Of a DNA stretch of 64,000 nt, positions 1 to 64,000 are shown in pieces (positions within the stretch are counted from its first letter, which is position 1; every line of letters begins with the position of its first letter). Under the pieces are notes generated by a model that searched no databases, had not been told where the DNA came from, and was given only the letters and a program-made list of their open reading frames with translations. The stretch spans positions 1,984,001-2,048,000 of the forward strand of contig CP019169.1 in the NCBI GenBank assembly GCA_001953215.1. The letters are read 5' to 3'. This DNA comes from Betaproteobacteria bacterium GR16-43. Its GTDB lineage: Bacteria > Pseudomonadota > Gammaproteobacteria > Burkholderiales > Usitatibacteraceae. A program made the position numbers and the translations under genes.

Positions 1-173
1 CCCCGCTGCTTGCCGACCCGTTCCACGCCAATCGCTGGGACTACTACTTCTCCAACGCGAAGCGCGGCAACGAGATCGAGCGCAACAAGATCACGATCCT
101 CTTCGCCGACGACAAGGTGACGCGCATCGACGGCGTCGCCCCCGTCGCCATCAAGGGCGAGGAGCGCCAGTGA
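1..173 (+). CDS. bamE: BamE outer-membrane assembly lipoprotein, C-terminal part only
   Basis: The window opens inside a reading frame (phase of base 3) that runs to TGA at 171-173 and gives about 56 C-terminal residues. The segment PLLADPFHANRWDYYF followed by NKITILFADD is characteristic of BamE/SmpA, the small lipoprotein of the BAM machine that inserts beta-barrel proteins into the outer membrane. The signal peptide and lipobox lie outside the window. The stop overlaps the GTG start of dapB (GTGA), so the two genes look translationally coupled. The identification rests on this short segment alone, but the motif is distinctive. Confidence 0.85.
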   Translation, partial: PLLADPFHANRWDYYFSNAKRGNEIERNKITILFADDKVTRIDGVAPVAIKGEERQ

Positions 174-973
174 CGCTGCGCGTCGGCATCGCCGGCGCGG
201 GCGGTCGCATGGGCCGGGCGCTGCTGGAAGCGGCGGGCGCGGCCGAGGGCATCGCGGTCGGCGCCGCGCTCGACATCGCCGCGAGCCCGTGGATCGGGCA
301 CGACGCCGGCGAACTCGCCGCGGGCGCCAAGGGCGTGAAGGTGGCCTCGGACATCGCCGCCGCGCTTTCGGCCTGCGACGTGCTGATCGACTTCACGCGC
401 CCCGAAGGCACGCTCGCGCACGTGGCCGCCTGCCGCGCGGCGCGCAGGAACATCGTCATTGGCACCACGGGCCTCGCGGCGCAGCACCTCGAGAAGATCC
501 GCGCGGCCGCGAGCGACATCGCGATCGTGCTGGCGCCCAACATGAGCGTCGGCGTCACCGTCGCGGCCAAGCTGGTCGAGATCGCCGCACGGGCCCTCGG
601 CCCCGACTACGACGTCGAGGTCTTCGAGATGCACCATCGCCTGAAGGTCGATGCGCCTTCGGGCACCGCGCTCAAGCTGGGGGAAGCGGCCGCGAAGGCG
701 CGTGGCACGACGCTCGAGAAGGAAGGCGTGTTCGCGCGCCATGGCGTGACGGGCGAGCGCAGGTCCGGCGCGATCGGATTCTCCGTCGCGCGCGGCGGCG
801 ACGTGGTGGGCGACCACACGGTGTTCTTCGCGTCCGCGGGCGAGCGCGTGGAGATCACGCACCGCGCGACCACCCGGACCAACTTCGCGCAAGGCGCGAT
901 GCGCGCGGCGAAATTCCTCGAAGGCCGCTCCCCGGGCCTCTTCGGCATGGAGGACGTGCTGGATTTACGTTGA
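170..973 (+). CDS. dapB: 4-hydroxy-tetrahydrodipicolinate reductase
   Basis: DapB reduces the cyclic product of DapA with NAD(P)H to tetrahydrodipicolinate, in the cytosol, for lysine and peptidoglycan diaminopimelate synthesis. The 267-residue length is normal. The N-terminal nucleotide-binding loop GIAGAGGRMG lies at about residues 6-15, GTTG follows near 100, and the catalytic segment EMHHRLKVDAPSGTA has the His pair at 155-156. The start is GTG at 170, overlapping the upstream bamE stop by four bases. No later start keeps the whole nucleotide-binding loop. The TTGAGG of the carA promoter overlaps its stop codon. Confidence 0.95.
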   Translation: MTLRVGIAGAGGRMGRALLEAAGAAEGIAVGAALDIAASPWIGHDAGELAAGAKGVKVASDIAAALSACDVLIDFTRPEGTLAHVAACRAARRNIVIGTTGLAAQHLEKIRAAASDIAIVLAPNMSVGVTVAAKLVEIAARALGPDYDVEVFEMHHRLKVDAPSGTALKLGEAAAKARGTTLEKEGVFARHGVTGERRSGAIGFSVARGGDVVGDHTVFFASAGERVEITHRATTRTNFAQGAMRAAKFLEGRSPGLFGMEDVLDLR

Positions 974-999
974 GGCATCCCCCCTCGATCTGCTATAAT
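970..999 (+). promoter_or_regulatory. Probable sigma-70 promoter of carAB
   Basis: TTGAGG at 970-975 and a perfect TATAAT at 994-999 are separated by 18 bases, just downstream of and overlapping the dapB stop. Transcription would begin near 1006 and leave a leader of about 75 bases before carA. It is assigned by sequence only. Confidence 0.6.
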
Positions 1000-1018
1000 T
1001 TTCCTCCAATGTAAGTCG

Positions 1019-1043
1019 TTTCACCTGCAGTTTTCACCTGCAG
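1019..1043 (+). repeat. Tandem direct repeat in the carA leader
   Basis: TTTCACCTGCAG occurs at 1019-1030 and again at 1032-1043, a 13-base spacing. It lies between the carAB promoter and the carA ribosome-binding site (GGAG at 1073-1076). The position would suit a leader regulatory element, but no function can be assigned from sequence. Confidence 0.55.
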
Positions 1044-1081
1044 TCGAAGCACCCGAAGTTCTTCCCCGCATTGGAGCCGTC

Positions 1082-2236
1082 GTGCCGTCGAACATGCCTG
1101 CCGTCCTGGTCCTCTCAGACGGGAGCATTTTTCGCGGACTTTCGGTTGGTTTCGAGGGCTCGAAGGTCGGATCGGCGGCCATCGCCACCGGCGAGGTGGT
1201 CTTCAACACCGCGATGACGGGCTACCAGGAGATCCTCACGGATCCCTCGTATGCCGGGCAGGTCGTCACCCTCACGTACCCCCACATCGGCAACGTCGGC
1301 ACCAACGCCGAGGATTTCGAGTCGCGCGGCGTCTTCGCCGCCGGCCTCGTCATCCGCGACCTTCCGCGCGAAGCCTCGAGCTGGCGCAACACCGAAGGCC
1401 TTCCGGAGTATCTCGTTCGCAACAAGATCGTCGCCATCGCCGACATCGATACCCGGCGCCTGACTCGCATCCTGCGGGAGAAGGGCGCGCAGAACGGCTG
1501 CATCATGGCCGGCAAGGTGGACGAGAAGGCAGCGCTCGAAGTCGCGCGTGCCGCACCCTCGATGGCCGGACAGGACCTCGCGAAGGTCGTCTCCTGCACG
1601 AAGGGGTACGACTGGAACGGCAGCCTCTGGGCCCTGGGCACCGGGTACAAGGCCGACATCGCGTCGAGGTTCCATGTCGTCGCGTTCGACTACGGCGTGA
1701 AGCACAACATCCTGCGCAACCTCGCCGAGCGCGGCTGCAAGGTGACCGTGCTGCCCGCGCAGGCGACCTCGAAGGAAGCGCTCGCCCTCAAGCCCGACGG
1801 CGTCTTCCTCTCCAACGGCCCCGGCGATCCGGAGCCGTGCGACTACGCCATCAAGGCCATTCGCGAGATCGTCGATTCCGGCACGCCCACGTTCGGCATC
1901 TGCCTCGGCCACCAGCTCCTGGGCCTCGCCTCGGGCGCGAAGACCATCAAGATGAAGTTTGGCCACCACGGCGCCAATCATCCGGTGCAGGACCTCGATA
2001 CGAAACGCGTCTTCATCACCAGCCAGAACCACGGCTTCGCGGTGGACGAGAAGACGCTGCCCGCCAACGTGCGCACCACGCACAAGTCGCTCTTCGACGG
2101 CTCGCTGCAGGGCATCGAACGGACCGACAAGCCGGCCTTCAGCTTCCAGGGCCACCCCGAAGCGAGCCCCGGGCCGCGCGAGATGTCGTACCTGTTCGAC
2201 AAGTTCGTCGCGATGATGGAAAAGAAAAAGTCCTAG
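1082..2236 (+). CDS. carA: Carbamoyl-phosphate synthase, small (glutaminase) subunit
   Basis: CarA hydrolyses glutamine and passes ammonia to CarB for carbamoyl phosphate, the precursor of arginine and pyrimidines. The 384-residue protein has the CarA-specific N-terminal domain ([21 protein letters not shown]) and a class I glutaminase domain with the nucleophile in [11 protein letters not shown] (Cys near residue 274) and the His/Glu pair in QGHPEASPG. The GTG at 1082 is preferred to ATG at 1094 because GGAG at 1073-1076 is five bases away from it. It is separated from carB by a 100-base gap filled by an inverted repeat. Confidence 0.97.
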
Positions 2237-2324
2237 ACACGGATGAACACAGATCAACACAGATATTTCGTCTTGACGCCTTCAGGGTCGGTTTTATCTG
2301 TGTCCATCCGTGTTCATCTGTGTC
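2236..2324. repeat. Imperfect inverted repeat between carA and carB
   Basis: Arms of 30 bases at 2236-2265 and 2295-2324 are reverse complements with about four mismatches, around a 29-base centre. Each arm is built of short units of the type ACACGGATGAAC / ACACAGATCAAC. The left arm begins on the last base of the carA stop codon and the right arm ends 12 bases before the carB ATG. The unit style resembles the larger element at 35515-35726. Confidence 0.8.
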
Positions 2325-2336
2325 CGATTGCCTTTC

Positions 2337-5542
<3,206 letters not shown>

Positions 5543-5546
<4 letters not shown>

Positions 5547-6025
5547 TGAGCAACAAGATCCCGATCACGCTGGCCGGCGCGGAGCTCCTTCGCGCCGAAC
5601 TCCAGAGGCTGAAGTCCGTCGACCGCCCGGAGGTGATCACCGCGATCGCCGACGCGAGGGCGCAGGGCGACCTCTCGGAAAACGCCGAGTACGACGCGGC
5701 GCGGGAGCGCCAGGGCTTCATCGAGGGGCGGATCATCGAGCTCGAGGCCAAGCTCAGCAACGCGCAGATCATCGATCCGGCCTTGCTCGACGACGACGGC
5801 CGCGTCGTCTTCGGCTCGACCGTGGAGCTGATGGATACCTCGGGAACGGTGTCCCAGACCTACCAGATCGTCGGCGAGGACGAGGCCGACATCAAGCTCG
5901 GGAAGATTTCCTACTCTTCGCCGATCGCCCGCGCGCTCATCGGGAAGTTTTCGGGCGACGTCGCTGAGGTGCGGACTCCGGGCGGGGTGAAGGAGTTCGA
6001 GATCGTCGACGTGAAGTACCAATGA
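5543..6025 (+). CDS. greA: Transcription elongation factor GreA
   Basis: GreA stimulates the nascent-transcript cleavage activity of stalled RNA polymerase. The 160-residue product has the N-terminal antiparallel coiled coil with the acidic tip in [16 protein letters not shown] (about residues 40-55) and the C-terminal FKBP-like globular domain ending in [10 protein letters not shown] and [11 protein letters not shown]. Two adjacent ATGs (5543, 5546) are possible starts; the first overlaps the carB stop by four bases, giving translational coupling, and no Shine-Dalgarno sequence is visible. The last 89 bases overlap the 3' end of the opposing yhbY frame. Confidence 0.95.
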
Positions 6026-6443
6026 CGGCTTCGGCCGGCTTCTTGAATTGCGGGCGGCGCGGCAACTTTTCGTCGACCTCGGGTTCGCGCTTTCCGAACG
6101 GCTTCTTCCGCGGTTTCGCCTTGGGCTTCGCTTTCGGCTTGGGTTCGGGCTTCGGCGCCGGCCGCAGGTCCGGGTTCTCGCGGTAGACCACGAGCACCTT
6201 GCCGATCTGCTGCACCGCATGGGCTCCGAGCGCCTCGCAGATCTTCGCCAGCCATGCGTCGCGCGCCTCGCGATCGTCGGTGGCGGCCTTCACCTTGACC
6301 AGCTCGTGCGCCTTGAGGGCGCGCTCGATCTCGGCCAGGACGGAATCGGTGAGGCCCTTGTCGCCGATCATCACGACGGGCTTCAGCTTGTGCGCTTCGC
6401 CGCGCAACTCGCTGCGGCGCGCGGGGGTGAGGGTGGCTGGCAT
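5937..6443 (-). CDS. yhbY: CRS1/YhbY-domain RNA-binding protein (ribosome assembly factor)
   Basis: The first 90 or so residues form a CRM (CRS1-YhbY) domain: [31 protein letters not shown] and [13 protein letters not shown]. Members bind pre-50S ribosomal particles. Beyond the domain this copy has a long lysine/proline/arginine-rich tail (alternating [10 protein letters not shown], then an RRRSRTP segment), making 168 residues against roughly 97 in E. coli. The last part of the tail is encoded antisense to the 3' end of greA. The gene is divergent from rlmE with 20 bases between starts. A TATAAT lies six bases before the ATG and no ribosome-binding site is seen, which suggests a leaderless message. 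Confidence 0.85.
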
Positions 6444-6449
6444 GGCGCG

Positions 6450-6455
6450 ATTATA
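6450..6455 (-). promoter_or_regulatory. Candidate -10 box for leaderless yhbY transcript
   Basis: On the minus strand this reads TATAAT, six bases upstream of the yhbY ATG (6443), so initiation would fall at or beside the start codon. No convincing -35 hexamer is visible 17 bases upstream. Confidence 0.45.
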
Positions 6456-6463
6456 GGCGAGCG

Positions 6464-7087
6464 ATGAAGAAATCTCCTTCGAGCAAGCAGTGGCTGCGCC
6501 GGCACGTGGAGGATCCGTACGTCCAGCGTTCCAAGCGCGAAGGCTACCGTTCGCGCGCGGCCTACAAGCTGCTGGAGATCGACGAGCGCGACAAGCTGCT
6601 GAAGCCCGGCATGGTCGTCGTCGACCTGGGCGCGGCGCCGGGCGGTTGGTGCCAGGTGCTGGGCAAGCGCGCCGGCCCGCAGGGCCTGGTGGTGGCGATC
6701 GACCTGCTGGAGATGCCCCAGGTTGCAGGCGTGACATTCATCCAGGGAGATTTCACCGAAACTCGTGGTCTACTGGCGGTGACGGATGCGCTCGGCGGGC
6801 GGAAAGCCGACCTCATCCTGTCGGACATGTCGCCCAACCTGACGGGCATCGCCTTCACGGACCAGGCGCGGTCCATGGCCCTGGCTGAATTGGCCCTGGA
6901 ATTCGCCCTTGCTCACCTGAAGCCCGACGGGGCGTTTCTTGTAAAAGTGTTCCAGGGCGAGGGCTACCAGGAATACGTGAAATTGATGCGCCAGCGCTTC
7001 GAAAAGGTCGTCGTTCGCAAGCCCAAGTCTTCCCGGGACGAGAGCGCGGAGCAGTATTTGCTGGCCAGGGTGCTCCGCCCCGCTTGA
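6464..7087 (+). CDS. rlmE: 23S rRNA (uridine 2552 2'-O) methyltransferase RlmE (FtsJ/RrmJ)
   Basis: RlmE methylates U2552 in the A-loop of 23S rRNA using S-adenosylmethionine. The 207-residue length is normal. Visible are the N-terminal RSRAAYKLLEIDE segment with the first catalytic lysine, the SAM-binding motif VVDLGAAPGGWCQV (about residues 48-61), LILSDMSPNLTG with the catalytic Asp, and FLVKVFQGEG with the second catalytic Lys. The pairing with ftsH downstream is conserved across proteobacteria. A T-rich hairpin at 7147-7169 may end its transcript. Confidence 0.96.
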   Translation: MKKSPSSKQWLRRHVEDPYVQRSKREGYRSRAAYKLLEIDERDKLLKPGMVVVDLGAAPGGWCQVLGKRAGPQGLVVAIDLLEMPQVAGVTFIQGDFTETRGLLAVTDALGGRKADLILSDMSPNLTGIAFTDQARSMALAELALEFALAHLKPDGAFLVKVFQGEGYQEYVKLMRQRFEKVVVRKPKSSRDESAEQYLLARVLRPA

Positions 7088-7113
7088 AACCCGGAAAAGC
7101 GCCCGAACTTTGC

Positions 7114-7119
7114 TATAGT
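7114..7119 (+). promoter_or_regulatory. Candidate -10 box upstream of ftsH
   Basis: TATAGT within TGCTATAGT lies 68 bases before the ftsH start. The only -35-like sequence nearby (TTGAAA, 7084-7089) is too far away (24 bases), so this is weak. A transcript from here would contain the terminator-like hairpin at 7147-7169. Confidence 0.3.
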
Positions 7120-7146
7120 CGGATTCCGGTTGGATCGGAATACATG

Positions 7147-7169
7147 CCCCTGATTCGAAGGGGTTTTTT
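7147..7169 (+). terminator. Short intrinsic-terminator-like hairpin between rlmE and ftsH
   Basis: CCCCT at 7147-7151 pairs with AGGGG at 7159-7163 around a seven-base loop and is followed by six T residues (7164-7169). The stem is short. It could end rlmE transcripts or act as an attenuator in the ftsH leader. Confidence 0.5.
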
Positions 7170-7186
7170 CACCTGAGGGCCTGCAA

Positions 7187-9097
<1,911 letters not shown>

Positions 9098-9124
9098 GCC
9101 ACAGCAACCTTCGCGTTGTCGAGA

Positions 9125-9150
9125 CGGGGCGGCCCTGGCCGCCCCGTTTT
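9125..9150 (+). terminator. GC-rich hairpin with T tract after ftsH
   Basis: CGGGGCGGCC at 9125-9134 and GGCCGCCCCG at 9137-9146 form a perfect 10-bp stem followed by TTTT, a normal form for an intrinsic terminator of ftsH. It lies just before the GTG start assigned to folP. If folP really starts further upstream, the hairpin would be inside its coding region. Confidence 0.6.
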
Positions 9151-9168
9151 GCGTCCGGCCGTCCCGCG

Positions 9169-9939
9169 GTGATGGGCATCGTGAACGTCACGGCCGATTC
9201 GTTCTCCGACGGCGGCCGCTTCCTCGAAGCGTCCCGCGCCATCGAGCACGGCTTGCGATTGCGGGACGAGGGCGCGGACCTGGTCGACATCGGTGGCGAA
9301 TCCACGCGTCCCGGCGCGCAGCCCGTGCCGCTCGACGAGGAACGCCGTCGCGTGATCCCGGTGGTCGAGGCGCTGGTGCGGGAAGGCGTGGCCGTCTCCG
9401 TCGACACGATGAAGCCCACGTTGATGCGCGAGGCGATCGAAGCGGGCTGCGCGATGGTGAACGACGTGAACGCGTTTCGTGCCGAGGGCGCGGTGGAGGC
9501 CATCACGGCCCGGCGCGTCGCGGTGTGCGTGATGCACATGCAGGGCGAGCCGGCGACCATGCAATCGCAGCCTCGCTACGGCGACGTCGTCGCCGAAGTG
9601 AGCGCGTTCCTTCGCGCGCGCGCGGCGGCGCTCGAGGCCGCGGGCGTCCTGCACGAGGCGATCGTGCTCGACCCGGGCTTCGGTTTCGGCAAGACGCTCG
9701 AACACAACGCAGCCCTGTTTCGCGCGCTGCCGAAGCTGGCGGCCCTGGGCTATCCCGTGCTGGCCGGGCTCTCGCGCAAGCGAACGCTGGGCGAGATCAC
9801 GGGCCGGCCGGTCGAGGAGCGCCTCGCCGCGAGCGTTGCGGCGGCCCTGCTCGCCGTGCAGAATGGCGCCAGTTTCGTGCGCGTGCACGACGTGAAGGAA
9901 ACGGTGGACGCGATCAAGACCTGGATGGCGCTGCGATGA
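9169..9939 (+). CDS. folP: Dihydropteroate synthase
   Basis: FolP condenses p-aminobenzoate with 6-hydroxymethyl-dihydropterin pyrophosphate in folate synthesis and is the sulfonamide target. Both pterin-binding signatures are clear: [16 protein letters not shown] and [26 protein letters not shown] and [11 protein letters not shown] follow. The start is uncertain. GTG 9169 gives 256 residues, slightly short. The open frame upstream ([12 protein letters not shown]) resembles family N-termini, but the only upstream option near the ftsH stop is a non-standard CTG at 9094. The stop overlaps glmM (ATGA). The ftsH-folP-glmM order is common in proteobacteria. Confidence 0.93.
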
Positions 9940-11306
9940 GCCGCAAATACTTCGGCACGGATGGCATCCGTGGCCGTGCCGGCCTGGCGCCCATCACGCC
10001 CGACTTCATGATGCGGCTGGGCTACTGCGCCGGGAAGATCCTGTCGCGAGCCGACGTGGCGCCCCCGCACCGCGATCGCCCCGCCGTCCTGATCGGCAAG
10101 GACACGAGGCTCTCCGGCTACATGCTCGAGTCCGCGCTCGAGTCGGGCCTGTCGAGCGCGGGCGTGGACACGCTGCTGCTCGGTCCGATGCCCACGCCGG
10201 CCGTCGCGTTCCTCACCCGGGCGCTGCGCCTTTCGGCGGGGATCATGATCTCGGCTTCGCACAATCCGTTCGAGGACAACGGCATCAAGTTCTTCTCCGC
10301 CGACGGGATGAAGCTTCCCGACGCGGTGGAGCGCGACATCGAGTCCGCCCTCGATGAACCGATGACGCCGCCCGCGCCCTCCGCCTACGGCAAGGCCACG
10401 CGCGTGCACGATGCCGAGGGCCGTTACCTCGAATTCTGCAAGGGCACGTTTCCGAAGCAGCGCTCGCTGCGCGGCCTGAAGCTGGTCGTCGACTGCGCGC
10501 ATGGCGCCAGCTATCGCGTCGGTCCGCGCGCCTTCCAGGAACTGGGTGCGGAAGTGGTCACGATCGGAGACCGGCCCAACGGCGTGAACATCAACGACCG
10601 CTGCGGCGCCACGTCGCCGGGCACCGTCGCCGCCGCGGTGATCGAGCACAAGGCCGACTTCGGCATCGCGTTCGACGGCGATGGCGACCGGCTCGCGATG
10701 GCCGACCACGACGGGCGCCTCTTCGACGGCGACCAGCTCCTCTACGCGATCGTGAAGCACCGCCAGCGCGAAGGCACGCTGCGCGGCGGCGTGGTGGGTA
10801 CCCTCATGACCAACTTCGCCCTCGAGCGGCGGCTGGGCGAGCTCGGCGTGGGCTTCGTGCGCGCGAAGGTCGGGGACCGCTACGTGCTCGAGGCGTTGCT
10901 CGAGAAGGGCTGGGAATGCGGCGGCGAGAATTCGGGCCACCTGCTCTGCCTCGACAGCCACTCGACCGGCGACGCGATCATCTCCGCGTTGCAGGTGCTC
11001 GCCGCGCTGGTGGCGAGCGGCCAGACGCTGGGCGACCTCACGCGCGACCTCGTGCTGATGCCGCAGGTGCTGGTGAACGTGCAGCTCGGCGCCGCGTTCG
11101 ATTTCCAGTCGTCGCCCGGCGTGCGCGCCGCGGTCGATGCGGCGAAGGCGGAGCTCGGCGATCGCGGCCGCGTGCTCCTGCGCCCCTCGGGCACCGAGCC
11201 GGTCGTGCGCGTGATGGTCGAGGGCGAGGACCGCGAACGCGTGAAGCGTCTCGCCGAGGCGATCGCCGCGGCGATGCGTGCCTCGAGCACGCCGGCCGCC
11301 GCCTAG
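9936..11306 (+). CDS. glmM: Phosphoglucosamine mutase
   Basis: GlmM interconverts glucosamine-6-phosphate and glucosamine-1-phosphate on the way to UDP-GlcNAc for peptidoglycan and lipopolysaccharide. The 456-residue product begins [13 protein letters not shown]. It has the phosphoserine loop [16 protein letters not shown] (Ser about 108), the metal-binding DGDGDR, and the C-terminal phosphate-binding [16 protein letters not shown]. Its ATG overlaps the folP stop by four bases. Its TAG and the stop of the opposing aquaporin gene share the palindrome CTAG at 11303-11306, so the two genes meet end to end. Confidence 0.97.
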
Positions 11307-11980
11307 GTCGCGCGCGCGTCCGATCGCGGCAGCAGCCAGCGCATCGCGCCCATCGCGGCCAACGCACCCACCAGTTGGGCCAGCACGAACGCCGCGACGT
11401 CATCGGGCCGGATTCCTGCGAACGTGTTGCTCGCCGATCGCGCCAGCGTGACGGCGGGATTCGCGAACGACGTCGAGGCGGTGAACCAGTAGGCCGCGGT
11501 GATGTACGCGGCGACGGCATAGGGTGTCGCCGCGATTTTCTGCCGCGTGCAGCCGAGGATGACCACGAGCAGCCCGAACGTGGCCACGGCTTCGCTGAAC
11601 CACTGCGCGGGACCGGCTCGCACCTTCACGGAAGCGGAGAAGAGCGGATCGGCGAACATGAAATGGGCCACCGTGACGCCGACGAACGCAGCGACGATCT
11701 GCACGGCGACGTAGGGCGCGAGGTCGCGGCGCGGCAGTTCCCGGTCCAGCGTCGCGACGAGACTCACGACCGGGTTGAAGTGCGCGCCCGAGACCGGCCC
11801 CAGCACCAGGATCAGCACGGCGAGGCCGCACCCGGTCGCGAAGCTGTTGGCGAGCAGCGTGATCGCCGCATTCCCTCCAGCCAGCCGCTCGCCCATGATC
11901 CCCGAGCCGATGATCATCGCGAGAAGCAGTGTCGTTCCCAACGCCTCGGCCGCAAGCCGTCGGGGAAGGCTTGCCTTCAT
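11303..11980 (-). CDS. Aquaporin/glycerol-facilitator family channel of the ars operon (AqpS-like)
   Basis: A 225-residue polytopic membrane protein of the MIP family. The first pore motif reads GAHFNPVVS, with NPV in place of the usual NPA. The second is [10 protein letters not shown], with canonical NPA. Being the last gene of an arsR-arsC operon suggests it passes arsenite produced by ArsC out of the cell, as described for AqpS of Sinorhizobium; that role is inferred from context. The ATG at 11980 overlaps the arsC stop (ATGA). Longer upstream readings would run into arsC. No ArsB or Acr3 pump gene is present here. Confidence 0.85.
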
Positions 11981-12471
11981 GTCCGGCCGAATTCCTTCAG
12001 CCGCGCCTGGATCGAAAGGCGGTCGAGTTTTTCGACCGGCAGGCTGGCGAGCAACTCGATGCGCCGGCGCAGGACCGTCGCCGTTTCGCGAAAGGCGGCG
12101 CGCTTCTGCGCATCGGCGCCTTCGACGGCCGCGGGATCCGGCAATCCCCAATGGGCCGTCACGGGCTTGCCCGGCCAGATGGGGCACACCTCGCCCGCCG
12201 CGTTGTCGCAGACGGTGAGGATGAAGTCCATCGGCGGAGCACCCGATGCGGCGAACTCGTCCCAGTTCTTGCTGCGCAGCCCCTCGGTCGGGAATCCGAA
12301 ACCCGCGAGCGTTTCGAGGGCAAAGGGATTGACCCTGCCGGTGGGATGGCTGCCTGCCGAGTAGGCGCGGAAGCGCCCGCCACCGAGCTGGTTCGTGAGC
12401 ACTTCGGCCAGGATCGACCGGGCCGAATTGCCGGTGCAGAGGAAGAGCACGTTGTAGGTTCGTTGGGTCAT
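11977..12471 (-). CDS. arsC: Arsenate reductase, low-molecular-weight phosphatase (thioredoxin) type
   Basis: ArsC reduces arsenate to arsenite. The 164-residue protein has the phosphatase-like loop CTGNSARS starting at Cys12 (CX5R) and a later cysteine pair in LTVCDNAAGEVCP that would form the redox relay. These features belong to the thioredoxin-coupled, LMW-PTP-derived class rather than the glutaredoxin type. WPGKPVTAHWGLPDPA is also characteristic of this class. It overlaps the MFS gene before it and the aquaporin gene after it by four bases each, so the three are translationally coupled. Confidence 0.94.
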   Translation of the reverse strand: MTQRTYNVLFLCTGNSARSILAEVLTNQLGGGRFRAYSAGSHPTGRVNPFALETLAGFGFPTEGLRSKNWDEFAASGAPPMDFILTVCDNAAGEVCPIWPGKPVTAHWGLPDPAAVEGADAQKRAAFRETATVLRRRIELLASLPVEKLDRLSIQARLKEFGRT

Positions 12472-13631
12472 GGTCGTTTGCGGAGGGCCATCAGGAAACT
12501 GCCGAGCCCCGCGATGGAAACCGTGACCATCGCGGCCAATGCAGCGTTGCGAGTCAATCCCAGCGCCAGCAGGCCCGAGAAGGAGGCGGGCGCCACGGCC
12601 TTCGCATAGAGGCCCGCCCGCGAGATGTGCCCCAGCAGCGCGCCGAAGCCCTGGCGCCCGAAGAGTTCCGCCGGAGCCGTCCCCTTCACGATCGTGAGGA
12701 CGCCATTGCCCCATCCGTAGGCGGTGACGAATACGATCGCGGCGATGCCGAATCCCTCCACGCTGATCAGCGCGACCAGCGAGACCAGCATTAGGAGGAA
12801 CGCGACCACGCCGACCGTCACTGCGCGTACACGCCCGGAGATGCCCAGCTCGATGATGCGTCCGGCCACTTGCATCGGCCCGACCAGCATCGAGATCGTG
12901 ACGGCCTGCGCGGCCGTGAGGCCCGCGCTGGTGAGGAGGCTGATCAGATGCACCGCGACCACGCCGAACACGAAGGTCGCCGCCGCGAAGCTCCACGTGA
13001 GCCACGGCAGGCGCGGGTCGCCCAGCGCGGGAGAAGGCTCGGCGGTCTCGCCGTGCGCTTCGTGCGGCAGCGCCAGGTGCCTGGGGACGAACAGGCGATG
13101 GATCGGAAAGCAGACGAAGGCGTGGATGCCCGCGTAGATCGCGAACGTCATGCGCCAGCCCCACGCTTCGAGCAGCAGCAGCGAGAGCGGCCAGAACACC
13201 GTGCTCGCAAAGCCGCCGAACAAGGTGAGGGCGGTGACCGAGCGCCGGTAGCGTTCACCGGCGTGGCGGCTCAGCGTCGCGAACGCTGGATCGTAGAGGC
13301 AGAAGGCCATTGCGGCTCCGGCCACCAGCCAACCGGCGACCATGACCGCGGCGTTGGGCGCGGTCGCGAGCAACAACATCGCGACGATCGAGAGCACGGA
13401 ACCGAGCGAGAGCACGAAACGCCCGCCGCGCTGGTCGATGAGGCGCCCGGCGAGCGTGGCGAACGTGCCGGACACCAGCAGAGCACCCGTGAAGACCGAG
13501 AACAGGAAGAGCTCGCTCACGCCCAGCTCCGCGCGCATCGGCGCGCCGAGCACGCCGATCGCGTAGAACAGGCTGCCCCACGAAATGATCTGGGCGATTC
13601 CCAGCGCGGAGACGAGTGGAGCGAGTTTCAC
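12468..13631 (-). CDS. Major facilitator superfamily transporter of the ars operon
   Basis: A 387-residue membrane protein with about twelve hydrophobic segments and MFS-type loops: GRLIDQRGGRFVL between helices 2 and 3, YDPAFATLSRHAG after helix 4, and a central hydrophilic linker with EAHGETAEPSPALGD. It lies between the flavin monooxygenase and arsC, 12 bases after the former and overlapping the latter by four. The substrate is not evident. Because arsenite has an exit through the aquaporin, this protein may export another species, such as the product of the monooxygenase. That is inference from gene order only. Confidence 0.85.
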   Translation of the reverse strand: MKLAPLVSALGIAQIISWGSLFYAIGVLGAPMRAELGVSELFLFSVFTGALLVSGTFATLAGRLIDQRGGRFVLSLGSVLSIVAMLLLATAPNAAVMVAGWLVAGAAMAFCLYDPAFATLSRHAGERYRRSVTALTLFGGFASTVFWPLSLLLLEAWGWRMTFAIYAGIHAFVCFPIHRLFVPRHLALPHEAHGETAEPSPALGDPRLPWLTWSFAAATFVFGVVAVHLISLLTSAGLTAAQAVTISMLVGPMQVAGRIIELGISGRVRAVTVGVVAFLLMLVSLVALISVEGFGIAAIVFVTAYGWGNGVLTIVKGTAPAELFGRQGFGALLGHISRAGLYAKAVAPASFSGLLALGLTRNAALAAMVTVSIAGLGSFLMALRKRP

Positions 13632-13643
13632 GGGCGCGCGGGA

Positions 13644-15128
13644 TCAGGCCGATTCGGATTCGCGCTTGCGCGTGCCGCAGCCTCCGCCGCCTATCGTTGC
13701 GCACCCGGCCTTGCCCGCGTCCTTGGCGACTTCGTCGACGGCGCAGCAGCTGTCCTCGCGCGCCTTGGGCGGGCCTCCGCAGCAGGAGGACGACGCGAGC
13801 ACGGGCAATTCGACCTCGGCGGCTGCCGGCTCGCCGCTCGAGCAGCATCCGGAAGAGGCTTCGTCGAATTGCGTCGAGCACACGCCGGTCTGCGGCAACT
13901 CGAGCTGCACGAGATCGGCCGCCGCGAAATCCCCCGCGAGTGCCGCGGCGACCGAGCGGACCTGTTCGTATCCCGTGGCGAGCAGGAAGTTGGGCGCGCG
14001 GCCGTAACTCTTCGAGCCCACCGCGTAGTAGCGAACTTCCGGATGCGCCAGTTCCCGGTGCCCATGCGGCCGCACCGTGCCACAACTGTGGACGTTGGGA
14101 TCGATGAGGGGGGCGAGCGCCTCCGTGCTTTCCAGCCACGCGTCGAGCTTCAATCGCAGTTCCGAGGCGATCGAGAGATCGGGCCTTCCGCCGGTGGCGA
14201 CGATGATCTCGTCGATGCCTTCGATCGTGCGCGTCGAACCGTCGGGGCCGAGGCCTTCGACGGTGATCGCACCGTTGGACGGGCGAAGGGCCGAAGTGCG
14301 GAAGTCGGCGTGCACTTCGAGCTGCCCGCTCTCCGACAAGCGCTTCAACCGCTGGCCGAGCGCGCCGCGGGCGGACAGGCCATCATTCTCCCCGCCGCCG
14401 AAGATGCGCGCGAAGTTGTGGCCGCGAATGGTCCACGCGATGCGGGTCCCCTTTTCTTCCTCGGCGAGTCTTGCGAGCGCCAGCAATCCGCCCGCCGCCG
14501 AGTGGCCCGCACCGGCGACCAACACGCGCTTGCCGGCGTATCGCTTGCGCATCGCGCCCAGGACGTCGGGCATGCCATAGGCGATGTGCGCGGCCGATTC
14601 GCGTTCGCCGATGGCTGGAAGGCCGTTCGCGCCGAGCGGGTTGGGGCGCGCCCACGTCCCGGTGGCGTCGATCACCGCCCAGGCGCGGAATTCTCGCGGG
14701 CCCCCGGGCGTCTCCGCGCGGATCACGAAGGGCGCGTCGTCGCGACCCTGGGTCTTCACCTTGTCGAAGCCGTCGCGCGAAAGGCTCTCGACGCGGTGCC
14801 GCAAGAGGATCGCGCCCGACAGGGACGGATGTTCCGCGAGCGGCGCGAGGTAGTGGTCGATGACCTCGCCTGCGGTGGGCAGGTCGTCCAACGCCGGAGC
14901 ACGCCACGGCGTCGTGGAGAGCAGGCGCAGTGCCGCAGCGTCCATGTTGTAGCGCCACGGCGAGAAGAGCTTCACGTGCCGCACGTCCTGCAAGCTTCCC
15001 GCGATGGTTGCACCGGCCTCGAACACGAGGGGCTGCAGGCCGCGTTCAAGCAGGTGCGCGGCGGCGGCGAGGCCCACGGGCCCGGCGCCGATCACGGCCA
15101 CGACGCGCTTCGACGATTCGCTCTTCAT
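13644..15128 (-). CDS. FAD/NAD(P)-dependent monooxygenase-like protein with cysteine-rich C-terminal tail (ArsO-like)
   Basis: This 494-residue flavoprotein has an N-terminal FAD loop VIGAGPVGLAAA (about residues 13-24), a second Rossmann motif VAGAGHSAAGG in the middle for NAD(P)H, and ATGGRPDLS later, as in flavin-containing monooxygenases. Similar proteins occur in ars islands as ArsO-like oxidoreductases. From about residue 416 the fold ends and a low-complexity tail begins with nine cysteines, including three CC pairs (428-429, 449-450, 461-462) and single cysteines at 417, 476 and 484. The tail could bind trivalent arsenic, another thiophilic metal or a persulfide; this is inference. 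Its ATG overlaps the arsR stop (ATGA). Confidence 0.8.
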   Translation of the reverse strand: MKSESSKRVVAVIGAGPVGLAAAAHLLERGLQPLVFEAGATIAGSLQDVRHVKLFSPWRYNMDAAALRLLSTTPWRAPALDDLPTAGEVIDHYLAPLAEHPSLSGAILLRHRVESLSRDGFDKVKTQGRDDAPFVIRAETPGGPREFRAWAVIDATGTWARPNPLGANGLPAIGERESAAHIAYGMPDVLGAMRKRYAGKRVLVAGAGHSAAGGLLALARLAEEEKGTRIAWTIRGHNFARIFGGGENDGLSARGALGQRLKRLSESGQLEVHADFRTSALRPSNGAITVEGLGPDGSTRTIEGIDEIIVATGGRPDLSIASELRLKLDAWLESTEALAPLIDPNVHSCGTVRPHGHRELAHPEVRYYAVGSKSYGRAPNFLLATGYEQVRSVAAALAGDFAAADLVQLELPQTGVCSTQFDEASSGCCSSGEPAAAEVELPVLASSSCCGGPPKAREDSCCAVDEVAKDAGKAGCATIGGGGCGTRKRESESA

Positions 15129-15493
15129 GCGGCACTCCTTTTGGGGGGGTCGGCGGGCGGGCAACAGGCGGCCACGGCCTGCCCGATGCGCGCCACCTGC
15201 GGCGCGGGCATGCCCTGGCAGCATTTCTCGGTGAGGAAGGCGATCAGCTCGGACATCTCCGCGTAGTTGGCGGCGTAGTAAATGAACCGGCCGTCCTGCC
15301 GCGCCTTCACGAGCCCGGCGGCGGCCAGGCCCTTCAGGTGGAAGGAGAGGGTGGACGCGGGCGCGCCGACGGCTTCGGCGATCACCCCGGCGGCGACGCC
15401 CTCGGGCCCCGCCTGGACCAGCGCCCTGAAGATGGAAAGCCGGGTTTCCTGGGCCAGCGCCTCGAGAACCCGCACCGCATTTGTCAGTTTCAT
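15125..15493 (-). CDS. arsR: ArsR/SmtB-family transcriptional repressor
   Basis: A 122-residue winged-helix protein beginning MKLTNAVRVLEALAQETRL, with recognition-helix region PASTLSFHLKGLAAAGLV and wing DGRFIYYAA. It lacks the CVC metal site in the recognition helix of classical ArsR. Instead it has two vicinal cysteine pairs near the C-terminus (91-92 and 110-111), resembling the atypical C-terminal sensors described for Acidithiobacillus-type ArsR. It heads the five-gene leftward operon and probably represses it until arsenite binds. The ATG at 15493 was chosen because longer readings run through the promoter region toward tpiA. Confidence 0.92.
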   Translation of the reverse strand: MKLTNAVRVLEALAQETRLSIFRALVQAGPEGVAAGVIAEAVGAPASTLSFHLKGLAAAGLVKARQDGRFIYYAANYAEMSELIAFLTEKCCQGMPAPQVARIGQAVAACCPPADPPKRSAA

Positions 15494-15502
15494 ATTTCCA
15501 GA

Positions 15503-15528
15503 ATTATAGAAACGACGGCGAAAGTCAA
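15503..15528 (-). promoter_or_regulatory. Candidate promoter/operator of the ars operon
   Basis: On the minus strand TTGACT (15523-15528) and TATAAT (15503-15508) precede arsR, but the 14-base spacer is short. The TATAAT ends nine bases before the ATG. TTTC and GAAA flank it as a small inverted repeat (15496-15513), a plausible ArsR operator. Only the AT-rich -10 is convincing. Confidence 0.4.
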
Positions 15529-15548
15529 GCGCGAGGCGGGCGGCGTGT

Positions 15549-15578
15549 TTGACCCCCCATGCTGCGACGCGGTAAAAT
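15549..15578 (+). promoter_or_regulatory. Probable sigma-70 promoter of tpiA
   Basis: TTGACC at 15549-15554 and TAAAAT at 15573-15578 are separated by 18 bases and lie 46 bases upstream of the tpiA ATG, on the strand opposite to the ars promoter. Confidence 0.6.
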
Positions 15579-15623
15579 CGTCGGGTTTTCCGAGAGTCAG
15601 CTACGGCAAGAAGACCGGACGCC

Positions 15624-16385
15624 ATGCGCCCCAAGTACGTTGTCGGCAACTGGAAGCAAAACGGCAGTCTCGCCGGCAACCAGGCCCTCCTGAAGGCGGT
15701 GTTAGCGGGCGTCGCGGCGGCCCCGGGGCGGCATTGCGCGGTTTGCGTGCCGTTTCCGTACCTGGACCAGGCCGAAAGCCTGCTGAAGGGCTCGGCCATC
15801 GCCTGGGGTTGCCAGGACGTGAGCCGGTTCGACAAGGGCGCCTATACCGGCGACGTGTCGGGCGGCATGGTGGCGGAGTTCGGCGCTCGCTACGCGATCG
15901 TCGGGCACTCGGAACGCCGGACTGTGTTCGGCGACACGGATGCGATCGTCGTGGAGAAGTTCGCCGCGGCGAAGCGATCGGGCCTCACGCCGATCTTCTG
16001 CGTCGGGGAAACGCTCGCGGAGCGCGAGTCCGGCGTGATGGAAAAGGTGCTCGCGGCGCAGGTGGACAGCCTGCTCGAGAAGCACGGCGCGGCGAGCCTC
16101 GAAGGGGCCGTGCTCGCGTATGAGCCGGTCTGGGCGATCGGAACGGGCCGCACGGCGACGGCGGCCCAGGCGAACGAAGCGCAGGCATTCATCCGCCAGC
16201 GCATCGCCGCGAAGGATGCAGGTGTCGCGAAGGGCCTGGCGATCCTCTACGGAGGAAGCGTCAAGGGGTCGAACGCGGCGGAGTTGTTCGCGATGCCGGA
16301 TGTCGATGGCGGCTTGATCGGCGGGGCGTCGCTGGTAGCGGAAGATTTCGTGGCGATCTGGCGGGCTGCCGGCGCCGCAAGGTGA
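15624..16385 (+). CDS. tpiA: Triose-phosphate isomerase
   Basis: TpiA interconverts dihydroxyacetone phosphate and glyceraldehyde-3-phosphate in glycolysis and gluconeogenesis. The 253-residue protein starts MRPKYVVGNWKQNGS with the substrate-binding Asn and Lys. It contains IVGHSERR with the catalytic His (about 95) and YEPVWAIGTG with the catalytic Glu (about 167). The phosphate-binding loop follows as YGGSVKGSN and GGLIGGASL. Sixteen bases separate it from secG. The order tpiA-secG-tRNA-Leu-nuoA is a familiar betaproteobacterial arrangement. Confidence 0.97.
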   Translation: MRPKYVVGNWKQNGSLAGNQALLKAVLAGVAAAPGRHCAVCVPFPYLDQAESLLKGSAIAWGCQDVSRFDKGAYTGDVSGGMVAEFGARYAIVGHSERRTVFGDTDAIVVEKFAAAKRSGLTPIFCVGETLAERESGVMEKVLAAQVDSLLEKHGAASLEGAVLAYEPVWAIGTGRTATAAQANEAQAFIRQRIAAKDAGVAKGLAILYGGSVKGSNAAELFAMPDVDGGLIGGASLVAEDFVAIWRAAGAAR

Positions 16386-16401
16386 ATTCGAAAGGTTCCA
16401 G

Positions 16402-16767
16402 ATGCAAACGGCAATCCTGATCCTGCACATCCTCGCGGCCTTCTCGGTCGTGATCCTCGTGCTGCTCCAGCACGGCAAGGGCGCCGACATGGGCGCGGCC
16501 TTCGGCAGCGGCTCGGCGGGCAGCCTCTTCGGCTCCGCGGGCGCCGCCAACTTCCTTTCGCGCTCCACGGGCGTGCTCGCGGCGGTGTTCTTCGCGACCA
16601 GCCTGGGGCTCACGTATTTCTCCGCGTCGCCGGCCAAGTCGGGCGGCGTCACCTCCGGCCTCGAGGCCCCGAAGACCGATGCGAAGGACGCCGCGAAGAC
16701 CGCGCCCGCCGCCCCGGTCGTGCCGGGCGCTCCGGCCGCCGGCAAGTCCCAGGAGATCCCGAAGTAA
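16402..16767 (+). CDS. secG: Preprotein translocase subunit SecG
   Basis: SecG is the small third subunit of the SecYEG channel. The 121-residue protein has two membrane segments (about residues 2-22 and 52-72) joined by the conserved loop VLLQHGKGADMGAAFGSGSAGSLFGSAG, quoted here as two parts: VLLQHGKGADMGAAFGSGS and SLFGSAG. An alanine/proline/lysine-rich tail follows, as is common in betaproteobacteria. It is probably co-transcribed with tpiA and followed by tRNA-Leu. Confidence 0.93.
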   Translation: MQTAILILHILAAFSVVILVLLQHGKGADMGAAFGSGSAGSLFGSAGAANFLSRSTGVLAAVFFATSLGLTYFSASPAKSGGVTSGLEAPKTDAKDAAKTAPAAPVVPGAPAAGKSQEIPK

Positions 16768-16821
16768 GTACCCTCGCGGGTTCGCGAGGTCCCTCGCAGT
16801 CGATTTGCTGCACAAAGCGTT

Positions 16822-16906
16822 GCCGTCGTGGTGGAATTGGTAGACACGCTGTCTTGAGGGGGCAGTGCCGAAAGGCGTAAGAGTTCGAGTCTCTTCGACG
16901 GCACCA
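16822..16906 (+). tRNA. tRNA-Leu, anticodon GAG
   Basis: An 85-nt cloverleaf with acceptor arms GCCGTCG (16822-16828) and CGACGGC (16896-16902), discriminator A and an encoded CCA end (16904-16906). The anticodon loop TTGAGGG gives anticodon GAG. The T loop reads GTTCGAGTC, and a long variable arm (TGCCGAAAGGCGT) marks it as a class II leucine tRNA. It lies between secG and nuoA. Confidence 0.95.
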
Positions 16907-16927
16907 ACAAAAGGCGGTAAGGGCTGC

Positions 16928-17296
16928 ATGCTCGAGAACTATTTCCCGGTCCTGCTGTTCCTCGTCATCGGCGCGCTGGTGGGCGTCGGTGGCATCGCCG
17001 TCAGCGGCGCGCTCGCGCGGCTGTCCGGGGCGCAGAACCCGGATCCCGAAAAGCTTTCCCCGTTCGAATGCGGATTCGAGGCCTTCGAGGACGCGCGCAT
17101 GAAGTTCGACGTGCGCTACTACCTCGTGGCAATCCTCTTCATCCTCTTCGACCTCGAGATCGCCTTCCTCTTCCCGTGGGCGGTCGTGCTGCAGGACCTC
17201 GGCTGGTTCGGGTTCTGGGCGATGATGGTGTTCCTCGCGATCCTCGTCGTGGGCTTCGTCTACGAATGGAAAAAAGGAGCGCTCGAATGGGAGTGA
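16928..17296 (+). CDS. nuoA: NADH-quinone oxidoreductase subunit A
   Basis: NuoA is a small membrane subunit of respiratory complex I at the junction with the hydrophilic arm. The 122-residue protein has three membrane segments and the conserved hinge loop [20 protein letters not shown], followed by [20 protein letters not shown], both typical of NuoA. The ATG at 16928 starts MLENYFPV. The last ten bases overlap nuoB, whose AAGGAG ribosome-binding site lies inside nuoA at 17274-17279. Confidence 0.97.
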
Positions 17297-17775
17297 TGAA
17301 AGAAGGCGGCCTGTCCGACCAGGGCTTCGTCGTCACCACCGTCGACAGCGTCCTCAACTGGGCGCGCACCGGCTCGCTCTGGCCCATGACCTTCGGCCTC
17401 GCCTGCTGCGCGGTCGAGATGATGCATGCCGGCGCCGCGCGTTACGACCTCGACCGCTTCGGCATCGTGTTTCGCCCGAGCCCGCGCCAGTCGGATCTCA
17501 TGATCGTCGCCGGCACGCTCTGCAACAAGATGGCCCCGCCGCTGCGCAAGGTCTACGACCAGATGGCCGAGCCGCGCTGGGTACTCTCGATGGGCACGTG
17601 CGCCAACGGCGGCGGCTACTACCACTACTCGTACGCCGTCGTGCGCGGCTGCGACCGCATCGTGCCCGTGGACATCTACGTGCCGGGATGCCCGCCGACG
17701 GCCGAAGCGCTGCTCTACGGCCTCATCCAGTTGCAGAACAAGATCAAGCGAACCCACACCATCTCGCGCCGCTAG
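17287..17775 (+). CDS. nuoB: NADH-quinone oxidoreductase subunit B
   Basis: NuoB carries the terminal Fe-S cluster N2 that passes electrons to quinone. The 162-residue product has the N2 ligands Cys40, Cys41, Cys105 and Cys135, in the segments [21 protein letters not shown] and [11 protein letters not shown]. The ATG at 17287 is preferred to ATG 17296 because AAGGAG sits seven bases before it and MGVMKEGG matches family N-termini. It overlaps nuoA by ten bases and is followed after four bases by nuoC. Confidence 0.97.
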
Positions 17776-17779
17776 CCGA

Positions 17780-18385
17780 ATGCCAGCCAACCTGGAGGCC
17801 CTGAAGGGCTCCGTCGAAACCGCACTGGGCGAGCGCGTGCGCTCCTCCGTGTCCGATCGCGGCGAGCTCACCGTCACGGTGGCCGCGGCCGACCTCGTCG
17901 CCGCGATGAAGCTGCTGCGCGACGACGCGGCGCTCGCGTTCACCACGCTGATCGACGTGATCGGCGTCGACTACAGCGGCTTCGGCGATGGCGCCTACGA
18001 CGGCCCGCGCTTCGCGGTGATCTACAACCTGCTCTCCATCCGCCACAACACGCGGGTGCGCGTGAAGGTCTTCGCGCCCAACGACGACATGCCCGTCGTG
18101 GATTCGGTGATCGACGTGTGGCCCGGGGCCAACTGGTTCGAGCGCGAGGCTTTCGACCTCTACGGCATCATCTTCAAGGGGCACCCGGACCTGCGCCGCA
18201 TCCTCACGGACTACGGCTTCGTGGGCCACCCGTTCCGCAAGGACTTCCCGATCTCCGGCTACGTCGAGATGCGCTACGACCCGCAGCAGCGCCGGGTGAT
18301 CTACCAGCCGGTCTCCATCGAGCCGCGCGAAATCGTGCCGCGCGTGATCCGCGAGGGCTCCTACGGCGATTCCGGGAAAACCTGA
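17780..18385 (+). CDS. nuoC: NADH-quinone oxidoreductase subunit C
   Basis: NuoC is a 30-kDa-type peripheral subunit that, with NuoD, frames the quinone site. The 201-residue protein ends with the family signature [17 protein letters not shown], then [13 protein letters not shown] and [18 protein letters not shown]. It is separate from nuoD, as in betaproteobacteria, rather than fused as in E. coli. Three bases separate its stop from the nuoD ATG. Confidence 0.96.
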
Positions 18386-18388
18386 CGC

Positions 18389-19642
18389 ATGGCCGAAATC
18401 CGCAACTACACGATGAACTTCGGGCCGCAGCATCCGGCGGCCCATGGCGTGCTGCGCCTGGTGCTGGAGCTCGACGGCGAAGTGATCCAGCGAGCCGACC
18501 CGCACATCGGCCTGCTGCACCGCGCCACCGAGAAGCTCGCCGAGACGCGCACCTACATCCAGACGGTCCCGTACATGGACCGCCTCGACTACGTCTCGAT
18601 GATGGCCAACGAGCACGCGTACGTGATGGCCATCGAGAAGCTGCTCGGCGTGGACGTGCCCAAACGCGCGCAGTACATCCGCGTGATGTTCGACGAGATC
18701 ACGCGGATCCTGAACCATTTGCTCTGGCTGGGCGCGCACGCGCTGGACGTGGGCGCGATGACCGTCTTCCTCTACGCCTTCCGCGAGCGCGAAGACCTCA
18801 TGGATTGCTACGAGGCGGTGTCGGGCGCGCGCATGCACGCTGCGTACTACCGCCCGGGCGGGGTCTACCGCGACCTTCCCGAGAAGATGCCGCAGTACAA
18901 GCCCTCGCAGGTGAAGAACGAGGCCGAGATCAAGCGCCTGAACGAGAATCGCCAGGGTTCGCTGCTCGACTTCATCGAGGATTTCACCCGGCGTTTCCCG
19001 GGCTACGTCGACGAGTACGAGACGCTCCTCACCGAGAACCGCATCTGGAAGCAGCGCACCGTGGGCATCGGCGTGGTGACGCCGGAGCGCGCGCAGGCGC
19101 TGGGCTTCACCGGCCCGATGCTGCGGGGCTCGGGCATCGCCTGGGACCTGCGCAAGAAGCAGCCGTACGAGGTCTACGACAAGCTCGACTTCGACATTCC
19201 GGTCGGCACGAACGGCGATTGCTACGACCGCTACCTCGTGCGCATGCAGGAGTTCCGCGAATCCAACCGGATCATCCAGCAGTGCGTCGCGTGGCTGCGC
19301 AAGAATCCCGGCCCGGTCATCACCTCGAACCACAAGGTGGCCCCGCCGTCGCGCGAGGAGATGAAGGCGTCGATGGAAGAGCTGATCCACCATTTCAAGC
19401 TCTTCTCCGAAGGCTTCCACGTGCCCCCGGGCGAGGTGTACGCCGCGGTCGAGCACCCGAAGGGCGAGTTCGGCATCTTCCTGTGCTCCGACGGGGCGAA
19501 CAAGCCGTGGCGCATGAAGATCCGCGCGCCGGGCTTCGCGCACCTGTCGGCGATGGACGAGATGACCAAGGGCCACATGATCGCGGACGTGGTCGCCATC
19601 ATCGGCACCATGGACATCGTCTTCGGCGAGGTCGACCGGTGA
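18389..19642 (+). CDS. nuoD: NADH-quinone oxidoreductase subunit D
   Basis: NuoD is the 49-kDa-type subunit lining the quinone pocket. The 417-residue protein begins [20 protein letters not shown], the conserved N-terminal loop with the quinone-site histidine. It contains [32 protein letters not shown] and the C-terminal FGEVDR typical of the family. Its stop overlaps the GTG start of a cupin gene by four bases, and nuoE comes only after that, which is an unusual interruption. Confidence 0.97.
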
Positions 19643-20124
19643 GCGTCATTGCCAAGCGTGTCGTCAACATCGACGAACTCAAGCTCGAGCCGTTCGAGCA
19701 GGGTGACCAGTACCGGTCCGAGGGCGCGCGCATCGGCCCGATGCTCGGTGCCAAGGACCTCGGGTATTCGTACGACGTGGTGCCCCCGGGCAAGCGGTCG
19801 TGCCCGTTCCACAGCCACCACGGCGAAGAGGAGATGTTCTTCATCGTGAAGGGCACCGGCACGCTGCGCTACGGCCAGGAGACGCGCAAGGTGCGCGCCG
19901 GCGACTTCATCTGCTGCCCCACGGGCGGGCCGGATACCGCGCACCAGATCGTCAACGATTCCGATGCGCCCCTCGCCTACATTTCCGTGTCGACCATGCT
20001 GCCCGCGGAGGTCTGCGAGTACCCGGATTCGGGCAAGGTCGGCGCGTTCGGCGGCGCCGGCACGACGCGCCTGCGCCACATGACGGAAGTCTCCAGCGCC
20101 GTGGATTACTGGAAAGGCGAATGA
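19639..20124 (+). CDS. Cupin-domain protein inside the nuo operon
   Basis: A 161-residue single-domain cupin. Motif 1 is [18 protein letters not shown], with two metal-ligand histidines and a glutamate; motif 2 is [19 protein letters not shown], with the third histidine. Such proteins usually bind a divalent metal, but the substrate cannot be predicted. It starts at GTG 19639 overlapping nuoD (GTGA), and its stop overlaps the nuoE ATG (ATGA), so it is translated as part of the complex I message. A cupin is not a known complex I subunit; a role in assembly or redox adaptation is only a guess. Confidence 0.85.
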
Positions 20125-20600
20125 CGATGCTCTCCGCCAGCGCGGTCGAGAAGATCGAGCGCGAAACGCGCAAGTACCCGCCCGAGCAGCGCCAGTCCGC
20201 GGTGATGAGCGCGCTCGCCATCGCGCAGGACGAGCACGGCTGGCTCTCCAACGAGGTGATGGAAGCGGTCGCGAAGGTGCTGGGCATGCCGCCCGTCGCG
20301 GTCTACGAGGTCGCCACGTTCTACGCGATGTACAACTTGAAGCCGAACGCGCGCCACAAGGTGACCGTGTGCACCAACCTGCCGTGCGCGCTCTCCGGCG
20401 GCGCGGACGCGGCCGAGTACCTGAAGAAGAAGCTCGGCGTGGACTTCAACGAGACCACGGCCGACGGCGCGTTCACGCTGAAGGAAGGCGAGTGCATGGG
20501 CGCGTGCGGCGATGCGCCGGTGCTCCTCGTGGACAACAAGCGCATGTGCAGCTTCATGTCGAACGCGAAGCTGGACAAGCTGATCGAGGAGCTGAAGTAA
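20121..20600 (+). CDS. nuoE: NADH-quinone oxidoreductase subunit E
   Basis: NuoE is the 24-kDa-type subunit of the NADH dehydrogenase module and carries a 2Fe-2S cluster. The 159-residue protein has the thioredoxin-like cluster ligands Cys84, Cys89, Cys125 and Cys129 in [12 protein letters not shown] and [17 protein letters not shown] a few bases upstream supports ATG 20121; a second ATG at 20127 is possible. Its last base is the first base of the nuoF ATG. Confidence 0.96.
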
Positions 20601-21934
20601 TGGCCATCATCGACTACGGCCCCGACGCCGTCATCATGAAGGGCCTCACGGGCGAGAACTGGCGCCTGAAGGACTACGAGGCGCGCGGCGGCTATGCGGC
20701 GCTGAAGAAGATCGTGAACGAGAAGCTCACCCCGGACGCGATCATCGCCGAGGTGAAGAAGGGCGCGCTGCGCGGCCGCGGCGGCGCCGGGTTCCCCACG
20801 GGCCTGAAGTGGACCTTCATGCCCAAGAACTACACCGGGCAGAAGTACGTCGTGTGCAATTCCGACGAGGGCGAGCCCGGCACGTTCAAGGACCGCGACA
20901 TCCACCGCTACAACCCGCATATCCTCATCGAGGGAATGATCATCGCCGGGTACTGCATGGGGGCCACGGTCGGGTTCAACTACATCCACGGCGAGATCTG
21001 GGCCGAGTACGAGCGCTTCGAGGAAGCCCTCGAGGAAGCGCGCGCGGCCGGCTACCTCGGCAAGAACATCCTGGGCGGCGGCTTCGACTTCGAGCTCCAC
21101 GCCCACCACGGGTACGGCGCCTACATCTGCGGCGAGGAGACGGCGCTGCTGGAGTCGCTCGAGGGCAAGAAGGGCCAGCCGCGCTTCAAGCCGCCGTTCC
21201 CGGCCTCCTACGGCGTCTACGGCAAGCCGACCACGATCAACAACACCGAGACCTTCGCGGCCGTCCCCGCCATCGTGATGAACGGCGGCGACTGGTTCCT
21301 CGGCATGGGCAAGCCCAACAACGGCGGGACCAAGATTTTTTCGGTGTCCGGACATGTCAACCGGCCCGGTAATTACGAAGTGAAGCTTGGAACGCCGTTC
21401 GCGAAGCTGCTCGAGATGGCCGGCGGCATGCGCGGCGGCAAGAAGATCAAGGGCGTCATTCCCGGCGGCTCGTCCATGCCCGTGCTCACGGGCGAAGTGA
21501 TGATGGCCACCGACATGGACTACGACTCCATCGCGAAGGCCGGCTCGATGCTGGGCTCGGGCGCGGTGATCGTGATGGACGAGGAAACCTGCATGGTGAA
21601 GGCGGCGGAGCGGCTCGCCTACTTCTACTACGAGGAATCCTGCGGGCAGTGCACCCCGTGCCGCGAAGGCACGGGCTGGCTCTACCGCATCATCCAGAGG
21701 ATCGAGCACGGCGAGGGCCGCATGGAAGACCTCGACCTCCTGCTGAACCTCGCCGACAACATCCAGGGCCGCACGATCTGCGCGCTGGGCGACGCGGCCG
21801 CGATGCCGGTGCGCGCGTTCGTGAAGGTGTTCCGCGAGGAATTCGAGCACCACATCAAGCACAAGTGCTGCAGCGTGAAGCCCGGCGGTTACAGCTCGGC
21901 CAATCCCGACAGCGCGAAAATGGCGGCGGACTGA
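20600..21934 (+). CDS. nuoF: NADH-quinone oxidoreductase subunit F
   Basis: NuoF binds NADH and FMN and holds the 4Fe-4S cluster N3. The 444-residue protein shows the nucleotide-binding [13 protein letters not shown], the FMN region [15 protein letters not shown] and the cluster motif [12 protein letters not shown] with a further Cys in [14 protein letters not shown]. The start overlaps the nuoE stop (TAATG). The stop overlaps the nuoG ATG by one base. Confidence 0.97.
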
Positions 21935-24183
21935 TGCCCATCAACCTGGAAATCGACGGCAAGGCGGTCACCGTGGAGAACGGCCAGACCGTCATGGAGG
22001 CCGCCAACAAGCTGGGCTTCTTCGTGCCGCACTTCTGCTACCACAAGAAGCTCTCGATCGCGGCCAACTGCCGCATGTGCCTCGTGCAGGTGGAGAAGGC
22101 GCCCAAGCCGCTGCCGGCCTGCGCGACGCCCGCCACCGAGGGCATGAAGGTGCAGACGCATTCGCAGTTCGCCATCGACGCGCAGAAGGGCGTGATGGAG
22201 TTCCTGCTCATCAACCACCCGCTCGACTGCCCGATCTGCGACCAGGGCGGCGAATGCCAGCTGCAGGACCTCGCCGTGGGCTACGGCGGCTCCGCCTCGC
22301 GCTACACCGAGGAGAAGCGCGTCGTCACGAACAAGGACCTGGGCCCGCTCATCTCCACCGACATGACGCGCTGCATCCATTGCACGCGTTGCGTGCGCTT
22401 CGGCCAGGAAGTGGCCGGCGTGATGGAGCTGGGCATGGCCGGGCGCGGCGAGCACTCGGAGATCCTCTCGTTCGTCGGCCGCACGGTCGACTCCGAAGTG
22501 TCCGGCAACATGATCGACCTCTGCCCGGTCGGCGCGCTCACCTCGAAGCCGTTCCGCTACACCGCGCGTTCGTGGGAGCTGTCGCGCCGCAAGTCGGTCT
22601 CCGCGCACGATTCGCTCGGTTCCGGCCTCGTGATCCAGACCAAGCAGGACCGCGTGATGCGCGCGCTCCCGCTCGAGGACGAAACGCTCAACGAGTGCTG
22701 GCTCTCGGACCGCGATCGTTTCGCGTACGAGGGCCTGAATGCCGACGACCGCCTCGTGCGCCCGATGGTGAAGCGTTCCACGGGCTGGGCCGAAGTCGAG
22801 TGGCCTGAAGCCCTCGACGTGGTCGCCAAGGGCCTGAAGGACGTCGCGGTGAAGCACGGCGGAGATGCACTGGGCTGCCTCGTGGCCCCGAACCTCACGG
22901 TCGAGGAGCTCCACCTCGCGCAGGCCCTGGTCCGCGCGTTGGGCTCCGAGAACATCGACAGCCGCATTCGCCAGTCGTCGTTCCCGAAGACTTCCGGCGC
23001 ACCGTGGCTGGGCCTGCCCGTGGCGGAACTCTCGAAGCTGGAGGCCGTGCTCCTCGTGGGCTCCACCCTGCGCAAGGAGCAACCCCTCATCGCCACGCGC
23101 CTGCGCGCCGCGGCGAAGAAGGGCCTCGCCGTGCACGTGCTGCACGTCGCGGACGACAACCTGTTGATTCCGCTGGCCGGCAAGAAGGTCGTGAAGCCGT
23201 CGGCGCTGGCCGCCGGCGTCGCGGGCTTCGCCGACGCGCTGAAGGGCAAGCGCTCCGCGATCCTGCTCGGCCACTACGCGCAACAGCATCCCCAGTACGC
23301 GCAGGTCCTCGCGGCCGCGCACGAGCTGGCGAAGCTCACCGGCTCCACCGTCGGCGTGATGCCCGAAGGGCCCAATGCCGTCGGCGCGCACCTGGCCGGC
23401 GCCGTGGCCTCGAAGGGCCTCGATGCGCACGCGATGATCGCCTCGCCCCGCCGCGGCTACCTGCTGGCGGGCCTCGAACCCGAGGCCGATTGCGCCCCGG
23501 GTGCCACGCGCGCGCTGGCCGGCGCCGAATTCGTGGTCGCGCTCACCGCGTACCGCAACGGCCTGTCGGAACTCGCGCACGTGATGCTGCCGATCGGCCC
23601 GTTCACCGAGACCGGCGGCACGTTCGTGAACATGGAAGGCCGCGTCCAGTCGTTCAACGCGGTCGTGAAACCGCTCGGCGATTCGCGCCCGGCCTGGAAG
23701 GTGCTGCGCATGCTCGGCTCGACGCTGGGCTTCAAGGGCGCCTTCGAAGCCGAAACGCTCGATGCCGTACGCCACGCGATCGCGCCCGACCTGCAAGCCT
23801 GGGCGCGCTCCGGCCTCGGCAACGCCGTATCGGGCGTCGGTGCGGCGCCTGCCGCGGCCACCGGCCGCTTCGAGCGCATCGCCGAATTCCCGCTCTACGC
23901 CGGCGATCCCGTCGTGCGCCGCTCGCCGTCGCTGCAGAAGACCGCCGAGGCGCAGGGCAGCCGCTTCGCGCGCCTCGCGCCGGCTGCGTTCGCCGCGCTG
24001 GGCCTGGCCGAGGGCCAGTCGGTGAAGGTGCGGCAGGGCAGCGGGGAAGCCCTGGTGCCCGCCGTGGCCGATGCGTCCGTACCCGAGGGCTGCGTGCGGC
24101 TTGCGCGCGGCATCCGCGAGACCGCCGGACTGGGCGAGGGCGAGCTCACGATCGAGAAGGCCGAAGCGCAGAGGGCCGCTTGA
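21934..24183 (+). CDS. nuoG: NADH-quinone oxidoreductase subunit G
   Basis: NuoG is the largest peripheral subunit and carries several Fe-S clusters. The 749-residue protein starts with a 2Fe-2S ferredoxin domain (ligands Cys35, Cys46, Cys49, Cys63). A His/Cys 4Fe-4S segment follows ([17 protein letters not shown]), then [10 protein letters not shown]. The remainder is a molybdopterin-oxidoreductase-like domain without obvious cofactor function, as is usual for NuoG. Its alanine-rich C-terminal third is the least conserved part. Its stop overlaps the TTG start of nuoH. Confidence 0.96.
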
Positions 24184-25295
24184 ACGAGATCCTCACCCAG
24201 GTGCAGGGCACCTTCACCCAATACTTCGGCCCGCAGTACGGCCCGTATGCGTGGACCTTCGCGAAGTCGCTCGCCGGCATCGTGATGGTGCTCGTGCCCC
24301 TGCTGCTGACGGTCCTCTACTACCAGCTGGTCGAACGCTGGGTCATCGGATGGATCCAGGTGCGCAAGGGCCCGAACCGCGTGGGCTGGAAGGGCGTGCT
24401 GCAGCCGATCGCCGACGCGATCAAGCTCCTCATGAAGGAGCAGATCATTCCCGACGGCGCGTCGAAGGCGCTGTTCCTCCTCGCGCCGATCATCGCCGTC
24501 GCGCCCGCGCTGGGCGTGTGGGCCATCGTGCCGTTCTCGCCGGGCTGGGTGATCGCCAACGTCGACGCGGGGCTGCTGGTCGTGCTCTCGCTCACCTCGA
24601 TGGGCGTCTACGGCATCATCATCGCCGGCTGGGCCTCGAACTCGAAGTACGCGTTCATCGGAGCCCTGCGCTCGGCGGCCCAGGTCGTCTCCTACGAGAT
24701 CGCCATGGGCTTCGCGCTCGTCGGCGCGCTGATGGCCGCGCAGAGCCTGAACCTCACCGACGTCGTGCTGCGCCAGGACGGGAAGTACGGGATGCTCGAG
24801 TGGTTCTTCATCCCGCTCTTCCCGCTCTTCATGGTCTATTTCATCGCCGGGCTGGCCGAAACCAACCGCCACCCGTTCGACGTGGCCGAGGGCGAGAGCG
24901 AGATCGTGGCCGGCTTCCACGTCGAATACTCGGGCATGACCTTCGCGGTCTTCTTCCTCGCCGAGTACGCCAACATGATCCTGGTGGGCGTGCTGGCGAG
25001 CCTGCTCTTCCTCGGCGGCTGGCTCTCGCCCTTCCCGGTCTACTACCTCGACGGCACGGCGCTCGCGTTCCTCGCCGTCCCCGGCATCTGGTGGTTCCTG
25101 CTGAAGATCTCGTTCTTCATGTTCCTGTTCCTGTGGATCCGCGCGTCGTTCCCGCGCTACCGCTACGACCAGATCATGCGGCTCGGCTGGAAGGTGTTCA
25201 TCCCCATCACGCTGGTGTGGATCGTCGTGGTCGGCGTCATGATGCTGCCGCCCCTCTCCGGCATCGCACCCTTCTCCTGGTGGTTCGGAAAATGA
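24180..25295 (+). CDS. nuoH: NADH-quinone oxidoreductase subunit H
   Basis: NuoH is the membrane subunit forming much of the quinone-access chamber. The 371-residue protein has about eight membrane helices and conserved loops: [19 protein letters not shown]-like [29 protein letters not shown] and [14 protein letters not shown]. The start is taken as TTG 24180, which overlaps the nuoG stop (TTGA); no ATG or GTG lies close enough to preserve the N-terminal helix. The stop overlaps nuoI by four bases. Confidence 0.95.
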
Positions 25296-25789
25296 GCGTC
25301 ATCGATCGCACCAAGGATGTCCTCGGAAGCCTGATGCTGGGCGAGCTCCTGAAGGGGCTGCGCCTCACCGGGCGCTACCTGTTCGCCCGCAAGGTGACCG
25401 TGATGTTCCCGGAGGAGAAGACGCCGCAGGGCCCGCGCTTCCGCGGCCTGCACGCGCTGCGCCGCTATCCGAACGGGGAGGAACGCTGCATCGCCTGCAA
25501 GCTGTGCGAAGCCGTCTGCCCCGCGCTCGCCATCACCATCGAGAGCGAGCAGCGCGACGACGGCACGCGCCGGACGACCCGCTACGACATCGACCTCACC
25601 AAGTGCATCTTCTGCGGCTTCTGCGAGGAGAGCTGCCCGGTCGATTCCATCGTCGAGACGCGCATCCTCGAGTACCACGGGGAGAAGAAGGGCGACCTCT
25701 ACTTCACCAAGCCGATGCTGCTCGCCGTGGGCGACCGCTGGGAAAAGCAGATCGCCGAGGACCGCGCGGCCGACGCGCTCTACCGCTAG
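25292..25789 (+). CDS. nuoI: NADH-quinone oxidoreductase subunit I
   Basis: NuoI carries clusters N6a and N6b. The 165-residue protein has two ferredoxin motifs, [12 protein letters not shown] (Cys66, 69, 72, 76) and [12 protein letters not shown] (Cys105, 108, 111, 115). ATG 25292 overlaps nuoH by four bases. Two bases separate its stop from nuoJ. Confidence 0.97.
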
Positions 25790-25791
25790 CC

Positions 25792-26385
25792 ATGGCGCTC
25801 AACCTTCCCCTCGTCACCTTCTGGGTCTTCGCGATCATCCTGATCCTCGCGGCGCTGCGCGTGGTGACGGCGCGCAACCCCGTGCACGCGGCGCTCTTCC
25901 TCGTGCTGTGCTTCTTCACCGCCTCGGCGCTGTGGCTGCTCGCTCAGGCGGAGTTCCTCGCCATCACGCTCGTGCTGGTCTACGTGGGCGCGGTGATGGT
26001 GCTCTTCCTCTTCGTCGTGATGATGCTCGACATCAACTTCGACAAGCTGCGCGAGGGCTTCTGGAAGCACCTCCCGCTGGCCGGCGGCATCGGCGCCCTG
26101 ATGGCGGGCGAGATGGTCGTGGTGCTCTACACCAAGGTGAACATGAACGAGATGCCCGCCTCCGCCGTGATGCCCGCGGGCTCCAACACCAAGGCGCTGG
26201 GTGCGGTGCTCTACACCGACTACCTGCTGCCCTTCGAGCTGGCCGCGGTCATCCTGCTGGTGGCGATCGTCGCCGCCATCGCGATCACGCTGCGCCGCCG
26301 GAAGGAAACCAAGTACCAGGATCCGCGCGAGCAGCTCGAGGCCAACCGCGCCAACCGCCTGAAGATCGTGAAGGACGTGAAGTGA
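25792..26385 (+). CDS. nuoJ: NADH-quinone oxidoreductase subunit J
   Basis: NuoJ is a membrane subunit of the proton-pumping arm. The 197-residue protein has five predicted hydrophobic segments and the conserved [20 protein letters not shown] and [20 protein letters not shown] stretches; the latter contains the pi-bulge helix characteristic of the family. The C-terminus is charged and cytoplasmic. The stop overlaps the GTG of nuoK by four bases. Confidence 0.95.
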
Positions 26386-26687
26386 TCCCGCTCAACCACT
26401 ACCTCGTGCTCGGCGCGATCCTCTTCGCGATCAGCGTCGTGGGGATCTTCCTGAACCGGAAGAACCTGATCGTGCTGCTGATGGCGATCGAGCTGATGCT
26501 CCTCGCGGTGAACCTGAACTTCGTGGCCTTCTCGCGCCACCTGGGCGACCTCTCGGGCCAGGTCTTCGTGTTCTTCATCCTCACCGTGGCGGCGGCCGAG
26601 TCGGCCATCGGCCTGGCGATCCTCGTGGCGCTGTTCCGGAACCTGCGCTCCATCAACGTCGACGACCTCGGGTCGCTGAAGGGCTGA
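26382..26687 (+). CDS. nuoK: NADH-quinone oxidoreductase subunit K
   Basis: NuoK is a three-helix membrane subunit with conserved membrane glutamates. The 101-residue protein shows [20 protein letters not shown], with a key Glu, and [20 protein letters not shown], with the second Glu. The start is GTG at 26382 overlapping nuoJ (GTGA). Two bases separate the stop from the nuoL ATG. Confidence 0.96.
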
Positions 26688-26689
26688 CG

Positions 26690-28720
26690 ATGGAGTTGAT
26701 GAACCTCGCCATCGTCGCCGCCTTCGCGCCCCTCGTGGGCGCGTCGCTTGCCGGCTTCCTGGGCTGGAAGCTGGGCCGCGCGTTCTCGCACACGGTCACC
26801 ATCGCCTCGGTGCTGGTTTCGCTCGTCGCCTCGCTGATGTGCTTCCAGCAGGTGATCGGCGGCGGCGCGCAGCTCGACCGCGAGCTCTACACCTGGGCGG
26901 CGGGCGAGGGCTTCCGCATGCAGGTGGGCTTCCTCGTGGACCCCCTCACCGTCACGATGATGGTGGTGGTCACGTTCGTCTCGCTGATGGTGCACCTCTA
27001 CACCATCGGCTACATGGCCGACGACCCCGGCTACCAGCGCTTCTTCGCCTACATCTCGCTCTTCACCTTTTCGATGATGATGCTGGTGATGGCGAACAAC
27101 TTCCTCCAGCTCTTCTTCGGCTGGGAGGCGGTGGGCCTCGTTTCCTACCTGCTGATCGGGTTCTGGTTCACGCGTCCCACGGCCATCTACGCGAACCTGA
27201 AGGCTTTCCTGGTGAACCGCGTCGGCGACTTCGGCTTCCTGCTCGCCATCGCCGTCGTGTTCATGATCTTCGGCACGCTCGACTACGTCACCGTGTTCGC
27301 CGAGGCGAAGCGCTTCGCCAACACCCAGCTCTACCTGCTGCCCTCGTTCGTCGGCGGCGAGACGATGATCCGCCACGGCGCGTCGGCGCTGACCGTGATC
27401 TGCATCGGGCTCTTCATCGGCGCGATGGGCAAGAGCGCGCAGTTCCCGCTGCACGTGTGGCTGCCCGATTCGATGGAAGGCCCCACGCCCATCTCCGCGC
27501 TGATCCACGCGGCCACGATGGTCACGGCCGGCATCTTCATGGTCGCGCGCATGTCGCCGCTCTTCGAGCTTTCGCCCACGGCGCTGTCGTTCGTGGTCGT
27601 GATCGGCGCCATCACCGCGTTCTTCATGGCGCTCGTCGCCATCGTCCAGTACGACATCAAGCGCGTCGTGGCGTACTCCACGCTCTCGCAGCTGGGCTAC
27701 ATGACGATGGCGCTGGGCGCGGCCGCGTACCCGGTGGCCATCTTCCACCTCATGACCCACGCGTTCTTCAAGGCCGTGCTGTTCCTGGGCGCGGGCTCGG
27801 TGATCATCGCCCTGCACCACGAGCAGGACATGCGCAGGATGGGCGGGCTTCGCAAGTACCTGCCGATCACGTACCTCACCGTGCTGATCGGCGCGCTGGC
27901 CAACGCCGGCATCCCGCCGTTCGCGGGCTTCTTCTCCAAGGACTCGATCATCGAGGCGCTGCACCTGTCGAACACGGCCGGCGCGCACTTCGCGTACTGG
28001 CTCGCGGTCGCGGGCGTCTTCGTGGGCGGGTTCTACTCCTTCCGCCTCGTGTTCTTCGCCTTCCACGGCAAGGAGCGCTGGCGCGAGGCCCCGGCGCACG
28101 ACGACCATGCCCAAGACGCCCACGGCCACGGCCACGAGGTCCACGAGCCGCACGAGTCGCCGTGGGTGGTGACGGTGCCGCTGGTCCTGCTCGCGATCCC
28201 GTCCGTGATCATCGGGTGGATCGCCATCCAGCCCATGCTCTACGGCCCGTACTTCGGCACCGCGATCGCGAAGTCGGCCACGATGGCGAAGATGGCCGAG
28301 GAGTTCCACGGGGCCGTCGCGATGATGGTCCACTCGCTCACCTCGCTGCCGCTCTGGCTGGCCCTCGGCGGCGCGGCACTCGCGTACTACCTCTACATCG
28401 TGCGGCCGGACCTGCCCGCGGTGATCAAGAAGAAGAGCGGCGTGCTCGCCGTGATCCTCGAGAAGAAGTACGGCTTCGACGACTTCAACGACTGGTTCTT
28501 CGCCGGCGGCGCGCGCAGGCTCGGCACGCTGATGTGGAAGTGGGGCGACGTGAAGCTGATCGACGGCCTGATGGTGAACGGCACAGCCCGCCTGATCGGC
28601 TGGGGCGCCGCGGTCGCCCGTCGCGTGCAGACCGGGTACCTGTACCACTACGCGTTCACGATGATCTTCGGGGTCTTCGTGCTGTTGTCCCTCTGGTTCT
28701 TCTGGTACCGCAAGTTCTGA
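26690..28720 (+). CDS. nuoL: NADH-quinone oxidoreductase subunit L
   Basis: NuoL is the distal antiporter-like proton-pumping subunit with a long lateral helix. The 676-residue protein contains FFGWEAVGLVSYLLIGFW with a conserved Glu, GKSAQFPLHVWLPDSMEGP with a conserved Lys, and HAATMVTAGIF. A histidine-rich loop (HDDHAQDAHGHGHEVHEPHE) sits at about residues 470-490. The C-terminal lateral helix region follows. Thirteen bases separate it from nuoM. Confidence 0.97.
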   Translation: MELMNLAIVAAFAPLVGASLAGFLGWKLGRAFSHTVTIASVLVSLVASLMCFQQVIGGGAQLDRELYTWAAGEGFRMQVGFLVDPLTVTMMVVVTFVSLMVHLYTIGYMADDPGYQRFFAYISLFTFSMMMLVMANNFLQLFFGWEAVGLVSYLLIGFWFTRPTAIYANLKAFLVNRVGDFGFLLAIAVVFMIFGTLDYVTVFAEAKRFANTQLYLLPSFVGGETMIRHGASALTVICIGLFIGAMGKSAQFPLHVWLPDSMEGPTPISALIHAATMVTAGIFMVARMSPLFELSPTALSFVVVIGAITAFFMALVAIVQYDIKRVVAYSTLSQLGYMTMALGAAAYPVAIFHLMTHAFFKAVLFLGAGSVIIALHHEQDMRRMGGLRKYLPITYLTVLIGALANAGIPPFAGFFSKDSIIEALHLSNTAGAHFAYWLAVAGVFVGGFYSFRLVFFAFHGKERWREAPAHDDHAQDAHGHGHEVHEPHESPWVVTVPLVLLAIPSVIIGWIAIQPMLYGPYFGTAIAKSATMAKMAEEFHGAVAMMVHSLTSLPLWLALGGAALAYYLYIVRPDLPAVIKKKSGVLAVILEKKYGFDDFNDWFFAGGARRLGTLMWKWGDVKLIDGLMVNGTARLIGWGAAVARRVQTGYLYHYAFTMIFGVFVLLSLWFFWYRKF

Positions 28721-28733
28721 CGACATAACAACA

Positions 28734-30218
28734 ATGCCTTCCGGATACCCCCTGCTCTCGCTCGCCATCTGGGTGCCGATCGCCTTCGGCGTGCTGGTGC
28801 TCGCCTGGGGCGACAAGCGCGGCCCGAACGCGGCGCGCTGGCTGGCACTCGCCGGCTCGATCGCCGGCCTCGCCGTCGCCATCCCGCTGTGGACGCAGTT
28901 CGATCCCACGCCCGCGATGCAGTTCGTCGAGATGAAGCCCTGGGTCCAGGCCTTCAACATCAACTACCACCTGGGCGTGGACGGCATCTCGATGCCGTTC
29001 ATCCTGCTGAACAGCTTCATGACGATCCTCGTCGTGCTCCAGGCCTGGGGTTCGGTGAACGAGCGCGTGGCGCAGTACCTCGCGTCCTTCCTCATCATGT
29101 CGGGCCTCATCAACGGCGTGTTCGCGGCGCTCGACGCCATCGTCTTCTACGTGTTCTTCGAGGCGATGCTGATCCCGATGTTCCTGATCATCGGCGTCTG
29201 GGGCGGGCCGAACCGCGTGTACGCCGCGGTGAAGTTCTTCCTCTACACGCTGCTGGGCTCGCTGCTGATGCTCGCGGCCTTCATCTACCTTTACCAGGCC
29301 ACCAACGGCAGCTTCGAGATCCTCGACTACCACAAGCTGCCGCTGTCGCTGAAGGCCCAGATCCTCATCTTCCTCGCGATGTTCGCGTCGTTCTCGGTGA
29401 AGGTGCCGATGTGGCCGGTGCACACGTGGCTGCCGGACGCGCACACGGAAGCGCCCACCGGCGGCTCGGTCATCCTCGCGGCCATCACGCTGAAGATCGG
29501 CGCGTACGGATTCCTGCGCTTCAACCTGCCGATCGCCCCGGATGCGTCCCAGGCGCTGCAGGGTTTCATGATCACGCTCTCCCTCGTGGCCATCGTCTAC
29601 ATCGGCCTCGTGGCGCTGGTGCAGGACGACATGAAGCGGCTCATCGCCTATTCGTCCATCTCGCACATGGGGTTCGTCACGCTGGGCTTCTTCATCTTCA
29701 ATGCCGACGGCATGACCGGCGGCCTGATCCAGATGATCTCCCACGGCTTCATCTCCGCGGCCATGTTCCTCTGCGTGGGGGTCCTCTACGACCGCATGCA
29801 TTCGAGGCGCATCTCGGACTACGGCGGCGTGGCCAACAAGATGCCGGTGTTCGCGGCCTTCTTCGTGTTCTTCGCGATGTCCAATTCGGGCCTGCCGGGC
29901 ACCTCGGGCTTCGTGGGTGAATTCTTCGTCGTCCTGGGCACCATCAAGGTGAGCTTCTGGTGGGCCTTCCTCGCCGCCACGACGCTCATCTTCGGCGCCG
30001 CCTACACCCTGTGGATGGCCAAGCGCGTGATCTACGGCGCGGTGGCCAACGACAACGTCGCGGCGCTGGCGGACGTGAACGGGCGCGAGAAGCTCGTGCT
30101 CGGGCTGCTCGTCGCCGCGGTGCTCGCCATGGGCGTGAACCCGCGGCCGTTCACCGAAGTGATGAACCCCAGCATCCAGGGCCTGCTGAAGCACATCTCC
30201 GAGTCGAAAGTCCGATGA
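28734..30218 (+). CDS. nuoM: NADH-quinone oxidoreductase subunit M
   Basis: NuoM is the second antiporter-like subunit. The 494-residue protein has about fourteen membrane helices and the motifs FYVFFEAMLIPMFLIIGVWG, FSVKVPMWPVHTWLPDAHTE, and AYSSISHMGFVTLG. Its stop overlaps the nuoN ATG by four bases. No clear Shine-Dalgarno sequence is seen in the short gap after nuoL. Confidence 0.97.
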   Translation: MPSGYPLLSLAIWVPIAFGVLVLAWGDKRGPNAARWLALAGSIAGLAVAIPLWTQFDPTPAMQFVEMKPWVQAFNINYHLGVDGISMPFILLNSFMTILVVLQAWGSVNERVAQYLASFLIMSGLINGVFAALDAIVFYVFFEAMLIPMFLIIGVWGGPNRVYAAVKFFLYTLLGSLLMLAAFIYLYQATNGSFEILDYHKLPLSLKAQILIFLAMFASFSVKVPMWPVHTWLPDAHTEAPTGGSVILAAITLKIGAYGFLRFNLPIAPDASQALQGFMITLSLVAIVYIGLVALVQDDMKRLIAYSSISHMGFVTLGFFIFNADGMTGGLIQMISHGFISAAMFLCVGVLYDRMHSRRISDYGGVANKMPVFAAFFVFFAMSNSGLPGTSGFVGEFFVVLGTIKVSFWWAFLAATTLIFGAAYTLWMAKRVIYGAVANDNVAALADVNGREKLVLGLLVAAVLAMGVNPRPFTEVMNPSIQGLLKHISESKVR

Positions 30219-31666
30219 GCGCCGTGTTCACCCTTTCGAGCATCGCCCCGGCCGCCCCGGAAATCGCGCTGCTGGCACTCGGTTGCGCATTGCTCGTGGT
30301 CGACCTCTTCCTCGGCGACCACGAGAAGCACGTCACGTTCTGGCTCGCCATCCTGTCGCTGGTCGGCGTCGCGGTGCTCACCGTCTACGGCGCCGGCATG
30401 CCGCCGACGATCGCGTTCAACGGGATGTTCGTCTCCGACCTCCTGTCGCAGGTCCTGAAGGCATCCATCCTGCTTTCGGTGGCCGCCACGCTCCTCTACA
30501 GCCGCGAATACCTCGAGATGCGCGGCCTGCTGAAGGGCGAGTTCCTCTCGCTCGGCCTGTTCGCCGCGCTGGGCATGATGATGATGGTCTCGGCCCACCA
30601 CCTCATCACGCTCTACATCGGCCTGGAGCTGCAGGCGCTCTCGCTCTACGCCATGGTGGCCCTGCAGCGCGACAGCGTCCGTGCCACCGAGGCCGCGATG
30701 AAGTACTTCGTGCTGGGTGCGCTCTCCTCCGGCCTGCTGCTCTACGGCATGTCGATGGTGTACGGCGGCACCGGCGCGCTCGAGTTGACGCAGATCTCCA
30801 AGGCCATCGGTGCGGTGAAGATCAACGGCACGCTGCTCGTGTTCGGCCTGGTGTTCGTGGTGGCCGGCCTCGCCTTCAAGGTGGGCCTGGTGCCGTTCCA
30901 CATGTGGATCCCGGACGTCTACCACGGGGCTTCGACGCCGGCCACGCTCTTCATCGCCGCCGCGCCCAAGATCGCCGCCTTCGCCTTCACGCTGCGCTTG
31001 CTCGTGACCGGCCTGCACGGCATGTCGGCCGACTGGTCGCAAATGCTGATCGTGCTCGCCGTGGGCTCGCTCGCGTTGGGCAACCTCGTGGCCATCGCGC
31101 AAGGCAACCTGAAGCGCATGCTCGCGTACTCCACCATCGGGCAGATGGGCTTCCTCGCGCTGGGCCTGCTCGCCGCCTCGCCGCTGGGCTACAGCGCCGC
31201 GATGTTCTACGTGCTTACGTACGTGCTCACCACGCTGGGCGTCTTCGGCATCGTGATGCTCGCCACGCGAGCCGGCTTCGAAGCCGAGGAGCTCGAGGAC
31301 TGGAAGGGCCTGAACCGCCGGTCGCCGTGGTATGCCTTCCTCATGCTGGTGATGATGTTCTCGCTCGCGGGCGTGCCGCCCACGGTCGGCTTCTTCGCGA
31401 AGCTGGTCGTGCTGCAGGCCGCGCTCGATGCCGGGCACCTGTGGCTGGTCGTCTTCGCGGTGCTGATGAGCGTGGTCGGCGCGTTCTACTACCTGCGCAT
31501 CGTGAAGCTGATGTACATGGACGAGCCCACGCGCGACTTCACCCTCGCCACCCGGGCGGATACGCGCTGGGTCCTGTCCCTCAACGCCTTTGCCGCTCTG
31601 GTGCTGGGCGTCCTGCCCGGGCCGCTGCTCGACCTGTGCGCGAGCGCCGTCAAGCTCTCGATGTGA
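30215..31666 (+). CDS. nuoN: NADH-quinone oxidoreductase subunit N
   Basis: NuoN is the third antiporter-like subunit. The 483-residue protein has the usual LYIGLELQALSLYAMVALQR, GLVPFHMWIPDVYHGASTP and AYSTIGQMGFLALG segments, each with the conserved charged membrane residues. It completes the full set of 14 nuo genes. The stop overlaps the GTG of the following NUDIX gene by four bases, so the operon does not end here. Confidence 0.97.
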   Translation: MSAVFTLSSIAPAAPEIALLALGCALLVVDLFLGDHEKHVTFWLAILSLVGVAVLTVYGAGMPPTIAFNGMFVSDLLSQVLKASILLSVAATLLYSREYLEMRGLLKGEFLSLGLFAALGMMMMVSAHHLITLYIGLELQALSLYAMVALQRDSVRATEAAMKYFVLGALSSGLLLYGMSMVYGGTGALELTQISKAIGAVKINGTLLVFGLVFVVAGLAFKVGLVPFHMWIPDVYHGASTPATLFIAAAPKIAAFAFTLRLLVTGLHGMSADWSQMLIVLAVGSLALGNLVAIAQGNLKRMLAYSTIGQMGFLALGLLAASPLGYSAAMFYVLTYVLTTLGVFGIVMLATRAGFEAEELEDWKGLNRRSPWYAFLMLVMMFSLAGVPPTVGFFAKLVVLQAALDAGHLWLVVFAVLMSVVGAFYYLRIVKLMYMDEPTRDFTLATRADTRWVLSLNAFAALVLGVLPGPLLDLCASAVKLSM

Positions 31667-32226
31667 GCTCCGCGCCACCCGACGGGCCGGACTTCACGGA
31701 GCACTCGCTTTCCTCGCGGCTCGCCTACGACGGCGGCCTGCTGAAGCTGCGGCGCGACGAGGTGCGGCTGCCCGACGGCGGCCGTTCCTGGCGCGAGTAC
31801 GTGAACCACCCGGGCGCCGTGATGGTGCTCGCCTTCCTCGACCCCGAGACCATCCTCCTCGAACGCCAGTACCGCTTCCCCCGCGGCCGGCACTACATCG
31901 AGCTGCCCGCCGGGAAGATCGAGCCTTCGGAGCCGCCGCTGGAGACCGCGAAGCGCGAGCTGGTCGAAGAGTGCGGCTACGAAGCCTCGGAGTGGTGGAA
32001 GATCGCCCGCCTCGACCCGTGCATCGGGTACTCCGACGAGATCATCGAGCTGTACGGCGCACGCGGCCTCACGCACGTGGGCGCGCACCTCGACCAGGGC
32101 GAACACCTCCTCACCTTCTCCGCCCGCCTGGCCGACGCGCTGGACTGGGTGCGCGACGGTCTCATCACCGATACGAAGACCGCCTTCGGGATCCTCTGGT
32201 GGGCGCAGTTCGGGGCGCGCGCATGA
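31663..32226 (+). CDS. NUDIX hydrolase, probable ADP-ribose pyrophosphatase
   Basis: A 187-residue NUDIX protein with a complete catalytic box: GKIEPSEPPLETAKRELVEE followed by CGY, fitting GX5EX7REUXEEXGU. Upstream LLERQYRFPRGRHYIELPAG matches ADP-ribose pyrophosphatases of the NudF type, which split ADP-ribose and related sugars to AMP. It starts at GTG 31663 inside the nuoN stop (GTGA) and overlaps the glpD ATG by four bases. A link to NAD(H) turnover around complex I is plausible but inferred from position. Confidence 0.85.
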   Translation: MSSAPPDGPDFTEHSLSSRLAYDGGLLKLRRDEVRLPDGGRSWREYVNHPGAVMVLAFLDPETILLERQYRFPRGRHYIELPAGKIEPSEPPLETAKRELVEECGYEASEWWKIARLDPCIGYSDEIIELYGARGLTHVGAHLDQGEHLLTFSARLADALDWVRDGLITDTKTAFGILWWAQFGARA

Positions 32227-33719
32227 GCGCGGCACCCTCCGGTCCGGTCGACCTCCTCGTCGTCGGGGGCGGCATCAACGGCGCCGGCATCGCGCGCGAC
32301 GCGGCCGGCCGCGGGCTGAGCGTCACGTTGGTGGAGCAGGGCGACCTCGCTTCGGCGACCAGCTCGTGGAGCTCCAAGCTGATCCACGGCGGCCTGCGCT
32401 ACCTCGAGCAGTACGAGTTCCGCCTGGTGCGCGAGGCGCTCCAGGAGCGCGAGGTGCTGCTGAAACTCGCCCCGCACCTCATCCGCCCGCTGCTCTTCGT
32501 GCTCCCCCACGACGCGAGCATGCGGCCGGCGTGGATGATCCGCATGGGCATGTGGCTCTACGACCACCTGGGCGGGCGCATCACGCTGCCCGGGTCGATG
32601 CGCGTGTCCTTCCCGCACGTCGAATACAGCGCCGGCCTGAAGGGCGATTTCCGTTCGGGCTTCGTGTACTCCGATTGCCGCGTCGACGATTCGCGCCTCA
32701 CGCTGCTGAACGCGGTGGCGGCGCGGGAAGAGGGCGCGTCCATCCACACCCGCACGCGCTTCCTCGAGGCGAAGCGCGAAGGCGGCCTCTGGCACGCGAC
32801 GATCGAGGACGTGGCCACCGGCACGCGCCGTTCGGTGCAGGCCAAGGGACTGGTGAACGCCGCCGGCCCGTGGGTCGCCAACGTGCTCGACCGCATTCCC
32901 GACGACAAGATCACCGCGAAGGTGCGCCTGGTGAAGGGCAGCCACATCGTCGTGCCGCAGGTCCACTCGCGCGGCCACGCGCTCATCCTGCAGAACGCCG
33001 ACGACCGCGTCGTGTTCGTGATCCCGTACGAAGGCAAGTACAGCCTCGTGGGCACGACCGACATCGCGGTCGGCCGCATCGAGGATGCCGCGGCGATCAC
33101 CGCGGACGAGACCCAATACCTGCTCGACGCGGTGAACCGCTTCCTCGCCAGGCCGCTCGCGAAGGACGACGTCGTGTGGAGCTACGCGGGCGTGCGCCCG
33201 CTCTACGACGACGGCTCGGCCAACCCTTCCGAAGTCACGCGCGACTACGTGCTCAAGGTCGACCACGAGGCCGGCCAGGTCCCGCTGCTGTCGATCTTCG
33301 GCGGCAAGATCACCACGTATCGCCGCCTGGCCGAGGAAGCGCTCGGGAAGCTGGGCCCGTTCTTTCCCGGCATGAAAGGGGCGTGGACCGGGACGAAGCC
33401 GCTGCCGGGCGGCGACGTCGGGCACTTCAACGGTTTCCGCGACCGGATGCACGCCAGGTATCCGGGCCTGCCACGCGACGTGCTCGAAGGCTTCGTGCGC
33501 CGCCACGGAAGCCGCGCCCCCGCCGCGATCGGCGAAGCCGCCACGTTCGAGGACCTCGGCACGCATTTCGGCGCCGGCCTCACCCAGCGCGAAATCGACT
33601 ACTTCCGGCGCGAGGAATGGGCACTCACCGCCGAGGACGTGCTCTGGCGCCGGACCAAGGCCGGGCTGCACATGGATGCGGCCCAGCGCGAGGCCGTGGC
33701 GCGCTACCTGGGCGCATGA
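32223..33719 (+). CDS. glpD: Glycerol-3-phosphate dehydrogenase, FAD-dependent, respiratory
   Basis: GlpD oxidises glycerol-3-phosphate to dihydroxyacetone phosphate at the inner membrane and gives electrons to quinone. The 498-residue protein has the FAD loop VVGGGINGAGIARDAAGRG at its N-terminus, SSWSSKLIHGGLRYLEQYEF, YEGKYSLVGTTD, and FGGKITTYRRLAEEAL, all diagnostic. It is embedded between a NUDIX and a HAD gene with four-base overlaps on both sides. It therefore appears to share a message with complex I, which feeds the same quinone pool. Confidence 0.96.
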   Translation: MSAAPSGPVDLLVVGGGINGAGIARDAAGRGLSVTLVEQGDLASATSSWSSKLIHGGLRYLEQYEFRLVREALQEREVLLKLAPHLIRPLLFVLPHDASMRPAWMIRMGMWLYDHLGGRITLPGSMRVSFPHVEYSAGLKGDFRSGFVYSDCRVDDSRLTLLNAVAAREEGASIHTRTRFLEAKREGGLWHATIEDVATGTRRSVQAKGLVNAAGPWVANVLDRIPDDKITAKVRLVKGSHIVVPQVHSRGHALILQNADDRVVFVIPYEGKYSLVGTTDIAVGRIEDAAAITADETQYLLDAVNRFLARPLAKDDVVWSYAGVRPLYDDGSANPSEVTRDYVLKVDHEAGQVPLLSIFGGKITTYRRLAEEALGKLGPFFPGMKGAWTGTKPLPGGDVGHFNGFRDRMHARYPGLPRDVLEGFVRRHGSRAPAAIGEAATFEDLGTHFGAGLTQREIDYFRREEWALTAEDVLWRRTKAGLHMDAAQREAVARYLGA

Positions 33720-34525
33720 GCGGCTCGCCGATGCGCCCGCTCGCCGAGTTTCCCCTCGAAGCACGGCGCGCGATCCGCGGCGTCCTCACCGATATCGACG
33801 ACACCCTCACCACGCACGGCCGCCTGCTGCCCGAGGCGTACGCGGCGCTCGCGAGCCTGCGCGAGGCGGGCCTGCTGGTGATCCCCGTCACCGGCCGCCC
33901 AGCGGGCTGGTGCGACCACATCGCGCGCATGTGGCCCGTGGACGCGGTCGTGGGCGAAAACGGCGCCTTCTGGTTCCGCCGCGAGGCCCGCGCGAAGAAG
34001 TTCACCAAGCGCTACGTGATCGGCGGCGCCGAGCGCCTGAAGCGCTCCGAGAGGCTCGAGGCCATCGCCCAGCGCGTGCTGCGCGAAGTGCCGGGCAGTG
34101 CCATCGCCTCGGACCAGGCCTACCGCGAAGCCGACCTCGCGATCGATTTCTGCGAGGACGTCCCGGCCTTGCCGCGCGAGGCGGTCCAGCGCATCGTCTC
34201 GGTCATGGAGTCGGAAGGCCTGACCGCCAAGGTGAGCTCGATCCACGTGAACGGGTGGTTCGGCGGCTACGACAAGCTGTCATCGTCGCGCCTCATGATG
34301 CGCGAGGAATTCGGGGTGGACCTCGACCGGGAGGCGGGGCGCTTCGTGTTCGCGGGCGATTCGCCCAACGACCAGCCCATGTTCAGGTTCTTCCCGCATG
34401 CTGTGGGCGTGGCGAACGTGCGCGCGATGGCGGACCTGATGGACGACCTGCCCGCGTGGATCACGCCCTCGGAGGGTTCGGCGGGTTTCGCCGAGCTGGC
34501 ACAGGCGCTGCTCGCGGCGCGATAA
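33716..34525 (+). CDS. HAD-IIB family hydrolase (Cof/sugar-phosphatase type)
   Basis: A 269-residue haloacid-dehalogenase-type phosphatase. Motif I is LTDIDDTLT, with nucleophile Asp26 and acid/base Asp28. Motif II lies in VIPVTGRP, and motif IV is FAGDSPNDQPMF. A type IIB cap between them resembles the Cof and mannosyl-3-phosphoglycerate phosphatase group. The substrate is not predictable, though a sugar or polyol phosphate would suit the neighbour glpD. ATG 33716 overlaps glpD by four bases; ATG 33731 is an alternative. Confidence 0.85.
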   Translation: MSGSPMRPLAEFPLEARRAIRGVLTDIDDTLTTHGRLLPEAYAALASLREAGLLVIPVTGRPAGWCDHIARMWPVDAVVGENGAFWFRREARAKKFTKRYVIGGAERLKRSERLEAIAQRVLREVPGSAIASDQAYREADLAIDFCEDVPALPREAVQRIVSVMESEGLTAKVSSIHVNGWFGGYDKLSSSRLMMREEFGVDLDREAGRFVFAGDSPNDQPMFRFFPHAVGVANVRAMADLMDDLPAWITPSEGSAGFAELAQALLAAR

Positions 34526-34534
34526 GGAGAACCC

Positions 34535-35503
34535 ATGCTCGTCAACTGCTGCGCATACCAGAACGGCAAGCGGATCGCCGACATCCGCAAGGAAGAGATC
34601 TCCGACTACGTGCACCGCCCGGACACGTTCGTGTGGGTCGCGCTCTACGAGCCCACCGACCAGGAGATCGACGAGATGGCGACGCAGTTCAACCTGCACC
34701 CGCTCGCCGTCGAGGACGCGCGCCACGGCCACCAGCGGCCCAAGGTGGAGGAGTGGGGCGACCAGCTCTTCGCCGTGCTGCACGTGGTGGAGATGGCGGG
34801 CGCCGAGATCAATACCGGCGAGGTGGAGATCTTCGTCGGCCCCAACTTCGTGCTTTCCATCCGCCGCGGTACCGAGGTCGGCTTCCAGGCGGTGCGCGAG
34901 CGCGCCGAGCGCGAGCCGGAGCTGCTGAAGAACGGCTCGGGGTTCGTCTTCTACGCGCTCATCGACAACATCGTCGACCGCTACTTCCCGGTGGTGGATT
35001 TCCTCGAGGGCCAGCTGGAGAAGATCGAGGAGCGCATCTTCAAGGACGGGACCTCGCCGCGCGCGAACATCGAGTCGCTCTACGACCTGAAGGGCCACGG
35101 CATGGTGCTGCGCCACGCGGTCGAGCCGCTGATCGAGGCGATCCACAAGCTCTACGGCGGGCGCGTGCCGCAGGTGTGCGCGGGGACGCAGGCCTACTTC
35201 CGCGACGTCTACGACCACCTGCTGCGCGTCTCCACGCAACTGGACGGGCTGCGCGACATGGTGGTGACCGCGATGTCGGTGAACCTCGCGATGATCACGC
35301 TCGAGGACAACAAGGTCACCAAGCGGCTCGCGTCGTATGCCGCGTTGATCGCGGTGCCCACGCTCGTGGCCGGCATCTACGGCATGAACTTCAAGAACAT
35401 GCCCGAACTGGAGTGGACGTGGGGCTACCCCATGGCGCTTTCGGTGATGGCCGTCGCGGACATCTGGATCTATCGCAGGCTGCGCGCCGCCGGGTGGATC
35501 TAG
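34535..35503 (+). CDS. corA: Magnesium/cobalt transporter CorA family
   Basis: A 322-residue CorA-type channel: a large cytosolic domain, then two C-terminal membrane helices, with the signature YGMNF at about residue 281-285 preceding the short loop KNMPELEW. The N-terminal part contains LHPLAVEDARHGHQRPKVEE, typical of the family. A good AAGGAGA ribosome-binding site lies just before ATG 34535. It is the last rightward gene before the inverted repeat at 35515. Confidence 0.94.
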   Translation: MLVNCCAYQNGKRIADIRKEEISDYVHRPDTFVWVALYEPTDQEIDEMATQFNLHPLAVEDARHGHQRPKVEEWGDQLFAVLHVVEMAGAEINTGEVEIFVGPNFVLSIRRGTEVGFQAVRERAEREPELLKNGSGFVFYALIDNIVDRYFPVVDFLEGQLEKIEERIFKDGTSPRANIESLYDLKGHGMVLRHAVEPLIEAIHKLYGGRVPQVCAGTQAYFRDVYDHLLRVSTQLDGLRDMVVTAMSVNLAMITLEDNKVTKRLASYAALIAVPTLVAGIYGMNFKNMPELEWTWGYPMALSVMAVADIWIYRRLRAAGWI

Positions 35504-35514
35504 GCTCGCGCCTT

Positions 35515-35726
35515 CGGCGCACCAAGGCGAAAGGCGCTCTCCGCAGATAAACGCAGGTAAACGCCGATGAATTCCTCAAGCAAACACAGCTTTGGGGTGG
35601 CGCCTGCGAGACTCGGCAGTGTTGTAAGTGACGCCGACATTCCGAGCCCAGATGCGATTGCTTGAGGAGATCATCGGCGTTTACCTGCGTTTATCTGCGG
35701 AGGACGCCTTTCGCAGTAACGCGCCG
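35515..35726. repeat. Long inverted repeat (palindromic element) between corA and the sensor-kinase gene
   Basis: Arms of 69 bases at 35515-35583 and 35658-35726 are reverse complements. The inner 53 bases (35531-35583 against 35658-35710) differ at only four positions; the outer part has a seven-base mismatch block. The centre (35584-35657) is 74 bases and not symmetric. Arm units such as CAGATAAACGCAGGTAAACGC resemble, in layout, the carA-carB repeat at 2236-2324. No reading frame of its own was recognised, so a MITE-like or REP-like non-autonomous element is possible. Confidence 0.85.
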
Positions 35727-35734
35727 AAAGCGCC

Positions 35735-37906
35735 CTACTTCTCGTCGGGCAACTTGCCCAGGGCGGCGAGCGCCGCCTGGAGGTGGTCCTTGTTGAACGG
35801 CTTGCCGAGCGTCGCGTTGTAGCCCTCGGCCTTGCGCGCCTCGCTCCAGGCCGGCGAATGCTCGACCGAGCAGGCGATGAAGTGCACCTTCTCGCCGTCC
35901 CTCTGGATCGCCGCACGCAGGCCCGCGAGGCCCTCGGCGCCGGCGAGGCCCGCGACGGCGGGGTCCACCAGCACCAGGTCGTAGAAATCCTGCTCGAGGG
36001 CGGCCGCGGCTTCGTCGCGGTCCTGCGCGGCGACCACGTTGCAATCGCGCTTCGAGAGGATGTGCGACACGAGGATCTGGCTGTCGCGGTTCGCGTCCAC
36101 CAGCAGGAGCGTGGCGCCCTTCCTCTGTTCACGGAGCGAATGCCGCGTGACCAGCGTGGGCGTCTCGTCGGAATCCACCGACGCGCCGGTCACCGCCTTG
36201 ATCGCCTCGTTCAGCTGGTGGTCGCCGATCGGGTAGCGCATGTACGCCGAGATGCCGTTCTCGCGGCACGCGATCGCATCGCCGGGCTTGCCGCGCGTGG
36301 CGAGCATCATGAGGATCGTGCCGCCGAGCGTGCGGTGGTGCTTCACGCGGAACGCGAGCATGAAGCCGTCCTGCCCCGGAAGCTGGTCGGAGAGGATGAC
36401 CAGCGGCACGCCCGCGGACTCCTCGTGCATGCGCTCCAGGAGCTTCAACGCCATCTCGGGGTTGTCGGCCTCCAGCGGCACCATGCGCCAGCCGCGCAGC
36501 ACGTTGGACAGCGCCAGGCGCTGCTCGGAGTCCGACGAGACGATGAGCACCGAGAGTCCCACCACGGACGCGAACGTGGGCCGGCGCGGGGCGGCGGGCG
36601 CCGGCAGCACCGGGAACTCGATCGTGAACGCGTAGATCTCGCCGCCGGGACGCGACGAGATGGCGAGCTTGCCGCCCATCGCGATCACCATGAACTTCGC
36701 CACCGCCACGCCCATGCCGCCCTCGGGCGAGTAGCGCGGGATCGGCTTGTCGGCGCCGTCGACCGCGGCCGAGACCCCGAAGGAAAGCTGGATTCCCGAT
36801 TCCGTCACGTACTCCGGCGTGATGTGCAGCGTGACTTCGGCGCCGGGCACGAGCTGGAAGGCGTTGTCGAGGAGGTTCTTCAGCAGCAGCTGGAGGCGCT
36901 CGACGTCGCCCTCGAGCGTGTCGACCACGTCCTGCTCGACGCGCACGCGCAGGCGGCAGCCGCGTTCCTCGGCCTCGCCGGCCACGCGCTTCACGAGGTC
37001 CGCGAGCGCGGAGCGCAGGCGGAATTCCACCTTGTTCAGGACGAGGCCGCCGGAGACGTTGGAGAAATCCACCAGGTCGCCGATCGCGGCCATGGCGATC
37101 TCGGTGGACCCGCGGATGCGCGCGAAGTGGTCGATCAGCACCGGGTCGAATTCCATTTCCTGCGCGCGGATGGTGATGGCCGACATGCCTTCCAGCGCCA
37201 CCGAGAGCTCCTCGCCGATCTTCTCGATCAGCGCGATTTCCGATGCGCTCTTCTCCGGGTGCGGGTCGGCGGCGTCGACGGCCGGCAGCCAGAGGGCGCC
37301 CGCGTCGCCTTCATCCACCACGATGGTCTGGCGCTTGAAGTCCTTGCGCTTGCGCTTGGACTTCGACAGGACCTCCTTCGCGGGCAGGCCCATCAGCGAC
37401 TGCGGCGCGGAATCGGTTCCGATGTAGCGGCAGAACGCCTCCGTCACGAGCTCGATCTCGCCCTGCGCGTTCTCGATCATCACCGCGATGGAGGAGGCGT
37501 CCGCGATCGCGAAGAGGCGCGCCGCGAAGAGGTTCAGCGTGGTCTCGGTCTCGCGTTGCGCGTCGATGTCCTGCAGCGAGACGATCACCTCGACCGGGCG
37601 TTCGCGCGCGTCCTGGGGCGGCGTGAAGGTGGCTTGCACCCAGCGTGGCGGGTCGCCGGCCACGCGCGCCTCGATCACGGCGTTGGCCGACTTGCCCTCG
37701 GAGATGCGCTGCAGCGATTGCTGGATGCGCTTCTGGTCCGCGGCCTCGAAGATCGAGGCGAGCGGCACGCCGCCCAGCTCGCGCGCGCCCTTGCCGGCCA
37801 TCTGCGCGAAGGCCCCGTTCGCGAACGTAACGGCGCCCCGGGGATCGGCCACGGCGACCGCAATCCGGAGCGACTCGACGACGCGCTTGAAATCCTCGAG
37901 GGGCAT
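35735..37906 (-). CDS. Hybrid sensor-kinase-like protein with degenerate kinase core (PAS-PAS-HisKA*-HATPase*-REC*-REC)
   Basis: A 723-residue soluble protein. Two PAS-like domains span about 1-115 and 120-190. The dimerisation segment at about 226-300 aligns with HisKA, but the phosphoacceptor position is Glu232 (GEELSVAL where kinases have SHELRTPL). The ATPase-like region (about 330-432) keeps an N-box (NLLDNAF) and GGMGVAVAKFMV but lacks the aspartate-glycine G1 box. The first receiver (about 451-570) has Ser457-Ser458 and Ser506 at the acidic and phosphoacceptor positions and Tyr558 for the lysine. The second receiver (about 598-718) keeps Asp604, Asp648 and Lys702. It is probably a pseudokinase scaffold with one working receiver. 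It follows pgi by 12 bases. Confidence 0.8.
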   Translation of the reverse strand: MPLEDFKRVVESLRIAVAVADPRGAVTFANGAFAQMAGKGARELGGVPLASIFEAADQKRIQQSLQRISEGKSANAVIEARVAGDPPRWVQATFTPPQDARERPVEVIVSLQDIDAQRETETTLNLFAARLFAIADASSIAVMIENAQGEIELVTEAFCRYIGTDSAPQSLMGLPAKEVLSKSKRKRKDFKRQTIVVDEGDAGALWLPAVDAADPHPEKSASEIALIEKIGEELSVALEGMSAITIRAQEMEFDPVLIDHFARIRGSTEIAMAAIGDLVDFSNVSGGLVLNKVEFRLRSALADLVKRVAGEAEERGCRLRVRVEQDVVDTLEGDVERLQLLLKNLLDNAFQLVPGAEVTLHITPEYVTESGIQLSFGVSAAVDGADKPIPRYSPEGGMGVAVAKFMVIAMGGKLAISSRPGGEIYAFTIEFPVLPAPAAPRRPTFASVVGLSVLIVSSDSEQRLALSNVLRGWRMVPLEADNPEMALKLLERMHEESAGVPLVILSDQLPGQDGFMLAFRVKHHRTLGGTILMMLATRGKPGDAIACRENGISAYMRYPIGDHQLNEAIKAVTGASVDSDETPTLVTRHSLREQRKGATLLLVDANRDSQILVSHILSKRDCNVVAAQDRDEAAAALEQDFYDLVLVDPAVAGLAGAEGLAGLRAAIQRDGEKVHFIACSVEHSPAWSEARKAEGYNATLGKPFNKDHLQAALAALGKLPDEK

Positions 37907-37918
37907 GGGGAGGCTAGG

Positions 37919-39493
37919 CTATTCGCTTTGCTGGAGCTTGTGAATGATGGCGAGCAGGTGGCGCGTGGCCGGGTCCGGGGCTTCCCCCGATCCACGGGCC
38001 GCGGGCAGGATCGCGCCGGCAATGCGCTTGCCGAGTTCCACGCCCCACTGGTCGAATGAGTTGATGCCCCACAACGCGCCCTCGGCGAAGACCTTGTGCT
38101 CGTAGAGCGCGAGCAGCGAACCCAGATGATACGGGTCCAGCGCGGGCAGCACGACCGTGGTGCTGGCGCGGCCGCCCGGGCACGTGATCCAGGGCTCCTT
38201 CGCCTCGACGCCGTTCATCAGCGCCTCGGACTGGGCGGCGGCATGCGCCACGAGGCGCGCATGGCGGTCTCCATCGGTGCCCATCGGCCGGGCGACGACG
38301 ACGAAATCGGTGGACACGGCATCCGTGCCCTGGTGCAGCCATTGGTGGAACGCATGCTGGCCCGGCGTGCCCTCGCCGCCCACGACGACGGGCGCCGTCG
38401 CGAAATCGACCGTGCGGCCTTCGAGGTCCACGCGCTTGCCGTTGGACTCCATCTCGAGCGCCTGCACATAGGGCGGCAGCCCCGCGAGGCGTGCGCCGTA
38501 GGGCAGCACGGCATGGCTCGCGCAGCCGAGGGCGTTGCGGTTCCAGATCGCGAAGAGTGCCAGCAGCGCCGGGGCGTTGCGCTCGAGCGGCGTGGAGCGG
38601 AATTCGAGGTCCACCGCGTGCGCGCCGGCGAGCAGCCGCTCGAAGGCGGGCATGCCGATCGCGATGGCCACGGGCAATCCCACTTCGCTCCACAGCGAGA
38701 AGCGGCCCCCGACCCACTCGGGAAACGCGAACACGTTGCACGCGGGGAAGCCCCAGGCGGTCGCGCGCTCGGGATGCGCGGTGGCGGCGACGAAGTGGCG
38801 CTCCACGGCGGCGGCGCCCACGCGCTGCCCGACCCACGCTCGGGCCGCAGCCGCATTGGCCATGGTCTCTTCCGTCGTGAAAGTCTTCGAGACCACCACG
38901 AAGAGCGTGGCGGCCGGGTCGAGGCCGGCGATCGCATCGTCGAACTCGGCCGAGTCGAGGTTCTCGATGAAGCGGGCTTCGGGCCCGTCGGAGGCGCTGC
39001 GCAGCGCTCGCGCCGCGAGCTTCGGGCCCAGGCTCGAGCCGCCGACGCCCAGGCCCACGACGGTGCGAATCCGCTCCCCCGTCGCCCCGCGCCAATGGCC
39101 CTCGCGCACGGCCTGCGAGAAGACGCGCATGCGTTCGCGCGCGCGATGGATTTCCGGCCGTACCGCGACGCCGTCGATCGAGACGTTTTCGTCGCCGCGC
39201 AGGGCCATGTGCAGCGCGGCGCGGTCCTCGGTCACGTTTACGTGCGCACCCGAGAAGAGGCGCTCGATCGACTCGGCCAGGCCACGCTCTCGCGCGAGGG
39301 CACAGAGGCCCGCCAGGGTCTCGGCATTCGCACGCTGCTTGGAGAAATCGAGGACCAGCTCGGCGCAGGTGACGGTGAGCTTCTCGCCGCGCGCGGCGTC
39401 ATCGCGCCACAACTCCCGGGCGGTTTTCCCGCCCAGGTCGTCACGGTGCGCCAGCAGTCGCTGCCAGGCGGGGGAGGCGGAAAACGGGGTCAC
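37919..39493 (-). CDS. pgi: Glucose-6-phosphate isomerase
   Basis: Pgi interconverts glucose-6-phosphate and fructose-6-phosphate. The 524-residue protein has VGLGVGGSSLGPKL, FVVVSKTFTTEETMANA, GGRFSLWSEVGLP (the standard signature) and GINSFDQWGVELGKRIA near the C-terminus with the catalytic lysine region. The start is GTG 39493. TAGAAT lies six bases before it and no Shine-Dalgarno sequence is visible, so the transcript may be leaderless. The degenerate sensor-kinase gene follows on the same strand and is probably co-transcribed. Confidence 0.95.
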   Translation of the reverse strand: MTPFSASPAWQRLLAHRDDLGGKTARELWRDDAARGEKLTVTCAELVLDFSKQRANAETLAGLCALARERGLAESIERLFSGAHVNVTEDRAALHMALRGDENVSIDGVAVRPEIHRARERMRVFSQAVREGHWRGATGERIRTVVGLGVGGSSLGPKLAARALRSASDGPEARFIENLDSAEFDDAIAGLDPAATLFVVVSKTFTTEETMANAAAARAWVGQRVGAAAVERHFVAATAHPERATAWGFPACNVFAFPEWVGGRFSLWSEVGLPVAIAIGMPAFERLLAGAHAVDLEFRSTPLERNAPALLALFAIWNRNALGCASHAVLPYGARLAGLPPYVQALEMESNGKRVDLEGRTVDFATAPVVVGGEGTPGQHAFHQWLHQGTDAVSTDFVVVARPMGTDGDRHARLVAHAAAQSEALMNGVEAKEPWITCPGGRASTTVVLPALDPYHLGSLLALYEHKVFAEGALWGINSFDQWGVELGKRIAGAILPAARGSGEAPDPATRHLLAIIHKLQQSE

Positions 39494-39518
39494 ACCCCAA
39501 TTCTACCCAAGGGACAGC

Positions 39519-40385
39519 CTATCCAAGCGCAAGGCCCGAGATTCCCAGCACCATGCCGAGGGCGGCGATCGCCCGCCGGGTGAGGTCGCCCTCGCGCAGC
39601 AGGTGGGCGCCCATCAGGGCGGCGAACAGGATCGAGACCTCGCGCGCCGGGGCGACCAGGCTCACGGGCGTGAACACCATCGCGGTCAGCACGAGGATGT
39701 AGGAGAGCGGCGAGAGGCCGGCGATCGCGAGCACCGTGGATCGCTTGTCGCGCCACGCCTCGGCCATCGCCTCGGGCGAGCGGCGCCGCGTGAGCGGCAC
39801 GATGACCAGGCAGCGGAAGAAGTTGCATCCCCAGTCGTAGACCAGCGGCGGCACCAGCCAGGCGGCCACGCTCCACTTGTCGGTGAGCGTGTAGACCGCG
39901 ATCGTGCAGCCCGTGAGCAGCGCGAAACCGACCGCGCGCCGGGCCTCGCTCTTGTGCCACTTGAGCGGATTGCCCGTGAGCAGCATCGCCGAGGCGCCGA
40001 TCAACACCGCGCCGGCGAGCGCCACGGGGCCGGGTCGCTCCCCCAGGACCGCGATCGCGAAAAGGATCGTGAGCAGCGGCCCGGTGGAGCGCGCCAGCGG
40101 GTAGACGATCGAGAGGTCGCCGCCGCTGCGGTAGGCGCGGTCGAGCAGCAGGAAGTAGGCGAGGTGGACCATGCCGCTCGCGAACATCAGCACCAGGTGC
40201 ATCCACTGGAACTGGTAGTGCTGGAGGATCGCGGCGCCCACCATGACCGGCAGGTAGATCACCAGCGACAGCAGGCACGACAGCGCGATCACGCCGCTGC
40301 CGCCACCGTTCTTCTTCAGGACGAAGTTCCAGCTTGCGTGGACAAAGGCCGAAACCAGAACGAGCAGGAGGGCAAGAAGCGACAT
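39519..40385 (-). CDS. EamA/DMT-superfamily transporter
   Basis: A 288-residue membrane protein with about ten hydrophobic helices in two repeated halves, typical of drug/metabolite transporters. The opening helix carries SAFVHASWNFVLKKN. Each half ends with a GERP- or LREG-type turn (AVLGERPGPVALAGAVLIG; GAHLLREGDLTRRAIAALG). The substrate is not predictable. A TAGAAT lies nine bases before the ATG. The palindromic element at 40405-40473 sits directly upstream of this promoter region. Confidence 0.85.
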   Translation of the reverse strand: MSLLALLLVLVSAFVHASWNFVLKKNGGGSGVIALSCLLSLVIYLPVMVGAAILQHYQFQWMHLVLMFASGMVHLAYFLLLDRAYRSGGDLSIVYPLARSTGPLLTILFAIAVLGERPGPVALAGAVLIGASAMLLTGNPLKWHKSEARRAVGFALLTGCTIAVYTLTDKWSVAAWLVPPLVYDWGCNFFRCLVIVPLTRRRSPEAMAEAWRDKRSTVLAIAGLSPLSYILVLTAMVFTPVSLVAPAREVSILFAALMGAHLLREGDLTRRAIAALGMVLGISGLALG

Positions 40386-40404
40386 GAAGCCGTCATTCTA
40401 GCCG

Positions 40405-40473
40405 TCAAATAACTGGGGTCAGACTCCCATTTTCCGCACCGCGGAAAATGGGAGTCTGACCCCAGTTATTTGA
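40405..40473. repeat. Perfect 33-bp-arm palindrome of the GGGTCAGAC family
   Basis: Arms at 40405-40437 and 40441-40473 are perfect reverse complements around a three-base centre (ACC). Each contains AACTGGGGTCAGACTCC or its complement. A small extra hairpin (CCCCGC/GCGGGG, 40474-40489) follows. It lies between the leftward lipoprotein gene and the leftward EamA gene. The same core recurs at 53713-53797 and as a remnant at 44408-44421. Confidence 0.95.
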
Positions 40474-40497
40474 CCCCGCGCCAGCGGGGTGCGACCG

Positions 40498-40812
40498 CTA
40501 CTTCGTGGTGACTTGCACCAGGTACTCACCGTTCTCGCAACGGCCGGCGGGTGCCGGGCCGGCGGCGACGCTGCCCTTCGCGAGCGGGTTGGCGAGCGTG
40601 CCGACCGACTTGCACGCGTCGCGCGAGGTGGCTTCCCAGTTGCAGAGCAGCGTGTCGCCCGTTTCGGAGAGCGAGCGCTTCCAGCAGTACATCGCGTTGC
40701 CGCCCGGGGCCGCCGCGACGTTGGTGGAACCGCCGCTCGACGACGTCTGGACGCCGGCGCAAGCGGAAAGGATCAGGGCCGCGGAAGCGGTGACGAGCAG
40801 CATGGCTTTCAT
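40498..40812 (-). CDS. Small secreted lipoprotein of unknown function
   Basis: A 104-residue protein with a lipoprotein signal: MKAMLLVTASAALILSAC, where LSAC is the lipobox, so Cys18 would be acylated. The mature part has a serine/glycine linker followed by four cysteines (CWKRS, LLCNWE, DACKSV, GRCENG) that could form two disulphides in the periplasm. AGGAG lies seven bases before ATG 40812, which selects it over a longer upstream frame. No family was recognised. Confidence 0.75.
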   Translation of the reverse strand: MKAMLLVTASAALILSACAGVQTSSSGGSTNVAAAPGGNAMYCWKRSLSETGDTLLCNWEATSRDACKSVGTLANPLAKGSVAAGPAPAGRCENGEYLVQVTTK

Positions 40813-40943
40813 GTTCGGTTCTCCTGGTGATCGGGGGGTTCCCGAGAGATGTTCCGAAAATGCTGCCAAAGCGTTCCAGCTCGCGTGTCACCAAAGATTT
40901 TAATTTGTCACCGCCTTGCCGTGACACGGCGGTGACACAAAGC

Positions 40944-41813
40944 TCAGGGCTTGAGCAGGTGCAGCAGCTCGAGGTACTGCGGGTCTTCGGGCGCGGGAAT
41001 GCCCTGGCGCAGGAAAGCGTCGATCATCACGGCGCCCGCGTCGGGCGTGAACTCGCCCGCGAGGATGCGTTCGACCACGTCCTCCGCGCGCATCAGCTGG
41101 ATGTCCTGCACTTCGCCGTCCTGGTTCGCCGGAACGAATCCGGGCGGCAACCACAGGTCGTGGACGAACAGGATCTCGCGATGCAGTCCTTCGGGCACCG
41201 TGTACTCGACGCGGATCGCCCCGGCGCAGTACAGCCCTTCGAGTTGCGCGGGGGCGATCCCCGCTTCCTCCCAGGCTTCCTTGCGGATCGTTTCGTCGAC
41301 CGTGAAGCCCGCGGCGATGCGCCCGCCCACCAGGTTGTCGAGCATTCCCGGGTCGACGGCCTTGCGGGCCGAGCGCCGGGCGATCCACGCGTGCATCGTG
41401 CCGCCGCGGCGCGTGAAGCCGTTCAGGTGCGCCCCGTAGCAGAGGAAGCCGAAGTACCGCGAAGCCGCGCGCTCCACGCGCATCAACTCGGGCGCGGCGT
41501 AGTGCGTGGACACGCTCACCGGTTCGTCGCGCCAGCCGTGCAGGAGGCCCTCGCGGGCGAGGGCGCGCGTGACTTCCTCCATCGCCGCCGTGCGCTCGGC
41601 ATTCGACTCCGGCTTGAGCTTCACCCACGCGCCGTGGGCCTCGAAGATGTGCGGCCAGCGCTCCAGCTCCGCGGCAAAGGCCGGCGTGAGCCACCCGACC
41701 GGGTTCTCTTTCACGTAGAAGGGAAGGAAGGGGAGCTCGCGGCCGTGGTGCGAGGCGTGCGTGCAGGCGTCCTGGAGGAAGCCCCGGAGGTCCGGAAATC
41801 GTCTCGGCTTCAT
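40944..41813 (-). CDS. DUF4743-type NUDIX hydrolase (TPK/Nudt20-like)
   Basis: A 289-residue two-part protein. The N-terminal about 120 residues (FLPFYVKENPVGWLTPAFA, RALAREGLLHGWRDE) are the DUF4743 region. The C-terminal half is a NUDIX domain with box GGRIAAGFTVDETIRKEAWE followed by EAGI. Related proteins act on oxidised thiamine diphosphate in eukaryotes; the bacterial substrate is not established. TACCAT lies seven bases before the ATG with no Shine-Dalgarno sequence, consistent with a leaderless start. Confidence 0.85.
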   Translation of the reverse strand: MKPRRFPDLRGFLQDACTHASHHGRELPFLPFYVKENPVGWLTPAFAAELERWPHIFEAHGAWVKLKPESNAERTAAMEEVTRALAREGLLHGWRDEPVSVSTHYAAPELMRVERAASRYFGFLCYGAHLNGFTRRGGTMHAWIARRSARKAVDPGMLDNLVGGRIAAGFTVDETIRKEAWEEAGIAPAQLEGLYCAGAIRVEYTVPEGLHREILFVHDLWLPPGFVPANQDGEVQDIQLMRAEDVVERILAGEFTPDAGAVMIDAFLRQGIPAPEDPQYLELLHLLKP

Positions 41814-41874
41814 GTTGACAATGGTAGGGCGTTTCCCCAGACTGCGACGCTGAATTTGGGGGGGAGGAACGGCG

Positions 41875-41915
41875 AGGGGAGAGACGCTTGAGACGTGTCT
41901 CCCCTCGTGCTTTTT
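41875..41915 (+). terminator. Terminator- or attenuator-like hairpin upstream of dadA
   Basis: AGGGGAGAGACG at 41875-41886 pairs with CGTGTCTCCCCT at 41894-41905 (11 of 12 bases) around a seven-base loop. CGTGC then TTTTT at 41911-41915 follow. It lies in the 130-base gap between the leftward NUDIX gene and the rightward dadA, so on the plus strand it would be in the dadA leader. Confidence 0.5.
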
Positions 41916-41943
41916 CTGCCCTCCGCCCGGCCTCCCGAGACCC

Positions 41944-43203
41944 ATGAAGATCCTTGTCCTCGGCGCGGGCATCGTCGGCACCGCCACTGCCTGGTACGCC
42001 GCCCGCGACGGCCACGAAGTCACCGTCGTCGACCGGCAGGCGGGCCCCGCGATGGAGACTTCGTTCGCCAACGGTGGCCAGGTTTCGGTCGGCCATTCCG
42101 AGCCCTGGGCCAACCCCGGCGCCCCGCTGAAGATCCTGCGCTGGCTCGGCCGCGACGATGCCCCGCTGCTCTTCCGCCCACGCGCCGACGCAGCTCAATG
42201 GGCCTGGATCCTGCGCTTCCTGGTCGAATGCACCCCTTGGCGCACGCGGGAGAACATCCGGCGCATCCTGGGCCTGGCCCTGTACAGCCGGGCCACCCTG
42301 CAGCAATTGCGCGCCGAGACCGGCATCGCCTACGACTACCTCGGGCGCGGCATCCTCCACTACTTCACCGACGAGCGCGATTTCGAGCGGGCGCGCGACG
42401 CGGCCGGCCTGATGCGGGAATACGGCCTGGACCGGGCGGTCCAGACCGCGGCCCAGGCGCTCGCCCTGGAACCGGCGCTGGCGGGATCCCGGGTCCCCAT
42501 CGTCGGGGCTACATATACGTCTGGCGACGAGTCCGGTGACGCCTACCTCTTCACACGGGCCCTGGCCGGGCTGGCGGAGGCCGCCGGGGTGAGCTTTCAC
42601 TATCGCCACGACGTCCTCGGGGCCACGCAGGGCCCGGGAGGGCTCTCGGGCGTCCTGGTGCGGTCCGCCGGGGGTGGGGAGCGCGTCCTGGCGGCCGATG
42701 CCTACGTGGCCGCCCTGGGCAGCCATACGCCCCTTTTCGTGCGTCCCCTGGGGGTGTCCATCCCGGTCTACCCCGCCAAGGGGTACTCGGCCACCCTGGA
42801 GGTCACCGACGCGGCCCGGGCGCCCACGGTGAGCCTCACCGATGAAGCCGCCAAGCTGGTCCTGTCGCGCTTCGGTAACCGGCTGCGGGTGGCGGGCACC
42901 GCGGAGCTTTCGGGCTACTCGACGGCGTTGAACCCGGTCCGGTGCGAGGCACTGGTCGAGCGAATGCGCGAGGTCTTCCCCGGCGCGGCCGACTACGACC
43001 GGCCGGCGTTCTGGGCGGGCTTGCGTCCCGCGACTCCGTCCAACGTGCCACTCATCGGCCGCACGCGCATCCCGAACCTGTACCTCAACACCGGGCATGG
43101 AACGCTCGGCTGGACGCTCGGCGCCGGTTCCGGCAAGGCGCTTGCGGATATCCTGTCGGGCCGGAAGCCCGAAGTCGATTTCCCTTTCCTCGGATTTGCC
43201 TAG
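41944..43203 (+). CDS. dadA: D-amino acid dehydrogenase (DadA-type FAD oxidoreductase)
   Basis: A 419-residue membrane-associated flavoenzyme of the DAO family that oxidises D-amino acids and passes electrons to the respiratory chain. It begins MKILVLGAGIVGTATAWYAA, a typical FAD-binding start. It contains ETSFANGGQVSVGHSEPWAN, a strong DadA signature, then AKGYSATLEVTD and GLRPATPSNVPLIGRT, and ends with LNTGHGTLGWTLGAGSGKAL. Threonine ammonia-lyase follows four bases after the stop, so the pair probably forms an amino-acid catabolic operon. Confidence 0.92.
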   Translation: MKILVLGAGIVGTATAWYAARDGHEVTVVDRQAGPAMETSFANGGQVSVGHSEPWANPGAPLKILRWLGRDDAPLLFRPRADAAQWAWILRFLVECTPWRTRENIRRILGLALYSRATLQQLRAETGIAYDYLGRGILHYFTDERDFERARDAAGLMREYGLDRAVQTAAQALALEPALAGSRVPIVGATYTSGDESGDAYLFTRALAGLAEAAGVSFHYRHDVLGATQGPGGLSGVLVRSAGGGERVLAADAYVAALGSHTPLFVRPLGVSIPVYPAKGYSATLEVTDAARAPTVSLTDEAAKLVLSRFGNRLRVAGTAELSGYSTALNPVRCEALVERMREVFPGAADYDRPAFWAGLRPATPSNVPLIGRTRIPNLYLNTGHGTLGWTLGAGSGKALADILSGRKPEVDFPFLGFA

Positions 43204-43207
43204 AAAC

Positions 43208-44410
43208 ATGCCCATCACCCTCGAAGACATCCGCGGCGCCGCGCGCGCCATCGCCGGCCAGGTCGTCCCCACGCCGTTCCTGCGCTCGCAGACGCTCTCC
43301 GAGATCACCGGTGCCGAGGTGTTCCTCAAGTTCGAGAACCACCAGTTCACCGCGTCGTTCAAGGAACGCGGAGCGCTGAACAAGCTGCTCTCGCTCACGG
43401 CCGCCGAACGCGCGAAGGGCGTGATCGCCTGCTCGGCGGGCAACCATGCGCAGGGCGTGGCGTACCACGCGAGCCGGCTGGGGATCCCCGCGGTGATCGT
43501 GATGCCGAGGCACACGCCGTTCGTGAAGGTCGAGCACACCCGGAAGCACGGCGCCGAAGTGATCCTCGAGGGCGAGGGCTTCGACGATGCGATGCGCGCG
43601 GCCAAGCGGATCATGGCCGAGCGCGGCCTCACGTTCGTGCATCCCTACGATGACGAGAAGATCATCGCCGGCCAGGGCACGATCGGCCTGGAGATGCTGG
43701 AGGCCGTTCCGGCGCTGGACGTGCTCATCATCGCGGTGGGCGGCGGCGGGTTGATCTCCGGCATCACGCTTGCCGCCAAGGCGCTGAAGCCTTCGATCGA
43801 GGTCTACGGCGTGGAGGTCTCGCGTTTTCCGGGCATGTACCACGTGTTGCGCGGCACGCCCGCGAACTTCGGGCTCTCGACCATCGCCGAGGGCATCGCG
43901 GTGAAGGAGCCGGGGCAGATCACGCGCGCCGTCGTGAAGGAAAACGTCGCCGATGTCCTGCTGGTCGAGGAGGGCGACATCGAGCAGGGCGTCGTGCTGC
44001 TGCTGGAGATCGAGAAGACCGTGGTCGAAGGCGCGGGCGCCGCGGGCCTTGCGGCGCTGCTCAAGTACCCGGAGAAATTCCGCGGCCGCAAGGTGGGCCT
44101 CGTGCTCTGCGGCGGCAATATCGAACCGCTGCTGCTGGCCGACATCATCGAGCGCGGCATGGCGCGCGCCGGGCGCCTCGCGCGCGTGAAGGTCGAGGCC
44201 CGGGACCTTCCGGGGTCGCTCGCGCAGATCACGGCCATCATCGCCGGCCAGAACGCGAACGTGGAGGAGGTCCACCACCAACGCGCATTCACGCAGCTCA
44301 CCGTGCAGCACGTCGAGATCAACCTCGTGATCAAGACGCGCAACGCCGCGCACATCACCGAGATCGTCACCGCCCTTCGCGACGCCGGCTTCAAGGCCGA
44401 CGCCGTTTGA
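43208..44410 (+). CDS. ilvA: Threonine ammonia-lyase with C-terminal ACT domain
   Basis: A 400-residue PLP enzyme that deaminates threonine (or serine) to 2-oxobutyrate. The PLP lysine is Lys52 in ENHQFTASFKERGALNKL. SAGNHAQGVAYHA and the phosphate-cradle GGGGLISG are present. The last 75 or so residues (VEARDLPGSLAQITAIIAGQ) form a single ACT domain. This layout matches the shorter catabolic/TdcB-like class common in betaproteobacteria, so the symbol ilvA is a family label. Its TGA is the first part of a repeat remnant at 44408-44421. Confidence 0.9.
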   Translation: MPITLEDIRGAARAIAGQVVPTPFLRSQTLSEITGAEVFLKFENHQFTASFKERGALNKLLSLTAAERAKGVIACSAGNHAQGVAYHASRLGIPAVIVMPRHTPFVKVEHTRKHGAEVILEGEGFDDAMRAAKRIMAERGLTFVHPYDDEKIIAGQGTIGLEMLEAVPALDVLIIAVGGGGLISGITLAAKALKPSIEVYGVEVSRFPGMYHVLRGTPANFGLSTIAEGIAVKEPGQITRAVVKENVADVLLVEEGDIEQGVVLLLEIEKTVVEGAGAAGLAALLKYPEKFRGRKVGLVLCGGNIEPLLLADIIERGMARAGRLARVKVEARDLPGSLAQITAIIAGQNANVEEVHHQRAFTQLTVQHVEINLVIKTRNAAHITEIVTALRDAGFKADAV

Positions 44411-44421
44411 CCCCAATTATT
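44408..44421. repeat. Half-site remnant of the GGGTCAGAC-family palindrome
   Basis: TGACCCCAATTATT matches the arm ends of the elements at 40405-40473 (TGACCCCAGTTATT) and 53713-53797 (TGACCCTAATTATT). It lies between convergent genes. Its TGA is the stop of the threonine ammonia-lyase, and its complement supplies the TAA stop of the opposing gene. Confidence 0.6.
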
Positions 44422-44947
44422 CGGGCTGGATCGCCATCGCGACGAGGAACCGCGACACCATGTTGTAGGTGGCGATCGAGGCCACGAGCTCCACCATCGC
44501 CTGCGGGCTGCCCAGCGCCTTGGCCGCCGCCGCGAAGGTTTCCTCGTGCACGTCGACGTTGCGCGTCATCTCGAGGGTGAGGCGGATCACGGCGCGCTCG
44601 GTCGCGTCGAAGAGGATGGAGCTCGATGCCCGTTCGAACTCCTTGAGCGCCTCGACCTGCGCCTGCGTGCCGCCCTCCCGGATGAAGAGCGGCGCGTGGT
44701 GGACGAATTCGTAGTCGGCGCGGTTCAGCGCCGCCACGCCGCAGATGGCGAGCTCGCGCAGCTTCGGTGCGAGCGTGAGCTGCTCGCGCACGGCGCCGAG
44801 GTAGACGTTCCAGCCCGCGGCGAGCGCGGGACTGTTCAACAGCATGCGATCGAGGTCAAGCAGTTTCCCGCCCCGGCGCTTGCGGATGGCATCGACGATC
44901 GCGGCGGGCTCGTCGAGGTCGGCGGAAACGAAGGGGATTCGCGGCAT
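44417..44947 (-). CDS. Carboxymuconolactone decarboxylase/AhpD-like family protein
   Basis: A 176-residue all-helical protein of the CMD/AhpD superfamily: LNSPALAAGWNVYLGAVRE, LRELAICGVAALNRADYEFV-HH (split here) and AVIRLTLEMTRNVDV. It lacks the CxxC of AhpD-type peroxidase partners; only one cysteine (ICGVAA) remains, so a redox role is not supported. The function is unknown. It is divergent from the RidA gene with 63 bases between starts. Its stop codon lies in a repeat remnant. Confidence 0.8.
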   Translation of the reverse strand: MPRIPFVSADLDEPAAIVDAIRKRRGGKLLDLDRMLLNSPALAAGWNVYLGAVREQLTLAPKLRELAICGVAALNRADYEFVHHAPLFIREGGTQAQVEALKEFERASSSILFDATERAVIRLTLEMTRNVDVHEETFAAAAKALGSPQAMVELVASIATYNMVSRFLVAMAIQPE

Positions 44948-45010
44948 GGGAAACCTTCCGGTGAAAGTCCGATAGTAAACTGACCGGCAATCCCAATGAC
45001 AGGAGCCTTC

Positions 45011-45358
45011 ATGGTCATCCAGCGCCACAACGTCGGCAAGCGCCTCTCGGAAATCGTCATCCACAACGGCACCATCTACCTCGCGGGCGAGGTGCCCGAG
45101 GACACCGCGAAGGACATCACCGGCCAGACCGAAGAAGTCCTGGCCAAGATCGACAAGCTGCTGGCCCTGGCCGGCAGCGACAAGACGAAGATCCTCTCGG
45201 CGCAGATCTTCCTGCCGGACATGAAGGACTTCGCCGGCATGAACGTCGCGTGGGAGAAGTGGGTCGTCGCCGGCCATACGCCCGCACGCGCGACCATCGA
45301 GGCGAAGCTCGCGAACCCGGCCTTCAAGGTCGAGATCATGTGCATCGCGGCGCAGTAG
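45011..45358 (+). CDS. RidA/YjgF family protein (YjgH-like subgroup)
   Basis: A 115-residue RidA-fold protein. The family hydrolyses reactive enamines and imines formed by PLP enzymes such as threonine dehydratase, which is encoded just upstream. Visible segments are HNGTIYLAGEVPEDTAKDI, KTKILSAQIFLPDM and the C-terminal RATIEAKLANPAFKVEI. The usual catalytic Arg region (PARATIEA) is present. AGGAG at 45001-45005 selects ATG 45011 over the in-frame ATG 44996. Confidence 0.88.
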   Translation: MVIQRHNVGKRLSEIVIHNGTIYLAGEVPEDTAKDITGQTEEVLAKIDKLLALAGSDKTKILSAQIFLPDMKDFAGMNVAWEKWVVAGHTPARATIEAKLANPAFKVEIMCIAAQ

Positions 45359-45377
45359 CCGGAGCGCGCGCGTCGCC

Positions 45378-46127
45378 ATGAGAACCGTCGCCGCCGCGCG
45401 CTACGTGACGCCGCTGCGCGAAGGCGGCTCGCTGCCCGCGATCGTCGAGGGCGACGACCAGGGCCTCTACGTGGTCAAGTTCCGGGGCGCGGGCCAGGGG
45501 CCGAAGGCGCTCATCGCCGAACTCGTCGCGGGAGAGGTCGCGCGCGAGCTCGGGCTCGACGTACCGGAGATCGTCTACTTCACGCTCGAAGCCGAGCTCG
45601 CGAGATCGGAACCCGATCCGGAAATCCAGGAGCTGATCCGCGCCAGCGTCGGCTTGAACGTGGCGCTCGACTACCTGCCGGGCTCCGTTGCGTTCGATCC
45701 CGTCGCGGAGAAGCCCGCGGCGGCTTTCGCCTCGTCGCTCGTCTGGTTCGACGCGCTCGTGGCGAACATCGATCGCACGCCGCGCAACACGAACCTGCTC
45801 GTCTGGCACGGCCGCACCTGGTTGATCGACCACGGTGCGGCGCTCTACGTCCACCACGCGGGCGGGGACTTCGCGTCGCGCGCCGCGGAGCCGTTCGCGA
45901 AGGTGAAGGATCACGTCCTGCTGCCCTTCGCGAGCGAGCTGCGGGAAGCCGACGAGCGGCTCGCCGCGCGCCTCACCCCGGCGGCGATCGAGCGCATCGT
46001 GGCGCTCATTCCCGACGAATGGCTCGCGGAGGACACGAAGCGCGAGACCTACGCCGAATACCTGCGCCGCCGCGTGACCGCGCCGCGGCCCTTCCTCGAG
46101 GAGGCGATCCGTGCCCGCGCGCTGTAG
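45378..46127 (+). CDS. HipA-like kinase family protein
   Basis: A 249-residue protein with a shortened HipA-like fold: an N-terminal YVVKFRGAGQG nucleotide-lysine segment, the catalytic-type loop WFDALVANIDRTPRNTNLLV and the metal-binding IDHGAALYVHH. It lacks the extra N-terminal subdomain of toxin HipA. Proteins of this subgroup are regularly found beside DUF3037 genes, as here. A kinase role is likely from the fold; the target is unknown. It overlaps the DUF3037 gene by 17 bases. Confidence 0.75.
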   Translation: MRTVAAARYVTPLREGGSLPAIVEGDDQGLYVVKFRGAGQGPKALIAELVAGEVARELGLDVPEIVYFTLEAELARSEPDPEIQELIRASVGLNVALDYLPGSVAFDPVAEKPAAAFASSLVWFDALVANIDRTPRNTNLLVWHGRTWLIDHGAALYVHHAGGDFASRAAEPFAKVKDHVLLPFASELREADERLAARLTPAAIERIVALIPDEWLAEDTKRETYAEYLRRRVTAPRPFLEEAIRARAL

Positions 46128-46503
46128 CTACGACTACGCGGTGATCCGCGTCGTGCCCCGCGTGGAGCGCGAGGAGTTCGTCAACGTCGGCGTGATCCTC
46201 TCCTGCCACGAGCAGGACTTCCTGCAGGCCGCGATCGAGGTGGATGAGGCCCGCCTGCGCGCGCTCGATCCCGCCATCGACATGGCGCTCGTGCGCTCGC
46301 ACCTCGAAGCGATCCCGCGGGTCTGCGCGGGCGGCGATGCGGCCGGCCCGATCGGCAAGCTCTCGCCGCGCGAACGATTCCGCTGGCTCACGGCGCCGCG
46401 CAGCACGATCCTCCAGGTGTCGCCCGCGCACACGGGCCGCTCCGAGGATCCGGCGAAGGCGCTCGAGCATCTCGTGGCCACGATGGTGAGAACGGCGCGG
46501 TGA
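46111..46503 (+). CDS. DUF3037 family protein
   Basis: A 130-residue protein with the DUF3037 pattern: YDYAVIRVVPRVEREEFVNV, GVILSCHEQDFL, then LSPRERFRWLTAPRSTILQ and GRSEDPAKALEHLV near the end. The function is unknown. The start is GTG 46111, supported by AGGAGG at 46098-46103, seven bases upstream and inside the HipA-like gene. The stop overlaps the GTG of the following gene by four bases. Conserved pairing with HipA-like kinases suggests substrate or regulator, but this is untested. Confidence 0.8.
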   Translation: MPARCSYDYAVIRVVPRVEREEFVNVGVILSCHEQDFLQAAIEVDEARLRALDPAIDMALVRSHLEAIPRVCAGGDAAGPIGKLSPRERFRWLTAPRSTILQVSPAHTGRSEDPAKALEHLVATMVRTAR

Positions 46504-47084
46504 CCGACTGGGTGAAGCCCACGAAGGCGCAGGAAGCCGCGGCGCGCGCGATGGTCGAGGCCATCGTCCCCGCGCTGCGCACGGAGAAGGGCACGCATGC
46601 CGAGACCGCGATCGCCGCGGCCGCGCGCATGGGGGGCACGTTCCTTTTCCGCTCCTTCCATCTCCCCACGGCCGGCATCGAGCCGGGCGCGCCCGTGTTC
46701 TCCGACCTCGCGAACGACCAGGGCCCCGCCCTCATGCAGACGTTCGCGTTCGGGGCCGTGGGCGAGGGGCTCGATCCGACGACGATGAACCGGGACATGC
46801 AGGTGCCCGATCAGAACCGGCCCCTGCTCACGGTGAACCAGACGCAGTCGAAGCTCGAGCCGGCGTTGCGCGCCATCGCCGCGAAGCATCGCCTGACCGA
46901 CGTTCAGGCGGCGCACGCCTGCGCGCTCGCGGCCGCGAAGCTCGTGAAGATGACCGTGCAGGTGCTTCCTCCGCACATGGGGCTCACGGTCGCGGCCTAC
47001 GGTTTCGTCGAGGGATCGAAGACGATGCCGATCGCGTTGCCGGCCGCCGCACCCGGGAAGAAGCCCTGGTATCGCTTCTGGTAA
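46500..47084 (+). CDS. Hypothetical protein in the HipA-like/DUF3037 operon
   Basis: A 194-residue cytosolic protein that I do not recognise. It has no signal peptide or membrane segment and is rich in alanine helices. A conserved-looking core is VFSDLANDQGPALMQTFAFG, followed by TTMNRDMQVPDQNRP and a helical ACALAAAKLVKMT. The start is GTG 46500, four bases inside the DUF3037 gene, implying one message for all three genes. The opposing cytochrome gene begins its 3' end four bases after the stop. Confidence 0.6.
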   Translation: MTDWVKPTKAQEAAARAMVEAIVPALRTEKGTHAETAIAAAARMGGTFLFRSFHLPTAGIEPGAPVFSDLANDQGPALMQTFAFGAVGEGLDPTTMNRDMQVPDQNRPLLTVNQTQSKLEPALRAIAAKHRLTDVQAAHACALAAAKLVKMTVQVLPPHMGLTVAAYGFVEGSKTMPIALPAAAPGKKPWYRFW

Positions 47085-47088
47085 GAGC

Positions 47089-47535
47089 CTAGTTCGCGAG
47101 CTGCCGCAGGTAGAGCACCACCTGCCAGATGCGCTCGTCGGACAAGTGCTTGTGCGGCGGCATCGACGTGCCGGGCGAGCCGAAGCGCACGACCCAGAAC
47201 ACCTGCCCGTCGGGAACGTCGGCCATCGTGGCCTTGCAACGGAAATTGCGCGGCGGCGGATCGAACATCGAGGCCATGTCGCCCGCGCCGTCGCCCTTCG
47301 CCCCGTGGCAGGAAGCGCACGCGATGCTCAGGCCGTCGCCGAAGAAGATTTCCTCCGCCACCTTTTTCTTGTAGGCCTCGGGCGCGACCGGGTTCTTGCG
47401 CTGCAGGTAGTCGTCGGGCGCCTTCTTCGTCGCGCGCGATTCGGGACAGCGCGGCGAGGCCGCATCGGCGGTCGAAAGGCACGCGAGGGTGGCGCTCGCG
47501 CCCAGGGTTGCTGCGAGGGTCCGTGCGAAGGACAT
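47089..47535 (-). CDS. Secreted c-type cytochrome
   Basis: A 148-residue periplasmic cytochrome. A Sec signal peptide ends near residue 26 (CLSTADA-ASP). One haem site CASCH is at residues 73-77, followed by GAKGDGAGDMASM, and a later GTSMPP offers the axial Met. SDERIWQVVLYLRQL is the typical C-terminal helix of mono-haem class I cytochromes. The partner is unknown. TAGCAT lies seven bases before the ATG without a Shine-Dalgarno sequence. Confidence 0.88.
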   Translation of the reverse strand: MSFARTLAATLGASATLACLSTADAASPRCPESRATKKAPDDYLQRKNPVAPEAYKKKVAEEIFFGDGLSIACASCHGAKGDGAGDMASMFDPPPRNFRCKATMADVPDGQVFWVVRFGSPGTSMPPHKHLSDERIWQVVLYLRQLAN

Positions 47536-47606
47536 GCACCGGATGCTAAACGATTCCGCGCGTGCCCGGGTCGTGGCATCCTCCGCGTTCCTCCGGGAGA
47601 CTTCGC

Positions 47607-50600
47607 ATGCTTCGCAGTCGCTGGTTCTGGTCCGTCCTGCTGAGTGTCTCCGCCGCATTGGGCGTGGCAACGCTCTCGCACTTCGATGTGCTGTTCCCCT
47701 TCCTCGACGTCGACGTGAAGCTCACGCGCGACGACGCCCTGGCGCGCGCGAAGTCCCTGAACGGATCCCTCAAGCTCACGCCCGCGACGCTCACGCGTTC
47801 CGCGGCGGCGTTCTCCGGCGACGGCCGCGCGCAGACCTTCATCGAACAGGAAGGCGGCGGGCGAAAGGCGCTCGACGAGTTCCTGCACGAGGGCGAGCAT
47901 GTGCTCTACAAGTGGCACGTGCGCCTGTTCGAACCCGGGCAGGTTCGCGAGGTTTCCGTGTACTTCACGCCCGGCGGGCGGGCGTATGCATTCCGTGCGC
48001 GGGAACCGGAGGCCGAACCGGGCGCGGCCCTCGAGGCGGAAGCGGCGCGCGCGATCGCCGTCGAACGCGCGAAGGCCGACTGGGCCGTCGACTTCTCGCG
48101 CTACAAGCCGGTGACCGCATCGTCGACGAAGCGTCCCGGCGGCCGCGTGGACCACGAGTTCCGCTACGAGCGCATCGATCGGCCGATCGGCGACGGAAAG
48201 CTGATCCTCTCCCTCGGCGTGAGCGGTGACCGGTTCACCTCGCTCGGGCGCGGCATCCAGGCACCCGAAGCGTTCGAGCGCCGCTACCAGGAGCGCCGCT
48301 CGGCGAACAACACGATCTCCGCGGGCGCCAGCGTCGCGATGATGCTGCTCTACATGCTCGGCGGCTGCCTCGTGGGCGCCATCTGGCTCGCACGCCGCGG
48401 TGCGTGGTCGTGGAAGCCGGCCGCGAAGTGGGCGTTCTTCATCGCAGCCCTCGGGGCGCTCGCCGTGCTCGACCAGATTCCCGGCAGCTGGATGGGATAC
48501 GACACCGCCGTTTCGGCCGACACGCACTACGCGAAGGCCGTGGCCGCCGCATTCGCCGCCTTGCTGTTGTGGGGCGCGGTGCTGCTCGCGAGCTTCGCTT
48601 CGGGCGAAGGGCTCGGGCGCCTCGCGTTTGGCAGCCAGCCGTATCTCTGGGGCGCGTGGGGATCGCGAACCGCGGCCACGCACGCGATCCTCGGACGCAC
48701 GCTCGGCGGCTATGCGTGGCTGGGATTCGAGCTCGCGTTCGTCACGGGCTTCTACTTCGTCGCGCAGAAGTACTTCGGCTGGTGGTCGCCGGGCAGCCTC
48801 CTGGTCGACCCGAACATCCTCAGCCACGCCCAGCCCTGGATCGCGCCGGTCGCCAACGCGATGCGCGCCGGCGTGTGGGAAGAGTTCCTGTTCCGCGCGG
48901 TGCCGCTGGCGGGTGCCGCCTTGATCGGACGCCGCTTCGGCCGCGAGAAGCTCTTCGTCGGCGTCGCACTCGTCGTGCAGGCGATCATCTTCGGTTGCGC
49001 CCACGCGAACTATCCCCAGGATCCGCCGTGGGCGCGCCCGGTCGAGCTGTTCCTGCCGTCGATCGTGTGGGGCCTCATGTACCTGCGCTTCGGCATCCTG
49101 CCGGGCATCCTCGTGCACTACTTGTTCGACCTCGTGCTGATGTCGATGCCGCTCTGGGTCACGGATGCGCCCGGCATCGCGTTCGATCGCACGATGGTGG
49201 TGCTCTTCGCGCTCGCGCCGTTGCTCCTCGTGCTGGCGCGCGCGTGGATGCACCGCGGCGTGGGCGAGATCGCGGCGGTCGACCTCAATGCGTACGTGCC
49301 GCGCGAAGCGCCGCTCTGGCAAGCGACCGGAGTGGTGGAGAAGCGCGAGACCGGCCCCGCGAGAACGCGCTGGGCGACCGCGTTGCTTCTCGCGCTCGGC
49401 GTCGCGGGCGCCGTGGGCTGGGGGATGCGCCTCGCGATTCCGCCGGACGCGCCCGGCCTCGCCATCACGCGCGACGAAGCGGTCCGCATCGCCGAGCAGG
49501 CGATCGCGGCCGAAGGCGTGACGCTCGGACCCGACTGGCGGCGTCTCGCGAAGTCCGAGGGCCCGCGCGACCAGGAGCCGCACGCGTTCATCTGGGACCA
49601 GGGCGGGCCGGAAGTCTTCCGCGCCTTGCTCGGCAACCACCTCGCGCCGCCGCTCTGGGCCGTGCGCTTCGCGCGCTTCGAGGGCGAAGTGAACGTGGCC
49701 GACCGCGCCGAGTCGTGGTTCGTGTTCGTGGCCGGCGACGGCACCGTTCGGGCGCTCCACCATCGCCTGCCCGAGGCACGGCCGGGGGCGCGCCTTTCGT
49801 CCGAGGCGGCGCGAAACAAGGCGCACGCCTACCTCGGCACGTGGCTCGGCGTCGATCCTTCCGTGCTGCGCTTCGTCTCGGGCCGCGCCGTGAACCGGCC
49901 GGAGCGCCTCGACTGGGAATTCATCTATGCCGATCCCGCGCGCAAGGTGCCGGCGGGCGGGGACGCGTACGTGCAAGTGGATCTCTCCGGCGACCAGGTG
50001 ACGGCGCGCGGCCGCTACGTGTTCGTGCCCGAGGATTGGACGCGCGAACGCCGCGCGAAGCGCGACGGCGCCGTGCTCGCGATGGGCCTCGCGGGGTTCG
50101 CGCTGCTCTTCGCGATGGGAACGGTGGTGGTGCTCGCCATCCGGAGGTTCGCGCGCGGGGAGTATGCGAAGCGCGCGGCGATCGTGTCCGGCCTGGCCGC
50201 GCTCGTGTTCTTCGCAACCCAACGCGTGCTCGGCTTCGAGGCAGCGATGGCGGAGGGCTACGACACCTCGCAGCCCCTGGTGCAGCAGTACTTGCGCGAC
50301 GTGCTCCTGTCCTCGGTCGGCGGCATCGTGCTGGCGCTCGCGGCCGCGCTCTTTGGTGGCGTCGCCGTGCGCTTTGCGTCGCGCCAGGCGCAAGGCTCGC
50401 GCTTCGAGACCTGGCGTGACGCCGTGGCGCTCGCTTTCTTCGCGTCCGGAGGTGGCGTGTTGCTTCGCGCGTTCCTGCCGAGCGCTTCCGGCCCGCGCAT
50501 GCCGTCCGTGCGCGACGCGGACCTCTCCATCCCGTGGCTCGGCGCCGCCTTCGAGGGTGCCGACTTTCTCATGCTGTCCGCCGGTTTCGTCGCGGCGCTG

Positions 50601-50951
50601 GGCGTCCTCGGGGCGCGCTCGGGATGGCGGGCCTGGCTCACCGGCGCGGTGTTCGTGCTGATGGGCCTCCTCCTCGGATTGCGCGCACCGGGCTTCACGC
50701 CCGTGAGCGTCGCGGCCTGCGTGCTCGCGGGCGCCGCCGTGCTCTGGATCTACCGCCGCTACGTGCTCGGACGCTACGAAGTCGTGCCGCCGCTGCTCGT
50801 GGCGCTGTTCTTCCTCGGCGGCATCCAGGCGCTGGTGCGTCCTGCGTACGCCGGAGCGCTCCCGGCGGCGTTCGCCGGTATGCTTTCGGTGCTCGCCGGC
50901 TTCGCCGCGTGGCAGTGGCTCGTTCGCAACGATTCTCCGGAGAAGAAATAA
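47607..50951 (+). CDS. Very large CPBP-family intramembrane protease with duplicated extracytoplasmic domains
   Basis: An 1114-residue membrane protein. The central CPBP (Abi/Rce1-type) protease core has WEEFLFR with Glu425-Glu426, His466 in GCAHANY, and His504/Asp508 in HYLFD, the expected catalytic set. It is flanked by two related soluble domains, about 36-225 and 615-810. Each starts with a TRD-(D/E)-A motif, contains a PGA-leucine-alanine-rich EAARxxA segment and ends in a GD-x-(F/V)-T-x-x-GR ... PE-x-(F/W) block. Additional membrane helices follow to the C-terminus. Typical CPBP proteins are about 200-300 residues. GGGAGA upstream supports ATG 47607. The substrate is unknown. Confidence 0.8.
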   Translation: MLRSRWFWSVLLSVSAALGVATLSHFDVLFPFLDVDVKLTRDDALARAKSLNGSLKLTPATLTRSAAAFSGDGRAQTFIEQEGGGRKALDEFLHEGEHVLYKWHVRLFEPGQVREVSVYFTPGGRAYAFRAREPEAEPGAALEAEAARAIAVERAKADWAVDFSRYKPVTASSTKRPGGRVDHEFRYERIDRPIGDGKLILSLGVSGDRFTSLGRGIQAPEAFERRYQERRSANNTISAGASVAMMLLYMLGGCLVGAIWLARRGAWSWKPAAKWAFFIAALGALAVLDQIPGSWMGYDTAVSADTHYAKAVAAAFAALLLWGAVLLASFASGEGLGRLAFGSQPYLWGAWGSRTAATHAILGRTLGGYAWLGFELAFVTGFYFVAQKYFGWWSPGSLLVDPNILSHAQPWIAPVANAMRAGVWEEFLFRAVPLAGAALIGRRFGREKLFVGVALVVQAIIFGCAHANYPQDPPWARPVELFLPSIVWGLMYLRFGILPGILVHYLFDLVLMSMPLWVTDAPGIAFDRTMVVLFALAPLLLVLARAWMHRGVGEIAAVDLNAYVPREAPLWQATGVVEKRETGPARTRWATALLLALGVAGAVGWGMRLAIPPDAPGLAITRDEAVRIAEQAIAAEGVTLGPDWRRLAKSEGPRDQEPHAFIWDQGGPEVFRALLGNHLAPPLWAVRFARFEGEVNVADRAESWFVFVAGDGTVRALHHRLPEARPGARLSSEAARNKAHAYLGTWLGVDPSVLRFVSGRAVNRPERLDWEFIYADPARKVPAGGDAYVQVDLSGDQVTARGRYVFVPEDWTRERRAKRDGAVLAMGLAGFALLFAMGTVVVLAIRRFARGEYAKRAAIVSGLAALVFFATQRVLGFEAAMAEGYDTSQPLVQQYLRDVLLSSVGGIVLALAAALFGGVAVRFASRQAQGSRFETWRDAVALAFFASGGGVLLRAFLPSASGPRMPSVRDADLSIPWLGAAFEGADFLMLSAGFVAALGVLGARSGWRAWLTGAVFVLMGLLLGLRAPGFTPVSVAACVLAGAAVLWIYRRYVLGRYEVVPPLLVALFFLGGIQALVRPAYAGALPAAFAGMLSVLAGFAAWQWLVRNDSPEKK

Positions 50952-50953
50952 GA

Positions 50954-51883
50954 ATGCGCATCCTCATCACCGGCGGCGGCGGTTTCCTCGGCTCCCGCCT
51001 GGCCCAGTCCCTCCTCGCGCGCGATGCGTCCGCGAAGATCACGCTCGTGGACATTGCCTTTCCCAATGGCACCGATCCGCGCTTCACCGCGGTGACGGGC
51101 GATCTCGCTTCGCCCGAGGTGCTCGCGAAGGTCCTGCCCGCGGATACCGATGCGGTCTTTCATCTCGCGGCCGTCGTGAGCGGCGGCGCGGAAGCCGATT
51201 TCGACCTGGGCTATCACGTGAACCTCGACGGCACGCGCGCCCTGCTCGAAGCGTGCCGCAAGCTCGCGAAGCCGCCGAAGGCCGTCTACGCGAGCTCGGT
51301 CGCGGCCTTCGGCGGCAAGTTGCCCGACGTGCTCGACGACACGACCACGCCCACGCCGCAGACTTCGTACGGCACGCAGAAGGTGATGGGCGAGTACCTC
51401 GTCGCGGACTTCACGCGCAAGGGGATGATCGACGGTCGCTCCCTGCGCTTGCCCACGATCGTCGTGCGCCCCGGCAAGCCCAACCTCGCGGCGTCGTCGT
51501 TCGCGAGCTCGATCATCCGCGAGCCGCTCGCGGGCGTGGATGTCGATTGCCCCGTGCCGGACACCACGGGCGTGTGGATCCTCTCGCCGAAGCGCGTGGT
51601 GGAAGCCTTCGTGCACGCGTTCGACCTTCCCGCTTCGGCGTGGCCCACGAGCCGCGTCGTGAACTTGCCGGGCATCACGCTCACCGTGCGCGAAATGCTC
51701 GATGCGATGGGCCGCGTCGCCGGGGAAGCGAAGGTGAAGCACGTGCGTTTCGTGCCCGATGCGCGCATCCAGGGCATCGTGAAGACGTGGCCGGTGCGTT
51801 TCCGGACCGACAAGGCCCTCGAAATGGGCTTCAAGCCCGACGCGAACTTCGACGACGCCGTCCACCAGCATCTGGGGGGCTGA
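50954..51883 (+). CDS. denD: NAD-dependent epimerase/dehydratase family, D-erythronate dehydrogenase-like
   Basis: A 309-residue extended short-chain dehydrogenase. It has the NAD loop ITGGGGFLGSRLAQ at the N-terminus, HLAAVVSGGAEADF, and the catalytic Tyr/Lys in SYGTQKVMGE. LRLPTIVVRPGKPN and GVWILSPKRVVEAF match DenD, which oxidises D-erythronate in tetronate breakdown. The other den genes are not nearby, so the symbol is by similarity. It starts two bases after the giant CPBP gene stop and is probably co-transcribed. Confidence 0.82.
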   Translation: MRILITGGGGFLGSRLAQSLLARDASAKITLVDIAFPNGTDPRFTAVTGDLASPEVLAKVLPADTDAVFHLAAVVSGGAEADFDLGYHVNLDGTRALLEACRKLAKPPKAVYASSVAAFGGKLPDVLDDTTTPTPQTSYGTQKVMGEYLVADFTRKGMIDGRSLRLPTIVVRPGKPNLAASSFASSIIREPLAGVDVDCPVPDTTGVWILSPKRVVEAFVHAFDLPASAWPTSRVVNLPGITLTVREMLDAMGRVAGEAKVKHVRFVPDARIQGIVKTWPVRFRTDKALEMGFKPDANFDDAVHQHLGG

Positions 51884-52079
51884 ATCGGGCGTAGTACGGA
51901 TCGCCGGGCGGAATCGGCGCCAATCGAGTAGGATGGCGTCCGGTTGTCGCTTATTCAGCCTGCCGAAAGACTTGGCCCGAAGGTTTTCCCGGGACCAGGC
52001 CGGGCCCCGAAGCCCGCGGCTCGCCTCGCACGCCAGCGGCCGCCCCAACCATCCTCCATCCCTAGGGAGTATCAAGAAC

Positions 52080-52562
52080 ATGAAGCGAGTTCTCGTTGCA
52101 GTTGCCGTCAGCCTCGCGCTGCCGGTCGTGGCCCAGACCCCCGAAGCCGTCACCCCGAAAGGCGTCAAGCCCGCCATGACCCTCACGGGCTCCGGCCCGC
52201 TGGGCTATGAGTGCAAGAACACGGACGGCAAGTTCGCCTGGGCCGGTCCGGTCCCCAACGCCAAGCTGACCGACAAGGCCGGCAAGGAAGTCGGCAAGTA
52301 CGTCGCCGGCCCGAAATGGGAACTGGCCGACGGCTCGACGGTGACCGGCAAGCAGGTCGCCACGGCCCCCGGCGCGGCCGGCTCGATCCCGCTGCAACTC
52401 GTGGACGCCTCGGGCGGCACGAAGCAGTTCGACGGCGTGGTCAACATCCAGCGCATCAACACCAAGGGCGGCGTCGCCCCGGCTGATGTCTGCGATGCCA
52501 AGTCCGTCGGCACGAAGAAGGAAGTGGGCTACTCCGCCGACTACGTCTTCTTCAAGAAGTAA
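52080..52562 (+). CDS. Secreted DUF3455 family protein
   Basis: A 160-residue protein with a Sec signal (MKRVLVAVAVSLALPVVAQ). The DUF3455 pattern is clear: GPLGYECKNTDGKFAWAGP, VGKYVAGPKWELADGSTVTG, VNIQRINTKGGVAPADVCD and a final YSADYVFFKK. The function is unknown. Two cysteines could form a disulphide. An upstream in-frame extension to 51933 lacks a signal-like start and is not favoured. The preceding 196 bases (51884-52079) hold no recognisable feature. A strong hairpin follows at 52580-52627. Confidence 0.85.
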   Translation: MKRVLVAVAVSLALPVVAQTPEAVTPKGVKPAMTLTGSGPLGYECKNTDGKFAWAGPVPNAKLTDKAGKEVGKYVAGPKWELADGSTVTGKQVATAPGAAGSIPLQLVDASGGTKQFDGVVNIQRINTKGGVAPADVCDAKSVGTKKEVGYSADYVFFKK

Positions 52563-52579
52563 GCAGCCAGTACGGCAAG

Positions 52580-52627
52580 CCGGGGTCCGTGCCGTCCAGA
52601 GTTCGCTCTGGGGGGCACGGACCCCGG
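52580..52627. repeat. Strong bipartite hairpin after the DUF3455 gene
   Basis: CCGGGGTCCGTGCC (52580-52593) and GGCACGGACCCCGG (52614-52627) form a perfect 14-bp stem. Inside it CCAGAG/CTCTGG (52596-52611) forms a second 6-bp stem capped by TTCG. No T tract follows on either strand, so it may be a transcript-stabilising or repeat-type hairpin rather than an intrinsic terminator. Confidence 0.7.
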
Positions 52628-52682
52628 TGCATTTCGGGCGGCGCATACTCGCGTTCCCACAGAGGATCCGGAGATCCCCGCC

Positions 52683-52826
52683 ATGAAGATCTGCCCCGTT
52701 GCCCTCGCCGTCGGTTGCGCGAAGTGTCCGGTGTTCAAGGTGTGCCCCGCGAAGGGGATCATCGGCGACTACAAGCCCGGGGCGCCCCCGGCGCCGCCCA
52801 CCGCGGCGAACAACGACAAGCACTGA
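52683..52826 (+). CDS. 47-residue four-cysteine microprotein
   Basis: A short frame from ATG 52683 to TGA 52824-52826. The cysteines are at 4, 12, 15 and 21 (ICPVALAVGCAKCPVFKVCP), a CX7CX2CX5C pattern with prolines after three of them. GDYKPGAPPAPP and a polar end follow. There is no signal peptide, so it is probably cytosolic. GGAG about eight bases upstream and a spacing independent of neighbours support translation. Zinc or Fe-S binding is possible from the cysteine spacing. I believe similar short proteins occur in other betaproteobacteria, but I cannot confirm that here. Confidence 0.65.
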   Translation: MKICPVALAVGCAKCPVFKVCPAKGIIGDYKPGAPPAPPTAANNDKH

Positions 52827-52897
52827 CCCGCGTTTTCTCCGGGAAGTAGGTCAGTTTCCGGGCCTCGGAAGGATCCGGGGCTGGGATAATCCGGTCC

Positions 52898-53713
52898 ATG
52901 GACATCCAGACCAAAGCCCAACACTTCCGCGCCCTCCACCAGGGGCCGCGCCCGTTGCTGATCGCGAACGCCTGGGACGCCGGTACGGCACGCATCCTCG
53001 CGGGACTGGGCTTCCAGGCGATCGCCACCTCGAGCGGCGCGCATGCGGGAACGCTCGGACGGCGTGACGGCAAGGTCAAGCGGGACGAGGCGCTCGAACA
53101 TGCGCGCCTCATCGCCGCCGCGACGGACCTGCCGGTTTCGGCGGACCTCGAGAAAGGCTTCGGCGATCGCCCCGAAGATGCGAGCGAGACGATCCGGCTC
53201 GCGGGCGCCACGGGCCTCGTCGGTGGCTCCATCGAGGATTCGTCGGGCGACAAGGACCATCCCATCTTCGACATCGACGTCGCCACGGCGCGCATCGCCG
53301 CCTCGGTGGCCGCCGCGCGCACGCTGCCGTTCGCGTTCACGCTGACGGCGCGATGCGAGAGCCATCTCTGGGGACCCGCGACCGTGGAGGCGACCATCGC
53401 GCGCCTGCAGGCCTACGAGCGTGCCGGCGCGGACGTGTTGATGGCGCCCGCGCTTCCCGACCTCGAGGCCGTGCGCAAGGTCTGCGCCTCGCTCACCAAG
53501 CCGTTCAGTTTCATGGCCGGCATCAAGGGGAAATCGTGGTCGGTCGCGGAGCTCGAAGCCTGCGGCGTGAAGCGCATCAGCTTCGCCACCTCGCTCTACC
53601 GCGCGGCCCTCGGCGGCATGATGGATGCCGGCCGGGAGATCCTCGAGAAAGGCACGTTCATCTACCTGGATCGCGCGCCCTCTTCGGGCGACGTCGCCAA
53701 GCACTTCGAGTAG
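52898..53713 (+). CDS. Isocitrate lyase/PEP mutase superfamily protein
   Basis: A 271-residue TIM-barrel enzyme of the ICL/PEPM superfamily: LLIANAWDAGTARILAGLGF, AIATSSGAHAGTLGRRDG, PVSADLEKGFG, GGSIEDSSGD, and FTLTARCESHLWG. It keeps the Asp/Glu metal residues of the barrel but not the KKCGH lyase loop of isocitrate lyase, so the reaction is probably on a different small acid. GATAAT lies seven bases before the ATG with no Shine-Dalgarno sequence. Its TAG stop directly abuts the palindrome at 53713-53797. Confidence 0.82.
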   Translation: MDIQTKAQHFRALHQGPRPLLIANAWDAGTARILAGLGFQAIATSSGAHAGTLGRRDGKVKRDEALEHARLIAAATDLPVSADLEKGFGDRPEDASETIRLAGATGLVGGSIEDSSGDKDHPIFDIDVATARIAASVAAARTLPFAFTLTARCESHLWGPATVEATIARLQAYERAGADVLMAPALPDLEAVRKVCASLTKPFSFMAGIKGKSWSVAELEACGVKRISFATSLYRAALGGMMDAGREILEKGTFIYLDRAPSSGDVAKHFE

Positions 53714-53797
53714 AAATAATTAGGGTCAGACCCTTTATTCCGCCAGCGCCGGCCGCTCGGCCGGCGACGGAAAAAAGGGTCTGACCCTAATTATTTC
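53713..53797. repeat. GGGTCAGAC-family palindromic element between convergent genes
   Basis: Outer arms GAAATAATTAGGGTCAGACC(CTTT) at 53713-53736 and their exact complement at 53774-53797 are 24 bases each. Inside is a second GC-rich palindrome (CGCCGGCCG/CGGCCGGCG). The element begins at the last base of the left gene stop and supplies the TAG stop of the opposing Rieske gene (53787-53789). It could serve as a bidirectional terminator. Confidence 0.92.
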
Positions 53798-54884
53798 CCA
53801 GGAACTCGCAGAGCAACCGGTGGAAGTGATGGACGCCCCGCTCGCGAGTGGGCGAGTAGCGGCCGTGGCGATAGAAGCGCGATCGCACGCCGCGGCTCAC
53901 CGCGCGAACGACGGCCTCGTCCTCGTATTCGACGCGATCCAGCTCCGAGCCCGCGCCGGCTCCGAGCTTCGAGGCATCCCACACGTAACTGCGGAAGGCG
54001 ATCGTGGTCGCCTCGAGGCCGCGGGGCTGCACGAGGTTCAGCGACAGGCCCCAGGGGTAGAAGTTGAGCATCAGGTTGGGGAACACGAAGAAGTAGTACG
54101 CCGCGACGCGTTGCCCGTGCTCGGGCGAACCCGGGGGCAGGTCGAACGCGGGCTCGCTGCCCTTCGCGAGCGCGCGCTGCAGGTTGGCGTAGCGAAAGAG
54201 CGTGGAGGAATAGCTTCCGTAGTCGACCACCTCGTTCAACCCGTGGTGCACGAAGGGGATGTGGAAGCCTTCGAGGTAGTTCTCGACGTAGAGCGCCCAG
54301 CTCGCGTCCAGCTCGTAGTCGCGGCTGTGCACCGCGTCGAAGGCGAAGCGCTCCACGCCCATCCATCCGACGTACTTCGCGACGTCGCCCACGAACGCCT
54401 CGAGCGGCGCCACCGGGTCGATCGAGGCGAACGCGTGGCCGAGCCATTCGGCGAAGGGAACCTGCGGCAGGTTGTCCGACGCGGACGGAAAGTTCTTCGC
54501 GTCCTGGAACTCGGGCATGAAGGTCATGCGCCCGGCGAGGTCGAAGCGCCGCGAGTGGTAGCCGCAGCGGATTTCCTTCGCGCGGCAAGGCGCGCCGACG
54601 AGGATGTTGCCGCGATGCGTGCAGACGTTCGAGAGGCATCGCAACTTCCCACCCGCATCGCGTGAAAGCAGCAGCGGCTCGACGAGCGCCCCGGCCCGCA
54701 GCTCGCGCGGCGAGAGCGAGCCCGGCTCGCGCACATCCGCGGCTTCCCCGATCCACTGCCACGTCCGCGCGAAAACCCGCTCCCCGAGCGCGTGAAACGC
54801 GGTTTCGTCGTTGTAGAAGCGCGCGTCGAGCGTGGCCGCGGAAGCGATGTCGGCTTCGACCTGGTAACGAACCGATTCAGCCAT
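53787..54884 (-). CDS. Rieske non-haem iron oxygenase, large (alpha) subunit type
   Basis: A 365-residue oxygenase. The Rieske 2Fe-2S ligands are in CTHRGN and, 15 or so residues on, CGYHSRRFDLAG. The catalytic domain has the mononuclear iron histidines in ENYLEGFHIPFVHHGL. It resembles the single-component alpha-subunit group acting on small amines or aromatics; the substrate is not evident. No reductase or ferredoxin gene is nearby. The final residues GNN and the stop are encoded by the palindromic element, so the native C-terminus may have been altered by its insertion. Confidence 0.87.
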   Translation of the reverse strand: MAESVRYQVEADIASAATLDARFYNDETAFHALGERVFARTWQWIGEAADVREPGSLSPRELRAGALVEPLLLSRDAGGKLRCLSNVCTHRGNILVGAPCRAKEIRCGYHSRRFDLAGRMTFMPEFQDAKNFPSASDNLPQVPFAEWLGHAFASIDPVAPLEAFVGDVAKYVGWMGVERFAFDAVHSRDYELDASWALYVENYLEGFHIPFVHHGLNEVVDYGSYSSTLFRYANLQRALAKGSEPAFDLPPGSPEHGQRVAAYYFFVFPNLMLNFYPWGLSLNLVQPRGLEATTIAFRSYVWDASKLGAGAGSELDRVEYEDEAVVRAVSRGVRSRFYRHGRYSPTRERGVHHFHRLLCEFLGNN

Positions 54885-54899
54885 GGCCGCCAGCCTCGG

Positions 54900-54905
54900 T
54901 ACAAT
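54900..54905 (+). promoter_or_regulatory. Candidate -10 box for a leaderless transcript of the 54913 gene
   Basis: TACAAT ends seven bases before ATG 54913, with no Shine-Dalgarno sequence between. No clear -35 element is seen. Confidence 0.4.
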
Positions 54906-54912
54906 TCGCACC

Positions 54913-55413
54913 ATGAACCGAACGACCCTTGCCCTGGCCGCATTGCTGGCCGCCCTTCCCGCCGCGGCCCAGCAGACGCAGGAAACCGAAGACCTCTCCG
55001 CGCTGCTCAAGTCGACCGTGGCGGCGCGCGCGCTCGTGTCCACCGCCGTCGACGAATGCACCTCGCGCTACGCGGAACTGGTCGATCCCGCGCTCGACGC
55101 CAAGATGGAGTGGGAAGCGCGCAACACCCCGATCGAAGAGCGCGCCCGCGACCTCGCCGGCCGCATGGGGGCCAAGTACGCGGCGAGCACGAGCTTCCTG
55201 GGCTACGAAGTGAAGCGCAAGGCGCTGCTGGCCGAGACGGAAGCCGAGACCGTGCTCCGCGCCAAGGAAACCGTCACGCGCAACCTCGAAGCGCGGCCCG
55301 TGCCCGAGCGCATCGGCGTGTGCCGCGATCTCCTGAAGTCGGTGCACGACGGCAAGATGGACTTCGCCGTGACCCAGCCCAACGCCTACAAGATCCTGCA
55401 GTCCAACCGGTAG
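54913..55413 (+). CDS. Secreted protein of unknown function
   Basis: A 166-residue protein with a Sec signal peptide (MNRTTLALAALLAALPAAAQ, cleaved after AAAQ or AAA). The mature part is helical and charged, with two cysteines (VDECTSRYAE and GVCRDLLKS). I do not recognise a family. ATG 54913 is chosen over ATG 54883 because it starts the signal peptide and has a TACAAT seven bases upstream. It is divergent from the Rieske gene (28 bases between starts) and convergent with the M20 peptidase gene. Confidence 0.7.
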   Translation: MNRTTLALAALLAALPAAAQQTQETEDLSALLKSTVAARALVSTAVDECTSRYAELVDPALDAKMEWEARNTPIEERARDLAGRMGAKYAASTSFLGYEVKRKALLAETEAETVLRAKETVTRNLEARPVPERIGVCRDLLKSVHDGKMDFAVTQPNAYKILQSNR

Positions 55414-55424
55414 GCGTCCCGCAT

Positions 55425-56768
55425 TCACTTCGCCAGCGCCTCCAGCAGGTGCATGCCCGTGCGCACGCCCGAGAGATAGAGCGAGACCTTGGTCGACTCG
55501 TTCGGCGCGTGGTTGTTCTCGTCGTAGGGAGCGAGCGGGATCACGATCGACGGCAATCCGAGCAGCTTGGTGAAGACGAAGTCCGGCGTGGTGCCGCCGA
55601 GCGCGGGGACGACATGGGGCTCGCGTCCGAAACCTTTCGCGACGGCCGCCTTCACCATCGGCACGAGGGCGTGGTCGAGCGGCGTGCGCGACGCCGGCGT
55701 GGCCTTGAGGCTCTTCACCTCGATGCCCGAATAGCCGCGATCCGCCGCGAACTTCTTCACCGCGTTGAACACAACGTCCGGATCCTGCCCACCTACGAGG
55801 CGCACGTCGGCCTTCGCGACGGCTTCCTTGAAGATGATCGTCTTCTGGCCTGCGCCGGTGTAGCCCGCGGAGAAGCCCGAGACGTTGAACGCGGGCCGCA
55901 GCATGAGGCGCTCGTGGAAGAGGGCGCTGTCGTCGCCGGTCGTCGGGGCAACGCCCACGCTCTCCAGGAACCCCGCACGGTCCAGGGGAAGGGATTGCAC
56001 GGCCGCGAGATCCGCCGCCGCCACCTTCACGTCCGCATAGCCCGCGCCGGGCACGCGCAACTTGCCGTCGCGGTCCACCAGCTCCGCCAGGAAATGGATC
56101 AGGTTCAGCGTGGGATTGGGCGCCACGCCACCGAAATTGCCGGAATGAAGATTCCTCTTGGCGCCCTTCGAGGTGAACTCGAGCCCGAGGTTGCCGCGCA
56201 CGCCCATCAACAGCACGGGCTGGTCGTTGGGAAACATCGGGCCGTCGGAGTAGACGCAGAGGTCGGCTTTCAACCGCTCGCGATTCTCCTCGACGAACTT
56301 CGGCAGGGGCACGCTGCCCGTTTCCTCGTCGCCTTCGAGGATCACCTTGATGCGTACGGGCAGCTCGCCGCGCGTTTCCTTCCACAGCGCGATGGCGTTC
56401 AGCAACGCGAGGTGCTGGCCCTTGTTGTCGCCCGCGCCGCGGCCCCAGATGCGGTCGCCCTCGATCACGGGCTCGAACGGCTTCGTGCGCCAGCCTTCCT
56501 GCTTTTCATCCGCGGGGTAGACGTCGTAGTGGCCATACGTGAGCCACGTCTTCTTCGCGTCCTTCGGGCCGATCTCCGCGAAGACGATCGGGTGGCTCGT
56601 CGTGGGATGCACTTCCACCGTGAAGCCCCAGCCCTCGAGGCGCTGCTTCAGGAACGCGACCTGGTCGGCGATGCCTTCGCCCGTGAGGCTCACGGAGGCA
56701 ATGCGGATGGAATCCAGCAGGGTGCGGACGAGTGCATCGCTGCGCTCGCGGACGGCGGTTTCGATCAT
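55425..56768 (-). CDS. M20 family metallopeptidase (dipeptidase/deacylase type)
   Basis: A 447-residue di-zinc hydrolase with a dimerisation lid. Metal and catalytic motifs are GHYDVYP, GRGAGDNKGQ (bridging Asp), ILEGDEETGS (catalytic Glu and next ligand) and, near the C-terminus, the last His ligand region ENNHAPNEST. The domain order fits M20 peptidases such as carboxypeptidase G2-like or carnosinase-like enzymes. The substrate is unknown. Its ATG overlaps the stop of the SIMPL gene by four bases, so they share an operon. There is no signal peptide. Confidence 0.88.
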   Translation of the reverse strand: MIETAVRERSDALVRTLLDSIRIASVSLTGEGIADQVAFLKQRLEGWGFTVEVHPTTSHPIVFAEIGPKDAKKTWLTYGHYDVYPADEKQEGWRTKPFEPVIEGDRIWGRGAGDNKGQHLALLNAIALWKETRGELPVRIKVILEGDEETGSVPLPKFVEENRERLKADLCVYSDGPMFPNDQPVLLMGVRGNLGLEFTSKGAKRNLHSGNFGGVAPNPTLNLIHFLAELVDRDGKLRVPGAGYADVKVAAADLAAVQSLPLDRAGFLESVGVAPTTGDDSALFHERLMLRPAFNVSGFSAGYTGAGQKTIIFKEAVAKADVRLVGGQDPDVVFNAVKKFAADRGYSGIEVKSLKATPASRTPLDHALVPMVKAAVAKGFGREPHVVPALGGTTPDFVFTKLLGLPSIVIPLAPYDENNHAPNESTKVSLYLSGVRTGMHLLEALAK

Positions 56769-57523
56769 TTGAGCTCGAACTCGAACGTGCTGACGACGCG
56801 AATCTTCTTCGCCGGCGTCGAGGTGGCGGAGAACGGGGCCGACTCGTCGTTGCCGTCGGTGCCGAAGATCTGGATGTTGCCCTGGTTGGCGGAGCGGATG
56901 ACGCCCACCGTCGCGCCGGAATCCGCGGCGAACTGCGTGGCGATCTCGCGCGCGTTGCGCGTGGCCTCGGCGAGCAACTGCGGACGCAGCGCGTTGAACT
57001 TGGAGACGACGAAGCGGGGATTGGCGGCGCCTTCGTTGCCCGTGTCGAGGATGACGCCCGCCTTGAGCAGCTCTTCCATGGCGCCGGCGGAGCTGCGCAC
57101 GAGATCGACGTTCGCCGTCTTCACCACGATGGCGGAGGTGATCACGTAGCGGAAGCGCTCGCTCTGCCCCTGCCCGAAGTCGCGCGCGAGCTTGTCCACG
57201 GTCTTGGTGGGCTGCCGTTCGACCTCGGCATCGGTGAAGCCCTGCTTCTTGAGGAAAGCGAGGACGGCGTCGCGGTCGGCGCTCACGCGTTGCTGCGCAT
57301 CGGCCAGTGCGTCGCTCGCGCGTCGCAGGCCGAGCGTCCAGATCGCCTGGTCGCTCTTCACTTCGCGCTCGACGAGGCCCTTCACCGTGACGGTTCGCGT
57401 GTCGGACTTGAAGCGCGCCATGCCCTTGCCGACGAACCAGCCCCCGGCCGCGAGGCCGATGATCAGGCAGAAGCCCATGATCACCGCGGCGGTGACCTCA
57501 CTGCGGTCTTGGTAAAGCGACAT
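56765..57523 (-). CDS. SIMPL-domain (DUF541) membrane-anchored protein
   Basis: A 252-residue protein with one N-terminal membrane anchor (VTAAVIMGFCLIIGLAAGGW) followed by a periplasmic SIMPL/DUF541 domain: TVTVKGLVEREVKSDQAIWT, QGFTDAEVERQPTKTVDK and the closing VVSTFEFELK. The family forms oligomeric periplasmic assemblies of uncertain role (E. coli YggE-like). It overlaps the following M20 peptidase gene by four bases. Upstream is a 44-base gap to the anti-sigma gene containing an imperfect GC-rich hairpin. Confidence 0.85.
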   Translation of the reverse strand: MSLYQDRSEVTAAVIMGFCLIIGLAAGGWFVGKGMARFKSDTRTVTVKGLVEREVKSDQAIWTLGLRRASDALADAQQRVSADRDAVLAFLKKQGFTDAEVERQPTKTVDKLARDFGQGQSERFRYVITSAIVVKTANVDLVRSSAGAMEELLKAGVILDTGNEGAANPRFVVSKFNALRPQLLAEATRNAREIATQFAADSGATVGVIRSANQGNIQIFGTDGNDESAPFSATSTPAKKIRVVSTFEFELK

Positions 57524-57567
57524 TCCCTGCCCCCGACCCCGCTTTCCGGTCGCGGGTCAGGGCGATG

Positions 57568-58341
57568 TTACTGGATTGTCCGCTGCAGGGCCGACGCGAA
57601 CCGACGCAGGTCCGCCGGGTCCACGTCCGAGATCGCCGCGTATCGCAGCCCGCCCGCGGCCCACGTGGCCACCCCGAATCCCCGCAGCGATTCGACGTGC
57701 GCGGCTTCCCCGTTCCGCCCGTCGTGTCGCCAGACGTAGAGGTCCACGGGATGGTTGCGGATCCGGTACACGATCACGGCCGCCTGCCGGCCGCCGACGT
57801 GGTCGAGCCGGCCACCCAGCAGCGTGAATCCCTCGGCGGCCAGGTCGGGTACCGGCGGCGCGAAATCGAGCTTGCCCTGGAACCAGGGCCGCACCTGGTG
57901 CTGGTCGGAAGCGGCGACCTGGACGAGGCGCTCGTGGCGTCCCTCGGCGAGCGCGAAGGCCGCCACATGGCTCGCGACGACTTGCTGCGTCGCGGGCTCG
58001 AAGTCCGGAGGCTGGAGGAGCGCGACGGTGGCGAACGCCGCGAGCAAGGCCGTGGCGCCCGCGAGCCCGATCGCCTGCCACCACGTGGGCCCGCGGCGTT
58101 GCCGATTCGGCGACCGGCTCTCGCGAAGCACTGCGGTGCGGACGGCGGCCTCCACGGCGGGTGGCATCTTGTCGCGCGGCGCGGCGAAGCGGATCGCCGT
58201 GCGCAGGCGCCCGCGTTCCTCGCGCGCCGCTTCGCAGGCCGGGCATTGCGGGAAGTGCGCGGCGATCTCCTCGCGCGTGGCGGGATCGAGCTCGTCATCG
58301 AGCCAGGCGTCGAGCAACTGGCGCGCGCGCGTGCAGCTCAT
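57568..58341 (-). CDS. Anti-sigma factor with zinc-binding ZAS domain
   Basis: A 257-residue single-span membrane protein. The N-terminal ZAS motif is HFPQCPAC (His29, Cys33, Cys36; HX3CX2C), which clamps ECF sigma factors. One membrane helix follows at about residues 85-107 (WWQAIGLAGATALLAAFATV), and then a periplasmic domain of about 145 residues ending in a LRRFASALQRTIQ helix. Its ATG overlaps the sigma gene stop by four bases. Redox-sensitive release through the zinc site is known in some relatives but is not shown here. Confidence 0.9.
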   Translation of the reverse strand: MSCTRARQLLDAWLDDELDPATREEIAAHFPQCPACEAAREERGRLRTAIRFAAPRDKMPPAVEAAVRTAVLRESRSPNRQRRGPTWWQAIGLAGATALLAAFATVALLQPPDFEPATQQVVASHVAAFALAEGRHERLVQVAASDQHQVRPWFQGKLDFAPPVPDLAAEGFTLLGGRLDHVGGRQAAVIVYRIRNHPVDLYVWRHDGRNGEAAHVESLRGFGVATWAAGGLRYAAISDVDPADLRRFASALQRTIQ

Positions 58342-58874
58342 CCGGGCCTCCGGCGTTCGTCGGCGCGCAGGCGGACGGCGAGCAGGTCCCGGCCTCGCGA
58401 CAGGCGCGACATGACGGTCCCGATGGGCACTTTCACGATGGCGCTGATCTCCTTGTACGAAAGCTCTTCGAGCTCGCGCAACAACACGACTTCGCGGAAT
58501 TCGGCCGGAAGGCGCGCGATCTCGGCGCGCAGCCATCGGGCGTCGGAGGCGCGCACGGCGCTGTCCTCCGGATTCTCGGGCGTGCCGGCTTCCGGCGCGC
58601 TGTGCATTTCCTCGTCGAAGGCTTCCTCGCGCCCGTGGCGCTTGCGCTCGCGCAACGCGTCGATGCAGGCGTTGCGCACGACGGCCAGGAACCACGCCTT
58701 GGCACTCGGCCCGGTGCGCGACTCGAACGCGCGCAACGCCTTCACGCACGCCTCCTGCACGGCATCCTGCGCGGCCGCGTCGTTGCCCAGGTGCCAGCGC
58801 GCAAGGCGCCACGCGGCGTCGAGGTGCGCGAGCACCGCCGCCTCGAAGCGTGCGAGCGTGGAATCGTCGTTCAT
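58338..58874 (-). CDS. ECF-family RNA polymerase sigma factor
   Basis: A 178-residue sigma-70-like protein. Region 2 is present (AAQDAVQEACVKALRAFES, AWFLAVVRNACIDALRERKR), as is region 4 (LPAEFREVVLLRELEELSYK, EISAIVKVPIGTVMSRLSRG). Between them is an acidic linker with EEMHSAPEAGTPENPED. It is followed by and overlaps the anti-sigma gene. A GGGAAT-17-CGTCTA promoter lies immediately upstream on the same strand, suggesting autoregulation, and a matching one faces the divergent metallophosphatase gene. Confidence 0.93.
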   Translation of the reverse strand: MNDDSTLARFEAAVLAHLDAAWRLARWHLGNDAAAQDAVQEACVKALRAFESRTGPSAKAWFLAVVRNACIDALRERKRHGREEAFDEEMHSAPEAGTPENPEDSAVRASDARWLRAEIARLPAEFREVVLLRELEELSYKEISAIVKVPIGTVMSRLSRGRDLLAVRLRADERRRPG

Positions 58875-58885
58875 GGCGCATCGGG

Positions 58886-58914
58886 TAGACGAACGAGCCC
58901 CCGAGTTTATTCCC
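58886..58914 (-). promoter_or_regulatory. Putative ECF-type promoter of the sigma/anti-sigma operon
   Basis: Read on the minus strand, GGGAAT (58909-58914) and CGTCTA (58886-58891) are separated by 17 bases and end 11 bases before the sigma-factor ATG. The extended sequences GGGAATAAA and GTTCGTCT match the divergent promoter on the plus strand. Confidence 0.75.
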
Positions 58915-58924
58915 GGGACCTTGC

Positions 58925-58953
58925 GGGAATAGAACGGCGCGCCGGTTCGTCTC
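58925..58953 (+). promoter_or_regulatory. Putative ECF-type promoter of the metallophosphatase/cupredoxin operon
   Basis: GGGAAT (58925-58930) and CGTCTC (58948-58953) are separated by 17 bases, 29 bases before the ATG of the metallophosphatase. GGGAATA and GTTCGTCT are shared with the promoter of the sigma gene on the other strand. Confidence 0.75.
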
Positions 58954-58982
58954 CAGGGAACCCAACCACCGGAGGAGCAGCC

Positions 58983-59870
58983 ATGGACGGAATCGATCGA
59001 CGTGAATTCATCAAGCTCGCGGGCTTCGGCGGCCTCGTGTTCGCTTCGGGCCTGCCGGGCTGCGCGCACCTGGCGGGGCCGGGCGGGGGCGACTTCCATT
59101 TCCTCCAGCTCTCCGACCTGCACTGGGGCTACAACATTGCCTCGGTGAACCCGGACTTCGCCGGCACGCTGCCGAAAGCCATCGCGGCGGTGAACAGCCT
59201 CGACCAGAAGCCCGACTTCGTGGTCTTCACCGGCGACCTCACGCAGACCACGGACGATCCGAAGCTGCGCCGCGCGCGCATGCAGCAGGTGCGCGAGATG
59301 ACCTCGAAGTTGAACGTGCCGAAGGTCTGGTACTTCGCCGGCGAGCACGACGCCGCGCTCGATCGCGGCGAAGCGTACCAGGAGACGTTCGGCGAGACGC
59401 TGCGCTACACCTTCGACCACAAGGGCATCCACTTCATCGTGCTCGACAACACGTCGGACCCGGCGCCGATCCTCGGCGAGAAGCAGCTCGAGTGGTTGCG
59501 GGCCGATCTCGCGAAGCTGTCGCGCGACCAGCCGATCGTGGTGCTCACGCACCGCCCGCTTTTCTCGATGTACCCGCAATGGGACTGGGCGACGCGCGAC
59601 GGGCAGGCGGCCATCGACCTGCTGATGCCGTTTCCCAACGTCACGGTGTTCTACGGCCACGTGCACCACGAGAACCACCACAGGACCTCGCACATCGCGC
59701 ACCACTCCGCGCTCTCGCTCATGTTCCCGCTGGCACCCGTGGGCACGGTGGAGAAGAAGACGCAGGTGCCGTGGAATGCGGCCGCGCCCTACAAGGGCCT
59801 GGGCTACCGGGATGTCGGTGCCGGCCCGCGGCGCGAAGCGACGCCGCTCGAAATTCCCGTCAAGGCCTGA
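58983..59870 (+). CDS. Tat-exported metallophosphatase (calcineurin-like phosphoesterase)
   Basis: A 295-residue protein with a twin-arginine signal (DRREFIKLAGFGG) and a GCAHL segment that may act as a lipobox. Metallophosphatase motifs are LSDLHWG, FTGDLTQ, GEHDAA (usual GNHD), LTHRPLF and YGHVHHENHH. Such enzymes use a di-metal centre to cleave phosphoesters. GGAGGAG at 58971-58977 fixes ATG 58983. The CuA cupredoxin gene follows two bases after the stop. The promoter matches that of the divergent ECF sigma gene. Confidence 0.87.
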   Translation: MDGIDRREFIKLAGFGGLVFASGLPGCAHLAGPGGGDFHFLQLSDLHWGYNIASVNPDFAGTLPKAIAAVNSLDQKPDFVVFTGDLTQTTDDPKLRRARMQQVREMTSKLNVPKVWYFAGEHDAALDRGEAYQETFGETLRYTFDHKGIHFIVLDNTSDPAPILGEKQLEWLRADLAKLSRDQPIVVLTHRPLFSMYPQWDWATRDGQAAIDLLMPFPNVTVFYGHVHHENHHRTSHIAHHSALSLMFPLAPVGTVEKKTQVPWNAAAPYKGLGYRDVGAGPRREATPLEIPVKA

Positions 59871-59872
59871 GC

Positions 59873-60226
59873 GTGGAACGCCGTCATTTCCTGCGCGCTT
59901 CGGTCGGTTTCGCGTGTTGCGCGGCGGGCGTCGAAGTCGTGGCGCTGGCGGCGCCGCGGCGCATTGCCGTGGAAGCGCGCAAGTTCCAGTTCACGCCGTC
60001 GGAGATCACCGTGCGCAAGGGCGAGACCGTGACCTTCGTGCTGACGTCCGTCGACTTCCCGCATGGCTTCAGCCTGCCGGACTTCGGCGTACGAAAGGAC
60101 TTGATTCCGGGGATGGTGCTGGAGGTGACGATCACGCCCGCGAACGCGGGGCGCTTCCACTATCTGTGCGACAACTTCTGTGGAGACGGCCACGACCGGA
60201 TGAGCGGCATCCTGGTCGTGGCCTGA
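59873..60226 (+). CDS. Tat-exported CuA-type cupredoxin
   Basis: A 117-residue protein beginning with a twin-arginine-type signal (ERRHFLRASVGFACCAAG). The mature cupredoxin fold has PHGFSLPDFGV with His64 and the CuA loop CDNFCGDGHDRM, giving Cys99, Cys103, His107 and Met110 (CX3CX3HX2M). This is the full CuA ligand set known from cytochrome oxidase subunit II and nitrous oxide reductase, here in a free-standing periplasmic domain. The start is GTG 59873. It is probably co-transcribed with the metallophosphatase from the ECF-type promoter. An electron-carrier or copper-delivery role is inference. Confidence 0.87.
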   Translation: MERRHFLRASVGFACCAAGVEVVALAAPRRIAVEARKFQFTPSEITVRKGETVTFVLTSVDFPHGFSLPDFGVRKDLIPGMVLEVTITPANAGRFHYLCDNFCGDGHDRMSGILVVA

Positions 60227-60232
60227 GGAAGG

Positions 60233-60622
60233 TTACTTGGCGTACGAAGCGGCGAGCAGGTTGGCGTTCTGGGCGCCTTCGCAATCGGCGACCACGACCT
60301 TGCACTCGCTGCAATCCTTCAGCGCGTTGGCGATGGCTTCGGCCTTGGTGCGGCCCGTGCCGGTGCTGGAGAAGCGCCAGGACGCGGCATACGCACCGCA
60401 GTATTCGTAGCGAACGGCGACCTTGCAGGAGTGGTGGCCCGTCTCGACGCACTTGCCGAGGGCGATCCGGCCGGCTTCGAACTTGGAATCGCGGCCCGAC
60501 GACGCGCCATAGGCGGTCAGGTCCTGGTCTTCGTCGACGGCGATGGCGCCGGCGGCAAGCGCCTGCCACGGGAATGCGAGGCAAAGGGTGGTGACGGCGG
60601 CGATGCGTTGGATGTTCTTCAT
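60233..60622 (-). CDS. Secreted DUF4189 family protein
   Basis: A 129-residue protein with a Sec signal ending LAFPWQALA. The mature part fits DUF4189: GAIAVDEDQDLTAYGASSG, EAGRIALGKC, CKVAVRYEYCGAYAASW, and a second half AEAIANALKDCSECKVVVAD. Six cysteines could form disulphides. The function is unknown; members are small periplasmic or secreted proteins. It is convergent with the cupredoxin gene. The 149 bases upstream (60623-60771) hold no feature I can support. Confidence 0.82.
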   Translation of the reverse strand: MKNIQRIAAVTTLCLAFPWQALAAGAIAVDEDQDLTAYGASSGRDSKFEAGRIALGKCVETGHHSCKVAVRYEYCGAYAASWRFSSTGTGRTKAEAIANALKDCSECKVVVADCEGAQNANLLAASYAK

Positions 60623-60771
60623 TTTTTGGGCCCCCTGATGGATGTGGCGTTGGCGATTCGTGCCAGGCCACTATGCGACGCCCGTCCCGACGCGCCTGTG
60701 GGATACGTCACTCCGGGGGGAGGCCCCAGATTACGACTGTAGGACGGGTTGTAGCTTGGGGGCGCGCGCCG

Positions 60772-62604
60772 CTAGAAGGGATACAGCGCCTTCAGCGCCT
60801 GGTAGCGGGCGAGGAGCTCGGGGGGGACCCGGTCCTGGGCCAGCTTCTCCTCGACCATCTCCATGTGCAGCTTCATCTCGCCGGACCATTGGTCCTTCGT
60901 GATGGCCGTGGCGTCGGCGAACTTCGCCTCGCCGAAACCCTCGAGGCCTTTCCAGTCGAGGTCCGCGTACGCCGGCACGTTGCCCAGCGGCGTGGACTGC
61001 GCGTTCGCCCGGCCTTCGACGCGCCCGACGATCCACTTCAGCACGCGCATGTTCTCGCCGTAGCCCGGCCAGATGAACTTGCCGTTCGCGTCCTTGCGGA
61101 ACCAGTTCACGAGGTAGATCTTCGGAAGCTGGTTGGCCTTCTTGCCGAACGAGAGCCAGTGGCGGAAGTAGTCGGTGATGTTGTAGCCGCAGAAGGCGAT
61201 CATCGCGAACGGGTCGCGGCGCACGACGCCCACCTGGCCCACGATGGCCGCGGTGGTCTCGGAGCCGAGCGTGGAGGCCATGTAGACGCCTTCCACCCAG
61301 TCGCGCGCCTCGGTGACGAGGGGCACGGTGGTGGAGCGGCGGCCGCCGAAGATGAACGCATCGATCGGCACGCCGGCGGGGTCATCCCACTTCGGGTCGA
61401 TCGACGGGCACTGCGAGGCCGAGACCGTGAAGCGTGCGTTCGGGTGCGCGGCGGGGCGGCCGGCTTCGGGCGTCCAGTCCTTGCCGGTCCAGTCGATGAG
61501 CTTCGCGGGCGCGACCTTGGTCATGCCTTCCCACCACACGTCGCCTTCGGGCGTGAGCGCCACGTTGGTGAAGATGGTGTTGCCCTGGATCGTGGCCATG
61601 CAATTCGGGTTCGTCTCCATCGACGTACCCGGCGCAACGCCGAAGAAGCCGGCTTCGGGGTTGATCGCGCGCAGCCTTCCGTCCGCGCCCGGCTTGATCC
61701 ACGCGATGTCGTCGCCGACCGTGGTGATCTTCCAGCCCTTGAACGCGGGCGGCGGGATCAGCATCGCGAAGTTGGTCTTGCCGCAGGCGCTCGGGAACGC
61801 GGCGGTGACGTAGTGCTTCTTCCCTTCCGGGGATTCGACGCCGAGGATCAGCATGTGCTCGGCGAGCCAGCCCTGCTCGCGGCCCATGACCGAGGCGATG
61901 CGCAGCGCGAAGCACTTCTTGCCCAGCAGCGCGTTGCCGCCGTAGCCCGAACCGAAGGACCAGATCTCCTTCGTCTCCGGGAAATGCACGATGTACTTGT
62001 GGTCCTTGTTGCAGGGCCAGGTGACGTCCTTCTGACCCGGGGCCAGCGGCGCGCCGACCGAATGCAGCGCGGGAACGAATTCGCCGTTGTCGCCCAGCAC
62101 GTCGAGCACCTTGCGGCCCATGCGCGTCATGAGCTTCATGTTGACCGCGACATAAGGAGAGTCGGAGAGCTCCACGCCGATGTGCGCGATGGGCGAGCCG
62201 AGCGGGCCCATGCTGAACGGCACCACATACATCGTGCGGCCGCGCATCGAACCGTCGAAGAGTTTCGCCAGCGTGGCGCGCATTTCCGCGGGGTCGACCC
62301 AGTTGTTCGTGGGGCCGGCGTCGTCCTTGCTCTTCGAGCAGATGAAGGTGCGGTCTTCGACGCGCGCGACATCCGAGGGATCGGACCACGCGAGATAGGA
62401 ATTGGGCCGCAGCTTGTCGTTCAGGCGCCGGAACGTTCCGCTCTCCACGAGCTCGCCGCACAGGCGGTCGTACTCCTCGTCCGAGCCATCGCACCAGTAC
62501 ACACGATCCGGTTTGGTGAGGGCGGCGACCTGCTCCACCCAGTCCAGCAGTTTGCGATTTCGAGTCGGGGGATCGTGCGGAACGGGCGCGGCTTGGGCGT
62601 GCAT
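60772..62604 (-). CDS. pckG: Phosphoenolpyruvate carboxykinase (GTP)
   Basis: PckG converts oxaloacetate to phosphoenolpyruvate using GTP, the entry to gluconeogenesis. The 610-residue length and motifs fit the GTP class: [20 protein letters not shown], the P-loop [12 protein letters not shown] with the reactive cysteine, [20 protein letters not shown], and [25 protein letters not shown] upstream of ATG 62604 supports that start; an earlier ATG at 62670 would add an unconserved arginine/proline-rich extension. The downstream gene is DUF4189. Confidence 0.96.
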
Positions 62605-62795
62605 CTGCGGTCTCTCCGGAGGGCCTGCCCGCGCCGGGCTTGGCGGCGCGAGTCGTTCATCGATCCGCAATTATCCCAGAATCGGCCCTCTTTTTGGTTG
62701 CTTACCAGTTATACCATTCCAGGGAAAACTGTTTCCAAACCAAGGGTTTGCGTTACCTGCACCACGGGAGAGCCGCGGATTTGGAACGCCGCGTT

Positions 62796-64000
62796 CTAAC
62801 GGATCGAGCGCCGCCGCCGCCACGCCGTTCCAGCGAACAGCGCGGCAAGCAGCAGCAGCGCCCACTCCGACAACGTCGGCGCGTCTCGAAGCAGACCCGC
62901 GCCCGCTCCCGGACCGCCCTGGTCCACGATCGTGCCGTTGGCCGCGAGGTCGTCGTCGCCCAGCCCGCCATCGGTGATCGTGAACGTGGCCGTGTTGCCC
63001 ACGAGCGTGGCCGGCAGCACGTACCAATGGGCCGCGGGATTGGTGGGCGTCGGCCCGTACTTCCAGTACAGCGAGCCCGCGGGCAGCGCCGCGGGGTAGC
63101 TGATCGTCATCGTGATCGTCGAGCCCGGCGTGCAACCCGTCGTCGTGAAGTTGAACAGTCCGTGCGGAAAGGTCACTCCGGCCGGCGCCGTGCCTGCGGG
63201 CGGGCTCGCCGGGTTGCCCGTCAGCGGGATGTATTGGCTCACGCCGTAGGTGCACGTCGCGCCGCCGCCGGTGAAGCTGGCCGTGATGGTTCCCGAGCCC
63301 GTGGCCGAAGGCGCCGTGTACGTGTTCGAGACCGTGTTGACGAGCACGCCGTTGGTCGCGCCCGCGCCGTTCAGCGTGAGGAGCGCGTCGTTGGCGCTGG
63401 CATCCTGGATCGTGCCGCCGTTGAGCGAGAGGTTGTTCAGCGTGATGCCGTCGAGATCCACGTCGCCGGGCGCCACCGTATAGCGGAAGAGCAGCGCGCT
63501 CGTGCCGCCACCCGAGACGTAGGTCGCATTGCGCGTTGCCGCGCCCACGGTGAGCGAGAGCACCGGCGTGCCAGTGACAGTGACCGCCTCGTCGTACGTC
63601 ACGGTGAAGTCGAGCTGTTGACCCGCTGTGTACGTGGCGTTGGCCGGAACCGCGACCGAGACTACCTCGGGGACGTTGCCGATTCCGTAGGAGACCGTCC
63701 CGACCCAGGCGCGGCCGGCGGTGGGCACTCCAAAGTTCTGCACGTTGGAACCCAGGAGGAGGGACAGGTTCGCGTCGGACACGTACACGGTGCTCACGGG
63801 CCCCTGCGTGCGGTAGTTGAAGCGCGTGTTGGCGCTCAGGGTGCCGTTGAAATAGAACGCCTGCGTGGCGCCGGCCGCGATGCGCACGCCGGCTGGAAGC
63901 GTGATCGGGAACTGGCTCTGGCCGGCCGGCAGCGTCACCGTGGAGGTTCCGATCGTCGTCCAGGCCCCGGGCGTCTGCTCCGACCCGACATGCGTGCCGG
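62796..64000 (-). CDS. IPTL-CTERM surface/secreted protein, N-terminus beyond the window
   Basis: An open frame from the window edge to a stop at 62796, about 400 C-terminal residues. It ends in an IPTL-CTERM sorting signal: PTLSEW, a hydrophobic helix (ALLLLAALFAGTAW) and RRRR. Before it is a choice-of-anchor-U-like region (YWKYGPTP ... DGGLGDDDLAANGTIVDQGG). Further upstream is an Ig-like repeat (LDFTVTYDEAVTVTGTPVLS, ATYVSGGGTSALLFRYTVAP). Such proteins are exported and processed by an exosortase/archaeosortase-like system in betaproteobacteria. Threonine/serine/glycine richness fits an extracellular protein. Confidence 0.85.
   Translation of the reverse strand, partial: GTHVGSEQTPGAWTTIGTSTVTLPAGQSQFPITLPAGVRIAAGATQAFYFNGTLSANTRFNYRTQGPVSTVYVSDANLSLLLGSNVQNFGVPTAGRAWVGTVSYGIGNVPEVVSVAVPANATYTAGQQLDFTVTYDEAVTVTGTPVLSLTVGAATRNATYVSGGGTSALLFRYTVAPGDVDLDGITLNNLSLNGGTIQDASANDALLTLNGAGATNGVLVNTVSNTYTAPSATGSGTITASFTGGGATCTYGVSQYIPLTGNPASPPAGTAPAGVTFPHGLFNFTTTGCTPGSTITMTISYPAALPAGSLYWKYGPTPTNPAAHWYVLPATLVGNTATFTITDGGLGDDDLAANGTIVDQGGPGAGAGLLRDAPTLSEWALLLLAALFAGTAWRRRRSIR

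Follow-up and report, generated by a model that had tools for sequence, protein, structure and literature searches.

Structure of the operon and its place in the genome

According to the ORF calls, a leftward run of five genes occupies exactly positions 11303–15493 of the window (the whole 64-kb stretch of DNA that was analysed). In profile searches all five matched a family, namely ArsR/SmtB, Pyr_redox_3-type flavoproteins, MFS, LMWP/thioredoxin ArsC and MIP. The gene arsR (15125–15493, minus strand, as for the other four) codes for an ArsR/SmtB repressor of 122 aa, which exceeds the cut-off of model NF033788 (69.6 vs. 55 bits) and has Cys pairs at residues 91–92 and 110–111. It is followed by the genes of an FAD/NAD(P) flavoenzyme of 494 aa (13644–15128), a candidate ArsV-like protein, and of an MFS transporter of 387 aa with a GTG start (12468–13631). 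The last two genes encode a thioredoxin-type arsenate reductase of 164 aa (arsC, 11977–12471) and a MIP/aquaporin of 225 aa (11303–11980), which appears to be of the ars-linked, AqpS-like type.

The earlier note on this DNA had described four of the five genes as coupled by ATGA overlaps. The five genes are real, while such overlaps were found at three of the four junctions (arsR/FAD, MFS/arsC and arsC/MIP), the FAD and MFS genes being 12 nt apart. The cluster is a real arsenic-resistance operon made of known, interchangeable parts.

At its 3′ end, the MIP gene overlaps the end of the convergent glmM gene by 4 nt. On the other side, a divergent intergenic region (15494–15623) separates arsR from tpiA and contains a sigma-70-like site on the plus strand (15549–15578), which points at tpiA. 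This was the one promoter-like site found between 11100 and 15800, compared to a mean of 0.2 in shuffled sequences.

The cluster had been regarded as acquired or rearranged within an otherwise conserved glmM–tpiA stretch. Of the 28 family genomes (13 of which are at least 90% complete), 12 have glmM and tpiA on a single contig, and there the interval turned out to range from about 0.12 to about 31.6 kb. A recent acquisition is not supported either: ars genes lie directly beside tpiA in 7 of the 28 genomes, the flavoenzymes and MFS proteins of the host family cluster together in trees, and the third-position GC content of the five genes (0.83–0.89) brackets that of tpiA (0.862). The values of the five genes are slightly low compared to four other neighbours (0.92–0.95), which is not decisive. 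Recent insertion was rejected also based on the cluster edges, which are free of tRNA genes (the window has a single tRNA gene, for tRNA-Leu, at 16822–16906), and on the repeats: those listed, 20 of the 34 direct families and 25 of the 29 inverted pairs, are short and imperfect. We conclude that ars genes next to tpiA are old in the host family and not a fresh insertion.

Arsenate reduction and the exit of arsenite

Residues Cys12, Cys88 and Cys96 of ArsC form the catalytic triad including the P-loop Cys, which we take to be the triad of thioredoxin-type ArsC known from the pI258 enzyme. The protein matches PF01451, and TIGR02691 is its best family, although the score of 72.8 bits misses the cut-off of 174.3. 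The MIP protein passes the cut-off of PF00230 (78.9 vs. 25 bits). Instead of two NPA motifs it has NPV as the first and NPA as the second, and NPV in first position was also found in 9 of 25 ars-linked MIP relatives. As is typical for the AqpS type, it is linked to ArsC without ArsB or Acr3. The same holds for the AqpS–ArsC system of Sinorhizobium meliloti, an operon with MIP and ArsC and no ArsB/Acr3 according to PMC6205960. Compared by gene content with that system, the window operon additionally features the flavoenzyme and the MFS transporter.

The observation of the earlier note that a classical arsenite pump is missing extends, for the searches made, to the complete 4.8-Mb genome, which was screened for a pump gene elsewhere. 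No match was obtained for ArsB (PF02040) or ArsP (PF03773), nor with an Acr3 protein query at E 1e-30, and the two proteins matching PF01758 are related to bile-acid symporters and to auxin carriers, respectively. A hidden Acr3, ArsB or ArsP was rejected on the basis of these profile and protein searches.

At least 581 relatives of the flavoenzyme were confirmed from at least 591 pattern matches, and the loci of the best 80, which are a biased sample, were analysed. They contain arsR (65), MFS (48), arsC (47), MIP (25), Acr3 (23) and ArsB (7) genes. MIP and Acr3/ArsB occurred together in none of these best 80 loci, compared to 9.4 expected; some of the loci end at contig ends, so that absences there are uncertain. 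Among 399 genomes of the host order, which like the loci are not independent of each other, 65 have MIP, 180 have Acr3 and 2 have both, whereas about 29 with both were expected. At genus level the exclusion is weaker, since 11 of 34 MIP genera (counted by eye) have Acr3 in some sampled species, compared to 20 expected. This mutual exclusion supports the earlier suggestion that arsenite leaves through the MIP channel in place of the missing pump, and provides a large-scale case of aquaporin/Acr3 exclusion.

As the ArsK-type MFS belongs to a known family of arsenical exporters, the operon does hold a candidate pump. ArsK (arsenite efflux MFS, NF033733) is the best family for the window protein, with 233.1 bits (runner-up 31.8). 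Judging from this match and a tree, the protein is ArsK-related, with a score below the model's cut-off of 400. An MFS partner on an Ensifer plasmid exceeds this value (513 bits) and shares 31% identity with the window protein. The MFS might therefore be an inorganic arsenite pump replacing Acr3, with the flavoenzyme as an accessory and the MIP channel as a helper or uptake route. The ArsK model, matched by all 54 MFS proteins scanned (the window protein and 53 others, taken from 44 of the 48 MFS-bearing loci plus 10 further ones including the window), is in line with this, and so is a congener without an Acr3 match (G024), which retains an ArsK-type MFS alone beside tpiA. We nevertheless regard this reading as unlikely. 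Enrichment where Acr3/ArsB is missing would be expected, but among the best 80 loci MFS genes are present in 16 of 25 with MIP, 16 of 30 with a pump and 16 of 25 with neither (MIP vs. pump, Fisher p 0.58). These frequencies indicate that the MFS does not make up for the lack of a pump, and the idea that it counterbalances a leaky channel was rejected on the same counts. In addition, a second congener (G023) has both MFS and Acr3, in the order arsR-flavoenzyme-MFS-acr3-arsC.

Identity of the flavoenzyme

The window enzyme carries the FAD and NAD(P) binding motifs of an ars-operon flavoprotein, seen as invariant columns in the alignment. GxGxxG is located close to the N-terminus in all of the best 80 of at least 581 relatives and GxGHSA is present in 78 of them. 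The enzyme shows the fold of NADPH/FAD proteins with two dinucleotide domains, and YpdA, a reductase, has the nearest fold (57 of the 80 relatives were included in the structure alignment). A sequence search against the PDB yielded four weak, N-terminal matches.

The enzyme had been termed ArsO-like. ArsO of Streptomyces FR-008 (arsRBOCT, NF040505) is also a flavoprotein of an ars cluster, and the similarity is weak and covers part of the length. With 36.4 bits against a cut-off of 425, identity with ArsO was rejected in favour of a distinct family. Plasmid pSSFR1 of Streptomyces supports this delineation, because it holds both families side by side (NF040505 scores of 554 for FR-008 ArsO and 51.9 for the window-type enzyme). 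The at least 581 relatives represent a widespread arsenic-linked flavoenzyme family set apart from the easily confused ArsO. No ArsV model was among the 22 NCBIfam families matched. FxGxxxHxxxW/Y/F, which we take to be the classical FMO signature, was found in none of the best 80 relatives, so that monooxygenase chemistry gets no support from this motif.

Apart from Cys349 in the core and Cys417, the enzyme has a Cys-rich C-terminal tail with Cys at positions 428, 429, 449, 450, 461, 462, 476 and 484. A CC pair within the last 80 residues was found in 79 of the best 80 relatives (proteins cut at the stop codon), and, judging from sequence, the C-terminal pairs probably bind a trivalent arsenical. 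A 34-aa tail query matched 19 plasmid records, of which 9 are annotated as FAD-dependent or NAD(P)-binding and 10 are without annotation at that site. As all annotated matches belong to flavoproteins or NAD(P)-binding proteins, the tail was rejected as a mobile domain.

The enzyme could alternatively act as a reductase, either recycling the thiol/disulfide carrier of ArsC or reducing pentavalent organoarsenicals for trivalent export by the MFS. Thioredoxin reductases presumably depend on a redox-active CxxC and YpdA on the Cys in GxGPCG, and neither a core CxxC nor the YpdA-type Cys occurs in any of the best 80 relatives. Gene order also argues against this role: a same-strand arsC adjoins the flavoenzyme gene in 8 of the best 80 loci, compared to 38 with an MFS gene directly downstream (at most 400 nt). 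In actinobacterial loci and plasmids the flavoenzyme mostly comes after arsC or trxB, and the MFS was unmapped in 9 of the 13 actinobacterial loci among the best 80, an arrangement that an ArsC-helper role fits equally well. All in all, we consider a reductase improbable.

The ArsI slot and a putative second module

Among 22 operons of the host family with arsR in view, 11 contain arsI, 4 the flavoenzyme gene, 7 neither and none both; the exclusion is based on small numbers (4 vs. 11 of 22). In the 11 operons, ArsI holds the slot of the flavoenzyme after arsR. Examples are arsR-arsI-MFS-arsC-MIP (G009; ArsI at 141.9 bits, over the NF041414 cut-off of 116) and arsR-arsI-arsC-acr3 adjoining tpiA (G008), compared to arsR-flavoenzyme-arsC-acr3 (G007). 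ArsI, a C–As lyase (NF041414), acts on methylarsenite, but is unrelated to the flavoenzyme, belongs to the glyoxalase superfamily and employs a different chemistry. The 64-kb window yielded no ArsI match. In one of the best 80 flavoenzyme loci (L089) arsI was matched more than once, in one case within a distinct arsR-arsI-arsC-MIP run. The occupation of the slot by ArsI in sister operons, together with an MFS unrelated to the type of arsenite exit, strengthens the earlier proposal that the flavoenzyme/MFS pair handles a second arsenical.

From the literature, the lead for such a pair is ArsV/ArsW of Paracoccus sp. SY (Chen 2021; Zhang 2022), reached solely via papers citing it (PMC10080717, PMC9144182, PMC11719878). 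PMC10080717 reports ArsV as an enzyme oxidising methylarsenite and ArsW as an exporter of methylarsenate. As in the window, a flavin enzyme and an exporter are found in an ars context, a likeness at the level of description.

We therefore favour, as the probable reading, an ArsV/ArsW-like oxidise-and-export pair added to an AqpS/ArsC pair, with two modules under one ArsR. The first module is ArsC plus one exit, either MIP or Acr3/ArsB, and the second is the flavoenzyme with or without the MFS. In the first, ArsC would convert arsenate to arsenite, and uncharged As(OH)3 would exit down its gradient via the AqpS-like channel, which would replace Acr3/ArsB. In the second, the flavoenzyme would use NAD(P)H, FAD and O2 to oxidise trivalent organoarsenicals, methylarsenite foremost and perhaps antimonite, held by the Cys pairs of the tail. 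The ArsK-type MFS would then export product or substrate, as reported for ArsV/ArsW. Most likely, flavoenzyme and exporter deal with methylated arsenic. The observed gene content, pump absence, MIP/pump exclusion, MFS independence and flavoenzyme/ArsI slot equivalence form the basis of this reading, from which we infer substrate, redox direction, export role and tail function of the second module.

More tentatively, the flavoenzyme may constitute a distinct arsenic-specific family, in which the Cys-tail captures trivalent organoarsenicals, the flavin oxidises them and a cognate ArsK-type MFS takes the product, with the enzyme swapped for ArsI in its slot independently of the Acr3/aquaporin swap. 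That the pair acts on arsenic-thiol or thioarsenical species, as first suggested, is very improbable: the tail CC could hold thiol-bound arsenic, but the analysis yielded no positive sign of a substrate of this kind, and ArsI in the same slot points to methylarsenite instead.

Under the oxidise-and-export reading, the ars operon is seen as two modules, each exchangeable independently, and the Cys-tailed flavoenzyme and its MFS are testable candidates for methylarsenite resistance. Paracoccus, the host of ArsV/ArsW, belongs to the Paracoccaceae, and a plasmid of Neotabrizicola, also of the Paracoccaceae, carries the arsR-flavoenzyme-MFS pairing.

Operon layout and transporter identity

The operon is real and well explained by known parts, and its modular pattern is informative. 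Its five genes were confirmed on the minus strand at 11303..15493, where an earlier note had placed them: arsR (15493-15125), the 494-aa flavoenzyme gene (15128-13644), an MFS transporter gene with a GTG start (13631-12468), arsC (12471-11977) and a MIP channel gene (11980-11303). Both Pfam and NCBIfam back the broad names of all five. The coupling by ATGA overlaps was also observed, although at three of the four junctions (arsR/flavoenzyme, MFS/arsC and arsC/MIP) and not for 'four of five' genes as claimed, since the flavoenzyme and MFS genes lie 12 nt apart. glmM and the MIP gene are convergent and overlap by 4 nt.

The top family of the MFS transporter was ArsK, with a score of 233 bits that falls below the cut-off of 400; this model matched all 54 MFS proteins scanned, including that of the window. 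An Ensifer MFS adjoining the same type of flavoenzyme scored 513 bits, above the cut-off. Judged by sequence, the window MFS is thus assigned to the ArsK type. It is the only strong ArsK-model match in the genome (232.5 bits; the next two reach 40.7 and 23.2), which is a single contig of 4,806,848 bases with a completeness rating of 100%. The reported lack of ArsB and Acr3 held in the genome-wide searches made: the ArsB family gave no match, the two PF01758 matches are relatives of a bile-acid symporter and an auxin carrier (NCBIfam), and a congener's Acr3 protein as query found nothing. ArsP was likewise without a match in the complete genome, and the only other MIP found is AqpZ.

Co-occurrence of arsenite exits, flavoenzyme and MFS

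Neighbourhoods were compared for the best 80 of at least 581 flavoenzyme relatives. Among these best 80 loci, arsR was found in 65, an MFS in 48 (38 of them downstream of the flavoenzyme and no more than 400 nt away), thioredoxin-type arsC in 47, MIP in 25, Acr3 in 23 and ArsB in 7. MIP never occurred together with Acr3 or ArsB, compared to 9.4 loci expected (P 3e-7 if loci were independent). The MFS was just as common in MIP loci (16/25) as in pump loci (16/30) and in loci with neither (16/25). The 28 genomes of the same family contain MIP in 11 cases, Acr3 in 11 and both in none. Across 399 genomes of the order, which are not independent of each other, the two exits counted, MIP (65) and Acr3 (180), coincided in 2 genomes versus 29 expected; the effect is weaker at genus level (11 of 34 MIP genera also have Acr3, 20 expected).

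The survey PMC4435449 reported that 18 MIPs of ars operons are encoded alone and that each of 35 MFS adjoins ArsB or Acr3, so that MIP and MFS without either pump is absent from it. That combination was observed in 16 of the best 80 loci. The exact order flavoenzyme-MFS-arsC-MIP was found in none of these 80 and all four genes on the same strand in two; the sub-order MFS-arsC-MIP recurs in family genome G009.

Substrate class and known systems

The sister operon of G009 (locus L193, 3322-6659), which adjoins glmM, reads arsR-arsI-MFS-arsC-MIP, with ArsI (141.9 bits, above the curated cut-off of 116) in the place of the window flavoenzyme. Among the 22 family operons in which arsR could be seen, ArsI is present in 11, the flavoenzyme in 4, neither in 7 and both in none, and arsI matches occurred in one of the best 80 flavoenzyme loci (L089). 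The exporter family in question is known for methylarsenite. Because the flavoenzyme takes the place of ArsI and adjoins an exporter of this methylarsenite-linked family, it most likely has the same substrate class as ArsI, the C-As lyase acting on methylarsenite (PMC6205960, PMC6514093). Against a shared class stand 9 of 13 actinobacterial loci without a mapped MFS, in which the gene preceding the flavoenzyme is usually arsC or trxB.

In Paracoccus, methylarsenite is described as being oxidised by ArsV and methylarsenate as being extruded by ArsW (PMC10080717). A Neotabrizicola plasmid carries a window-type arsR-flavoenzyme-MFS trio; Neotabrizicola belongs to the Paracoccaceae, as does the genus from which ArsV comes. 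For the combination of ArsC with a channel, AqpS of S. meliloti provides a precedent (PMC6205960). The best reading is that the operon probably combines an ArsV/ArsW-like module with an AqpS/ArsC module; substrate, redox direction and tail role of the flavoenzyme are putative assignments. On the Neotabrizicola plasmid (L165, 4655-9793), the trio directly abuts arsJ and the GAPDH gene that belongs to it; therefore, different arsenic enzyme/MFS strategies can coexist. Streptomyces and Rhodococcus plasmids (L162, 3793-7624; L164, 4986-8641) encode the flavoenzyme-MFS pair plus a further ArsO-like flavoprotein, with 264 and 243 bits, respectively, under the ArsO cut-off.

Genomic position and age

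The glmM-tpiA stretch had been regarded as otherwise conserved. In the 12 of 28 family genomes with both genes on one contig, the interval is as short as about 0.12 kb in G027 and G026 and as long as about 31.6 kb in G010, and is therefore variable. ars genes directly adjoin tpiA in 7 of the 28 genomes (G000, G023, G005, G008, G001, G002, G004) and are next to glmM in G009. The same interval harbours pst phosphate-transport genes in G023, G008 and G009, and pst-like matches in G002 and G021. In a tree leaving out the partial G005 gene, the window flavoenzyme clusters with those of G023 and G007 (SH-aLRT 94), and the MFS clusters with those of G023, G024 and G009 (support 100/99). Based on the position beside tpiA and these tree groupings, the operon is interpreted as a long-standing resident whose parts change rather than a fresh insert, in place of the suggested acquisition.

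In G024, an open ArsK-type MFS frame adjoins tpiA (L067, 1054-2214; 73% identical to the window MFS), with no arsR or flavoenzyme match around it in that interval; a separate arsR-arsI-arsC-MIP operon lies elsewhere in this genome (L188). The only tRNA of the window, tRNA-Leu (gag), is located between secG and the nuo genes (16822-16906, plus strand). Within the NADH dehydrogenase run, a short cupin-like frame, named by eye, lies between nuoD and nuoE (about 19640-20124, plus strand).
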